Part shown: positions 1 to 41,132 of the stretch, one piece after another | Numbering within the stretch: the first letter of the stretch is position 1 | Layout of the letters: every line of letters begins with the position of its first letter | Source: Acholeplasmataceae bacterium | GTDB lineage: Bacteria; Bacillota_I; Bacilli_A; ML615J-28; CAG-698 | Direction: 5' to 3' | DNA length: 41,132 bases | Assembly: GCA_012718985.1 (NCBI GenBank) | Contig: JAAYBG010000081.1 | Location: forward strand, 1-41,132 | Made by a program: the position numbers and the translations under genes | Notes under the pieces: generated by a model | The model's input: the letters and a program-made list of their open reading frames with translations, nothing else | The model's database searches: none | Told to the model about the DNA's origin: nothing

Positions 1-586
1 CAAAATATAATATATTTTCTTTTGTTTTTTTCTCTTCAATATTGCTTTGGCGACCTTGTTGACGACCTTTTTGTTTCTTTTTAATATTTTTTAATCGCGT
101 ATATTCTTTTGTTTCTTGAACATAATCATTATATGAATCATCATAAACTCTTGTTAATTCTACATCAATTTCAGGAATAGGGGTCTTTTCCGGCTCTTCT
201 GCTTCCACACTAGGAGCTTGCTTTTTTGGTTCCTGTTTTTTAGTGGGCTTTTTCTTTTCAGCGCCCTCTTCTGCGGTAACAGGCTGAGGTTTTACTTCAG
301 GCTTACTTTCTTTTTTTACTTCAACTGGTTTTTCTTCAACTGCTTTTTTTTCAGGCTCCTCTTTTGCAACTGGCTGTTCTTTTGGTGGAGTAATCTTAAC
401 TTTAACTACCGGTTCTTTTTTTGCTTTTACCGGCTTAAGATTCACTCCATACTTTTTACTCAATTTCTTAACAACATCGTTTGGCACATCTGTTTCTAAA
501 TCAGCTTCAATATCAACATTGCTTAAGTCTTTGAATAATTTTTCTTGAGGAATTTTTAATATTTCTAATATATCTTTAACCTTCAT
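1..586 (-). CDS. infB: Translation initiation factor IF-2, N-terminal part (cut by window edge)
   Basis: The frame opens with ATG at 586-584 and stays open to base 1, so only about the first 195 residues are present. It begins MKVKDILEILKIP, the small helical N-terminal module of IF-2, followed by a long Lys/Glu/Pro/Val-rich disordered linker (residues 50-140) and a basic stretch with KKKQKGRQQGRQ. The GTPase domain lies outside the window. In the family, IF-2 delivers initiator tRNA to the 30S subunit. The start overlaps the 3' end of the L7Ae-like gene by 11 bases, and its Shine-Dalgarno (CGAGGTGAT) lies inside that gene, so translation is probably coupled. Identity rests on gene order (nusA-rnpM-rplGA-infB) and on the N-terminal module and linker; the visible part has no catalytic motif. 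Confidence 0.88.
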   Translation of the reverse strand, partial: MKVKDILEILKIPQEKLFKDLSNVDIEADLETDVPNDVVKKLSKKYGVNLKPVKAKKEPVVKVKITPPKEQPVAKEEPEKKAVEEKPVEVKKESKPEVKPQPVTAEEGAEKKKPTKKQEPKKQAPSVEAEEPEKTPIPEIDVELTRVYDDSYNDYVQETKEYTRLKNIKKKQKGRQQGRQSNIEEKKTKENILYF

Positions 587-911
587 AATAATCACCTCGT
601 TCTAAAAGTCCTTGCAAAGATTCATAAAATCCTTGGTCAGTAATCGCTAATATTTTTACTAATGTTTTTCCCACTGCTTTTGTCAATTCTTCCGTATTAA
701 AACTGAAACTAACCTTTGTTTTATAGAAAAAACATTTTCTTTTAAAATTGTCTATTGTTCTACTTGAAGCGTCACTAGCCACAAAAACAATCTTTGCTTT
801 CTGATTCTGAAGAAGTTTTATCACATTTTCTTCTCCCGTAATAACTTTACGTGCTTTATATGCTAATCCTAATAAATTTAATACTTTTTCATCTTTCGTC
901 ACCAGTATCAC
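576..911 (-). CDS. rplGA: L7Ae/YlxQ-family RNA-binding protein
   Basis: This 111-residue protein has the compact L7Ae/L30e/S12e/Gadd45 fold pattern: LLGLAYKARKVITGEENVIK near the N-terminus, then VFVASDASSRT in the middle and a C-terminal helix. Proteins of this family (B. subtilis YlxQ, RplGA) bind kink-turn RNA. The gene sits between rnpM and infB, its conserved position in Bacillota. It overlaps rnpM at its 5' end (889-911) and infB at its 3' end, which points to a single translationally coupled operon. The role in the cell is poorly known in the family; RNA binding is inferred from the fold, not seen directly. Confidence 0.85.
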   Translation of the reverse strand: MILVTKDEKVLNLLGLAYKARKVITGEENVIKLLQNQKAKIVFVASDASSRTIDNFKRKCFFYKTKVSFSFNTEELTKAVGKTLVKILAITDQGFYESLQGLLERGDYYEG

Positions 912-1170
912 CTAACTTTGATAGTAAAAGTTCATAGATTTCTTCAGGGACTAAAACTTCTAAATTTTTATCGAGTATTTTCTTTTTCTTTGCTTGTATA
1001 ATGGCCTCTACATTTTTACTAAGGTAAGCTCCGCGACCATTTGCTTTACCCTTTTCGTCAATAATAACATTCCCCTCGGGTGTGCGAACAATTCTAAACA
1101 TCTCTTTCTTTGGGTGTTGTTCATTAGTTGCAACGCATTTCCTAAGTGGAACTTTTTTAGTTTTGTTCAT
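889..1170 (-). CDS. rnpM: RnpM/YlxR family RNA-binding protein
   Basis: This is a 93-residue YlxR-family (DUF448) protein. It shows the family signatures RKCVATNEQ near the N-terminus, FRIVRTPEGNVIIDEKGK in the middle and the diagnostic GRGAYLSK. B. subtilis YlxR has been renamed RnpM because it modulates RNase P. The gene lies directly downstream of nusA (12-base gap) and overlaps the L7Ae-like gene by 23 bases. The Shine-Dalgarno is AAGGAGGTGCC just before the ATG. Length and order are normal for the family. Confidence 0.9.
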   Translation of the reverse strand: MNKTKKVPLRKCVATNEQHPKKEMFRIVRTPEGNVIIDEKGKANGRGAYLSKNVEAIIQAKKKKILDKNLEVLVPEEIYELLLSKLGDTGDER

Positions 1171-1182
1171 TATGGCACCTCC

Positions 1183-2262
1183 TTATTTTTGAATTACGTT
1201 ATATTGAAATTCAAGACCTTCTTTGGTCGCATCGGATAATTTTTTAATATCAATGCGCCAATCAGTTGCATAAGCAGCTAAGCGAGCATTTTGCCCATTC
1301 TTACCAATTGCTAGTGAATATTGATCATCCTTAACAATCACTATTGCCTTCTTTGCTTTTTCATCAACAATTACGCTCAGTGACCTTGCAGGAAGTAATG
1401 CTTCTGCTATTAAATCAACTGGATTATCTTTCCATGTAAATATATCTATTTTTTCATTGTTTAAATCTTCATTAATACTCTTAATCCGCAATCCTCCTTG
1501 TCCTACACAAGCTCCTTTAGGGTCCAGATTAGGCTTTAGTGATTGTACTCCAACTTTTGTTCTACTTCCTGGATCACGAGCAATTCCCATGATTTCAATT
1601 GAACCATCCGCAATTTCTGGAATAGTTAATTCGAACAATCTTTTTACGATTTCTTTGTTTGAACGAGTTAAGAACACCTTTGGTCCTTTTGTTGTTTTTT
1701 CTACTTTAGTGATATATACTTTTTTGCTTTCACCAATAATAAATTCTTCGCCTGGTAATCCTTCCGTTTCAGGCATAGTGGCTTCACTATTCTTACCAAT
1801 TGCAAATGTAATAAAGCCATTTGCATTATTGATAATCTTCGCATTGATAATTTCTCCAATTTTTTCACTAAAGAAATTGAATGCCTCTTCTCGCTCCAAT
1901 TCTTTCAACCCACTTAATAAAGTCTGTTTAAATTTACTAGCCGATTTTCTTCCAAATTTGTTTAAATCAACTTCTCTTTTAATAACACTTCCTACTTTAC
2001 TTTTTGGTTTAAGAATTTGTGCTTCTTCTATCAGGATTTCGCCCTTATTGCCTTCTGTCAATTCTTCAACAACATAACGATAATCATATACTTTAATTCT
2101 CTTCTTTTCAAAATCGCATTCCATTTTTATTTCACCTTTATACTCTGTATCTCTACAAGCAACAGCAATAGCAATTTCTACTTTATCTAAAACATCATGG
2201 ATCTCTAGTCCTCTATCAAACGCTATACTTTCCAATGATTCAAAAAAGTTTTTACTTATCAT
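1183..2262 (-). CDS. nusA: Transcription termination/antitermination factor NusA
   Basis: The 359-residue product has the short Firmicute NusA architecture: an N-terminal RNA-polymerase-binding domain (about 1-125), an S1 domain (about 130-200, ending in KVEKTTKGPKVFLTRSN) and two KH domains (about 200-345). Key motifs are IARDPGSRTKVGV, DPKGACVGQGGLRIK and the KH2 signature LAIGKNGQNARLAA. It lacks the C-terminal acidic repeats of proteobacterial NusA. NusA binds RNA polymerase and nascent RNA, promoting pausing and termination. The Shine-Dalgarno TAGGAGGATATT precedes the ATG. It is the first gene of its operon here, because a strong promoter lies about 190 bases upstream; rimP, the usual upstream neighbour, is not present. 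Confidence 0.96.
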   Translation of the reverse strand: MISKNFFESLESIAFDRGLEIHDVLDKVEIAIAVACRDTEYKGEIKMECDFEKKRIKVYDYRYVVEELTEGNKGEILIEEAQILKPKSKVGSVIKREVDLNKFGRKSASKFKQTLLSGLKELEREEAFNFFSEKIGEIINAKIINNANGFITFAIGKNSEATMPETEGLPGEEFIIGESKKVYITKVEKTTKGPKVFLTRSNKEIVKRLFELTIPEIADGSIEIMGIARDPGSRTKVGVQSLKPNLDPKGACVGQGGLRIKSINEDLNNEKIDIFTWKDNPVDLIAEALLPARSLSVIVDEKAKKAIVIVKDDQYSLAIGKNGQNARLAAYATDWRIDIKKLSDATKEGLEFQYNVIQK

Positions 2263-2443
2263 AATATCCTCCTAAAACCTACAATTGATCTACTTTTATT
2301 GATTTTAAAAAAAGGGAATTTCTATCGTTTTAATTCTGCCTTTTATGTTTATTTTTACTTTAGTAAGCTTTAAATTCAATTTTTCGTGCAACATCATTTT
2401 TAAAGGAGTGAGATAACCCCACTCCTCAATTAGTACACTTTCT
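2263..2443 (-). promoter_or_regulatory. Long 5' leader of the nusA operon with hairpins and a 30-codon ORF
   Basis: The predicted transcript has about 180 untranslated bases before nusA. Near its 5' end is a hairpin, GGAGTG/CACTCC, at about 2403-2424. Further down, GG-(CA)-GAATT can pair with AATTC-CC and is followed by seven Ts (about 2307-2341), a weak terminator-like stem. An ATG-started frame (2397 to stop at 2305) would encode 30 residues, but I see no good ribosome binding site for it. NusA autoregulates its operon in other bacteria, so attenuation is a reasonable inference; nothing here proves it. Confidence 0.4.
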
Positions 2444-2449
2444 AATCGT

Positions 2450-2477
2450 ATTATATCATAAATTTTAAAAAAGTCAA
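2450..2477 (-). promoter_or_regulatory. Promoter of the nusA operon
   Basis: On the minus strand the -35 box TTGACT lies at 2477-2472 and a perfect TATAAT -10 at 2455-2450, with a 16-base spacer. Transcription would start near 2443. The -35 overlaps a short A/T-rich inverted repeat (AAAAGTC/GACTTTT, 2470-2487) just after the methyltransferase gene. No clear terminator separates the two units, so some read-through is possible. Confidence 0.75.
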
Positions 2478-2493
2478 AGACTTTTCCAAATAA

Positions 2494-3231
2494 TTATTTT
2501 TTTGATTTCATAGCCAAATAATGCATAATAATCCCACCAGCAACGCCTACATTTAACGATTCTAAAGTAGGGTTTATCTTAATCTTAACATTAACATCGG
2601 TCATTTCTAATAAATTCTTACTTACACCACTTGCTTCATTCCCCAAGATAATTGCATACTTCTTTTCCCCTGCAATTTCTTCTAAATCTTTGCTAGCTTC
2701 AAGCGATGTTCCTATTATTTTTATCTTTTGTTTTTTTAGTTCTCCAACAACTTTTTCTAATTGGGCAACAATAACCTTAGTTTTAAATAATGCTCCTTGG
2801 GTTGCTCTGATAAATTTATCGTTGTATAAATCTACACTATCATCGCTTAAAACAACCATATCTATATCGAAGCCTACTGCACTGCGAACTAAAGTTCCGA
2901 TATTACCTGGATCTTGAAGGCGATCGAGTAAAAGAAATCTTTCTCCTGTTAATGTATACTTAGGGAAATAACGACAAACTCCTATAATTGGTTGTGGTGT
3001 TTTAGTAAATCCAACTTTATTGATAATCTCATTGGTGACTAGAATGTTTTCAACTCCAATTACCTCATCTTTTTCATCGACGATTAAGACTTTTTCCAAT
3101 AAATCTTTCGCTTCTAAGAGCAAATGATACCCCTCAACAAGAAATCTTTGTTGCCTATCACGATGTTTTTTCTCGTGTAATCGTACCAGTTCTTTAATAT
3201 ATTCATTATTAATAGATGTTATTTTTTTCAT
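2494..3231 (-). CDS. TrmH/SpoU-family RNA 2'-O-methyltransferase
   Basis: About 245 residues with the two-part SpoU layout: an N-terminal substrate-binding domain (RFLVEGYHLLLEA) and a C-terminal SPOUT methyltransferase domain. The three SpoU motifs are visible: LLDRLQDPGNIGTLVRSA, YAIILGNEASGVSKNL and INPTLESLNVGVAGGII. Members transfer a methyl group from SAM to the 2'-OH of a nucleotide in rRNA or tRNA; the target here (RlmB-like or other) cannot be told. I chose the ATG at 3231 because the upstream gene's stop (TAA, 3235-3233) is separated from it by one base, suggesting coupling. A TTG at 3246 in the same frame is less likely. Confidence 0.9.
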   Translation of the reverse strand: MKKITSINNEYIKELVRLHEKKHRDRQQRFLVEGYHLLLEAKDLLEKVLIVDEKDEVIGVENILVTNEIINKVGFTKTPQPIIGVCRYFPKYTLTGERFLLLDRLQDPGNIGTLVRSAVGFDIDMVVLSDDSVDLYNDKFIRATQGALFKTKVIVAQLEKVVGELKKQKIKIIGTSLEASKDLEEIAGEKKYAIILGNEASGVSKNLLEMTDVNVKIKINPTLESLNVGVAGGIIMHYLAMKSKK

Positions 3232-3232
3232 A

Positions 3233-3805
3233 TTACAAATAAGCAACCAAACAAGAAATTATCGCTATAAACAGTTGTATAAACATCGCATAAAGGAACA
3301 TTTTCTTTATTGCCTTATTTTTAAAAGCATATAGCCAAATGAAAAAGCTAATTAAAATCAATAATAATGAATAACCAATCATCAATAAATAGAACATAAA
3401 ATTTGTTTGTAAACTAACTGGTAAGGAAGGAAAAATGCTCTTGATAAGATTAAGGGGAAGCATAGGAACAATTGGATATGCACCCAGAATGCAAATGATT
3501 AAAGCATAAATAGGTATCCATATTGGTAAACTTTCCAATGTTCCCTCTTTTTTATTTGTTTTCCTGATTTCTTTCAATTCTTTTCGTAATTGATTGCTTT
3601 CTTTCTTATAATTCTTATATTCAGTTTCTTCAAGTGTAGCTATTTTTTGATTATATAATTGATCTTCAAGCTCTTCTAAAATGATATCTAATTCGTGAAT
3701 TCTTCTTATGACCTGCTCTTCTCTTGATTCAGTTTCTAAATTCTCTTGTTCTTCATTCAGAGGTTTGTTTTCTTCGCTTGATATCGTATTCTTTTCTTTT
3801 TCCAT
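3233..3805 (-). CDS. Coiled-coil membrane protein of unknown function
   Basis: I do not recognise this gene. From the ATG at 3805, preceded by AAGGAGC at good spacing, it encodes 190 residues. Residues 1-95 are charged and predicted helical/coiled-coil, rich in Glu and Lys (for example LEELEDQLYNQ). The C-terminal half has three hydrophobic segments: IPIYALIICILGAYPIVPML, NFMFYLLMIGYSLLLILISF and a final LYAMFIQLFIAIISCLVAYL. It therefore looks like a cytoplasmic coiled coil anchored in the membrane. It lies between thiI and the SpoU methyltransferase on the same strand with almost no gaps, so it is co-transcribed with RNA-modification genes, but no functional link is evident. Confidence 0.75.
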   Translation of the reverse strand: MEKEKNTISSEENKPLNEEQENLETESREEQVIRRIHELDIILEELEDQLYNQKIATLEETEYKNYKKESNQLRKELKEIRKTNKKEGTLESLPIWIPIYALIICILGAYPIVPMLPLNLIKSIFPSLPVSLQTNFMFYLLMIGYSLLLILISFFIWLYAFKNKAIKKMFLYAMFIQLFIAIISCLVAYL

Positions 3806-3815
3806 AAAAAGCTCC

Positions 3816-5033
3816 TTATATTTCGAATTTTTCTTCTTGGTAAACAAAATACTTTTTAAAACAACTAAGCTCTATTATTTCTATGTTTTCAATCGCTTCT
3901 GCTATCAGCGGTTCAAGTTCACATTTTCTTTCTTCAAAAATAACATGATCAATTCTTGGCTTAATAATTGGGTGTTCGGGAACAAAAACTGTACAGCAAT
4001 CTTCATATGGTCTGATTGAAATATCATAAGTTTTAATTTTTCGTGCTATTTCAACAATTTCTTCTTTATCATAAGTTGCCAATGGACGAATAACAGGAAT
4101 GTTGGTAACTTCATTCACTACTTTTATGCTTTCTAGTGTTTGCGAAGCAACTTGACCAATACTTTCACCATTAATAATAATATCCATGTTTTGCTTGCGA
4201 CAAACCTCACTGGCGATTTTATACATAGCTCGTCGCATTAATATCACCATATAAGTTTGGTTTGCTTGTTCATGAATCCTATTTTGTATTTTGGTAAATG
4301 GTACGACAAGCAGGGTAATGTTTCCAGAAGTTGTGTAAATTGCCAATTTCTCCAATAAATCGACTACTTTTTGCAATGCCTTCCCACTTGTATAAGGAGG
4401 AGAAGCATAATGAATGGCCGTTAGATTTACCCCTTTTCTTAAAGTCAGGAAGCCTGCTACAGGACTATCAATTCCTCCACTCATCATCAGCAATCCTTTA
4501 CCAGCAATCCCAGAAGGATAACCTCCCAATCCTTTTATTGTTTGTACGAATATATATGTCCCTTCATAACGCAAGTCAACATTTAAAGTAATATCAGGAT
4601 GATGAACATCAACCTTTAGCCCTTCAATATTTGGTAAAATTCGACGAGCAATTTCCTGTGATATCTCAATAGAAGTCGCCGGAAATGATTTATTTCCTCG
4701 ATTTGTTGCCACTTTAAAGGTTTTTGAAGAACCACAAAAATTTTCTTGAATTAATTTTATGCCTTCCTCTGCTATACTTTCATAATTAGCTTCTGTCTTT
4801 TTACATAAACTATAAGAATAAAGACCTACAATAGTATCTAGAATATCAATAACTTTGTTATAATCAACACCATTTAAATTGATATAAAAACGATAATCTG
4901 TTTTCCTAAATGTTAATTCAGGATAAATCTTACATTTATTGACAATATTCTCAGCTATTTTATTTAAAAATTGACGATAATTTTTCTTCTTTAACGTCAT
5001 TTCTCCATATCTAACCATAATTAAATCATACAT
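3816..5033 (-). CDS. thiI: tRNA 4-thiouridine synthase ThiI (no rhodanese domain)
   Basis: The 405-residue protein has an N-terminal ferredoxin-like plus THUMP region (about 1-165) and a C-terminal PP-loop ATPase domain with the pyrophosphate motif SGGIDSP near residue 185. A conserved EDCCTVFVPEHP segment lies near the end. ThiI adenylates U8 of tRNA and receives persulfide sulfur to make 4-thiouridine. The C-terminal rhodanese domain of the E. coli enzyme is absent, as in Bacillus. There a dedicated cysteine desulfurase (NifZ) encoded next door supplies sulfur, and the same pairing is seen here. The ATG at 5033 follows AGGAGAG and overlaps the desulfurase gene by 8 bases. Confidence 0.94.
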   Translation of the reverse strand: MYDLIMVRYGEMTLKKKNYRQFLNKIAENIVNKCKIYPELTFRKTDYRFYINLNGVDYNKVIDILDTIVGLYSYSLCKKTEANYESIAEEGIKLIQENFCGSSKTFKVATNRGNKSFPATSIEISQEIARRILPNIEGLKVDVHHPDITLNVDLRYEGTYIFVQTIKGLGGYPSGIAGKGLLMMSGGIDSPVAGFLTLRKGVNLTAIHYASPPYTSGKALQKVVDLLEKLAIYTTSGNITLLVVPFTKIQNRIHEQANQTYMVILMRRAMYKIASEVCRKQNMDIIINGESIGQVASQTLESIKVVNEVTNIPVIRPLATYDKEEIVEIARKIKTYDISIRPYEDCCTVFVPEHPIIKPRIDHVIFEERKCELEPLIAEAIENIEIIELSCFKKYFVYQEEKFEI

Positions 5034-6141
5034 TGGCAATCTCTCCTATTTCTTGAGCCAAATCATCTATATCCGTTTGTGATAGTAAATGCGACAACCC
5101 TATTCTAATTGTTGTGGTTGCTAACAACTCAGATTTAGTCATATTATAAATCGTCTTTTCAGGCTTCTTTAATTTTGAAGAACACGCAGAGCCTGTTGAG
5201 AGATATATTTCTTTTTCCTCGAGAATATGCACTATTGTTTCTCCATTAATGTGAGGAAGAGAAAGATTGATAATGTAAGGGCTCGCTTTTAAACAACTAT
5301 TAAAAATAATTCCCTCTTGATTTTCTAGTTTACTACGGAATCTACGGTTTAACGATAATACATATTGATAATGTTCTTCTGTTAGAGGCAGATATTTTTT
5401 AAGTGCTTTACATAACGATACGACTAAAGCTACATCAATTGTTCCTGGTTTGACTCCATATTGAGCACTAGAACCATATAATCTTTTATATAAATCGATA
5501 TTTTGATTATAAATCAAGGCTCCAATTCCTTTTGGACCATATATCTTATGAGCACTAATCGTAAACAAATCAATATCTTTGAAATTAAAATCAGGATTTA
5601 TTTTTCCAATTCCTTGAACAGCATCAACATGCAGTTTTGTTTTTGGATATCCGCTGACGATTTTTATAATCTCCTTAATTGGTTGTATTGAACCAACAAT
5701 ATTGTTTACCCACATAATCGATACTAAAATAGTATTTTTATCGATTTCTCTTTGTAATTGTTTGATATCAATTATCCCCTTTTCATCAACATCCAGATAA
5801 ACAACATCATAACCTTTTCGCTCTAAATTTTTAAAAACTTCAAATACAGAAGGATGTTCTATTTTAGTAGTGATTAATTTACCACGAATGTGCTTTTCAA
5901 CAATTCCATAGATTGCTAAATTATTTGCTTCCGTTGCATTACTAGTATAAACAATATTGTGTTGTTTAAGACCTAATAAATCCTTTATTTCTGCACTTGC
6001 TTGTTCGAAAAGCGCATTACTCTTTTGCCCTAAACTGTGAAGAGAACTTGTGTTTGCAAAGTAACTATTCTGCACTTTTATATAGGTTTCTAATACTTCT
6101 TTATCGATAGGGGTTGTTGCTGTATAATCAAAATATCTCAT
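5026..6141 (-). CDS. Cysteine desulfurase (NifS/IscS family), sulfur donor for ThiI
   Basis: This 371-residue PLP enzyme starts with the typical RYFDYTATTP. His96 (KIEHPSVF), Asp173 (HVDAVQ) and the PLP-binding Lys199 (ISAHKIYGPKG) are in place, and the persulfide-carrying Cys320 is in LSTGSACSSK. It converts cysteine to alanine and passes the sulfur on as a persulfide. The active-site loop is short (GSAC then SSKL), as in group I enzymes. Adjacency and 8-base overlap with thiI make it the likely counterpart of Bacillus NifZ. The family's usual GGGQERG.RPGT motif is altered to GSSAQYGVKPGT. It ends in UGA, showing that UGA is a stop codon in this organism. Confidence 0.93.
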   Translation of the reverse strand: MRYFDYTATTPIDKEVLETYIKVQNSYFANTSSLHSLGQKSNALFEQASAEIKDLLGLKQHNIVYTSNATEANNLAIYGIVEKHIRGKLITTKIEHPSVFEVFKNLERKGYDVVYLDVDEKGIIDIKQLQREIDKNTILVSIMWVNNIVGSIQPIKEIIKIVSGYPKTKLHVDAVQGIGKINPDFNFKDIDLFTISAHKIYGPKGIGALIYNQNIDLYKRLYGSSAQYGVKPGTIDVALVVSLCKALKKYLPLTEEHYQYVLSLNRRFRSKLENQEGIIFNSCLKASPYIINLSLPHINGETIVHILEEKEIYLSTGSACSSKLKKPEKTIYNMTKSELLATTTIRIGLSHLLSQTDIDDLAQEIGEIANV

Positions 6142-6250
6142 AAATCTTCACCTTTTCTTATTATACATCAAGGACTATAAAAAATAAAGTTTTATCGTAT
6201 TTGAATCCACAAACTATCGTGATAATATAATTGACAAAAAATGAGTAAAT

Positions 6251-6288
6251 AAAAAGGAGAAATCTCCTTTGAGAAATCTCCTTTTTTT
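6251..6288 (-). terminator. Rho-independent terminator of rpsD
   Basis: Just after the rpsD stop there is an inverted repeat: AAAAGGAGA pairs with TCTCCTTTT, enclosing an inner TCTC/GAGA stem, and is followed by Ts on the minus strand. The structure is nearly symmetric, so it could also terminate plus-strand transcription. Confidence 0.85.
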
Positions 6289-6886
6289 ATCTGTTATAAA
6301 ATTCGACGATAAGATTTTCTTTAATTTCTTCCAAAAATTCTTCTCTTTCAGGATAGCGAACAAAGGTTGCTTCCATGGTATTAGCATCAAAGAAAACATA
6401 TTCCTTTCTGACAACTAAGGAATCAAGAGCTTCTTGTATGATGGTTAAGTTGCGAGAACTTTCCTTAACACCTATCTTTTGACCAGGTTTTACTAAATAT
6501 GATGGAATATCTAATTTCTTGCCATCCACAGTAATATGACCATGGTTTACTAATTGACGGGCTTGGCGTCTTGTTGAGGCAAATCCTGCTCTGTAAACTA
6601 AGTTGTCTAATCTTGATTCTAATAATTTCAAAAAGTTATCGCCTTGTTTACCTTGTAATTTAGAAGCCAAAACAAATACTTTCTTAAATTGTTTTTCACT
6701 CATTCCATAAGTAAAACGAACTTTTTGCTTTTCTTGTAATTGTGCACCATACTCAGAAAGTTTTACACGGCGCTTTCCGTGTTGCCCTGGTGCATAATTT
6801 CTTTTTAATAATTCTTTTCCTGTTTCAGATACTGAATATTTCAGTCTTCTTGATACTTTCCAATCTGATCCTGTAAAACGTGACAT
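6287..6886 (-). CDS. rpsD: 30S ribosomal protein S4
   Basis: The 199-residue protein has standard S4 features: [16 protein letters not shown] at the N-terminus, [27 protein letters not shown], and the S4 RNA-binding domain with [21 protein letters not shown] and [17 protein letters not shown]4 nucleates 30S assembly by binding the 16S rRNA 5' domain. The N-terminal zinc-finger cysteines of some homologues are absent. The Shine-Dalgarno AAGGAGGAAAAAAT precedes the ATG. The gene is transcribed alone, with its own promoter, a long structured leader and a terminator, as in B. subtilis. Confidence 0.98.
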
Positions 6887-7057
6887 ATTTTTTCCTCCTT
6901 ATACTTTATTGCTAGGACTTGAACATAATCAAAATGATAGATTTGAAAACAGTTTTCACCATTTGCAGCTAGGTTACTTACTCCTCTACAGGTACTTCTA
7001 TTTCTATTTTAATTTTTCAAGTGCTGCTATATCACACAGCGTCTTTTGTTGACGCCT
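6887..7057 (-). promoter_or_regulatory. Structured rpsD leader, candidate S4 autoregulatory RNA
   Basis: About 170 transcribed bases precede rpsD. The first hairpin is GGCGTC/GACGCT (7056-7039). Next, GCAGC at 7027-7023 can pair with GCTGC at 6969-6965. The directly adjoining ACTTGAA at 7022-7016 can pair with TTCAAGT at 6923-6917. These two helices cross, forming a pseudoknot. In Firmicutes S4 is known to bind such a leader and repress its own synthesis, so that function is inferred here. Confidence 0.7.
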
Positions 7058-7062
7058 TTACT

Positions 7063-7090
7063 ATTATACACTTTTTTGTTTATTTGTCAA
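7063..7090 (-). promoter_or_regulatory. rpsD promoter
   Basis: Consensus boxes on the minus strand: TTGACA at 7090-7085 and TATAAT at 7068-7063 with a 16-base spacer. It lies immediately after the aldehyde dehydrogenase stop codon, and there is no visible terminator between the two. Confidence 0.85.
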
Positions 7091-7099
7091 TCTTTTTCT

Positions 7100-8476
7100 C
7101 TAAATCCTCTTGAGCCATTTTTTCTTTTTGTCAGTATAAGGACGATATCTAATTGATGGGTCGATTCCTGTTATTTTATCAACAATACTCTTGTTATGGG
7201 TAAATGTATCAAAGCTCAATTTTCCATGATAACTTCCCATACCACTATTACCAACACCACCAAACCCCATATATGGAGTCGCAATATGCATAATTACATC
7301 ATTGACGCATCCTCCGCCAAAAGAAATATCGTTAAGAATGCGTTTCTTAACTTTCTTATTGTTCGTAAATAAATAAAAAGCTAGTGGTTTGGGTAGGGAT
7401 TGTTGTTTTTTAATGACTTCCTCTAAATCCGTGTATGTAATGATGGGTAGAATAGGTCCGAATATTTCTTCTTGCATAACGGGACTATTAAAATTAATAT
7501 CCTTCATCACAGTTGGTTCAATTGACAAATTTTGTTTGTTTGTCTTACCGCCTATTACAACTTTATCGATTTCAATTAAATTTTTTAATCTTTCAAAATG
7601 CCTTTCATTTACAATTCTTGGATATTCAATCACATTCCCTTCATTATCTTTAGGGTAGAACTCTTCAATATATTTTTGTAAGGCGGTTATTAATTGTTTT
7701 TCTTTATTTTGATGAACTAACACGTAATCAGGTGCAATACAAGTTTGCCCTGCATTGATATACTTCCCAAAAACAATTTTTTTGGCTGCCATATCTATAT
7801 CTGCTGATTCTTCAATAACAACTGGGCTTTTCCCACCCAGTTCTAAACTTACTGGAGTTAAATTCTTTGCTGCTGACTCCATTACTAGTTTTCCCACTTC
7901 AACACTTCCAGTAAAAAAGATATAATCAAACTTTTGTTTTAATAGTTCAGTATTCTCCGCTCTTCCCCCTTGAATAACTGTACAATATTCCGGATTGTAG
8001 ACTTTTGTAATAATTTTATCGATTACTAGAGAAGTTTCAGGAGCATATGCAGAGGGTTTTATTACTGCACAATTACCTGCAGCAATTGAACCTATTAGAG
8101 GGCTTAATGTTAATAATAATGGGTAATTCCAGGGTGACATAATTAGGCTGACCCCATAAGGTTCTTTTACCACATAGCAACGGGCAGGCATTTGCATTAA
8201 CGCTGTTTTTACTCTGGTTGGTTTTATCCATTTTGATAGTTTTCTTTTTATATATTTTAAATCTCCTAGCAAAAGACTGATTTCTGTCATATATGCTTCA
8301 ATATCTGATTTATTTAAGTCTTTTTTTAAAGCTAGCAAAATATCTTGTTCATGAAAAAGAATCGAATCCTGTAAATCCTTCAGCGCTTTTAATCTAAACG
8401 ATAAACTTTTAGTAACACCTGTGTTAAAATATGCTCTTTGATTGGCAACAATTTCTCTTATTTCCATTTTACTCAC
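7100..8476 (-). CDS. NAD(P)-dependent aldehyde dehydrogenase (class 3-like)
   Basis: This 458-residue protein is of the short, class 3/YwdH-like ALDH type. It shows the catalytic cysteine in NAGQTCIAPDY, the general-base glutamate in VSLELGGKSPVVI and the nucleotide-binding IFFTGSVEVGK. A further family motif is SPWNYPLLLTLSPLIGSIAA. Such enzymes oxidise medium- or long-chain aldehydes to acids; the substrate here is unknown. I favour the GTG start at 8476, which lies 7-8 bases after AGGTG. An ATG four bases upstream opens only a three-codon frame. The gene has its own promoter and is separated from tpiA by a terminator. Confidence 0.93.
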   Translation of the reverse strand: MSKMEIREIVANQRAYFNTGVTKSLSFRLKALKDLQDSILFHEQDILLALKKDLNKSDIEAYMTEISLLLGDLKYIKRKLSKWIKPTRVKTALMQMPARCYVVKEPYGVSLIMSPWNYPLLLTLSPLIGSIAAGNCAVIKPSAYAPETSLVIDKIITKVYNPEYCTVIQGGRAENTELLKQKFDYIFFTGSVEVGKLVMESAAKNLTPVSLELGGKSPVVIEESADIDMAAKKIVFGKYINAGQTCIAPDYVLVHQNKEKQLITALQKYIEEFYPKDNEGNVIEYPRIVNERHFERLKNLIEIDKVVIGGKTNKQNLSIEPTVMKDINFNSPVMQEEIFGPILPIITYTDLEEVIKKQQSLPKPLAFYLFTNNKKVKKRILNDISFGGGCVNDVIMHIATPYMGFGGVGNSGMGSYHGKLSFDTFTHNKSIVDKITGIDPSIRYRPYTDKKKKWLKRI

Positions 8477-8498
8477 GCATAATCACCTCTCTTTTTAT

Positions 8499-8527
8499 AT
8501 TATAACATTTTTTTATCTTTCTCGTAA
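8499..8527 (-). promoter_or_regulatory. Promoter of the aldehyde dehydrogenase gene
   Basis: TATAAT at 8504-8499 with TTACGA as a 4/6 -35 match at 8527-8522 and a 17-base spacer, between the tpiA terminator and the GTG start. Confidence 0.55.
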
Positions 8528-8529
8528 AG

Positions 8530-8554
8530 AAAAGGACGCTTTTCGGCGTCCTTA
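8530..8554 (-). terminator. Terminator after tpiA
   Basis: AAGGACGC pairs with GCGTCCTT around a six-base loop and is followed by a T-rich tail on the minus strand. The stem begins inside the tpiA stop codon. Confidence 0.88.
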
Positions 8555-9307
8555 TTTTATAGCTGCATTAACTAACTTAACAAAATCTTCAGCGATTAAA
8601 CTAGCACCTCCAATTAATGCACCATCAATATTTGGCATGCTCATTAATTCATCAATATTGCTCAGTTTTACACTTCCACCATATTGGATTCTAATTGCAT
8701 CTGCAGTTTCTTTATTATATAATTTTTGAATCATTTGGCGAATAAAACCACATGTTTCATCTGCTATTTGGCTAGTAGCCGTCTTGCCTGTTCCAATCGC
8801 CCAAATAGGTTCATAAGCAATTACCAAGTCTTTTACTTGCGTCTCACTTAGACCTGCTAAGTCTTTTTTAATTTGTTTACTAATTACTTTTTCTGTTTGG
8901 CCAGCTTCTCTTTGTTTTAAAGTTTCGCCCACACAAAGTATTGGTTTTAATTGATGTTTAAACGCTTGATGAAGCTTTGCATTTACACTTTCATCTGTTT
9001 CATTAAACATTGCTCTTCTTTCGCTATGACCAATAATGACATAAGTAACATCTAGACTAGTGAGCATTGTCGCGCTTACTTCTCCTGTATATGCACCCTC
9101 TTCAGCAAAATGCATGTTTTGAGCGCCAATTCTTAAATTTTCACCCTGACGTTTTACCAGACATCGTAACATCGGAAATGGAGCACAAATTACACTGTCA
9201 ACTTTATCTATACTCGGTACAACATTAGAAACAGCATATACAAATTGCAATGTTTCATCTCGGGTTTTAAACATCTTCCAATTTCCTGCGATAATAGGTT
9301 TTCTCAT
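8552..9307 (-). CDS. tpiA: Triosephosphate isomerase
   Basis: The 251-residue TIM barrel carries all catalytic signatures: GNWKMFKT (catalytic Lys11), IIGHSERR (His) and the strictly conserved AYEPIWAIGTG (Glu). Phosphate-binding IQYGGSVK and DGALIGGASL follow. It interconverts DHAP and glyceraldehyde-3-phosphate in glycolysis. It lies 12 bases downstream of pgk, a common glycolytic pairing, and the ATG is preceded by AGGAGAGAATTATC. DHAP from the nearby GlpA-like dehydrogenase could feed into this step. Confidence 0.98.
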   Translation of the reverse strand: MRKPIIAGNWKMFKTRDETLQFVYAVSNVVPSIDKVDSVICAPFPMLRCLVKRQGENLRIGAQNMHFAEEGAYTGEVSATMLTSLDVTYVIIGHSERRAMFNETDESVNAKLHQAFKHQLKPILCVGETLKQREAGQTEKVISKQIKKDLAGLSETQVKDLVIAYEPIWAIGTGKTATSQIADETCGFIRQMIQKLYNKETADAIRIQYGGSVKLSNIDELMSMPNIDGALIGGASLIAEDFVKLVNAAIK

Positions 9308-9319
9308 GATAATTCTCTC

Positions 9320-10537
9320 CTACTTACAATTGCCACAACAGCAATTCTTATCGTTGATAATTTCTACTCCTGGTAATACTTTACCTTCAAGATATTCTAA
9401 GCTCGCTCCACCACCAGTAGAAATGTGGCTGAATTTTTCTTCATATCCTAATTTGATTGCTGCAGCAGCACTATCACCGCCACCAATGATTGTAGTAGCA
9501 TCTGGTAAATTAGCTAGAATTCTGCAGATACCATTTGTTCCGACAGCAAATTTATCAAATTCAAATACTCCTGCAGGACCATTCCAAACAACTGTTTTTG
9601 CTCCTTGCAATTCTTTTTCAAATAATTCAACTGTCTTTGGACCAATATCCATACCCATTTCATCAGCAGGAATTTGATCAGAAAGAACAACACGACTTTC
9701 AGCAAATTCACTAAACTCTTTTACTACAACTGTATCAATCGGTAAAATGATTTTTCCATTTGCTTTTTCTAACAATCCTTTTGCGAATTCAACAAAATCA
9801 TTCTCACATTTGCTTGTTCCTACTTCGTATCCTAATGCTTTATAGAAAGTATAGGCCATTGCACCACACACTAATATCTTATCTGCTTTATTGATTAAAT
9901 TTTCAATAACTGAAATTTTATCGCTTACTTTTGCCCCACCTAAAATAGCTATAAATGGTCGTACTGGGTTATCAACAGCATTTCCAATGAATCTAATCTC
10001 TTTTTCCATTAGGAAACCAGCAACAACATCTTTCATATTAGCAGCAATTCCAGAATTAGAAGCATGAGCTCTATGAGCGGTACCGAAAGCATCATTAACA
10101 AAAACATCACCCAAGGAAGCCCAGTATTTTCCTAATTCAGGATCATTCTTAGATTCCTTTTTACCATTTATGTCTTCAAATCTTGTGTTTTCAAACATAA
10201 CAATATCGCCATTATTCATTGCTTTAATCGCTTTTTCTAACTTTTCACCCCTTGTTTCATCAATAAAAACAATTGGCTTATTCAATAATTCCGACAATCT
10301 TTTTGCTACTGGAGCTAAGGTGTTATCCGCTTTATCAGCTTCTTCCTTCACTCTTCCTAAATGTGAGAATAATACTATTTTCCCCCCATGCTCAATTGCA
10401 TACTTAATTGTTGGTAATGCCTGGACAATTCGATTATCATCAACAATTATCCCATCTTTCATTGGCACATTAAAATCAACTCTGATTAAAACAACTTTTC
10501 CTTTTAATTCAACATCTTTAATTGTCTTTTTGTTCAT
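9320..10537 (-). CDS. pgk: Phosphoglycerate kinase
   Basis: Starting at the ATG at 10537, which is preceded by a clear AAGGAG, the gene encodes 405 residues. It has the family motifs [47 protein letters not shown] and the nucleotide-binding WNGPAGVFE and [11 protein letters not shown]. It makes ATP from 1,3-bisphosphoglycerate. Two features are odd. First, there is no stop codon between this start and the upstream membrane-protein frame, so a fused product is possible in addition to free PGK. Second, the C-terminus is extended by [11 protein letters not shown], a cysteine cluster not typical of PGK. The catalytic core looks intact. Confidence 0.96.
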
Positions 10538-11086
10538 TTTTTTTCTCCTTTTTAAATAACATTTTCTCCAAAGCCATATCAGCATATATACAATAATATA
10601 GGTTAATGTAATCCAAACAAATGATACAATTCCATCTCCAACTTGGAAAATAATTCCCAATAATCCTAGTAATGTAAGTTCTATTATTCTAGAAACCGAA
10701 ATCACCAATAAATATTTTTTTGTTTGAAACCCCGAAATTGCCATCGTATAATTAAATATTGATGTCGGTGTATAAGGATTAGATAAGAGTAAAATTAAGG
10801 TTGAAGTATTTACCTTATTAATCCGCTGTATCGTTTGTACAACTTTCTCGTTTTTTTCCACTTTCTTACGAAACCATTTTCCAACGGAATATTTTAAAGC
10901 GAAGAAAACAATTGATGCACCGATAATTGAACCTAGTGATGATACTAACAATGCCAGACCCTGGCTCCCTGCAAAAGGGAAAACAGCGTTAAACATAGCA
11001 AGGTTGTAATTAACGATTATCACCAACGGTAAAAAGGGCAGAATTGCTTCTAATATTGGAAGAAACAAAGCAATTAAAATGGTCAA
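10538..11086 (-). CDS. TVP38/TMEM64 (DedA-like) membrane domain, in frame with pgk
   Basis: About 183 hydrophobic residues resemble the VTT/SNARE-associated TVP38 family. They include [20 protein letters not shown], then [20 protein letters not shown], a polar [12 protein letters not shown] loop, [20 protein letters not shown], which fits the family's conserved P-x-T-P-S region, and two final membrane helices. The frame runs straight into pgk through YLKRRKK with no stop. The first usable start is TTG at 11086, but the open frame continues upstream for about 26 more codons of plausible N-terminal sequence. There an AAAGGTG Shine-Dalgarno faces only ATC/CTG codons. This is either a real fusion with a non-AUG start or a gene damaged at both ends. 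Confidence 0.7.
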
Positions 11087-11226
11087 CCAAACATTATTGT
11101 TTGCTAATTCTGTCCAATACTCAAAAAAACTAGAAAAGTCTATTTTTAGTAATATAGCAACCAGGATTAATCACACCTTTTACTATATTAGTGTACCACA
11201 TTTTTCTATGAAAGTATATATTTACT

Positions 11227-11631
11227 TTACTTTTTTTGCGTGTAAAACGTTATCTTTTTTATCATTCTTATCGTCTTTTTCAAATATTTTATTCTTTTAT
11301 TAATTAATAATGTGGTTCCGTTCTTAAATATAACTCTTGTTTTTTCATTTTCAGGTTCATATTTTAACACATTAAAGTAATTAATCCAAATATTTGGCGT
11401 TGCTTTAATTTTAAAAAATAATAATTGATGATTAATGTACAAAGGAACATTATTTCTTCTTTTTGTTATTTTTTTTACAATCTCGATTCTCGCATTCAAT
11501 GTAGTTACTTCTTTCTCACAAATCTCTTTCAGAATCTTCTTATAATAGTTATTTTTTATTTTAACACCATTAAAATCCCAAATAATGGTTTTTTCACTTT
11601 CTTCTAGAAAATATAATGTGAACTCATTCAT
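11227..11631 (-). CDS. ComK-like competence regulator family protein
   Basis: The 134-residue product is short and basic. Its pattern follows ComK: a YKKILKEIC segment aligning with the region around the conserved cysteine, then VPLYINHQLLFFKI, PNIWINYFNVLKYE, TRVIFKNGTTLLINKR and a basic C-terminal helix. B. subtilis ComK has PPIMVDPSNQIFLFPT, GWISHVHVKEF and TEVTFSNGKTMELP at the equivalent places. ComK binds DNA and switches on competence genes. The protein is shorter than B. subtilis ComK and no DNA-uptake gene is in the window, so the role is inferred only from resemblance. The Shine-Dalgarno AGGGGGT could be partly masked by an upstream CCCTAT/ATAGGG pairing. Confidence 0.62.
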   Translation of the reverse strand: MNEFTLYFLEESEKTIIWDFNGVKIKNNYYKKILKEICEKEVTTLNARIEIVKKITKRRNNVPLYINHQLLFFKIKATPNIWINYFNVLKYEPENEKTRVIFKNGTTLLINKRIKYLKKTIRMIKKITFYTQKK

Positions 11632-11697
11632 AATTACCCCCTATTATTCTAACAAATCATAGGGTTTTATCCTAGTTCTTGGCTTTGAAAAAAGATA

Positions 11698-11724
11698 GAA
11701 AAAAGAGCTTTTGTTTAGCTCTTT
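11698..11724 (-). terminator. Terminator after the AGPS-like gene
   Basis: AAAGAGCT pairs with AGCTCTTT around an AAACAAA loop and is followed by a T-run on the minus strand. It ends the operon that begins at the TetR gene. Confidence 0.88.
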
Positions 11725-11739
11725 CTTTTCATTATTTTT

Positions 11740-13467
11740 TTACTTTTTTAGAAATCTTTTATCCTCGTTTTTGGTATCTAAACCTAATGTTCCTCCAGGA
11801 TTCATAATATTATCCGGATCGAAGTGATTTTTTAAAACTTTTATAATTTGATATTCATTTTTACCTAATTGCCCTTCTAACCAAGGACCAAACATTTTTC
11901 CTATTCCGTGGTGATGACTCATCGCTGCTCCTGAGCTTTGAATAGCATCTAAAATTCCACTATGATACGTTTTAAAATCATCTATCTCATTCATCTTCGC
12001 AATAAAAATAAAATAAAGGTTCGCTCCTTGTGGATATACATGGGACATATGAGTAGTGCAAACCGTATTCGGTCGTGATTTACAATAAGCTCTTACTGTT
12101 TCATACACTTCTTGCATATTGGACCAATTAACAGAACATTCCAATGTATCTGTCATAATACCAAAATCTTGCATAGAATCGCGTAAATATGGATCATTGA
12201 ATCTTCCTTTTTCCCATTCTTTAGTAACCATACCAGTTAAATTCATGCCCTTATATTTTCGCGCAATTCTTCTGATGTTTTTAGCTACATTACGAGAGAA
12301 TCCTTTTTCTCCATCGGTAAATCCCAAAAACAAACATTTTTCCATCGGCTTTAGTCCCATTATTTTAAATAATTTTGCTAGTGGGCTTTGGTCTACACCA
12401 TATAGTCTCATCATAATATTTGTTTCTTCAGGATCTGACAAACGAAATACAGAAGCGTTTCCTGCTTCGCTTTGCATCATTTCACGTGCTGCCTCTTGGG
12501 CTATTTCCCAATTTTTAAACATATATGAAAAGCGAACACGATTTTTTGGTAAATATCTGAATACACGCAAGGTTACTTCAGTTAGAATCCCAAAAGCACC
12601 TTCTGACCCCATCATGATATGGTTTATTGAAGGTCCTGTAGCTTCTCTTGGATAATTAGAAGTTACGATATTGCCTTTTGGTGTAGCGTATTTTTGACAC
12701 AAAACCAAATCTTCGATTTTACCATAATAAGTGCTGTTTTGCCCAGCACCTCTTGTTACTACCCAACCACCTACAGAACTATATTCAAAAGATTGAGGAA
12801 AATGCCCACAAGTATACGCTCTTTTTGCGTTAAAAAGCGATTGTGCCTGATTCAAAGTTGCTTCTAATTTAGGACCACTCATTCCCGTTTGTACTGTAAT
12901 CGTTTGGTCTTTTTCATTAAAATCAATCACTTTATGATATCTTAGGCGCATATCAAGGGAAATTCCCCCCTTCATACACTCTACTCCCCGAGTAACACTA
13001 CTTCCACCACCATAAACATAAATCGGTATCTTATGCTTTGATGCATAAGCGACAATTTTTTCAATCTCCTCTTTTTTATCTGGATAGACAACTACATCGG
13101 GAATATTTTCAACTATCTTCTTCCGTAACCTAAGTAAATCATACATTGTTTTTCCATATGCTACGCTCAATCGTGAATAGTCATCATACTTTACAAATTC
13201 TTTCCCGACAACACTTTCTAGATAAGCAATATGCTCCTTTGCTAGCCCCACAGGTATATCAAACTTTACTTCATCAACTCCTAAGTCTCCATCATATTGT
13301 TTGAAATCTTCATCTGTCATTTGCAATTCTTCCTTAATTAATTTGTATAAATTTTCACGAGGAATTTTACGAAAACTAGGATCTCCCCATTTAAAAATGG
13401 AACGATAACTTTTCTCTGGAGCTGGTTCTTCAAACCAATGTGGCTCAAATTCCTTATATGGTTTCAT
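11740..13467 (-). CDS. FAD-linked oxidase, alkyl-DHAP synthase (AGPS)-like
   Basis: This 575-residue protein belongs to the VAO/PCMH flavoprotein superfamily and looks more like alkyldihydroxyacetonephosphate synthase than like glycolate or lactate oxidases. The FAD-binding part (about 125-305) has YVYGGGSSVTRGV, YTCGHFPQSFEYSSVGGWV and TRGAGQNSTYYGKIEDLVL. GPSINHIMMGSEGAFGILTE follows. The C-terminal part carries SHHHGIGK at residues 517-524, the triple-histidine motif of AGPS. Eukaryotic AGPS swaps the acyl chain of acyl-DHAP for a fatty alcohol in ether-lipid synthesis. Whether this bacterial protein does that, or oxidises a polyol or hydroxy acid, is open. It follows the FGGY kinase with a 14-base overlap; the Shine-Dalgarno is GGGAGG. 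Confidence 0.82.
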   Translation of the reverse strand: MKPYKEFEPHWFEEPAPEKSYRSIFKWGDPSFRKIPRENLYKLIKEELQMTDEDFKQYDGDLGVDEVKFDIPVGLAKEHIAYLESVVGKEFVKYDDYSRLSVAYGKTMYDLLRLRKKIVENIPDVVVYPDKKEEIEKIVAYASKHKIPIYVYGGGSSVTRGVECMKGGISLDMRLRYHKVIDFNEKDQTITVQTGMSGPKLEATLNQAQSLFNAKRAYTCGHFPQSFEYSSVGGWVVTRGAGQNSTYYGKIEDLVLCQKYATPKGNIVTSNYPREATGPSINHIMMGSEGAFGILTEVTLRVFRYLPKNRVRFSYMFKNWEIAQEAAREMMQSEAGNASVFRLSDPEETNIMMRLYGVDQSPLAKLFKIMGLKPMEKCLFLGFTDGEKGFSRNVAKNIRRIARKYKGMNLTGMVTKEWEKGRFNDPYLRDSMQDFGIMTDTLECSVNWSNMQEVYETVRAYCKSRPNTVCTTHMSHVYPQGANLYFIFIAKMNEIDDFKTYHSGILDAIQSSGAAMSHHHGIGKMFGPWLEGQLGKNEYQIIKVLKNHFDPDNIMNPGGTLGLDTKNEDKRFLKK

Positions 13468-15025
13468 GTTTATCCTCCCTTTTCTTTATCATTGTTTTCA
13501 TTTTTGAATATAGTGGTTTTAGCTTTTTGTATATTTTACTATATACTTCATGATAAATTTCTTGGTAAATTTCATGATTTTTAGGATCAGGTTCAAATAC
13601 TTTCACGTATTTAACCATATTATTAATCGCTTCATGATAATCTTTATAAATTCCAAGTGTGACAAAGCCAACCATTGAACTTCCCAATCCACATGCCTCA
13701 TATGTCTGAATTCTCTTTACTGGTAAGCCAAACAAATCTGCTGTTATTTGACATATTTCATCGCTTTGTGAACCTCCACCAGAAACAGTCAAATACTCTA
13801 TTGTTGTCTTCATTCGTTTTTCAACTGTTTTCATACCCTGATATAGAGCATAGCCTATTCCTTCGATAATCGCCCTATAAATATGTTTTCTTGTATGATC
13901 AGAGGTAAATCCTATAATAGAACCTCTTGCTTCAGGGTTCTTAAGCATTGGATCCCAGAATGGCTGTAAAATCAAACCTTCGGAACCTGGCGGTACCTCA
14001 GCCAACATTTTATTCAGTATTATTTCTGGGGCTATTCCCAGTTTTTTTGCCTCAACAACTTCTCTTTGAGCAAACTCTTGTTTGAACCAACTAATCATCC
14101 AAAATCCCCGATAAATTTGCACTTCAGGATTGTAGTATTCTTTCACCACCCCTGGATACGCTGGCAAGAACACTTCTGGCTCTACATATCTTTTTGTTGC
14201 AAACTGAATTGTTGCTGTTGTTCCAAAACTAAGCGAAGCCGCATTTTCACTTAATACTCCACTACCTAAAGTTTCACAACCTTTATCTGACCCTGTAGCG
14301 ATAAGTGGTGTTCCTTCTTTGATACCCGTTTCCAAGCTTGCTTTTTTTGTAATAGTTCCTAAGATATCGCCTGGATTTACTAAATCAGGAAGTTTATCAA
14401 GCGGAATATTAAAGACAGGGAAAGTTAATCCGTTTTCTTTTTGCCATACTTTATTTTTATAATCAAACGGAATACGTGCTACTTGATTAGCATAGGAATC
14501 AACAATTTTTCCTGTCAATACGTAGTTTAAATATCCACTAAATAATAAATATTTGTACGTTTTATTCCATATTTCAGGCTCATTTTCTTGTAACCAATTG
14601 CTTTTTGTTACTTTTCTTTGTCCTTCTAAAGCTTCACCCATTCCTACTAAATTGAAAAGAAGGACATTTTTTTTAGGTAACGGCTTTTTACATTTTGCTT
14701 TTCTTTGATCCATCCAAACAATGACGTCTCGGAGTAGATTACCATCTTTATCCATACAAATATTAGTATCCCGAATCGTCGTTGTTGTAACTGCTGCAAT
14801 CATTTCCACCAATTGTGGATTGTTTTGATGAATTCTTTTAGAAACGGTTGTAAAGGCATTCCAATAAACTTCCCATTTTTGCTCAGCAAATCCAGGTTCA
14901 CGAGAAAAGTAAGGCTCAAAATATTCTTGTTCTTTTGCTAGAATATTCCCTTCCTTATCAAAGATTAACCCTCTAATACTTTGTGTACCACAATCGAATG
15001 TTAAAATTAATGTCTGTTTTTTCAC
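13454..15025 (-). CDS. FGGY-family carbohydrate/polyol kinase
   Basis: The 523-residue kinase has the actin-like ATPase fold of the FGGY family: ILTFDCGTQSIRGLIFD at the N-terminus, VIVWMDQRKAKC, the second phosphate motif AASLSFGTTATIQFAT and a C-terminal YLTVSGGGSQSDEICQITAD. The substrate cannot be assigned. The sequence lacks the GTTSSR start of canonical GlpK and reads more like the xylulokinase-like group. Its place between a GlpA-like dehydrogenase pair and an AGPS-like enzyme suggests a glycerol-type or related three-carbon substrate, but that is inference. The GTG start at 15025 follows AGGAGAAGAAC. The 97 bases upstream hold only a weak five-base-pair stem. Confidence 0.88.
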   Translation of the reverse strand: MKKQTLILTFDCGTQSIRGLIFDKEGNILAKEQEYFEPYFSREPGFAEQKWEVYWNAFTTVSKRIHQNNPQLVEMIAAVTTTTIRDTNICMDKDGNLLRDVIVWMDQRKAKCKKPLPKKNVLLFNLVGMGEALEGQRKVTKSNWLQENEPEIWNKTYKYLLFSGYLNYVLTGKIVDSYANQVARIPFDYKNKVWQKENGLTFPVFNIPLDKLPDLVNPGDILGTITKKASLETGIKEGTPLIATGSDKGCETLGSGVLSENAASLSFGTTATIQFATKRYVEPEVFLPAYPGVVKEYYNPEVQIYRGFWMISWFKQEFAQREVVEAKKLGIAPEIILNKMLAEVPPGSEGLILQPFWDPMLKNPEARGSIIGFTSDHTRKHIYRAIIEGIGYALYQGMKTVEKRMKTTIEYLTVSGGGSQSDEICQITADLFGLPVKRIQTYEACGLGSSMVGFVTLGIYKDYHEAINNMVKYVKVFEPDPKNHEIYQEIYHEVYSKIYKKLKPLYSKMKTMIKKREDKHETI

Positions 15026-15122
15026 GTTCTTCTCCTATTTAATTAGTTTTATATTCCTTGTAAATTGATTATCTGTTTTCTGCTTTGAGTTTTATTACAA
15101 CTCTTTATTTAGGATTATCCTT

Positions 15123-16367
15123 TTATTCATCTTCAAGAATCACTTTAATTTCTTGAAGATTTTTAACACTAGACAAATCTATTTCCACTCTTTCCATTTC
15201 TGGTGGTTTTACAACATGATATTTTTTTGAAAAAATAATCTCCTTATTACCATAAATCACTAATTTTTGCTTTTCATAGTTTTCTGTTGAGCGAAAATAG
15301 AAAATAGTTTTCTTTGTTATACAAGTCAAATCAATCAAAGAGGGTACCGTATACATAATCTTTTGATTTGTTTTTACCTCTATTAATTTTCTTTCTTCTT
15401 TTTCCGCTTTTTTCGCTGCATTTTCTCCTGCTATTTCTCCGCTTTCGGAAACATAATCCACCAAATCATTTACATGTAAGGCATTACCACAGCAATAAAC
15501 ACCATATAAACTAGTCATTAGCGTCTGATCACAAAAAGGTCCTTTTGTTTTGGGATTGATTCTTACTCCAATGCTTTCTGCTATTTCGTTTTCAGGAATA
15601 AGTCCTACTGACAAAATCAATGCATCACAATCCACCACTTTTTCGGTTCCTTTAATCGGTTGCATATTTTCATCTACTTTGCTTATCTCTACAGCTTCAA
15701 GGCGGTTAGTTCCAAACACCTTCGTAACAGTATGACTTAAATGTAGAGGGATTTGATAATCTTCTAAACACTGCACTATATTTCTCGTTAATCCGCTTGG
15801 CGTACTTTTTGCTTCATAAACCCCAATAACTTTTCCACCTTCAAGAGTAATCCGCCTTGCCATGATTAAACCAATATCACCACTACCTAAAATTACACAA
15901 GTTTTCGTTGGCATTTCTCCTAAAATGTTGATGTAGTATTGAGCTGTTCCAGCAGTCAACACCCCCGCTGGACTTGTCCCATGAATAGATACTTGTTTTG
16001 CCGTTCTCTCTCGACACCCTGTTGCCAAGATTATTTTTTTAGTTTCTATTTTATTAATTCCTTGACGATTAACTAAGATGAGTTCAAATCCTTTTTCAGT
16101 TTTTGTAATATTTGTTACATAAGTCAATAAACTGATTTCTAGTTCCAAGGGTAATTCTTCTGTTTCATTATAAATATATTCCGGTCCACTCAGTTTTTCC
16201 TTAAAACGCTCTAATCCAAATCCATCATGAATACATTGTTTTAAGATTCCGCCGAGTTCTCCTTCTCGTTCAATTAAAAGAGTTTTTGCTCCGTTCTTAT
16301 GTGCACTTTTACTAGCTGCAAGCCCTGCAGGTCCACCACCAATAACTACCACATCATATTTATTCAT
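15123..16367 (-). CDS. FAD/NAD(P)-dependent oxidoreductase, partner of GlpA-like dehydrogenase
   Basis: From ATG 16367, which follows AAAGGTGAGAACC, this is a 414-residue pyridine-nucleotide-disulfide-type oxidoreductase. The N-terminal FAD motif is [32 protein letters not shown] is typical of the oxidoreductases found beside glycerol-3-phosphate dehydrogenases in Firmicutes. A second Rossmann motif, [15 protein letters not shown], would bind NAD(P), and [20 protein letters not shown] closes the FAD site. It probably passes electrons from the GlpA-like subunit. About 80 C-terminal residues form an extra beta-rich tail. No DUF1667-type third protein, often present in such clusters, is found. 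It overlaps the GlpA-like gene by 8 bases. Confidence 0.87.
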
Positions 16368-18078
16368 GGTTCTCACCTTTTGTAGGATGTAACAAGATTT
16401 TTCCATCCCCTTTTTTATTAATGTTTTCCCTATTGGTTTTCATTTCTTTTGCGATAATCTCGATGACTAAAGGTTGGCAAAATCCCCCTTGACACCGTCC
16501 CATTCCTGCTCTGGTTCTTTTTTTAATTGCATCAATTGTCGGTACGACAATTGGGCGATGCAAAGCATCAATAATTTCCCCTTTGCTGATTTCCTCACAA
16601 CGACATACAATTTGACCATAGTCGGGTTTTTTTAAAATTAATTTGTTTCTTTCCTCATAAGAAAGTTTATTTACTCTAATTATTCCTTTTCTAATGGGGT
16701 TGAACTGTTCATTCTTAGTAACGTTTCCTAAGATATCGCAAGTATACTTTGCCACATCCTCCGCTATCGCCGGTGCTGCTGTTAAGCCTGGTGATTGTAT
16801 TCCAGCAGCATGAACGATATTTTTCGTCCATTTTCCTTTTTGAATAATAAAATCTTCTTCATAAGTTGCCGCTCTAATTCCACTAAAATAGGTAATGATA
16901 TCTTTTTGATGTAAATGAGGCGCATTATTTTTATGTTTAGAAAAAATTTGATTTATCTCTTCCCTATTGGTCGCAAAGTCTTCGCGGTAAGGAGTTTCAA
17001 TTGCTGTAGGGCCAACTAAAGTATTTCCCTCTACAGTAGGAATGACTCCTCCACCTTTTGTATACCTTTTCGCTGCTTTTTTTAATCCTCCATAAATTGT
17101 TGTCGATTGAAACATCAATTTATCTTTCGCTTTTTTATCTAAAATCGCATTGGTTCCTCTTCTTGGATGGATGGAAAAAAATCTGTCTTCAGCCATTTCT
17201 GCTACTATATCGCTAAACACTCCTGCAGCATTAATAACAACTTTAGGGAATATTCTCCCACGATTTGTTTTTACACTGATAATTTCCTTGTTTTTAACTT
17301 CCATCGATAATACCGCTGTAGATAATAAAACTTTAGCTCCGTTCATAACTGCACTTTCAGCAAGAGCAATAGTCATATTATAAGGACAAATACAAGCTCC
17401 GGTTCCAAATAAAACACCGAATTTTGCAATCTTATTTAAATTGGGTTCTCGTTTAAACAATTCTTCACGATTCAAAAATTTAGTTTCTTGTATTCCATTT
17501 TTTTTGATTTTTAGTTTTAGAAGTAAATAAATTAATCGTTCCCAATTGCTTTTGAACGCTATAATCTGTCCTACCTTATCATACTCGACATCCAAGTCCT
17601 GGGCAAGTTTTTCATAAACAAGAACGCTACGGCGTAAATATTCCAGTTTCTTTGTTTTACTGTTTAAATCAATTCCCACGTGAATACAACCATCATTACG
17701 ACTACTGGCATGTAGGGCTAAATCATCCTCTTTCTCAACAAGAGCTATTTCCAAATTATACTTTGTCATTTCTCTGGCGATTGCCGCACCGACAATTCCC
17801 CCGCCAATGACAAGGACATCCACTTTCATTCCTTCGTATATATCATCTCTTATACTAGGAACTCTCATCTTAGGTTCAACAAAATCTTTTAGTTTTATAT
17901 CATTAATCACACCATAAAACTTTTTAGTTTTCGCTACCATTCTTCCAATCATAATGATTTCATCCCAATTATGACTAGAACCTGTTAATAAAGCACAATC
18001 TTCTTTCAACGAAAGATTGACATCAGGATTGATTAATTGAATTTTTCTATTCAATTTTGCAACAACTTTACTTAACAT
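16360..18078 (-). CDS. GlpA-like FAD-dependent glycerol-3-phosphate dehydrogenase with Fe-S tail
   Basis: The 572-residue protein has three parts. Residues 1-66 form a small domain resembling BON ([19 protein letters not shown], then YGVINDIKL). Residues about 85-455 are a DAO-type flavoprotein with [17 protein letters not shown] (near residue 88), [13 protein letters not shown] and a C-terminal [20 protein letters not shown]. The tail is a Bfd-like iron-sulfur domain with Cys492, Cys494, Cys529 and Cys534 (VCRCEE and GRCQGGFC). GlpA-type enzymes oxidise glycerol-3-phosphate to DHAP under anaerobic conditions and hand electrons to partner subunits. It follows tetR with an 11-base overlap and has an AGGGGA ribosome site. 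Substrate is inferred from family; other hydroxy substrates are possible. Confidence 0.85.
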
Positions 18079-18643
18079 CGCGTTCCCCTATTTTTTTCAT
18101 TAATGTGATAATTCTTTCTTCACTAATTATTTGATTTTGTAGGACTTCTTGGATTGCTAAGCCATCGATGATTAACATCAACAAATAAGCAATATCTTCT
18201 GATTCTTGTTCATTTTTAAATGCTTTTTTAATACCGACCTGTAAAATCTTGTGCCATTTGTTCCATAATTCGTTAAATTTATTACGAAGAACATCGTTAC
18301 CTTTGATACATTCATTCACTAAAAATATATGTAATTTGGCTCGATTAAATAACTTAACTCCTTTGTATAAGATGACACTTAAAAATCTTTCGATTGTTAA
18401 ATCATGTTGATGACGTTCAATCCAATCAAGATATTCCGTATGTAATTCTTGCACATGCTTGACAATGACATCAAAGATAATTTCATCCTTTGTTTTATAG
18501 TAATAGTAAAGAGTTCCTTTACTGATATTACAGGTCTTAGCTATATCCTTCAAAGATATAGAATTTACGCCCGACACAGAGATCAGACTTTCTACGCTTT
18601 TCAAAATTTCATTGCGCATATCTATCTTCATTTTTTTCGCCAT
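18068..18643 (-). CDS. TetR-family transcriptional regulator
   Basis: From ATG 18643, with AAAGGAG seven bases upstream, this encodes a 191-residue TetR regulator. The N-terminal DNA-binding domain reads ILKSVESLISVSGVNSISLK, then DIAKTCNISKGTLYYYYKTK, a classic TetR helix-turn-helix. The rest is an all-helical ligand and dimer domain. It is the first gene of the GlpA-like/kinase/AGPS-like operon and lies behind a palindrome at the likely transcription start, so it probably represses its own operon until a ligand is present. The ligand is unknown; a substrate or lipid intermediate of the operon would be logical. Confidence 0.9.
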   Translation of the reverse strand: MAKKMKIDMRNEILKSVESLISVSGVNSISLKDIAKTCNISKGTLYYYYKTKDEIIFDVIVKHVQELHTEYLDWIERHQHDLTIERFLSVILYKGVKLFNRAKLHIFLVNECIKGNDVLRNKFNELWNKWHKILQVGIKKAFKNEQESEDIAYLLMLIIDGLAIQEVLQNQIISEERIITLMKKIGERDVK

Positions 18644-18658
18644 ATAAAAACTCCTTTG

Positions 18659-18674
18659 TCGGTCATACGACCGA
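18659..18674. promoter_or_regulatory. Palindromic operator, probable TetR-family binding site
   Basis: TCGGTC-ATAC-GACCGA is an inverted repeat with perfect 6-bp arms placed just downstream of the predicted start point and upstream of the regulator's Shine-Dalgarno. The position fits autorepression of the tetR-led operon. The link to this particular regulator is inferred. Confidence 0.72.
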
Positions 18675-18683
18675 TACAATTGA

Positions 18684-18712
18684 ATTATAACATATATGAA
18701 AACGCTTGTCCA
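18684..18712 (-). promoter_or_regulatory. Promoter of the TetR-led operon, with a cre-like sequence in the spacer
   Basis: The -10 TATAAT is at 18689-18684, the -35 TGGACA at 18712-18707, and the spacer is 17 bases. The plus-strand sequence TGAAAACGCTTGTC (18697-18710) across the spacer resembles the first part of a CcpA cre site, so catabolite control is possible but the match is imperfect. Confidence 0.75.
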
Positions 18713-18715
18713 CAA

Positions 18716-18750
18716 CAAAAAAAGGCATGTTTTTAAATTATGCCTTTTTT
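18716..18750 (-). terminator. Terminator after the epimerase gene
   Basis: AAGGCAT pairs with ATGCCTT within longer A and T runs on both sides, so it could act on either strand. It lies between the epimerase stop and the next operon's -35. Confidence 0.85.
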
Positions 18751-18754
18751 CTCT

Positions 18755-19768
18755 TTATTCTTCTTTCATTTCTACTACTTTTTTATTGTTTGTAATAATC
18801 TCTACACTCATTTTTGCAGATTGTCCGATTGCTTCTTCAATATTATCTTTCTTAACACCTAAAAATTCACATCCCAAACTCTTATCAATAAACAATTTTG
18901 TACATTGAAGATCAGCAAACTTAACCATATGAAGACCGCCTTCAATATTGTTTTCTCTTTGATCTCTCATTATTTTTCTCATGGATATTCGGTACAAAAA
19001 TTTAGGTATTGTTATGATTTTATTTTTTTCTCGTCCGATGTGTTTATTAAATATTGAAATCATTTCTTTCCATTCCATATTGTAGTAACCAAGTGGATAA
19101 GCCTTTGCCCCAATATTTTTTTCTAATGCTCCAGCAATTGCTTCCCCCACTTGTCTTACCGTTAGCATTGCAGTTCCCCCTCTTGGATAGAAAGTTATTC
19201 TTTTCATTGCCAACAAGTTTTCTACCAAAAAAGTCCAAACCGGTTTACGCCCTGACTGTGTTCCAAAAATATAAGGAAGTTCCAAAACAGCTACATTAAA
19301 ATCACCATTTGCAAATTTAAAGGCTTCGTTTTCTTGCTCTACCCGACTACGAATATAGGGATGCCATTTTGTAAGTTCCATTTCAGGATTTTTCTTTGCG
19401 AAATAAGAGAAATATGAACCTAGTATAACAGCATGTTTAACACCTGCTTTTTTTGCTAATCCCAACAATCTTTTTACTGTATCGATATTATATTTTTTAA
19501 AAAATTGGTATATCGATGGTGGTCTCTCAATTCTTTCATCTACTCCTGCTGCAAATACAAATCCTTCGCAATTTTCGAAATGATATAATAATTCATCATC
19601 GGTCATTTCTAAATAGTTGCCTAAATGTATTTTCATTTCCTTCGGCAATTTTGCTCCTTCAGGTATTGGAGGCAGTGCAATCGATGACACACTGTGTCCT
19701 CTTTTAATTAATTCTTCCGCTGCTTGGCTTCCCAACAATCCTGTTCCACCAATAATAAAGATTTTCAT
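18755..19768 (-). CDS. NAD(P)-binding epimerase/dehydratase-like protein (atypical SDR)
   Basis: The 337-residue protein starts with the Rossmann motif MKIFIIGGTGLLGSQAAEEL and has a later LELPYIFGTQSGRKPVW segment, as in extended/atypical SDR sugar-nucleotide epimerases and NmrA-like proteins. The usual Tyr-x-x-x-Lys catalytic pair is not clear; the region reads LGSYFSYFAKKNPEM. An oxidoreductase role is therefore uncertain. I chose ATG 19768, which follows AGGAGGGAGAAG; the open frame further upstream overlaps the terminator of the previous gene. Neighbours do not point to a pathway. Confidence 0.78.
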   Translation of the reverse strand: MKIFIIGGTGLLGSQAAEELIKRGHSVSSIALPPIPEGAKLPKEMKIHLGNYLEMTDDELLYHFENCEGFVFAAGVDERIERPPSIYQFFKKYNIDTVKRLLGLAKKAGVKHAVILGSYFSYFAKKNPEMELTKWHPYIRSRVEQENEAFKFANGDFNVAVLELPYIFGTQSGRKPVWTFLVENLLAMKRITFYPRGGTAMLTVRQVGEAIAGALEKNIGAKAYPLGYYNMEWKEMISIFNKHIGREKNKIITIPKFLYRISMRKIMRDQRENNIEGGLHMVKFADLQCTKLFIDKSLGCEFLGVKKDNIEEAIGQSAKMSVEIITNNKKVVEMKEE

Positions 19769-19792
19769 CTTCTCCCTCCTTCCTCTTAATAC

Positions 19793-19820
19793 AAAAAAGC
19801 AGTCCAAAAGACTGCTTTTT
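19793..19820 (-). terminator. Terminator after the MsmX/UgpC-like gene
   Basis: AAAAAGCAGTC pairs with GACTGCTTTTT around a five-base loop, followed by Ts on the minus strand. Confidence 0.9.
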
Positions 19821-19822
19821 GA

Positions 19823-20944
19823 TTAATTTCTCTTGATTCTTTGCTCAGTCTCTGGGTCAAAGAAATGGCATTTTTCCGTGTTAAAGCCTAATACAATTTC
19901 ATCACCCATATGAATATCCACTCTAGCGGCAACCTTAGCTACTAAATTTTGACCACTCATAATAGCATAAATATTCGTTTCAGCACCCAACAATTCCGCA
20001 ACATCAACTTTTAATTTTACTGCTTTATCTGGATGTTTTTCTAAGAATTCTGGTTCATCATGAATATCTTCAGGTCTGATTCCTAAAACAATTGGTTTTT
20101 CAATAAAGTTTTGAGCTTGTAATAATTTCATTTTTGACTCAGGTACTTTAATCCTAGAAACACCTAATTTATGATCACCACATTGGAAGATTCCATCATC
20201 ATTAACCATACCTTCAATAAAGTTCATTGGCGGTGTTCCGATGAAACCACCTACGAAAATATTATTAGGATTATCATAGATATCTTTTGGTGTTCCTACT
20301 TGTTGAATGTAACCATCCTTCATAACAACAATTCTAGACGCCATAGTCATCGCTTCAATCTGGTCATGAGTTACATAAATAGTAGTAATTCCTAAACTCT
20401 CAGTAATCTTGATAATTTCTGCTCTCATTTGTACACGTAATTTTGCATCCAAGTTAGATAGTGGCTCATCCATCAAGAAAACCTTAGCATCACGAACGAT
20501 TGCTCTACCTAAAGCAACACGTTGTCTTTGACCACCTGATAAAGCTTTAGGACGGCGATCCAAATATTGATTTAATCCTAAAATACCAGCCGCATGTTTT
20601 ACTCTACGATCAATTTCATCACGAGCAAATTTACGAAGCTTTAATCCGAAAGCCATGTTATCGTATACTGTCATATGTGGGTATAGAGCATAACTTTGGA
20701 AAACCATCGCGATATTACGATCTTTTGGTGCTACGTCATTAACGATTTCATCATCAATTCTTAATTCGCCCGAAGTAATTTCTTCCAATCCCGCAATCAT
20801 TCTTAATGTTGTAGTTTTACCACAACCAGATGGACCTACGAATACGATAAATTCTTTGTCTTTTACTTTTAAATTAAAGTCAACAACAGCATGAACATTG
20901 CCATCATAAACTTTATTTATATTTGTAAGTGTTACAGTTGCCAT
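19823..20944 (-). CDS. MsmX/UgpC-type sugar ABC transporter ATPase
   Basis: The 373-residue ATPase is of the MalK/UgpC/MsmX class. It has Walker [12 protein letters not shown]-loop [14 protein letters not shown], signature [15 protein letters not shown], Walker [17 protein letters not shown] and an H-loop YVTHDQ. A C-terminal TOBE/OB regulatory region follows, including [15 protein letters not shown]. It energises carbohydrate (or glycerol-phosphate) importers. No permease or binding-protein gene is adjacent, as for B. subtilis MsmX, which serves several importers. The gene has its own promoter and terminator and a palindrome upstream. The Shine-Dalgarno AGGAGGTAAATTA precedes the ATG. Confidence 0.92.
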
Positions 20945-20976
20945 TAATTTACCTCCTAATGTGCATTTACGTAAAA

Positions 20977-21005
20977 ATTATACTAAAGATACTCTATTTA
21001 TACAA
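20977..21005 (-). promoter_or_regulatory. Promoter of the MsmX/UgpC-like gene
   Basis: TATAAT at 20982-20977 and TTGTAT at 21005-21000 with a 17-base spacer on the minus strand. A TGTGCA half-site lies downstream at 20960-20965. Confidence 0.7.
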
Positions 21006-21020
21006 TGTGCAAAGTGCACA
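21006..21020. promoter_or_regulatory. Palindrome TGTGCA-N3-TGCACA next to the -35, candidate operator
   Basis: A perfect inverted repeat with 6-bp arms and a 3-base centre abuts the -35 box of the MsmX-like gene and ends just before the stop codon of the PucR-type gene. The position suits an activator or a repressor. The binding protein is unknown. Confidence 0.55.
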
Positions 21021-21021
21021 A

Positions 21022-21702
21022 TTATGATTTTGATTTGATCAACCAATACATACTAACCGCATCTTTAAACTCTTGCATATTCATTCCGGTTTCTTTTTTA
21101 ATATATTCCAGTTTGTTGTTAATTGTATTGCGATGCATGTATACATCTTTCGCTGTTTTAGTGATATTCAAATTGTTATCAAACATCGCAAGAATAAGTT
21201 TTTCTAGTTGCTGATTATCTTCTATATCATTCAATAAAATCTTTCGATATTTTTCTAAATCTTGCATATCTTTTTTAATGATTTCTAGTACTAAATCTCC
21301 TACACTGAAATAGTGGAATTTTTTAGATGATATATATTTTTCATATAAACGATATATTGTAAAAAATGCTTCCTTTGAGCTGATTTTTCCGCTATTAAAA
21401 ATCGATACTTTGATTCCAAAGTCATCAATAATAGACCACAAAAAATTTTTAACTTCGTATCCCTGGTTATTGAAATAAAATATGACCGGTCTTTCATTGA
21501 TATAAAGGACAGCTGATTTTCCAAAAAGCTCAACAAAAATATCCGCAATCTTTTCTCTTGCTTCCTCTTCCTCAATATTTAAAACAAGAAATCGAAAGGA
21601 TTGAAATTCCTCTTTGTTTTCCTCATCAAAGAGAACACGATATATTTTATGAGCAAGAACACCATTAATTTTTTCTTTTTTTACCGTAAATTCTTTTTTC
21701 AT
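21022..21702 (-). CDS. PucR/CdaR-type helix-turn-helix regulator
   Basis: About 226 residues. The C-terminal 60 residues form a PucR-type HTH: LILAMFDNNLNITKTAKDVY, then MHRNTINNKLEYIKKETGMN, which matches the family's L-x-H-R-N-T core. The N-terminal 160 residues are a poorly conserved sensor-like region without a motif I recognise. Regulators of this class control sugar-acid or purine catabolism and often sit next to their targets. The gene is directly upstream of the MsmX-like ATPase, so it may control sugar uptake. I prefer the ATG at 21702, after GGTGATATCG, to the one at 21714. A TATAAT lies about 25 bases upstream at 21723-21728. Confidence 0.8.
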   Translation of the reverse strand: MKKEFTVKKEKINGVLAHKIYRVLFDEENKEEFQSFRFLVLNIEEEEAREKIADIFVELFGKSAVLYINERPVIFYFNNQGYEVKNFLWSIIDDFGIKVSIFNSGKISSKEAFFTIYRLYEKYISSKKFHYFSVGDLVLEIIKKDMQDLEKYRKILLNDIEDNQQLEKLILAMFDNNLNITKTAKDVYMHRNTINNKLEYIKKETGMNMQEFKDAVSMYWLIKSKS

Positions 21703-21884
21703 CGATATCACCATATATGTTTATTATAACAATTTTTTCTCCCCTTTAGCAATTCCTTTTTTAACTTATTCTTGTTTTCTTTAACCTTTATCCTTTCTTT
21801 TATCTCTTTTAGGTTATTTTTATAGATTTTAAAATGTTTTTTTTGTATAATGAATAGGCAAACAAAAGAAAGTGTGGTAAATTT

Positions 21885-22634
21885 ATGAAATTTGTAACTT
21901 GGAATGTCAATGGACTTCGCGCTTGCATGAAAAAGGGTTTCAAAGATTTTTTCGATGAAATGGATGCCGATTTTTTCGCTATTCAAGAAACCAAAATGCA
22001 AGAAGAACAAAAAGAATTTGCTTTTCCTGGCTATTATGAATATTGGAATTCTGCTGATAAAAGAGGGTATTCTGGTACTTTAATCTATACGAAAAGAAAA
22101 CCTCTTTCCGTTATCTATGGTCTTGATGGCAAATATAATGATGAAGGAAGAGCGATAACCTTAGAATACGAAAATTTTTATTTTGTTACTCTATATTCGC
22201 CTAATGTACAACCAGGATTAACCCGCCTTGATTATCGAATGGAGTTTGAAGATGATCTTAAAGACTACCTTAATACATTAAACAAAATCAAACCAGTCAT
22301 TATGTGTGGCGATTTAAATGTAGCCCACCAACCAATCGATTTAAAAAATCCTAAATCCAACGAAGGAAATCCAGGCTACACCATCGAAGAACGTACTAAG
22401 TTCTCTACATTACTTCAAGAAGGATACCTAGATACCTTTCGTTATTTATATCCAGAAAAAATTCAATATACTTGGTGGAGTTATCGTTTCTTTGCCCGAG
22501 AAAAAGGCATTGGTTGGAGAATTGACTATTTCATTACTTCTGTAAATTTAAAAGATAATCTGAAAAATGTTATCATCCATGATCAAGTTTTAGGTAGCGA
22601 TCATTGCCCTGTCGAGATTAACATTGATTTATAA
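21885..22634 (+). CDS. exoA: Exodeoxyribonuclease III / AP endonuclease
   Basis: This 249-residue member of the EEP superfamily is the Xth/ExoA type. Visible catalytic elements are MKFVTWNVNGLRA (Asn7), FAIQETKMQ (metal-binding Glu), VTLYSPNVQPG (catalytic Tyr region), MCGDLNVAH (Asp/Asn) and the terminal GSDHCPVEI (Asp-His). It cleaves DNA at abasic sites and trims 3' ends in base-excision repair. It is the first plus-strand gene and is transcribed alone. A TATAAT lies about 35 bases before the ATG at 21847-21852, while the -35 and the ribosome binding site (GTGTGG) are weak. Confidence 0.95.
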   Translation: MKFVTWNVNGLRACMKKGFKDFFDEMDADFFAIQETKMQEEQKEFAFPGYYEYWNSADKRGYSGTLIYTKRKPLSVIYGLDGKYNDEGRAITLEYENFYFVTLYSPNVQPGLTRLDYRMEFEDDLKDYLNTLNKIKPVIMCGDLNVAHQPIDLKNPKSNEGNPGYTIEERTKFSTLLQEGYLDTFRYLYPEKIQYTWWSYRFFAREKGIGWRIDYFITSVNLKDNLKNVIIHDQVLGSDHCPVEINIDL

Positions 22635-22661
22635 AAAGAGCTCTGATTAGGAGCTCTTTTC
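22634..22661. terminator. Bidirectional terminator between exoA and the ABC exporter
   Basis: AAAAGAGCTC pairs with GAGCTCTTTT around a seven-base loop. It lies between the convergent 3' ends of exoA and the ABC exporter gene and has A/T runs on both sides. Confidence 0.9.
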
Positions 22662-22664
22662 TTG

Positions 22665-24446
22665 TTATTGTGATTCTTGGTAAAAGTGAGCTTGTGTTTC
22701 AAACATCTCATAATATTTACCTTTTTTCTTCATCAATTGAATATGATTTCCTTGTTCGATGATTCGACCTTTTTCCATCATATATATTTTATTAGCGTCA
22801 ACTACTGTTGATAGACGATGTGATATTAAAATGACCGTTTTTTCTGCATACAACTTTAATATTTTCTTATTAATTTCATACTCTGATATTGGATCTAATG
22901 ATGATGTCGGTTCATCTAGAATAATAATCGGAGTGTCCGCAGCAAAAACTCTGGCTATTGCTAATTTTTGTTGCTCTCCTCCTGATAAAACTAGTCCTTT
23001 ATCATCGAATTCTTTCGTCATGATCGTGTCTAGTTTCTTTTCTGTTGCCATAATTTTATCATATAGTCCCGCTTTTTTAAGCGCTTCCCATACAACTTCA
23101 TCATCAGTTTCATATTTTCTTGACCGTAAAAGCACATTCTCCAAAACGGACACTGAATAGATTTGAAAATTTTGGAATAGAGAAACATACATTTTTCTAA
23201 TCTCTTTTTCATCAACATCTAAAAATGAATTTCCATCAATTTTTAAATCGCCTTCGCTAACATGATAAAACTTTAATAACAACTTTATTAAAGTCGTTTT
23301 TCCTGCTCCATTATATCCAATAATTGCGATTTTTTCTCGTGGTTCAATTTTTAGATTAATATCCTGTAAAACATATTCTTCTTGGTCGGGATATTTAAAC
23401 CCAACATGTTCAATTTCAATCACTGGATGAGTGCTTTCTAGTTTTTTGCCACCACTATCCTCAACTTTTGGTTGATAATTCATTAGCCAAAGGAAATCAT
23501 CGATATATAAAGCATTATCCCTTAGTCTACCCATACTCCATACAACGCCATAAATATAATTGGTAACTCGTAATATAGCATTGACAGAAGCTGCAAAACT
23601 AGCGATATTAATAATGTTTTTATATACTTTCCACATTAAATAGACATAAACCGCGAAGTTTCGAACGATTTGAGAAGTAATATCTTCTAAAATATTGTAC
23701 AAGAACCCTTTGTTTTCAGTATCACGATAACCTTTATCAAGATTAACTCTAACTTCTTCCTCTTTTTCTATTAATAAATTGGGAAGATTGGTTGTTTTAA
23801 TATCACAGGTATATTTTTCAAGGTAGAAAACACGTTTAATATATCCATAACGACGTTGATTGGTCTCCATTTCTTTACTTGTTTTATACCACATTTTATT
23901 GTTTTTATACTGAATAATGTAGGCTACTGTTGACTGGACAACAACAGCAATTAACAATAAAGGATCTTTGATAACAATATAAATTCCTATTGTAAAAAAC
24001 TTTGCTACATTTATTAAAAAATGAACAAAGGCGTCAAATGTATTGATTCCTTTTAAATCCCCTTGTGTTAAGGCACGATGAAACAAATCATATTCTTTCG
24101 GGTTATCAAAACTAGCGATATCTAGTTTCGCTGCTTTTTCAAACATTACTCTTTGAATTTTTTTCACCCACAAGTGACGATTACGAGCAACGAGATATCC
24201 ATAATGGATTCTTTTAACAATCAAACTAAGAATTAAGATACCGAAAAATAAAATTAATTCTTTTACAATAATATTGAAATCAGCTTTTTCTTCTAATACC
24301 AAATTGATTACTTTCTCAACTATCATTACTTCTATTAAACTTGAAACAGAAGAAGCGATAATAGCAAAAAAAGAAGAAATGATGTATAACGGGCAAAACT
24401 TAGCAACATATTTAATCATAATCATATTATTCTTAAATGTTTTCAT
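22665..24446 (-). CDS. ABC exporter half-transporter (permease-ATPase), second of a pair
   Basis: The 593-residue protein has an N-terminal six-helix membrane domain (about 1-320) and a C-terminal nucleotide-binding domain with Walker A GYNGAGKTTLIK, Q-loop LFQNFQIYS, signature LSGGEQQKLAIARVFA, Walker B IIILDEPTSSLDP and H-loop ISHRLST. All ATPase residues look intact. The start overlaps the end of the upstream exporter gene by 14 bases, and the two are of near-equal length and related sequence, so they likely form a heterodimer. Substrate is unknown; lipid, peptide or drug export are options. It ends at a shared terminator with exoA. Confidence 0.9.
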   Translation of the reverse strand: MKTFKNNMIMIKYVAKFCPLYIISSFFAIIASSVSSLIEVMIVEKVINLVLEEKADFNIIVKELILFFGILILSLIVKRIHYGYLVARNRHLWVKKIQRVMFEKAAKLDIASFDNPKEYDLFHRALTQGDLKGINTFDAFVHFLINVAKFFTIGIYIVIKDPLLLIAVVVQSTVAYIIQYKNNKMWYKTSKEMETNQRRYGYIKRVFYLEKYTCDIKTTNLPNLLIEKEEEVRVNLDKGYRDTENKGFLYNILEDITSQIVRNFAVYVYLMWKVYKNIINIASFAASVNAILRVTNYIYGVVWSMGRLRDNALYIDDFLWLMNYQPKVEDSGGKKLESTHPVIEIEHVGFKYPDQEEYVLQDINLKIEPREKIAIIGYNGAGKTTLIKLLLKFYHVSEGDLKIDGNSFLDVDEKEIRKMYVSLFQNFQIYSVSVLENVLLRSRKYETDDEVVWEALKKAGLYDKIMATEKKLDTIMTKEFDDKGLVLSGGEQQKLAIARVFAADTPIIILDEPTSSLDPISEYEINKKILKLYAEKTVILISHRLSTVVDANKIYMMEKGRIIEQGNHIQLMKKKGKYYEMFETQAHFYQESQ

Positions 24447-26214
24447 TTGCTTTTACCCCATTTAAATAGTTTAATGCTTGAATGTTAAACATATACTGAT
24501 ATTGTCCATCCTTCATTTGCATTAAATCATGATGCGTTCCTTCTTCAATCACTTTACCAGCAGAGAAAAGATAAATTTTATTCGCTTTTACTGTTGTTGA
24601 TAAACGATGGGAAACGAATAATAAGGTTCTATCTTTCCCCAGTTTCATCATCTTGTCATAAATTTCAGCTTCTGCGATAGGGTCAAGTGCACTACTCGGC
24701 TCATCAAGAATAATAAAATCATAATTACCTGCGTAGGCTCTTGCTATTGCTAGTTTCTGTTTTTCTCCGCTACTTAATTCAACTCCTTCTTTATCGAATT
24801 CTTGAGTTATAATGGTATCTAATTGTTTAGGAAAAGACATTACTTTCTCATAAAGCCCGCTAAATTTTAAAGCTTCAATAACTAATTCTTCATCTTCCTT
24901 ATTCTTGCTTTTCCTTAAAAGAATGTTTTCTGATATGGAAAACGAATAAACTTGAAAATCTTGAAAAACAGCCCCTATTTTTTTTCTGATGCTTTCTGGT
25001 TTTAAATCCTGATAGAGCTCTTTATTATAAATAATCTTTCCTTCTTGTGGATCATAAAGACGAAGGAGCATCTTTACAAATGTTGTTTTCCCCGCTCCGT
25101 TTTCCCCAACAACAGCGATTTTATCTCCTTTTGTAATGGTAAGATTGATATCTTCTAATACCTTTGTTTCTCCATAACTGAAATGTAAATTTTTAATTTC
25201 AATTTTTTCAAGTGTTTCTGCTTCTTTCGTACCACTGATTTCAATAACTCCTTTTTGATTCATTATCGCAAACACAGTTTCCCCACGAACAGACGCAGCT
25301 TCAAAAGAAGCTAAATTATCAGAAAGATTCCAAACAATATTGCTCAATGTAGATGCAGCAACCGTTAACGCAACAAAAGAACCAAAATCCATTGATTTTA
25401 ATGTAACATACGAAATAAAACCTAAAGCTAAGGGATAAATACTTCTAATTAAAATTTCTGAAATAAAGGTGAGCGTTGAGCTTTTTAATAATGTCTTATC
25501 TATGTTGCTAATAACACGACTCCCTATGGTATCGTTTGCTTGCAATAATAGACTATCAATCTCGCTTGTTCTGATATCAAAAGAAGCATCCTTTAAGTAA
25601 AACATTCGTTTTACATAGCCTCGTTCTCTGACATTTTTTTTGTTTTTTTGACTTAATTGCCACTCTATTTGGGCAACATATTTTATTAAAAAAAAGTAAA
25701 CAACTCCAACTCCTAGCGCATAGACGATAATTATATAATCAATTAACGCAAAAATTGTAAATATCATAATTACTTTTGCAAAACTAGATATGATATCCGA
25801 TAGTGTCCAAAACGCTCCTATAGATGCCCAACCACCTTCATCAATTGCTCGATTGTAATCATTCAAGAAATCTGATGATTGGTATTTTTCGTAATCTATT
25901 TCCTTTAATTTATTGAAAATCATAATTTCGTAACGACTGAAAAATCTCCTTTGATAGCGTCGATACAATTTATTAAAATAATTATAAATTATTTGAATTA
26001 GATAATCGACAATGGTTATCAATCCACAAACAATTAATACTTTAATAAATTTCTCCCCATTATGATAATAACCAATAATCACTTGAACGATACCTATGGG
26101 AATAAATGTCGTAATTAATCCCAAAACAATATCAAAAATGCTATAGATTAAATAAAAGGGACATAATTTAATAACCATTTTTGCTAGCTTTAATGTTCTT
26201 TTTATACCCTTCAT
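24433..26214 (-). CDS. ABC exporter half-transporter (permease-ATPase), first of a pair
   Basis: From ATG 26214, after AAAAGGAG, this encodes about 593 residues: a six-helix membrane domain followed by an ATPase domain. Motifs are Walker A VGENGAGKTTFVK, Q-loop VFQDFQVYSFS, signature LSSGEKQKLAIARAYAG, Walker B FIILDEPSSALDP and H-loop VSHRLST. The signature reads LSSGE rather than LSGGQ, a mild change that may reflect asymmetry between the two sites of a heterodimer. The catalytic glutamate after Walker B is present in both subunits. It has its own promoter. Confidence 0.9.
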   Translation of the reverse strand: MKGIKRTLKLAKMVIKLCPFYLIYSIFDIVLGLITTFIPIGIVQVIIGYYHNGEKFIKVLIVCGLITIVDYLIQIIYNYFNKLYRRYQRRFFSRYEIMIFNKLKEIDYEKYQSSDFLNDYNRAIDEGGWASIGAFWTLSDIISSFAKVIMIFTIFALIDYIIIVYALGVGVVYFFLIKYVAQIEWQLSQKNKKNVRERGYVKRMFYLKDASFDIRTSEIDSLLLQANDTIGSRVISNIDKTLLKSSTLTFISEILIRSIYPLALGFISYVTLKSMDFGSFVALTVAASTLSNIVWNLSDNLASFEAASVRGETVFAIMNQKGVIEISGTKEAETLEKIEIKNLHFSYGETKVLEDINLTITKGDKIAVVGENGAGKTTFVKMLLRLYDPQEGKIIYNKELYQDLKPESIRKKIGAVFQDFQVYSFSISENILLRKSKNKEDEELVIEALKFSGLYEKVMSFPKQLDTIITQEFDKEGVELSSGEKQKLAIARAYAGNYDFIILDEPSSALDPIAEAEIYDKMMKLGKDRTLLFVSHRLSTTVKANKIYLFSAGKVIEEGTHHDLMQMKDGQYQYMFNIQALNYLNGVKANENI

Positions 26215-26238
26215 AAAAACTCCTTTTATGGACACATT

Positions 26239-26267
26239 ATTTTATCATTTATTAAATGAAGAGACAA
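26239..26267 (-). promoter_or_regulatory. Promoter of the ABC exporter pair
   Basis: TAAAAT at 26244-26239 and TTGTCT at 26267-26262 with a 17-base spacer, just downstream of the VWA gene terminator. Confidence 0.6.
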
Positions 26268-26269
26268 GA

Positions 26270-26301
26270 AAAAAAATAAAGAGCAACGATAAATTGCTCT
26301 T
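26270..26301 (-). terminator. Terminator after the VWA lipoprotein gene
   Basis: AAGAGCAA pairs with TTGCTCTT and is followed by TATTTTTTTT on the minus strand. Confidence 0.9.
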
Positions 26302-26314
26302 GTTAACTAATAAA

Positions 26315-27595
26315 CTACTTTTGATAATAAGGAACCTTTTCTTGTTCAATTCCTGTATAGTATTCACTGATAATCCTGATTAACATCATATTCAAATACT
26401 CTACTACTGTCTCACCAACAGTTGCTTCTATATGTTCATCACCGATACCAGAATGATTAGTAATATATGTATAAGTTCCCCCTGTCATCATCGCTTCATT
26501 ACGAAGTAAATATTCTGTATATTTATCAATTCCACTCGATGCAACAGGAATCATTCTAATTCCTTTACTACTTGCAACTTGAATCGCATTAGCATACCTA
26601 GTCATAATGTCTTTTTCGTAGTGAGGAGGTGCATCAAGCACGTGGAAAAGTAGTTTTGTCGTGTTTTGTTCACTCCATTTTTTTGTTACTGCTTCTTCTA
26701 AAGCAACATCTACAGCTTCTTCCCAATCTCCACCGCCTAAAGCGTTTTGAGCTGCAAGATTTTTCTTTTGCTCTTCGATGTTTGTAGAGAAATCAAAATA
26801 TCTTGTAACATATTCATCGCCAAAATCACGGTAGAAAAGAAGAGCTAAACGAACTTCTGCTTCTTGATGATTTCTTTTTGCTGAACTGATTACATAATCT
26901 ATTTCCGCTTTTAAGTAACTAATTTCATCCCCCATTGAACCTGTTGTATCAACCACAAACATAATTTCAATTATTTTTTCTTTAGTGTTTGATGTTTTTA
27001 TATCGTATTCTACAACATTTGTTTCTTTACTATAGGTATAATCTTTGTATGTAGTCACATTATTAACGGTTATTCCTATTTGTTTAATCGTTGTTATTTC
27101 TTTTGTTGCTGGGAATAAATATGCTTTTCCATTAGCATTAGTAATTGATGTATATAAAACTTCTTGATTTTCACTCAAAAGTTCTACTTTAGCACCTGAT
27201 ACTTTTTCTTCACCATTCTTAATAACAACCTCAATCATATTCAGAGTATCAAAATATCCCTTCTGAAAATGTTCGGTAAATAAGCCCTCTTTAGAATCTT
27301 GCCCGCTAGTAAAAAGACTTAACCAAAAACGATAATTTTTCAGATCGCTCCATTCGCTTGCTGAAATTTGCCCTGCTTGGGGAATAAAATTTGGAGAACC
27401 TTCTTCTTTAGGTTCCACTTCTCCTTCCATTACGTCTGGTGATAAACTACCATCATAAAAGTCTTTTCCTGCTACTGTATCAGAAGGCATTCCGGTAGGA
27501 GCATCAATTGTAGCATCCTCCATTACTTTTTGTTTACAACCAACAAACAAAAAAATTAATAGAAATAAAGACATCATTAAAAATATTTTTTTCAT
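26315..27595 (-). CDS. Lipoprotein with a von Willebrand factor A domain
   Basis: The 426-residue protein begins with a lipoprotein signal peptide ending in LFVGCKQK, so it should be anchored on the outer face of the membrane. After an acidic linker (about 25-75), residues about 110-200 look like a carboxypeptidase-regulatory/Ig-type beta domain (VSGAKVELLSENQEVLYTS). A VWA domain follows from about residue 210, with a MIDAS motif DTTGSMGDE and later conserved residues in LLFYRDFGDEYVT and HVLDAPPHYEKD. VWA domains mediate metal-dependent protein binding. Partner and role are unknown. The gene is a single unit between two terminators, with GAGGTG before the ATG. Confidence 0.85.
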   Translation of the reverse strand: MKKIFLMMSLFLLIFLFVGCKQKVMEDATIDAPTGMPSDTVAGKDFYDGSLSPDVMEGEVEPKEEGSPNFIPQAGQISASEWSDLKNYRFWLSLFTSGQDSKEGLFTEHFQKGYFDTLNMIEVVIKNGEEKVSGAKVELLSENQEVLYTSITNANGKAYLFPATKEITTIKQIGITVNNVTTYKDYTYSKETNVVEYDIKTSNTKEKIIEIMFVVDTTGSMGDEISYLKAEIDYVISSAKRNHQEAEVRLALLFYRDFGDEYVTRYFDFSTNIEEQKKNLAAQNALGGGDWEEAVDVALEEAVTKKWSEQNTTKLLFHVLDAPPHYEKDIMTRYANAIQVASSKGIRMIPVASSGIDKYTEYLLRNEAMMTGGTYTYITNHSGIGDEHIEATVGETVVEYLNMMLIRIISEYYTGIEQEKVPYYQK

Positions 27596-27654
27596 TGTTT
27601 CACCTCATTCTTCTACTAGTATAACAAAGATATTATGTTTTTTTCTAACACAAA

Positions 27655-27685
27655 TAATAAAACTCTAGTTTTTGGCTAGAGTTTT
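27655..27685 (-). terminator. Terminator after the amino-acid ABC importer operon
   Basis: AAAACTCTAG pairs with CTAGAGTTTT around a seven-base loop, followed by a T-rich tail. The first stem arm overlaps the stop codon of the ATPase gene. Confidence 0.88.
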
Positions 27686-28553
27686 ATAATACTTTACTTA
27701 AAAATTCTTTTGTTCTTGGATGTTGAGGATTCTCAAAAACTTCTTTTGGTGTTCCTTTTTCAACAATTTTTCCATCATCCATAAAGAAAACTCGATCGCT
27801 TATTTCTTTGGCAAATCCCATTTCATGAGTTACTATCACAACAGTCATTCCCATTTTCACAACTTGTTTAATGATATCCAAAACTTCTTTTACCATTTCT
27901 GGATCAAGAGCACTTGTTGGTTCATCAAACAACATTACTTTAGGATTCATTGCCAGAGCCCTAGCAATTGCTAAACGTTGTTTTTGGCCACCGCTAAGTT
28001 TTTTAGGATAGTCATATATCTTATCTTTAAGACCAACCTTTTCTAGCAATTCTTTGGCAACTATTTCAGCTTCTTCTTTATTCATTTTATTGGTTAATAC
28101 TGGCGCTAAAGTAATGTTTTCCAATACGTTTAAATGAGGAAAAACATTAAAATGTTGGAAAACCATCCCCATTTTTTGACGATGAATATTAATTGCTTTA
28201 TCCAATTTTTTTAATCGCGCTTTTTCAAGATTTTGATGTTTTTTATATTCTAAAACAGCAGCTTTATATTTTGCTTTGTACTCTTGAGAATTCATTTCTT
28301 TTTTCTTTGCTTTAATCGCTTCAACAGCTTTTTTATATCGCGAAGATTCTTTTTTATAAATAATTTCTCCATCGAATTCAATAGTTCCTTTAGTAGGAAT
28401 TTCTATTAAATTCAAACATCTTAAAAACGTTGATTTACCGCTACCACTAGGGCCTATAACAGATACTACTTCACCTTTTGCAATTTCTTCATCTATTCCC
28501 TTTAAAACTTCTAATGAACCAAATTTTTTTTGCAAATTTTTTACTTTAATCAC
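27684..28553 (-). CDS. Polar amino-acid ABC importer ATPase with an unusual insertion
   Basis: The 289-residue ATPase is of the GlnQ/HisP type: Walker [10 protein letters not shown] (34-42), Q-loop [18 protein letters not shown] (Gln133), signature [17 protein letters not shown], Walker [16 protein letters not shown] and H-loop VTHEMGF. It is about 50 residues longer than the usual 240. The extra part is residues 67-120, between Walker A and the Q-loop, and is a Lys/Glu/Ala-rich helical stretch ([19 protein letters not shown]). The catalytic motifs are intact. It overlaps the permease gene by 8 bases and is the third gene of a binding protein-permease-ATPase operon. Confidence 0.92.
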
Positions 28554-29196
28554 TTAGCTTCAACCTCTTTTCAAACTTACCAATAAATTTTGATAGAGTA
28601 TACGTTAAGATGAAATAAATAATACCTATAATGATGTATGGTTCAATTGCTAAATAGGTTTGTGTAGTAATGATTGTTTTTGCTGTCATTAAATCTCCAA
28701 TATAGAATACCGAAGATAATGAAGTTTCTTTGATTACGGTAACAAATTCGTTTCCTAATGCAGGCAAGATATTCTTAACTGCTTGAGGGAGAACTATTTT
28801 TGTCATCGTTTTATTTGCATTAATACCTAGACTTCTAGAAGCCTCCACTTGACCTTTGTCTACTGCTTGAATGCCCGATCTGATAATTTCTGCAACATAG
28901 GCTGCTGAATTCAACAGCAACGCTAAGCATACTGCACCTACTTTACCAAGTGCAGAACTAAACAACAAATAAATTACCCACAATTGTAATAATAGAGGAA
29001 TTCCTCTTACAATTTCCGTATATGTTTCAGAGATAATATTAAGTATTTTACTTTTTGATAATCTCATTAAAGCAAAGACTGTTCCTAGGATCGTTCCAAA
29101 GACCACTGTTATTAAAGAAAGGAGAAGGGTAACGCCCATCCCCTCCATAAATAACGGAAAATATTTAATCAGTATTTTGTATAAGTTTTCAAACAT
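28546..29196 (-). CDS. Polar amino-acid ABC importer permease (HisM/GlnP type)
   Basis: The 216-residue protein has about five membrane helices and the family's coupling loop, [20 protein letters not shown], that contacts the ATPase. The N-terminal region [20 protein letters not shown] and the [20 protein letters not shown] segment are typical of amino-acid permeases of the HisMQ class. It would work as a homodimer because only one permease gene is present. It starts 3 bases after the binding-protein gene and is followed by the ATPase. Confidence 0.93.
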
Positions 29197-29199
29197 CTT

Positions 29200-30024
29200 T
29201 TATTTTTTCTCAGTTAAGCTTGCCGCTAAATCTGTCGCTTCTTGGAACCAAACTTCATACTTTTCTTCAGCAATCATCTTTGCGATGATTTCATTAATCT
29301 TTGTGATTAATTCTTTTTGTCCTTTGGCCGCTAAAACGAACAATTGTGTTTCTTCTGTTGGAACGGTAAATGTTTCTTCTAGGAACACATATTTATTTGG
29401 TTGTTGAGTAATTATATTCTCAGCAACGCTTGATGCTAAGGCAACTGCTTTGATTGTCCCATTGTCAAGCAATAGTAATCCATCAGCAATCTTTGTAAAT
29501 GCTTCTGCCGTCGCGTTTGGTAGTTGATTTGTAATATAGTCAAATTGTAATGATCCACTTTGACCACCAACTTTTACGCCAGCAACATTTAATTTAGCCA
29601 ATGTGTTGTATTGATTCTTATCGTAATCACTCTTTAATACGATAATACCTTGAGAGCCTTCTTGATAATATGGATTAGATAATTCATAGTTTTCTGCTCT
29701 TTCAGATTTATAGGTAAATCCAGAAATTGCTAAATCAGCTGCTCCCGTTGATAATAATGCTAATGTTGTATCAAAATCTGTTGCTTCTATTTTTAATGTT
29801 ACACCCAATTCCTTAGCAATATACTTCATAAATTCTATATCTGAACCTACATATTTATCTTGCCCTGATTTTGACTCGTCAGTAAATTCAAATGCTGGGT
29901 AGTCTGGTGAAGTAACGATTACAATTTCACCTTTTTTTGTTATTTTATCAAGCACATTCTTTTTGCATCCTGTTAATCCAAACACACTAATTATTAATAA
30001 CACCAAACAAATTATTTTTTTCAT
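29200..30024 (-). CDS. Polar amino-acid ABC importer substrate-binding lipoprotein
   Basis: The 274-residue protein has a lipoprotein signal peptide (IISVFGLTGCKK, lipid attached to Cys20). The mature part is a family 3 solute-binding protein: VTSPDYPAFEFTDE, YVGSDIEFMKYIAKELGV, DLAISGFTYKSERAENYELS and VGGQSGSLQ. Such proteins bind polar or charged amino acids (Gln, Glu, Arg, Cys and others); the specificity cannot be read with confidence. It is the first structural gene of the importer and lies behind a complex leader with three tandem structured units and a short ORF. Shine-Dalgarno GAGGAGAAAGAAAA. Confidence 0.92.
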   Translation of the reverse strand: MKKIICLVLLIISVFGLTGCKKNVLDKITKKGEIVIVTSPDYPAFEFTDESKSGQDKYVGSDIEFMKYIAKELGVTLKIEATDFDTTLALLSTGAADLAISGFTYKSERAENYELSNPYYQEGSQGIIVLKSDYDKNQYNTLAKLNVAGVKVGGQSGSLQFDYITNQLPNATAEAFTKIADGLLLLDNGTIKAVALASSVAENIITQQPNKYVFLEETFTVPTEETQLFVLAAKGQKELITKINEIIAKMIAEEKYEVWFQEATDLAASLTEKK

Positions 30025-30068
30025 TTTTCTTTCTCCTCTTTTTAATTTTGTTTTTCTTTCATCATCAC

Positions 30069-30128
30069 CTAATATAGGGCTAATTCAATTACAACTCCAT
30101 TTCTTGTGTTTATATTATTCCGCCGCAT
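30069..30128 (-). CDS. Possible 19-codon leader peptide starting Met-Arg-Arg
   Basis: A perfect AGGAGG lies seven bases before an ATG at 30128. The frame reads MRRNNINTRNGVVIELALY and stops with TAG at 30071-30069, about 45 bases before the binding-protein gene. Codons 2 and 3 are both CGG, a codon uncommon in this AT-rich DNA, and a third Arg is AGA. The ribosome site is better than that of most genes here, and it lies directly after the third terminator-like hairpin. It may be a regulatory leader peptide, for example one sensing arginine. It may instead be a fortuitous frame. Confidence 0.45.
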   Translation of the reverse strand: MRRNNINTRNGVVIELALY

Positions 30129-30148
30129 AAAAAAACCTCCTATAAAAT

Positions 30149-30458
30149 AAAAAGTACCTTTCCAGGTGCTTTTTGCTTTATGCTCAAGAGGTATTTTAAG
30201 ACTATGCTCAAGAATCACTTCTATCTTTTAAACAAAAAAAACCTGGATTAAAACAAAAAAATCCCATCACAGGATTGAATTTTTACCTATACTCAAAGAG
30301 AATTCTTTTCTCTTATCGAGAATCCTTTTCCCTTATCTTTTAAAAATTAACCCTGGATTAGTAACAAAAAAACCTATTTAACATAGGCTCAATTTAAAAT
30401 TTATGCTCAAAAAGAAATCTTTTCTTTTATCTTTTAAATTAAACCCGTTTTTTTGTAT
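30149..30458 (-). promoter_or_regulatory. Three tandem structured leader units, each with a terminator-like hairpin
   Basis: The leader of the amino-acid importer contains three units. Each has the identical box TTTAAAAGATA (30438-30428, 30344-30334, 30232-30222), a hairpin of variable length, then TTGAG(C/T)ATA (30410-30402, 30296-30288, 30211-30203). An outer helix closes the unit (for example AATTTAAAA/TTTTAAATT in the first and AATTTTTA/TAAAAATT in the second). Each unit is followed by a hairpin: CCTAT/ATAGG plus seven Ts (30387-30366), AATCC/GGATT plus Ts (30276-30255), and AAAAAG-C-ACCT/AGGT-A-CTTTTT (30174-30149). TAATCCAGG is also repeated (30360, 30250). I do not recognise the family. 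Confidence 0.7.
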
Positions 30459-30464
30459 GCAACC

Positions 30465-30492
30465 ATTATATCATTATCTCAGCACAAGTCAA
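30465..30492 (-). promoter_or_regulatory. Promoter of the amino-acid importer operon
   Basis: TATAAT at 30470-30465 and TTGACT at 30492-30487 with a 16-base spacer. Transcription would start near 30458, giving a leader of more than 430 bases. Confidence 0.8.
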
Positions 30493-30503
30493 AACTTTTT
30501 TCA

Positions 30504-30517
30504 TGAAAACGTTTCAT
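30504..30517. promoter_or_regulatory. Candidate CcpA cre site upstream of the importer promoter
   Basis: TGAAAACGTTTCAT matches the cre consensus TGWAARCGYTWNCW at 13 of 14 positions. It lies about 12 bases upstream of the -35, a position seen for CcpA-activated promoters in Bacillus. No CcpA gene is in the window. Confidence 0.5.
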
Positions 30518-30523
30518 TTTATA

Positions 30524-30557
30524 AAAAATCGTGATGTCTTACAAGACATCACGAATT
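30524..30557 (-). terminator. Strong terminator after the ABC exporter gene
   Basis: CGTGATGTCTT pairs perfectly with AAGACATCACG (11 bp, two-base centre) and is followed by TTTTTT on the minus strand. Confidence 0.92.
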
Positions 30558-30560
30558 TTC

Positions 30561-32282
30561 TTATATGGTAATACTTGAATGATACAGAGATGAATAATAA
30601 CCCTTGTTATTAATCAATTCTTCGTGTTTCCCGCGTTCTAAAATTCCATTTTTACCGATTACTATAATTTCATCTGCATTTTTTATTGTGGTTAGGCGAT
30701 GAGCTATTACTATTGTTGTCTTTCCCTTCGCCAAATCATCAATTGATTTTTGGATAAGGGTTTCTGTAATATTATCTAACGAAGAAGTAGCTTCATCTAA
30801 AATTAAAATCTTAGGATTCTTTAAAAAGAGTCTAGCAATGGCAATTCTTTGTTGTTGACCACCAGATAATCTAATTCCTCGTTCTCCTGTAATCGTTTCA
30901 TAACCATTTTCAAGAGTCATAATGAAATCGTGAATTCTTGCCTTCTTTGCAGCTTCTATTATCTCTTCCATAGTTGCATTTGGTTTACCATAGAGAATAT
31001 TTTCTTTTATTGTTCCATAAAAAATAAAAACATCTTGTTGAACATGACCGATTGCTTCACGAAGGTTAAATAAATTATAGTCCCGAACATCGATTCCATC
31101 AACCTTTACTTGTCCTTCTTCAACATCATAAAAACGGGGAATTAATTTAGATATCGTTGTTTTACCAACCCCTGTTTCACCTACCAAAGCTACTTTTTTA
31201 CCAGCAGGAATACTTAAAGTGAAATTTGACAATACATATTGATTATCATTTTGGTTATAACTAAATTTTACATCAATGAAATCAACATTACCAATAAAAT
31301 CGTTTTTGATTATTCCGTTCTCAGGACTTACTATTTTCGGTTCTATCTTCATGATGTTATAAAACTTTTCTATTCCCGAAAAACCTTGTTGCAATTGTTC
31401 CATAGAATTTGTTAACCTAGCAATCGGTTTAATCAAGAAATTTATATATAAAAAATAAGTTGTTAAATCAATATAATCAATCCATTTTTTATAAACAAAA
31501 TAGCCACCAAAAACAAGTAATGCTAAGTTCGCCAAATTGATGAAGAAATCATTTCCTGAACCAAATAATCCAATTTGACGAAAAGTTTCTGTTCGTGCTG
31601 ATTTATATAATTTATTTATTTTTTCAAATTTCTTTTCTTCGTAATCTTCATTATGAAAAGCTTTTGTTAATCTAATACCACTAATACTACTTTCTACTTC
31701 TGCATTTAATTCTCCTTGAGCGTTTCGAGCGTTCCGGAATCCCCTCATCATTTTTTTGCGCCGCGAGATGGAATAAATAATCAGAAACGATAAGAAAATA
31801 AATATGATTATTGTTAAGTATACATTGATAAACATCAAGTAAATAAAGCTTCCTACTAGCATCAAAAAAGAAATAAATAAATCTTCTGGTGCATGATGGC
31901 TCATTTCTGATACATCATGAAGATGTGTTGTTAAGTTGGTCATCAGTTCTCCTGTTTTTTTATCATCAAAAAACTGATAATCCATCGTTTGAAGCTTTTT
32001 AAATAAATCTGTCCGCATATCTGTTTCCAATCTTATTCCCATGATATGCCCGTAGTATCCGATAATATAAGATAATATGAAACGAATTCCATAAAAAACA
32101 AGTAAAACTATTCCTATGATAACAATCGTTCGCATTGCTCCGTTGGGAATATATTCTCTAAGCACCTTATTAGTAACCATGGGAAATAATAAATCTATGA
32201 ATGATATTGTCAGTGCACAAATCATATCTAATATAAATAGTTTTATATGAGGTCGATAATATTTAATAAAACTTTTTACCAT
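30561..32282 (-). CDS. ABC exporter, homodimeric MsbA/BmrA type
   Basis: The 573-residue single-chain half-transporter has six membrane helices (residues 1-315) and an ATPase domain with Walker A VGETGVGKTTISK, Q-loop HVQQDVFIFYGTIKENI, signature RLSGGQQQRIAIARLF, Walker B ILILDEATSSLD and H-loop IAHRLTT. It is a complete exporter of the multidrug/lipid A-type family and probably acts as a homodimer. The coupling motif YEEKKFEKIN is present in the first half. Substrate is unknown. A terminator separates it from the DUF951 gene upstream. Shine-Dalgarno AGGTGGT before the ATG. Confidence 0.93.
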   Translation of the reverse strand: MVKSFIKYYRPHIKLFILDMICALTISFIDLLFPMVTNKVLREYIPNGAMRTIVIIGIVLLVFYGIRFILSYIIGYYGHIMGIRLETDMRTDLFKKLQTMDYQFFDDKKTGELMTNLTTHLHDVSEMSHHAPEDLFISFLMLVGSFIYLMFINVYLTIIIFIFLSFLIIYSISRRKKMMRGFRNARNAQGELNAEVESSISGIRLTKAFHNEDYEEKKFEKINKLYKSARTETFRQIGLFGSGNDFFINLANLALLVFGGYFVYKKWIDYIDLTTYFLYINFLIKPIARLTNSMEQLQQGFSGIEKFYNIMKIEPKIVSPENGIIKNDFIGNVDFIDVKFSYNQNDNQYVLSNFTLSIPAGKKVALVGETGVGKTTISKLIPRFYDVEEGQVKVDGIDVRDYNLFNLREAIGHVQQDVFIFYGTIKENILYGKPNATMEEIIEAAKKARIHDFIMTLENGYETITGERGIRLSGGQQQRIAIARLFLKNPKILILDEATSSLDNITETLIQKSIDDLAKGKTTIVIAHRLTTIKNADEIIVIGKNGILERGKHEELINNKGYYSSLYHSSITI

Positions 32283-32311
32283 TAGAAACCACCTTTCTTA
32301 TTGAGTAACAC

Positions 32312-32352
32312 ATAAAAATCAATTCTAGCTTTGTGTCCTAGAATTGATTATT
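32312..32352 (-). terminator. Terminator overlapping the end of the DUF951 gene
   Basis: AATCAATTCTAG pairs with CTAGAATTGATT (12 bp) and is followed by TTTTTAT. The stem encodes the last residues and the TAG stop of the DUF951 gene. Confidence 0.88.
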
Positions 32353-32531
32353 TTTTTTGTTTTTTTGTTTAGTTCTATCCTCGGAATAATCACAACTCTT
32401 TTACATGTTTCGCATTCTAATTTGCAATCGACTCCTGCACGAATGATTTTCCACGTTTTTCCACCACAAGGATGAGGCTTCTTAAACTCTAAAATATCGC
32501 CATCAGCGTAATCAGTTTTTATTATCGTCAT
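32325..32531 (-). CDS. DUF951 family small protein (YyzM-like)
   Basis: The 68-residue protein matches DUF951: YADGDILEFKKPHPCGGKTW, then KIIRAGVDCKLECETCKRVV and IIPRIEL. Four cysteines (one in HPCGG, then DCKLECETC) could bind zinc. In Bacillota the family is often encoded near mscS and parA/parB close to the origin, as here. Function is unknown. It overlaps the mscS gene by 20 bases, so the two are translationally coupled, and its 3' end is embedded in the terminator. Confidence 0.9.
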   Translation of the reverse strand: MTIIKTDYADGDILEFKKPHPCGGKTWKIIRAGVDCKLECETCKRVVIIPRIELNKKTKKIINSRTQS

Positions 32532-33327
32532 GATAAACTATCATTTGTGGGAAAGGTATTTTAATACCATTCGCATCAAATATTTCCTTCGTATATTTTC
32601 TAACTGCTCGCTCGACATCATAATGCCTTTCTGGTTCTGTTTTTATTATAATTCTAATAATCATTGCACTTTCTGTAAAACTTGTCACTCCAAGGACATT
32701 AGGACCTTCAATTACTTGAGGGAATAATTCCTTTATTACAACTAATTTTTCCTCAAGTAGAGCGATTACTTTATCGATATTTTCATAATAACTAATCCCC
32801 ACTTCAACAACTCCTACCGAAGGATTTTTAGAAAAGTTGGTAATGTCTTTTATGTCTCCGTTAGTAAATATTTTAACTTCATTTTTCCAGTTAATTAATT
32901 TAGTGGATTTCAAGCCAATATCTAATACTCTACCTTTAAATCCTTTTATCTCAACAATATCATCAATATCATAATGATTTTCAAAAATTATGCTGAAGCC
33001 ACTCAATAAATCCTTAATTAAATCTTGTGCACCGAGACCTATCACAATTCCAATAATGCCTGCTCCTGCTAGAATAGGCCCTACTTGAACACCCCAAAAG
33101 CTTAATATTATGATAATTGCTAGTATCAATATCACATAGCGAAGAATACTTTGAATCATCTTTGCTAGCGTTATTGCTTTCTTCTTTTTGTTTCTTTGTT
33201 TTTTTATAATCCTATTTCCTACAACGGAAATGATAACAAATAAAACAAAGGTTATTCCCACGATTATTGCTGTCGCAATAATTGTTTTCATTGACGCATT
33301 AATAAAGTTTACTATTTTTTCCCACAT
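32512..33327 (-). CDS. Small-conductance mechanosensitive channel (MscS family)
   Basis: The 271-residue protein has three N-terminal membrane helices (about 15-110). The pore helix region is GPILAGAGIIGIVIGLGAQD, then LIKDLLSGFSIIFENHYDID. The beta domain follows (DIVEIKGFKGRVLDIGLKST, FTNGDIKDITNFS). It is a standard MscS core of YkuT/YhdY size and would release solutes on hypo-osmotic shock. Its ATG lies one base after the parA stop, and it occupies the place where parB usually follows parA. It ends in UGA, further evidence for the standard code. Confidence 0.93.
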   Translation of the reverse strand: MWEKIVNFINASMKTIIATAIIVGITFVLFVIISVVGNRIIKKQRNKKKKAITLAKMIQSILRYVILILAIIIILSFWGVQVGPILAGAGIIGIVIGLGAQDLIKDLLSGFSIIFENHYDIDDIVEIKGFKGRVLDIGLKSTKLINWKNEVKIFTNGDIKDITNFSKNPSVGVVEVGISYYENIDKVIALLEEKLVVIKELFPQVIEGPNVLGVTSFTESAMIIRIIIKTEPERHYDVERAVRKYTKEIFDANGIKIPFPQMIVYHDDNKN

Positions 33328-33328
33328 A

Positions 33329-34108
33329 CTAGTTCGCCTCGTTATTATTGATAATTTCTTTTGCTAGTTCGCGATATTCTTTGCTGCCACGAGAATTATA
33401 CGCAAAATCGATAACTGTTTTTCCATGCATAGGTGCTTCTTGTAAATGACTTGAACGATTAATAATCGTATTGAATGTTTTTGTTGGGAAAAGCGATTTT
33501 ACTTTATCCATTATTTTATAACCAAAAACATTACGATTATCTAGTTTTGTTAACAGAACCCCTTCAATAGTTAATGATTTGTTTATTTTATTTTTGGCTT
33601 TTTGCACCTGATTGATTTTATTAACCATTTGCGTTAAAGCATCATAAGCGAAAAATTCACATTCCACAGGAATAATTACTGAATCACTGACAAATAAAGC
33701 ATTATCAATAATAACTCCTAATGAAGGTGGACAATCAAGCAAAATATAATCGTAACTGTTTTTAATTGGCTCTACCTTTTTCATAAGATTTTGCTCTTTA
33801 TCTTCACATCCATATAAGGTTTCTTCAATACTTGCTAGTTTATTTGAGGAAGGAACAATATCAAAATAGGAATCTTTCGTATTACAGATTGCTTCCCTAA
33901 TATCGATATCACGAGTTAATAATTCAAAAGAACTAATTGCAACATTTTCCCGTGAAAAGCCTATTCCAATTGTTGCGTTTGCTTGTTCATCTAAATCAAT
34001 TAACAATGTCCTTTTTTGCTCGCGAGCAAGTGCTGCACCGAGATTAATTGCCGTTGTAGTCTTACCTACTCCACCTTTTTGGTTAGCAATAGCGATAATT
34101 ATTCCCAT
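33329..34108 (-). CDS. parA: ParA/Soj-family chromosome-partitioning ATPase
   Basis: The 259-residue protein shows the deviant Walker A IANQKGGVGKTTTAINLGAA, Walker A' TLLIDLDEQANATIGIG and Walker B YDYILLDCPPSLGVIIDNAL, with PVECEFFAYDALTQM further on. It is Soj-like and, in the family, works with ParB bound at parS to segregate chromosomes. It lies 15 bases after rsmG as in Bacillota. ParB (Spo0J), normally the next gene, is absent; mscS follows instead. Shine-Dalgarno GAGGAGCAATTAAT. No parS-like sequence was noticed in the window. Confidence 0.93.
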   Translation of the reverse strand: MGIIIAIANQKGGVGKTTTAINLGAALAREQKRTLLIDLDEQANATIGIGFSRENVAISSFELLTRDIDIREAICNTKDSYFDIVPSSNKLASIEETLYGCEDKEQNLMKKVEPIKNSYDYILLDCPPSLGVIIDNALFVSDSVIIPVECEFFAYDALTQMVNKINQVQKAKNKINKSLTIEGVLLTKLDNRNVFGYKIMDKVKSLFPTKTFNTIINRSSHLQEAPMHGKTVIDFAYNSRGSKEYRELAKEIINNNEAN

Positions 34109-34123
34109 ATTAATTGCTCCTCA

Positions 34124-34810
34124 CTATAGTGTTTTCTTTTTAATATCAGCATATTTCCGTGGGTATTTTATATTTGTTGCCTTACTCTTGGTAAATTCCA
34201 GTAGAGCTCGTGAACCCATATCGGCTGGCAATTCATACTCATATACTGATTTTAAATCTGCTTCTAACGTTGTTAAGCATCTCTCTGCTGTTTTTATTTC
34301 AGCCGCATATGATTGTCCTTTATAGGCAATAAAACTTCCTCCTACCCTGATAAAAGGAATGGATAATTCTAAAATGATGGGCAAATTAGCAACAGCTCGC
34401 GCTGTGACAATATCAAACCCTTCGCGATAATTTTTAATTACATTTTCAGCACGATCATTAATAATCGTCACTTCTGTTAGTTTAAGTATATCACATAATC
34501 GTTCTAAAAATCGAATTCTTTTCGTTGTTGGCTCAATAATGGTTACTTGAAGCGTTGGTTCTAATATTTTTAAAGGGATACTTGGAAATCCGGCACCGCT
34601 TCCTATGTCACAAATACTTTTGTTTTTTAAATCAATTCCCGCATTTATCATGGATAAGGAATCATAAAAATGCTTTACATATACTTCTTCCTCTTCGATA
34701 ATTGATGTTAAGTTAATCTTCTTGTTTTCCGCGATTAAAAATTGAAAATATTGTTTGAATTGTAGTTTTTGTTTATCATTAAGATTAAATTTATCGAGAT
34801 AATTATTCAC
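34124..34810 (-). CDS. rsmG: 16S rRNA (guanine527-N7)-methyltransferase RsmG
   Basis: About 228 residues of the GidB/RsmG family. SAM motif I is CDIGSGAGFPSIPLKI, and TIIEPTTKRIRFLERLCDIL, FDIVTARAVANLPIILEL and FIAYKGQSYAAEI follow, all characteristic. It methylates G527 of 16S rRNA. I chose the GTG at 34810 because GGAGGGATATC precedes it at good spacing; the longer frame from TTG at 34831 would lack a ribosome site. The gene overlaps mnmG by 8 bases, the usual gidA-gidB arrangement. Confidence 0.95.
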   Translation of the reverse strand: MNNYLDKFNLNDKQKLQFKQYFQFLIAENKKINLTSIIEEEEVYVKHFYDSLSMINAGIDLKNKSICDIGSGAGFPSIPLKILEPTLQVTIIEPTTKRIRFLERLCDILKLTEVTIINDRAENVIKNYREGFDIVTARAVANLPIILELSIPFIRVGGSFIAYKGQSYAAEIKTAERCLTTLEADLKSVYEYELPADMGSRALLEFTKSKATNIKYPRKYADIKKKTL

Positions 34811-36668
34811 GATATCCCTCCAAGTAAACAAGTAATATAGTTATATCGCTCGGATTAACTCCACTGATTCGTGATGCTTGGGCGATGGTTGCGGGGCGAA
34901 TTTTTTCTAACTTTTCTTTTGCTTCTATTGCAAGATTTGTTATTTTATTATAATCTATTCCCTCAGGGATTTTTCTTGTTTCCATCGCCGCCATTTTCTT
35001 GGCTTCTTTATATTCTTTCTTAATATATCCTTCATATTTAACTTCAATTGTCACTTGTTCTTTCACATCAAACGAATAAGGAATTTTATTTTTTATAACA
35101 AATTCAATATCATCAAAATTGATTTCTGGCCGGCGTAAAAACTCTTTCCCCGTTATTTTCTCATTGATTATCGCTTTTCCATTAGCTAACAAGTAATCGT
35201 TAACTTCGTTTTTTGGATATACCATTATTTCTTCCAACAATCCTTTTAATTCTTCAATTTTTTGGCGCTGCAATAAAAATTTTTGATATCTTTCTTCGCT
35301 GATTAAACCGATTTCATATCCTCGTTTTATCAAGCGCTCTTCGGCGTTATCATGACGTAATAATAGTCTGAATTCTGCTCTTGAGGTTAAAAGACGATAA
35401 GGGTCTTCCACTCCCTTTGTAATAATATCGTCGATTAAAACACCGATATAAGCTTCATCTCTTCTTAGAATAAGTGGCTCTTTTCCTGCCAGTTTTAAAC
35501 TTGCATTAATTCCAGCTATTAATCCTTGACAGGCTGCCTCTTCATAACCGCTGGTTCCATTTACTTGACCAGCAAAAAATAAATTTTTGATTGATTTCGA
35601 TTCTAAAGTTGCTTTTAATTGTAACGGATCTATTGCATCATATTCAATCGCATAGGCATATTTCGCTATTTCTGCTTTTTCTAATCCAGGAACTGTATGA
35701 ACCATTTCAATTTGTAGTTCATGAGGAAGGCTTGTTGATAATCCTTGAACATAAATTTCATCAATTTCTAGACTTTCTGGTTCAAGAAAAACCTGATGCT
35801 TTTTCTTATCTGAAAAAAGAACAACCTTAGCTTCAATCGATGGACAATATCGTGGACCTACACCCTTTATTATTCCGCTGTACATACTCGAAGATGTTAA
35901 ATTATCGTTAATAATTTTATGAGTTTCTTCTGTTGTATAGGTTAAATAACATTTTTCTTGTTTTTCAATCGGTCTAATTTCTTCAAAATTTGTCGTTTCG
36001 CTAAAACGTAATGGTCTATTATCACCAGGTTGTTCCACTGTTTTAGAAAAATCAATCGTGTTCTTTTTGATACGTGGCGGTGTCCCTGTTTTAAGTCGAA
36101 TTAATTTTAACCCTGCTTCCTTCAAACTTTCTGATAATTTGGATGTTGTTCTTTGATTATCCGGACCGCTTTGCCAGAATTTATGACCAACTAGAATTCG
36201 AGAATCAAGATAAGTACCACTAGCAATGATTACAATTTTGGCCTTAATCTGTTCTTTGTTTTCTAATTCTACTCCTGTTACTTCATTGCCAGCAAGGAGT
36301 AGCCTCTCAACATAAATTTCTCTTACTTCTAGATTTTCTTGTTGTTCAATAACCGCTTGCATGTATTTTGGATATTGAATCTTATCTGATTGAGCTCTTA
36401 ATGCTCTTACGGCCGGTCCTTTGGATACATTCAACATTTTTATTTGCAACAAAGTCTTATCTGTCGCTTTTGCCATTTCGCCACCTAAAGCGTCTATTTC
36501 TCTTACGATAATTCCCTTTGCAGGTCCACCAATAGAAGGATTACATGGCATACTGGCAATCATTTTTTTATTGCCTACTAGCAATAATGTTTTATTTTTT
36601 AATCTGGCGCTAGCTAATGCTGCTTCAACTCCAGCATGACCTCCACCTACTACTATAATATCATACAT
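34803..36668 (-). CDS. mnmG: tRNA uridine-5-carboxymethylaminomethyl modification enzyme MnmG (GidA)
   Basis: The 621-residue FAD protein starts MYDIIVVGGGHAGVEAALAS and has MPCNPSIGGPAKGIIVREID, LKTGTPPRIKK, GPRYCPSIEAKVV, LQGLST-type QGLSTSLPHELQ and FFAGQVNGTSGYEEAACQG. The C-terminal part carries EFRLLLRHDNAEERL and ISGVNPSDITILLVYL, the MnmE-binding region. With MnmE it builds cmnm5U at the wobble position of tRNAs. MnmE is not adjacent. I favour ATG 36668, which follows GGTGA and lies just downstream of the predicted transcription start, rather than ATG 36686. Confidence 0.96.
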   Translation of the reverse strand: MYDIIVVGGGHAGVEAALASARLKNKTLLLVGNKKMIASMPCNPSIGGPAKGIIVREIDALGGEMAKATDKTLLQIKMLNVSKGPAVRALRAQSDKIQYPKYMQAVIEQQENLEVREIYVERLLLAGNEVTGVELENKEQIKAKIVIIASGTYLDSRILVGHKFWQSGPDNQRTTSKLSESLKEAGLKLIRLKTGTPPRIKKNTIDFSKTVEQPGDNRPLRFSETTNFEEIRPIEKQEKCYLTYTTEETHKIINDNLTSSSMYSGIIKGVGPRYCPSIEAKVVLFSDKKKHQVFLEPESLEIDEIYVQGLSTSLPHELQIEMVHTVPGLEKAEIAKYAYAIEYDAIDPLQLKATLESKSIKNLFFAGQVNGTSGYEEAACQGLIAGINASLKLAGKEPLILRRDEAYIGVLIDDIITKGVEDPYRLLTSRAEFRLLLRHDNAEERLIKRGYEIGLISEERYQKFLLQRQKIEELKGLLEEIMVYPKNEVNDYLLANGKAIINEKITGKEFLRRPEINFDDIEFVIKNKIPYSFDVKEQVTIEVKYEGYIKKEYKEAKKMAAMETRKIPEGIDYNKITNLAIEAKEKLEKIRPATIAQASRISGVNPSDITILLVYLEGYRE

Positions 36669-36684
36669 ATTTTTCACCGTCATC

Positions 36685-36713
36685 ATTTTATCACTTTATT
36701 AAACGAATTACAA
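36685..36713 (-). promoter_or_regulatory. Promoter of the mnmG-rsmG-parA-mscS-DUF951 operon
   Basis: TAAAAT at 36690-36685 and TTGTAA at 36713-36708 with a 17-base spacer, just downstream of the Ig-lipoprotein terminator. Its position favours the mnmG start at 36668. Confidence 0.55.
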
Positions 36714-36727
36714 CAACACTACTGATT

Positions 36728-36757
36728 TAAAAACACCAGTTTTTTAGCTGGTGTCTT
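36728..36757 (-). terminator. Terminator after the Ig-like lipoprotein gene
   Basis: ACACCAG pairs with CTGGTGT around an eight-base loop, followed by TTTTT on the minus strand. Confidence 0.88.
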
Positions 36758-36764
36758 CATTTCT

Positions 36765-38111
36765 TTATTCGATAGCATTAACCGTAATCGTTATGCTTTT
36801 CTTTAATTCTGGATTGACTTTAGAGGTAACTGTTATTGTTGCTGTTCCAGGGTTCTTTGTATTTAAAAAGTATTTTCCGCCCCTTTCAGTTACTGTTGCT
36901 ACATTTTCATCGCTGCTGGTGATTTCAAATTCTTGAAGAGCATGTTCTGGTTTGATTTCGATTGTCAGAGCAATGTTGCTTTGCTTTTCATCAAAAACAG
37001 TTTCTCCATCAGTAGTTTTAAATTCTATATCTGTTGGTGCAGGAATTGGTTTAATAACAATTGTTAGTTTCTTTTCCACTTTTCCGTCAGCAGTTTTAAT
37101 TGTAACTTCTAATGTCCCCTCTGCAAGAAAAGTAATGGTATCTTTCTCTAATTTTGCTAATAGTTCGTTATTAAAAGAAACTTCTACTTCTTGATTAGCG
37201 TTAGCAGGTTCTACTGTTGCCTCGATTTTGAAAGTATCACCAACATAAATCTCGGTAGTTACTTCTTTCACTGTTAATCCTGTAGATTCAGCCCAAGTTA
37301 CAGTAATATCAACCGTATCGCTTACTAAACCATCTGCGCTTGTTGCTGTAATAGTTGCATTCCCAACAGCAACAGCAGTTAAATTACCATCTTTATCCAC
37401 ACTAACTGTTTTCGCGTCACTTGTAGTCCATGTATAATTAGGATTTGCCAACGCTGGCGAAATAGTTGCTTTTACTTTCGCTGTTTCAGAAAGGACCATT
37501 GTTTCTTTTCCGCTGGTGAATTCAATCTCTATTTTGTTTGCATCATGATACTTAACTTCAACAGTTTTAATGGCTACAATTGTTCTATCATATTGAGAAG
37601 TAGCAGAAATAGTCGTAGTTCCTGCTTTATTTCCTGTTAATTTTCCATTGGCATCAATAGTTGCTACTTTAGTATCTGATGATTTCCAAATAACATTGTT
37701 TTCAAGATGACTTGGTGTTACCTCTGTAGTGAAGGTAACGCTTTCGCCAATTAATATTGAATTCACTCCGTTAATTTTTAAAGAAGAAAGCGATTCTTTT
37801 CCTACAGTAATATTAACAACAGCTCTGGTCAATGGTTCACTCTTTACATAAGCCGTTAATTTAGTTGTTCCTACGGACAAAGCGGTAAGTATATTCTCCT
37901 GATAAGATATAATCGACGAATTACCAACTACATAAACAATTTCTTCCTTTGGACTTACACTTCCTAAAATTACTTTTATTTCTCTCGTCTCACCGACAAT
38001 TAGATCTACCTCATGTGCTTCAAAACGGAAAACGTCCTTCGTTTTAGTGTTGGCACATCCAGTTAAGAACACAACTAAAAAGAGCAATAGTAAAAACGCT
38101 TTTTTCTTCAT
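36765..38111 (-). CDS. Lipoprotein with five Ig-like (BIG2) repeats
   Basis: The 448-residue protein has a lipoprotein signal (FLVVFLTGCANT). The rest is about five tandem bacterial Ig-like domains of roughly 83 residues: about 29-103, 104-186, 187-270, 271-354 and 355-446. Repeats 2, 3 and 5 show the BIG2 core clearly, as in WKSSDTKVATIDANGKLTGN, then KAGTTTISATS, and WTTSDAKTVSVDKDGNLTAV. No enzyme motif is present. Such surface proteins often act in adhesion or cell-surface structure; no partner is indicated by the neighbours. The mRNA leader has a hairpin between Shine-Dalgarno and start. Confidence 0.88.
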   Translation of the reverse strand: MKKKAFLLLLFLVVFLTGCANTKTKDVFRFEAHEVDLIVGETREIKVILGSVSPKEEIVYVVGNSSIISYQENILTALSVGTTKLTAYVKSEPLTRAVVNITVGKESLSSLKINGVNSILIGESVTFTTEVTPSHLENNVIWKSSDTKVATIDANGKLTGNKAGTTTISATSQYDRTIVAIKTVEVKYHDANKIEIEFTSGKETMVLSETAKVKATISPALANPNYTWTTSDAKTVSVDKDGNLTAVAVGNATITATSADGLVSDTVDITVTWAESTGLTVKEVTTEIYVGDTFKIEATVEPANANQEVEVSFNNELLAKLEKDTITFLAEGTLEVTIKTADGKVEKKLTIVIKPIPAPTDIEFKTTDGETVFDEKQSNIALTIEIKPEHALQEFEITSSDENVATVTERGGKYFLNTKNPGTATITVTSKVNPELKKSITITVNAIE

Positions 38112-38149
38112 AAATATTTTAACTCAACGTTTATTTGAGTTTCTCCTTT
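38112..38149 (-). promoter_or_regulatory. Shine-Dalgarno separated from the start codon by a hairpin
   Basis: For the Ig-like lipoprotein the only good ribosome site, AAAGGAG (38149-38143), is 31 bases before the ATG (38111). Between them AACTCAA (38141-38135 on the minus strand, read 5'-3') can pair with TTGAGTT (38127-38121). The hairpin would shorten the effective distance, so folding could tune translation. Confidence 0.5.
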
Positions 38150-38184
38150 CAAAATAATTGTTTTTTTTGTCATTATCATTTGCT

Positions 38185-38213
38185 ATTATAACATATAAAT
38201 ATTTAATTGTTAA
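38185..38213 (-). promoter_or_regulatory. Promoter of the Ig-like lipoprotein gene
   Basis: TATAAT at 38190-38185 and TTAACA at 38213-38208 with a 17-base spacer. It is divergent from the ridA promoter, whose TATAAT lies near 38264 on the plus strand. Confidence 0.75.
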
Positions 38214-38297
38214 GAATAAGTTGTTTTTTTTGCAAATTTTGTGCAACTATTTGTTATATTATGGTATAATGTTTAAAGCATTTATTAGGAGGTTCCT

Positions 38298-38669
38298 ATG
38301 GATTTTATTAAAACAACAAAAGCACCGGCGGCTATCGGACCTTATTCACAAGCAATTAAGGTTGACAATTTTATTTTTGGATCAGGACAATTACCGATTG
38401 ACCCACAAACAGGATTAATGAAAGTGGGAATTGTTGAGCAAACAAAACAAATATTATCAAACATAACCGCTATTCTTGAAGCAAGCAAAGCTCATAAGAA
38501 TGACGTTGTAAAAACAACAATTTTCCTATCAGACATCAATAATTTTTCTGTAGTGAATGAAATCTATGCTGAGTATTTTGGTGAACACCGACCAGCAAGA
38601 TCGACAATTGAAGTTTCAAGATTACCGAAAGACTCATTAATTGAAATCGAGTTTATTGCGAAAATCTAA
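38298..38669 (+). CDS. ridA: RidA family reactive-intermediate deaminase
   Basis: The 123-residue protein is a typical RidA/YjgF/UK114 member: [45 protein letters not shown], then [20 protein letters not shown] with the substrate-binding Arg, and [14 protein letters not shown] at the end. RidA hydrolyses reactive enamine/imine intermediates made by PLP enzymes such as threonine dehydratase. AGGAGGTTCCT precedes the ATG, and a TATAAT about 30 bases further upstream suggests a promoter. It is probably co-transcribed with the thioredoxin-like lipoprotein gene 14 bases downstream. Confidence 0.95.
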
Positions 38670-38683
38670 TTCGAGGGAAACAA

Positions 38684-39982
38684 ATGAAAAAATATATCCT
38701 TATAATATTACTGCTTATTGCCGTCATCAGTATTGGTTGCAACAACAAAGAAATTAACTATCTATTCGATAAAGATAACCCTACAGAAATTGTTTTGCAA
38801 CCAAAGAAAAAAGTTAGTTTCATGAATATCACGGGCAATGATTTTTATAAAGAATGGTCTGATCTATCTCTTTATCAAAAAGAAAAGGAAGTCATCCTTC
38901 CACCTGACCTATTTATGAATTTATCTCCTGGTGATTATGTATTAAAATTAGCTTATAGTGAAAATGGATTTTATTCCTACAAAATTTCTATTGTTGGTTA
39001 TAATAAAACATTTAATTATATAACGAAAGAACAAATTTTCACACAAGAGGATGATTTCTTTTATGTTTTACTTACGAGAGAAGGTTGCACTGGTTGTGAG
39101 ACCTTAAAACCAATCTCATATAAATATAATGATTTTATTCTTTCTTATGATTCCCTTTACAAACATAATTTTTATGTTGTTGAAGGGGGCATTTCCTCAA
39201 CAGGAGAAAATGAGGACTTAACAGGTATAGATAACTACGAAGATTTAATTAAACAAACAAAAATGTACACTCCAACCTTGTTGATTGTTGAAAACAATGT
39301 AATTACCTCTTACTACGTAGGGACCACTCCTATTACCGAAGTATTCGATCAAGAAATGGAAAGAATAAAAAACATTGACGTAATTAATTTTGTTGTTGAA
39401 AATCCAAAGGCTTTTTCTATAACTATTGATTTTGTTCCTACTAACTTCTCCCTTGTTGGTCTTAATATAAATAAAACCTTCCGTGCTGGTTCTCATTATA
39501 TTGAAGGTTCTAATAATTTTACATTTAGCGCTGATTTCTTCAGTATCTATTTACCAGGTCGCTATTCTCTAACAATTTTTAATGATTTGGGCGACTCTAA
39601 ACTAGTAGATGTTAAAATTTCTAGTTCGCTTAATTATCTATTATGGGATGATATTTTTAATGTTACCGATTCTGAATATTTTGTCTTCTTTTTAAAAGCT
39701 GGTTGTCCAGGATGTAACTCTGTCAAACCTCTTTTAATTCAATACGATCGATTTACTAAACTTCATCCTTCCTCTCCACCATTATATGCGGTTCATCGTA
39801 GCATGAACGACAACTTTAATAAAAAATCAGAAGAAAACGCAATTGGTGTTTCAAGTTCTGATGAACTTTCACTACTAGCCGTTCCGCGGGTATTACATAT
39901 CAAAAATGGAGTTGTAGTAGCTCTTTATAGCAATCTTACAACAACTTCAATTACAACATTATTTGAAGATTTAATGAAATAA
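38684..39982 (+). CDS. Lipoprotein with two thioredoxin-like CxxC domains
   Basis: The 432-residue protein starts with a lipoprotein signal (VISIGCNN). Two repeats follow, each with an Ig-like beta segment and a thioredoxin-like half. The first has FFYVLLTREGCTGCETLKP near residue 130; the second has YFVFFLKAGCPGCNSVKP near residue 340. Later proline-containing strands (MYTPTLLIVENNVITSYYVG and LAVPRVLHIKNGVVVALYSN) match the cis-Pro strand of thioredoxins. It likely acts outside the membrane in disulfide exchange, with two active sites on one chain. I know no named family for it. The gene that faces it across the terminator encodes a single-domain paralogue. Confidence 0.82.
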   Translation: MKKYILIILLLIAVISIGCNNKEINYLFDKDNPTEIVLQPKKKVSFMNITGNDFYKEWSDLSLYQKEKEVILPPDLFMNLSPGDYVLKLAYSENGFYSYKISIVGYNKTFNYITKEQIFTQEDDFFYVLLTREGCTGCETLKPISYKYNDFILSYDSLYKHNFYVVEGGISSTGENEDLTGIDNYEDLIKQTKMYTPTLLIVENNVITSYYVGTTPITEVFDQEMERIKNIDVINFVVENPKAFSITIDFVPTNFSLVGLNINKTFRAGSHYIEGSNNFTFSADFFSIYLPGRYSLTIFNDLGDSKLVDVKISSSLNYLLWDDIFNVTDSEYFVFFLKAGCPGCNSVKPLLIQYDRFTKLHPSSPPLYAVHRSMNDNFNKKSEENAIGVSSSDELSLLAVPRVLHIKNGVVVALYSNLTTTSITTLFEDLMK

Positions 39983-40012
39983 AAAAATCAAGACTAATCA
40001 TCTTGATTTTTT
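39983..40012. terminator. Bidirectional terminator between the two thioredoxin-like lipoprotein genes
   Basis: AAAATCAAGA pairs with TCTTGATTTT around a seven-base loop, with A and T runs on both sides, between convergent genes. Confidence 0.9.
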
Positions 40013-40493
40013 AATTGAATTGCCTTTCTAAAGCTGTAATAATTGCTTCTTTTCCTTGGGCAACATATTTAGCTGTTTTCACACCATTCTTGTCTTTATA
40101 AATAGAAATCATAGATGGTGTTGTTCCTATTTTTAGTTCCTCCCAATTTTTAACCCCATCAACATAAAAATTCCCATCGGTTCCTTGTCCTTCAGTACCA
40201 GCATATTTTACATATAGTTGTTTGTTCTTAGGATTGCTTAGGTTAACTCCAAAAATGTGACGCTTACTATCATCCCCCTTTACAAGATTGTAGTAATTGA
40301 TGATATATGGTTTTGTTTCTTCACAACCTGTACAACCATCAACATAAAAGAAAACAAAATATTTTTCTTCTTTCTGATCAAATATATCTTGTTGAGTTAA
40401 ATTCTTAATTGTTGGCATATCCGTTTCATAGCCGCAACTACTCAATGTAAATAAACTGATTATTACTATGATAAATAGTATTATTTTTTTCAT
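40011..40493 (-). CDS. Lipoprotein with one thioredoxin-like CxxC domain
   Basis: The 160-residue protein has a lipoprotein signal (ISLFTLSSCGYE). One thioredoxin-like domain follows, with YFVFFYVDGCTGCEETKPYI near residue 48 and a cis-Pro strand IGTTPSMISIYKDKNGVKTA near residue 130. The active site GCTGC and the preceding strand are very close to those of the two domains in the plus-strand lipoprotein, so the three domains are paralogous. It probably works in extracytoplasmic thiol-disulfide exchange. It starts directly after the zinc-ribbon membrane protein gene and has AAGGAGAAATTTAA as its ribosome site. Confidence 0.82.
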   Translation of the reverse strand: MKKIILFIIVIISLFTLSSCGYETDMPTIKNLTQQDIFDQKEEKYFVFFYVDGCTGCEETKPYIINYYNLVKGDDSKRHIFGVNLSNPKNKQLYVKYAGTEGQGTDGNFYVDGVKNWEELKIGTTPSMISIYKDKNGVKTAKYVAQGKEAIITALERQFN

Positions 40494-41075
40494 TTAAATT
40501 TCTCCTTGTTCATCCTTATTTCTTAGAGAGTTAAAATCTTTTATGATTTCATTATATTTTTCTTTTGTGATATGGACATATCTTGTTTGTTTTCTGACGA
40601 TAGCAATATAGCACTTTTGCTTTTTTATTGCCCACAAGTAAAAAACGCCTATGAAAAATACAAAACACAAAATTCCTAAGAAATAAAGAAAATATTCCAC
40701 ATTTTCCTTTGATCCATCAATGATAATATTAACTTTATCTAGACCGATTATTGGTATTACAATATTAACACAAGCAATAACAAAAAATAAAACAGAAGGT
40801 AAAATTAACCCTAAAAAAGTGTTTTTCCGACAATTTCTTAGAAAAATACTATAGAGATAGTCATATGATATTTTTTCGCTTCTATGTTTTGCGATAATCT
40901 GTTCTTTTCCTTTTATCAGATGAGGCGTTAAAAATAGATACCACTTTCTTAGGGAATATCGTTGCCCTTTGTAGTTTATCTTGTTTTTTTCAAAAATGGC
41001 TAGGATACTATTCCCGCAGTGAGGACAAACTTTTGTTTCTTTTATTTCTTGATTACACACCAAACACTTTGTCAA
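40494..41075 (-). CDS. Zinc-ribbon membrane protein of unknown function
   Basis: The 193-residue protein begins CLVCNQEIKETKVCPHCGNS, a four-cysteine zinc ribbon of the type found on many small membrane proteins. Residues 25-75 are basic and soluble. Two membrane helices follow: FLGLILPSVLFFVIACVNIV and FLYFLGILCFVFFIGVFYLW. A charged C-terminal tail of about 40 residues ends the protein. I do not recognise a specific function. The start is TTG at 41075, preceded by GAGGGTGAGAAC. It lies directly upstream of a thioredoxin-like lipoprotein gene and probably shares its transcript. A TATACT upstream (near 41090) is a possible -10. Confidence 0.7.
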   Translation of the reverse strand: MTKCLVCNQEIKETKVCPHCGNSILAIFEKNKINYKGQRYSLRKWYLFLTPHLIKGKEQIIAKHRSEKISYDYLYSIFLRNCRKNTFLGLILPSVLFFVIACVNIVIPIIGLDKVNIIIDGSKENVEYFLYFLGILCFVFFIGVFYLWAIKKQKCYIAIVRKQTRYVHITKEKYNEIIKDFNSLRNKDEQGEI

Positions 41076-41132
41076 GTTCTCACCCTCTTTTTAGTATATC
41101 AATAACCTTATAAAAAGGTAGATGTTAATCTA

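Follow-up and report, generated by a model that had tools for sequence, protein, structure and literature searches.

In the window, by which we mean the whole 41,132-nucleotide stretch of Acholeplasmataceae DNA that was analysed, three RNA units (30149-30446, minus strand) lie with a promoter on one side and an ABC amino-acid importer on the other. The units are copies of an RNA element that, judged against Rfam, is previously undescribed and unclassified. It is most likely an antitermination element that is on when arginine is scarce, resembling T-boxes and RAT elements in its working while being a member of neither class. The full explanation that we favour, in which three such RNAs act in series, are turned on by arginine scarcity, and are followed by a check through an Arg-Arg leader peptide, is in our estimate somewhat better than an even proposition. 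The sequence-only reading had proposed an attenuator of three stages built from an unrecognised RNA that senses the importer's substrate or another signal. Direct sensing of the substrate is the more speculative part of this proposal, whereas an attenuator of this kind, with an RNA outside Rfam, is supported by sequence conservation, by covariation, by terminators that compete with the outer helix P1, and by the restriction of the element to the leaders of amino-acid importer genes and argG. These observations describe a covarying RNA family, apparently tied to arginine supply and often serial, that in two loci stands in series with an arginine T-box. At about 60 nt, the element is small and testable.

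The importer leader and the architecture of its units

On the minus strand, to which all positions below refer, the promoter (TTGACT, 16 nt, TATAAT; 30465-30492) carries 11 of 12 consensus bases. Immediately upstream is a cre-like palindrome (TGAAACGTTTTCA, 30504-30516) of the AAACGTTTTCA type. The same or a similar box, with variants, is located upstream of the leader at most related loci, and it is possible that it places arginine uptake under catabolite or LacI-type control. The importer genes encode a substrate-binding lipoprotein (29200-30024), a permease (28546-29196), and an ATPase (27684-28553). Family models match the ATPase in two stretches, between which there is an apparent lysine-rich insertion of about 45 residues (near residues 55-105). 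The region downstream of the importer (22665-27595) codes for a lipoprotein without an NCBIfam match and for two large ABC transporter subunits that have the look of an exporter pair.

Each unit follows the same plan, which reads P1 - (A/C)AAGAU - P2 - UGAGYAU - P1' from 5' to 3'. The sequence AAGA (box A), mostly preceded by A or C and followed by U, is located directly 5' of P2 in all 28 units that we identified, and UGAGYAU (box B) is located directly 3' of P2 in the same 28, giving about 11 invariant bases per unit. P1 forms when the upstream sequence pairs with the sequence 3' of box B, and the two boxes are placed opposite one another in an asymmetric internal loop flanked by P1 and P2.

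In unit 1, the P1 5' strand (GGGUUUAAUUUAAAA, 30432-30446) forms a 15-pair helix with the 3' strand at 30385-30399, which overlaps the 5' arm of the terminator. Box A (AAAAGAU, 30429-30435), the covarying P2 hairpin (30410-30428), and box B (UGAGCAUA, 30402-30409) lie between these strands, and the intrinsic terminator (30365-30389) is a weak AT-rich stem with seven T nucleotides and a fold of -8.0 kcal/mol. Unit 2 consists of a P1 5' strand (30342-30355), box A (30335-30341), a long P2 that includes an inner hairpin (30296-30334), box B (UGAGUAUA, 30288-30295), a P1 3' strand (30270-30285), and an intrinsic terminator (30254-30276). In unit 3, the P1 strands (30230-30247 and 30161-30178) form an 18-position helix, box A is at 30223-30229, and the intrinsic terminator is at 30149-30174. 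Two mutually exclusive versions of P2 are available within 30187-30222: a short one (30211-30222) that ends at box B1 (UGAGCAUA, 30203-30210) and a long one that ends at box B2 (UGAGCAUA, 30179-30186).

Most of these elements had been noticed from the letters of the window. The box TTTAAAAGATA was found exactly three times where it had been reported, the four TGAG(C/T)ATA boxes correspond to the box B positions given above, and TAATCCAGG was located ahead of copies 2 and 3 (30352-30360 and 30242-30250). A hairpin with a T-run follows every unit, and the outer helix, which had been seen to close in at least two copies, closes in all three. The conserved boxes are real and are shorter than had been described, with the core reduced to (A/C)AAGA(U) and UGAGYAU. 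Of two extra TTGAG boxes, the one at 30392 is not conserved in the sister species, and the other is a true second box B at 30179-30186. Five copy-3-type units carry such a second box, which can lengthen P2 while using the same box A, so that two exclusive folds exist. The arrangement is conserved in genomes G001, G002, G020, and G026, and in the last two of these the related units can likewise form either P2 version.

Comparative sequence analysis indicates that P1 and P2 are both maintained through compensatory change. Because P2 varies in length, MAFFT misaligned the raw copies at the boxes; the first model was made from N-padded copies, and later counts use an alignment (A3) fitted to that model. 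In this fitted alignment, P2 is paired in 97.9% of cells, its covariation is 0.589 compared to 0.280 in shuffled alignments, and 34 cells are double-changed compared to 10.7 in shuffles. Only candidate units with three or more P2 pairs had been admitted to the list, and support for P2 was taken instead from these covariation measures and from an alignment-free swap test, in which 3.85 of 4 end pairs form compared to 3.10 (s.d. 0.14) after swapping. For P1, the mean duplex energy is -13.1 kcal/mol with the strands' own partners and -7.6 kcal/mol (s.d. 0.57) with permuted partners, the former value being reached in 0 of 20,000 permutations. Restricting the analysis to one genome per genus gives -12.9 compared to -7.5 for permuted partners. 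The outer helices had been called covariation-like on inspection, and P1 is indeed far stronger than expected from permuted partners. Its register relative to the boxes shifts by a few bases between units, some units carry an extra hairpin inserted 3' of box B (G019, G006, G023, and G028), and the unit of G030 has no P1. The unit presents the conserved, covarying, aptamer-like domain that is looked for in riboswitches.

Distribution of the element

The sequence-only reading had suggested a covariance search of Rfam and of related leaders, and such a search recovered no Rfam match and additional units in related leaders. An exact pattern search of 100 relatives matched only the window, the same locus in two genomes of the same genus, and one coding stretch. 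Looser copies are present ahead of related importer genes in G023 and G011. The first covariance model, built from 10 copies, added copies in G016, G017, G019, G020, G026, G028, and G030, and the refined model, rerun over 43 genomes of the order, which is an uncultured group, added G006. In total, 28 units are found in 13 loci, each with one to three units, in 13 of these 43 genomes. The genomes compared are draft assemblies, mostly derived from metagenomes. Twelve loci precede genes for amino-acid ABC binding proteins and the thirteenth, in G016, precedes argG. Weak matches in G039 (L004), G037 (L049), and elsewhere were set aside as coding or lacking context.

Outside the order, our searches of a class sample and of a species-wide collection revealed no convincing copy. 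Among 395 sampled genomes of the class, the only two matches beyond the order (L071 and L072) are inside genes. Scanning 84,980 species with a pattern produced 28 matches, seven of which are loci of this order. The other 21 are nearly all within long open frames (at least 112 codons, with one of 53 codons), none has the flanks of the element, and they were rejected. Of the known loci, about half are picked up by the scan pattern, so a relative that was common elsewhere should probably have come to light, although a divergent one could escape. Viral contigs yielded no copies.

Competition between P1 and the terminators

Terminator-like hairpins follow 26 of the 28 units, compared to 3.9 expected from shuffles. 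With the terminator 3' arm blocked, P1 in 27 of the 28 units (the exception being G030) captures between 4 and 13 bases from the terminator's 5' arm, and P1 is therefore an antiterminator. The leaders thus combine an intrinsic terminator with a mutually exclusive upstream helix, as expected for transcription attenuators. With four terminators placed by hand, the energy differences between the two folds in these 27 units ranged around zero from about -9 to +6.5 kcal/mol, values that are rough estimates for AT-rich folds at 37 °C. The inner part of P1 often persists alongside the terminator in many units, and the contest therefore concerns outer P1, with a modest energetic lever.

In the antitermination mechanism that we favour, both boxes are enclosed by P1 and P2, so that any effector ordering the loop would be expected to strengthen P1 and lead to readthrough. 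The effector, whose level would rise under arginine scarcity, would bind the loop formed by boxes A and B, pay the cost of folding this loop, and keep P1 closed. Closed P1 would take the terminator 5' arm and permit RNA polymerase to read through, and the terminator would form when the effector is missing. Three units in series would provide AND logic that keeps the importer firmly shut down while arginine is abundant, and the Arg-Arg leader peptide would add a check linked to translation. We infer from gene context that arginine is the signal and from the helix layout that the bound state is the on state; a protein, a metabolite, and a tRNA are all conceivable as the effector. If binding stabilises P1, an effector raised by arginine would contradict the arginine T-boxes that occur in series with the element, which need uncharged tRNA-Arg, and thus an effector linked to starvation fits better.

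In G000_2, G000_3, and G019_2 the antiterminator is predicted to be stable without any effector, and such stability in several units would mean that the default state is on. The main rival explanation is a default-on element that arginine shuts, namely an off-type riboswitch in which arginine, or a compound close to it, occupies the aptamer core and destabilises P1 to release the terminator. Besides the predicted stabilities, the conserved internal loop, which is small and sits between two helices, and the association with one gene class are consistent with this reading, and its logic would agree with serial arginine T-boxes. However, P1 encloses the core, so that binding would normally stabilise this helix, and no other conserved pairing incompatible with P1 is visible in the folds. 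We consider an off-type arginine riboswitch unlikely.

The probable link to arginine

The company that the element keeps, which includes arginine T-boxes, Arg-Arg leader peptides, argG, and a binding protein nearest to arginine-type proteins, points to control by arginine supply. In the argG leader of G016, a unit and its terminator are followed by an Arg(CGC) T-box that scores 140.8 bits, and the leader in G011 (L014) likewise carries a unit and then an arginine T-box. Related importer binding-protein genes in G009 and G014 (L011 and L013) are preceded by an arginine T-box and no unit, where the T-box of G014 scores below Rfam's cut-off. Read from alignment position, the predicted specifier is CGC (arginine) in all four of these T-boxes.

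A second indication comes from short ORFs. Downstream of unit 3 in the window, a Shine-Dalgarno sequence (AGGAGG, 30136-30141) precedes a leader-peptide ORF (MRRNNINTRNGVVIELALY, 30069-30128) with tandem CGG codons directly after the start codon, and CGG accounts for only 8 of the 4374 codons in the window's genes. Arg-Arg leader ORFs with a Shine-Dalgarno sequence follow the last unit in six genomes, beginning with MRR in G000, G001, and G002 and with MKTKxRR in G006, G019, and G023. In G001 there is a second MRR start, in frame with the binding-protein gene.

By sequence, the nearest relatives of the window's binding protein are 4ymx, 4h5f, and 4i62, which we take to be arginine-type binding proteins. 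The binding proteins at other loci belong to several other subfamilies, and some of these proteins resemble Gln/Arg ancestors more closely than arginine-specific ones, so that arginine is only a candidate substrate for them.

Within the order, argG is present in only one of the 43 genomes (L048, G016:C141), and apart from G016, members of the order seem to lack this route to arginine. The carriers, being mostly without argG, appear to depend on uptake. In principle, the element might instead be an on-switch through which a co-substrate (arginine, citrulline, or ornithine) induces uptake or use, which would accord with the role of P1 as an antiterminator and with citrulline being the substrate of ArgG. 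However, arginine in this role would oppose the serial arginine T-box, and no arcA gene was seen in nine of the 13 carrier genomes, which weakens any tie to arginine catabolism; we rejected a link to that pathway because most carriers have no arcA. An on-switch for a co-substrate is in our view quite improbable.

Comparison with known RNA systems

At the gathering score, Rfam models give nothing on the window's leader or its units, and matches up to an E value of 10 are chance matches only. No lysine, glycine, glutamine, or SAM riboswitch appears in the leader up to that value, which agrees with the earlier opinion that the RNA does not match the T-box, SAM, or glycine signatures and lacks most of the lysine riboswitch. 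The validated riboswitch classes for amino acids are those for glycine, lysine, and glutamine only (PMC9971707, 2022), and a search of the openly accessible literature for 'arginine riboswitch' returned one unrelated paper only. Like these three classes, the units have a terminator platform and might sense an amino acid directly; unlike them, they match no Rfam model. It is a rather doubtful proposition, which we hold only tentatively, that these stacks of up to three units represent a natural class of riboswitch responding to arginine or to a closely related metabolite of the arginine pathway. If true, a fourth amino acid, or the first compound of the urea-cycle type, would be sensed directly by RNA.

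The leader shares with leader-peptide attenuation a short ORF with Arg-Arg codons directly after the start. In contrast to such systems, the Arg-Arg ORF is located downstream of the units, and no start codon with a Shine-Dalgarno sequence for a translated leader ORF was found inside them.

RAT antiterminators, which are bound by proteins of the BglG/LicT family, are imperfect hairpins with a conserved internal loop that overlap a terminator arm. The unit has these same features, whereas its conserved bases appear to differ from the RAT consensus, its associated genes are different, and no BglG-type protein is associated with it here. A concrete form of our preferred explanation is that this order has an RNA-binding protein, responsive to arginine, that binds the loop and stabilises P1 in the manner of a RAT-type antiterminator. 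The shared layout, the narrow lineage, and the set of about 11 invariant bases are consistent with such a protein, which we regard as a serious possibility that falls well short of being probable.

The closest parallels are with T-boxes. A sensor of uncharged tRNA-Arg that binds the core and dispenses with T-box parts might be suspected, given that AAGA is invariant, that box A holds the arginine codon AGA, that tRNA-Arg(UCU) is present, and that T-boxes stand in for the element at related loci. However, the invariant core includes neither the UGGN bulge for the tRNA end nor a Stem I specifier codon, and the T-box model (RF00230) gives no match at or above the gathering score on the leader or any unit, compared to 127-141 for the true T-boxes that adjoin units. 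Box B pairs with tRNA-Arg no better than with other tRNAs, and its 5-base match is a general feature of the D-arm. We judge a tRNA sensor of this kind to be very unlikely.

The units differ from arginine-type T-boxes in that Stem I, the specifier codon, and the UGGNACC bulge are all missing, and in spanning about 60-100 nt rather than about 210. Like these T-boxes, which take the corresponding place ahead of the importer genes in relatives, they set an antiterminator helix against the 5' arm of a terminator and can be arranged serially as two or three copies. Before artQ-glnQ-artP operons, as many as three T-boxes are reported to lie next to one another (PMC12452182), and thus the serial arrangement ahead of Art-type importers has a precedent that the RNA itself does not. 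This correspondence raises the question of why one lineage has swapped the T-box for another RNA at the same kind of gene.

Follow-up and report, generated by a model that had tools for sequence, protein, structure and literature searches.

We describe here a pair of convergent thioredoxin-fold lipoproteins, one of them a duplicated Ig-like/thioredoxin chain and the other a single domain, encoded in a 41,132-nucleotide contig from an Acholeplasmataceae bacterium (JAAYBG010000081.1; this whole stretch of analysed DNA is called the window). The pair is real and conserved, and it is without a name in the libraries used, where its best matches fall below cut-off. We tentatively regard both proteins as surface thiol-disulfide exchangers that would operate without a recognised membrane partner and would perhaps be re-set by small thiols. 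A cell-surface thiol-disulfide system had already been proposed by the first-pass annotation, and it is what we still infer from the sequences. What sets the pair apart is that no partner was recognised for it and that a conserved paralogue lacks CxxC; in its predicted function it is otherwise a variant of surface thiol systems already known.

The window is contig 66 of a 95.6%-complete, 1.45-Mb assembly in 136 contigs. The features of the locus are the following:

38298–38669, plus strand: RidA-family gene (PF01042, E 2e-41), a neighbour only
38684–39982, plus strand: tandem lipoprotein gene (open reading frame, 432 aa), a lipobox signal and then Ig-like plus thioredoxin, twice
38684–38740, plus strand: signal peptide and lipobox of the tandem protein, Cys19, read directly
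39014–39379, plus strand: tandem thioredoxin domain 1, residues 111–232, CTGC, Thr-Pro 196–197 (alignment, model and profile comparison)
39380–39628, plus strand: second Ig-like domain of the tandem protein, residues 233–315 (model and profile comparison)
39629–39979, plus strand: tandem thioredoxin domain 2, residues 316–432, CPGC, Val-Pro 400–401 (VIA structure match, conserved CxxC)
39982–40012, no strand assigned: 12-pair hairpin with U-runs on both strands, common to both genes (folding z −3.7 on plus, −3.0 on minus)
40011–40493, minus strand: single-domain thioredoxin lipoprotein (open reading frame, 160 aa), lipobox Cys20, CTGC 54–57, Thr-Pro 125–126
40494–41075, minus strand: zinc-ribbon protein gene (open reading frame, 193 aa), two hydrophobic stretches, membrane helices by eye

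As annotated at first pass, the open reading frames place the two lipoprotein genes tail to tail at the positions then given, 28 bases apart, and the zinc-ribbon gene on the minus strand like the single gene, which it precedes and whose start it abuts with zero spacer. The hairpin between the convergent genes is likely a two-way terminator for both. The RidA-family gene lies ahead of the tandem gene on the same strand, with a 14-base gap. An identical single protein is encoded in L053 (Clostridiales bacterium isolate UBA8386), from which it can be seen that the zinc-ribbon gene is preceded, beyond the window's edge, by a gene for a class II fructose-bisphosphate aldolase. Of the 11 other named loci, L061 is titled Gastranaerophilales and duplicates the genes of L060; the rest are titled Bacilli, Bacillales, Acholeplasmatales, Acholeplasmataceae or Mollicutes. 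The lipoprotein locus adjoins mnmG and is near a ParA-like gene; this is a stable chromosomal region, so that synteny alone is weak evidence of function, and the conserved order there may be ordinary synteny. Plasmid carriage was rejected, with no match among 72,556 plasmid records at E 1e-3.

Two further frames of the window deserve mention. The minus-strand gene at 36765–38111 encodes a 448-aa lipoprotein with four Big_2 stretches and zero Cys past the lipobox, and Big_2-type lipoproteins like it were seen by eye near the thioredoxin pair in several related loci. At 9320–11086 (minus strand), a 588-aa open frame comprises a VTT (DedA-like) membrane domain (36–144) and a phosphoglycerate kinase (189–569) with a Cys-rich tail at its end; given a likely ribosome site and ATG inside it, seen by eye, it may represent a fusion, a frame overlap or both.

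The predicted fold is thioredoxin-like, as claimed before this analysis, in both the models and the VIA matches. The model of the single protein (pLDDT 92.3) aligns in VIA with plain thioredoxins at Z 12.1 and rmsd 2.1–2.2 Å over 98–99 residues. The tandem model (pLDDT 84.7, from a five-sequence alignment) has beta-rich domains in alternation with thioredoxin ones; in VIA, its domain 2 aligns with thioredoxins (Z 11.3, rmsd 3.0 Å, 99 residues), and the fold of domain 1 was assigned from the strands and helices of the model and from sequence homology. According to the alignments and the single-protein model, CxxC opens the first long helix and a conserved Pro follows later, as is expected of the thioredoxin superfamily, and this Pro is found in all three domains, in agreement with the first description of the locus. 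The three domains are indeed paralogous: compared profile to profile with an alignment of 23 relatives, domain 1 gave E 1.4e-19 and domain 2 E 6e-26. The two halves of the tandem protein also align to each other (E 4e-25; reversed control 0.38), and the same is true of their Ig-like parts alone (E 9.5e-10; reversed control 0.29). The alignment of the halves means that the protein is a duplicated Ig-like plus thioredoxin unit, more than the "tandem-domain" member first described. We use the label Ig-like on the basis of the model, of Foldseek rows dominated by Ig chains and of weak, sub-cut-off Pfam matches (CBM_X2, and Big_3 in an orthologue). The Foldseek matches of the whole tandem model, in which Ig chains come first, were otherwise discarded as a guide to anything but the alternation of domains, with TM values of 0.12–0.21 by query length in the best 50.

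Known families lie at some distance. The top thioredoxin-type Pfam match of both proteins is Thioredoxin_2 (PF13098), at 25.6 and 16.7 bits versus a cut-off of 27. In a profile search of solved structures, the top rows were 3hcz ("possible thiol-disulfide isomerase", E 6e-5), which we take to be a Bacteroides-type protein, and 4fyb ("DsbC", E 2e-4), both of which are distant kin only. TlpA/ResA-like names are absent among the first 50 VIA rows, which excludes nothing. The tandem protein matches the PedC/BrcD bacteriocin disulfide isomerases (TIGR01295) weakly, at 22.1 bits, far below the cut-off of 120. Among the papers listed by literature searches, none apart from those on Etrx deals with this lipoprotein family, which is no proof of absence.

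The active-site pattern given in the first-pass annotation, FF-x4-GC(T/P)GC-x3-KP, has 0 matches in the window in its literal form. Once corrected to [FL][FL]-x3-GC[TP]GC-x3-KP, the claim of three sites stands, with exactly three matches in the window, two in the long chain and one in the short; the first site of the long chain has LL instead of FF ahead of the motif. This corrected pattern gave 0 matches in 394,007 bases of the same genome's other contigs and 0 in 200 shuffles of the window, and a looser form ([FLIVYM]{2}-x3-x-C-x2-C-x3-KP) found the same three in the window, one in the other contigs and two over 200 shuffles. The motifs themselves, CTGC in domain 1 and CPGC in domain 2 of the tandem protein and CTGC in the single one, fail to discriminate an oxidant from a reductant. 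Lipobox signals had been attributed to all members, and they can be read directly on both chains (ISIGC, TLSSC), that is, two signals for three domains. The cysteines are conserved in orthologues, a point on which the original reading had been made to depend: neither the lipobox Cys nor CxxC varies among the 23 aligned relatives, a set that comprises the window and was selected for bearing CxxC, and Cys19 of the tandem lipobox is invariant in 5 of 5 aligned sequences, again with the window.

Natural variation of the active site was seen in a set of 33 aligned CxxC relatives picked by name. Seven have CxDC, and the same seven are without Pro at the cis-Pro position, which is occupied by Pro in the other 26 (one of these a stray, a membrane-anchored protein of another family) and in the window's three domains. 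The best tree needs two changes for this link, too few for statistics; none of 200 bootstrap trees had a single change, and well-supported branches still do not force two. Five of the seven form one branch in which every member (5/5) has two additional Cys at equivalent positions. These suggest a structural disulfide and, with it, that disulfides could form outside these cells; other relatives have 0–3 extra Cys with no paired pattern.

Searching 40 genomes, we found matches to the single protein at E <= 0.1 in 35, many by signal-peptide similarity alone, and at E <= 1e-10 in 22, its own included. The full tandem protein was matched in five of the 40, again counting its own, and was read additionally in G213 and L057; over these seven genomes the CxxC of domain 2 is kept in all and that of domain 1 in five, the window's among them. 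A second copy is present at the locus in 12 genomes and is convergent with the single gene in 11, as a tandem gene in seven, a short one in three (G004, G018, G267) and a single-unit one in G005, where one gene lies between the copy and the single gene and the 217-aa protein resembles one Ig-like plus thioredoxin unit. The exception is G017, with a cut-off copy (CKYC, E 9e-10) downstream on the same strand. For the closest pair of genomes, at a dS of 1.0–1.5 that is near saturation, dN/dS was 0.10 for the single gene, 0.13 for the tandem, 0.09 for the Cys-less paralogue presented below and 0.23 for the zinc-ribbon gene; the first three are under purifying selection. A profile search of the class matched 102 of 296 genomes at E <= 1e-6, a count that mixes the lipoprotein family, CxxC-less paralogues and other thioredoxins. 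In another family of the class, a 309-aa lipoprotein (L174, 1493–2419, plus strand) has two CxxC stretches in tandem; as it has no room for Ig-like domains, it is probably an independent tandem.

The search for a CcdA/DsbD-type membrane reductase that had been suggested at first pass found none. At E 0.01 the genome, which at 95.6% completeness may lack a partner or hold one in an unmodelled family, gave no match to DsbD_TM (PF02683), DsbD_2 (PF13386), DsbB (PF02600), VKOR (PF07884) or MauE (PF07291). DSBA (PF01323) had no match in either lipoprotein and none at this threshold in the genome, which supports the earlier suggestion of a system without a classic DsbA. As positive controls, 14 named genomes gave PF02683 in 10, PF13386 in 11, PF02600 in 6, PF07884 in 3, PF07291 in 6 and PF01323 in 9; MauE is a weak probe, over cut-off in one control of the 14. 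Over the 40 genomes, matches at E 0.01 numbered one for DsbD_TM, four for DsbD_2, one each for DsbB and VKOR and three each for MauE and DSBA. Those over cut-off were reduced to one for DsbD_TM, one for DsbD_2, two for DSBA and none for DsbB, VKOR or MauE, the lone sub-threshold DsbB and VKOR matches being broken by stop codons. The DsbD_TM and DsbD_2 matches over cut-off fall on the same gene of G016, next to which a CxxC protein with a hydrophobic stretch at its N-terminus is encoded; the lipoprotein family gives only a signal-like match there (E 0.06). A DsbA in relatives was also considered and set aside: the PF01323 proteins over cut-off, in G009 and G013, look cytosolic, with the catalytic motif within the first 20 residues and no signal.

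The zinc-ribbon membrane protein was considered as a CcdA-like relay, a role that we rejected. Upstream of the single gene, this two-helix gene or one presumed to be related to it occurs in 15 of the 19 family loci read, a count made of 13 aligned loci chosen for having the gene plus G213 and G267, and it was unseen in G006, G017, G019 and G022. Identity to the window's protein ranges from 19 to 63% in the 13 aligned loci, and some neighbours may therefore not be true relatives. The zinc ribbon itself is not conserved: the aligned relatives have two CxxC near the start in five cases, one in two and none in six, and three of the 13 have no Cys beyond residue 61. There is no conserved membrane Cys. 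In L013 the gene carries a fused GNAT acetyltransferase domain (PF13302, E 2e-17), along which the relatives in L012 and L014 also align, and in L008 a separate GNAT gene lies between. In L016, by eye, a GNAT acetyltransferase gene replaces the zinc-ribbon neighbour.

One close precedent is that of Etrx1 and Etrx2 of Streptococcus pneumoniae, which the accessible portion of PMC3914529 presents as surface thioredoxin lipoproteins fed by CcdA1 and CcdA2 and serving MsrAB2. As in that account, so far as it was available, two thioredoxin-fold lipoproteins would share a low-GC Gram-positive surface, here by virtue of lipobox sequences only. By the same partial source (PMC3914529), the resemblance ends with the supply and the client, since here neither CcdA/DsbD nor a membrane MsrAB was found; moreover, one of our proteins is a duplicated Ig-like/thioredoxin chain. 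The Etrx–MsrAB route was accordingly rejected: the one MsrA match in the genome is a frame of 167 aa, too short to include a signal or MsrB as well, and hence no MsrAB of the pneumococcal membrane type. A wider form of the same idea is that a carrier of a kind not recognised here passes electrons across the membrane to the lipoproteins, which then keep single-Cys surface proteins reduced. Besides the Etrx precedent, it draws on C58 and C80, Thioredoxin_2 frames of this genome that have the size of cytosolic proteins, on G016, which lacks the lipoprotein and has its hydrophobic-N-terminus CxxC protein beside a DsbD_TM gene, and on the lone Cys beyond the lipobox in five of 12 other sampled lipoproteins. 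The lack of a DsbD_TM or DsbD_2 match in the genome, that single short MsrA frame and the lack of a conserved membrane Cys in the zinc-ribbon protein all speak against it, and we consider such a reductant pathway rather unlikely.

The exported cysteines were counted over 435,139 sampled bases, which are 30% of the genome and contain 345 open reading frames, with lipoproteins recognised by a simple, crude rule. The 14 sampled lipoproteins have 0.0048 Cys per aa beyond the lipobox versus 0.0119 in 184 cytosolic-like proteins; without the thioredoxin pair, the other 12 have 24 Cys in 5,701 aa (0.0042 per aa), with none past the lipobox in three, one in five, two in one, three in two and eleven in one 2013-aa protein. 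The sample left out 115 membrane rows, and 15 rows classed as "secreted/anchored" (0.0067 Cys per aa) were set aside, as several of them were clearly cytosolic enzymes. Being cysteine-poor, the sampled lipoproteins would offer few substrates or clients, and they fit the cysteine avoidance that Daniels reportedly described in 2010 for some Gram-positives.

Precedents for exchange without a dedicated partner do exist. The DsbA of Staphylococcus aureus is said to be a lipoprotein, and a DsbA of this type needs no DsbB or VKOR re-oxidant. In the section of PMC12453122 at our disposal, Gram-positives are described as having partner-less DsbA-like catalysts, small thiols are proposed as electron acceptors in clostridia, and one clostridial DsbA is re-set by glutathione disulfide or ergothioneine and not by cystine, with two others re-set by none of the small thiols tried. 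Like the partner-less DsbA of S. aureus and clostridia, as far as this section goes (PMC12453122), the present pair would be an exported thiol oxidoreductase, here a predicted one, without DsbB/VKOR; unlike it, the pair has plain thioredoxin domains and no DSBA-family match. In the model that we tentatively prefer, the CxxC centres of both lipoproteins would exchange disulfides with a few exported proteins or small thiols, and their re-setting would be carried out by low-molecular-weight thiols or disulfides, or by a protein of a kind not recognised here, without a dedicated DsbB, VKOR or DsbD/CcdA. Domain 2 of the tandem protein, which keeps its CxxC in all genomes compared, would be the working centre, and domain 1, with its losses, may be a helper or binding domain.

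Looking for further copies, as suggested at first pass, led to contig 99 of the same genome, which encodes a membrane-anchored paralogue of 177 aa with an N-terminal hydrophobic stretch and zero cysteine. The 16 CxxC-less proteins of the window's family form one tree group (SH-aLRT 98); CxxC occurs in none of them, and 11 have no Cys, three have one and two have three. In the window's genome the gene is located beside acpS and whiA. Two other families of the class have a membrane-anchored thioredoxin with CxxC between acpS and tex, with whiA ahead of these genes confirmed by Pfam in one of the two. Given the shared place beside acpS, cysteine loss from a retained protein is the simplest reading; deep branching in the domain tree is weak, so that the tree leaves unproven the descent of the paralogue from a CxxC protein at that place. 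In a sister family, 11 of the 12 genomes read have the gene for a related membrane protein devoid of CxxC immediately after that for the CxxC lipoprotein, the exception being G031, with one membrane-anchored protein that has CxxC. None of the 11 sister partners has an active-site CxxC, two have CxxC inside the membrane helix and two have no Cys at all; the family profile recognises ten of them (E 9e-6 to 1e-14), and the eleventh, from G027, is similar only to the sequences of its neighbours. These partners mostly bear Cys, and therefore "Cys-less" holds for most of the window's family and not for the sister family. In the CxxC-less partners of L020, L021, L022 and L161, the residue right after the conserved Pro is a lone Cys (IPC or LPC), and another Cys lies close to the C-terminus.

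These CxxC-less loci bring in another possible client. Of the 11 sister-family loci, seven have a lipoprotein of 325–350 aa ahead of the CxxC lipoprotein and the CxxC-less partner of the latter (L020, L022, L023, L036, L158, L161 and L173, directly upstream and GerS/LolA-like by weak profile matches); of the 16 loci in the window's family, eight have one ahead of the CxxC-less gene. The thioredoxin lipoproteins could be dedicated to the folding or maturation of a single substrate of the neighbour type, such as this GerS/LolA-like protein, an idea favoured by the adjacency and by the weak GerS or GerS-related matches of 12 of the 13 proteins scanned (out of 15). The remaining one has no match, the best GerS-type scores are 18.8–35.8 bits versus cut-offs of 100–175, and no GerS-like gene lies beside either copy in the window's genome, at the window locus or at the CxxC-less locus; we hold this explanation to be improbable. 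A partner-free surface system in which the CxxC lipoprotein and the membrane-anchored CxxC-less pseudo-thioredoxin form one complex, exchanging electrons at the membrane or across it along a path independent of DsbB, VKOR and DsbD/CcdA, seems to us just as improbable. Within the exchange model that we prefer, the CxxC-less paralogue would probably be a docking or adaptor subunit.

The conservation of this paralogue and the loss of the domain 1 CxxC in two of seven genomes imply that part of the family works without the motif, and on these two grounds CxxC might be metal-binding or structural and the family a chaperone or binding domain rather than a redox enzyme in practice, a reading that we rate lowest, as the window's three domains retain the Pro and the two Cys are kept as a pair by the 23 aligned members (chosen for CxxC), with the two tree changes of the CxDC/Pro switch too few for a test.

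All together, the analysis addresses the question of how extracellular thiols are handled in Gram-positives without quinone-linked DsbB/VKOR or a CcdA relay. In this regard, the family is a small, well-bounded case, with defined proteins, a conserved candidate partner devoid of CxxC and natural active-site variants in relatives.
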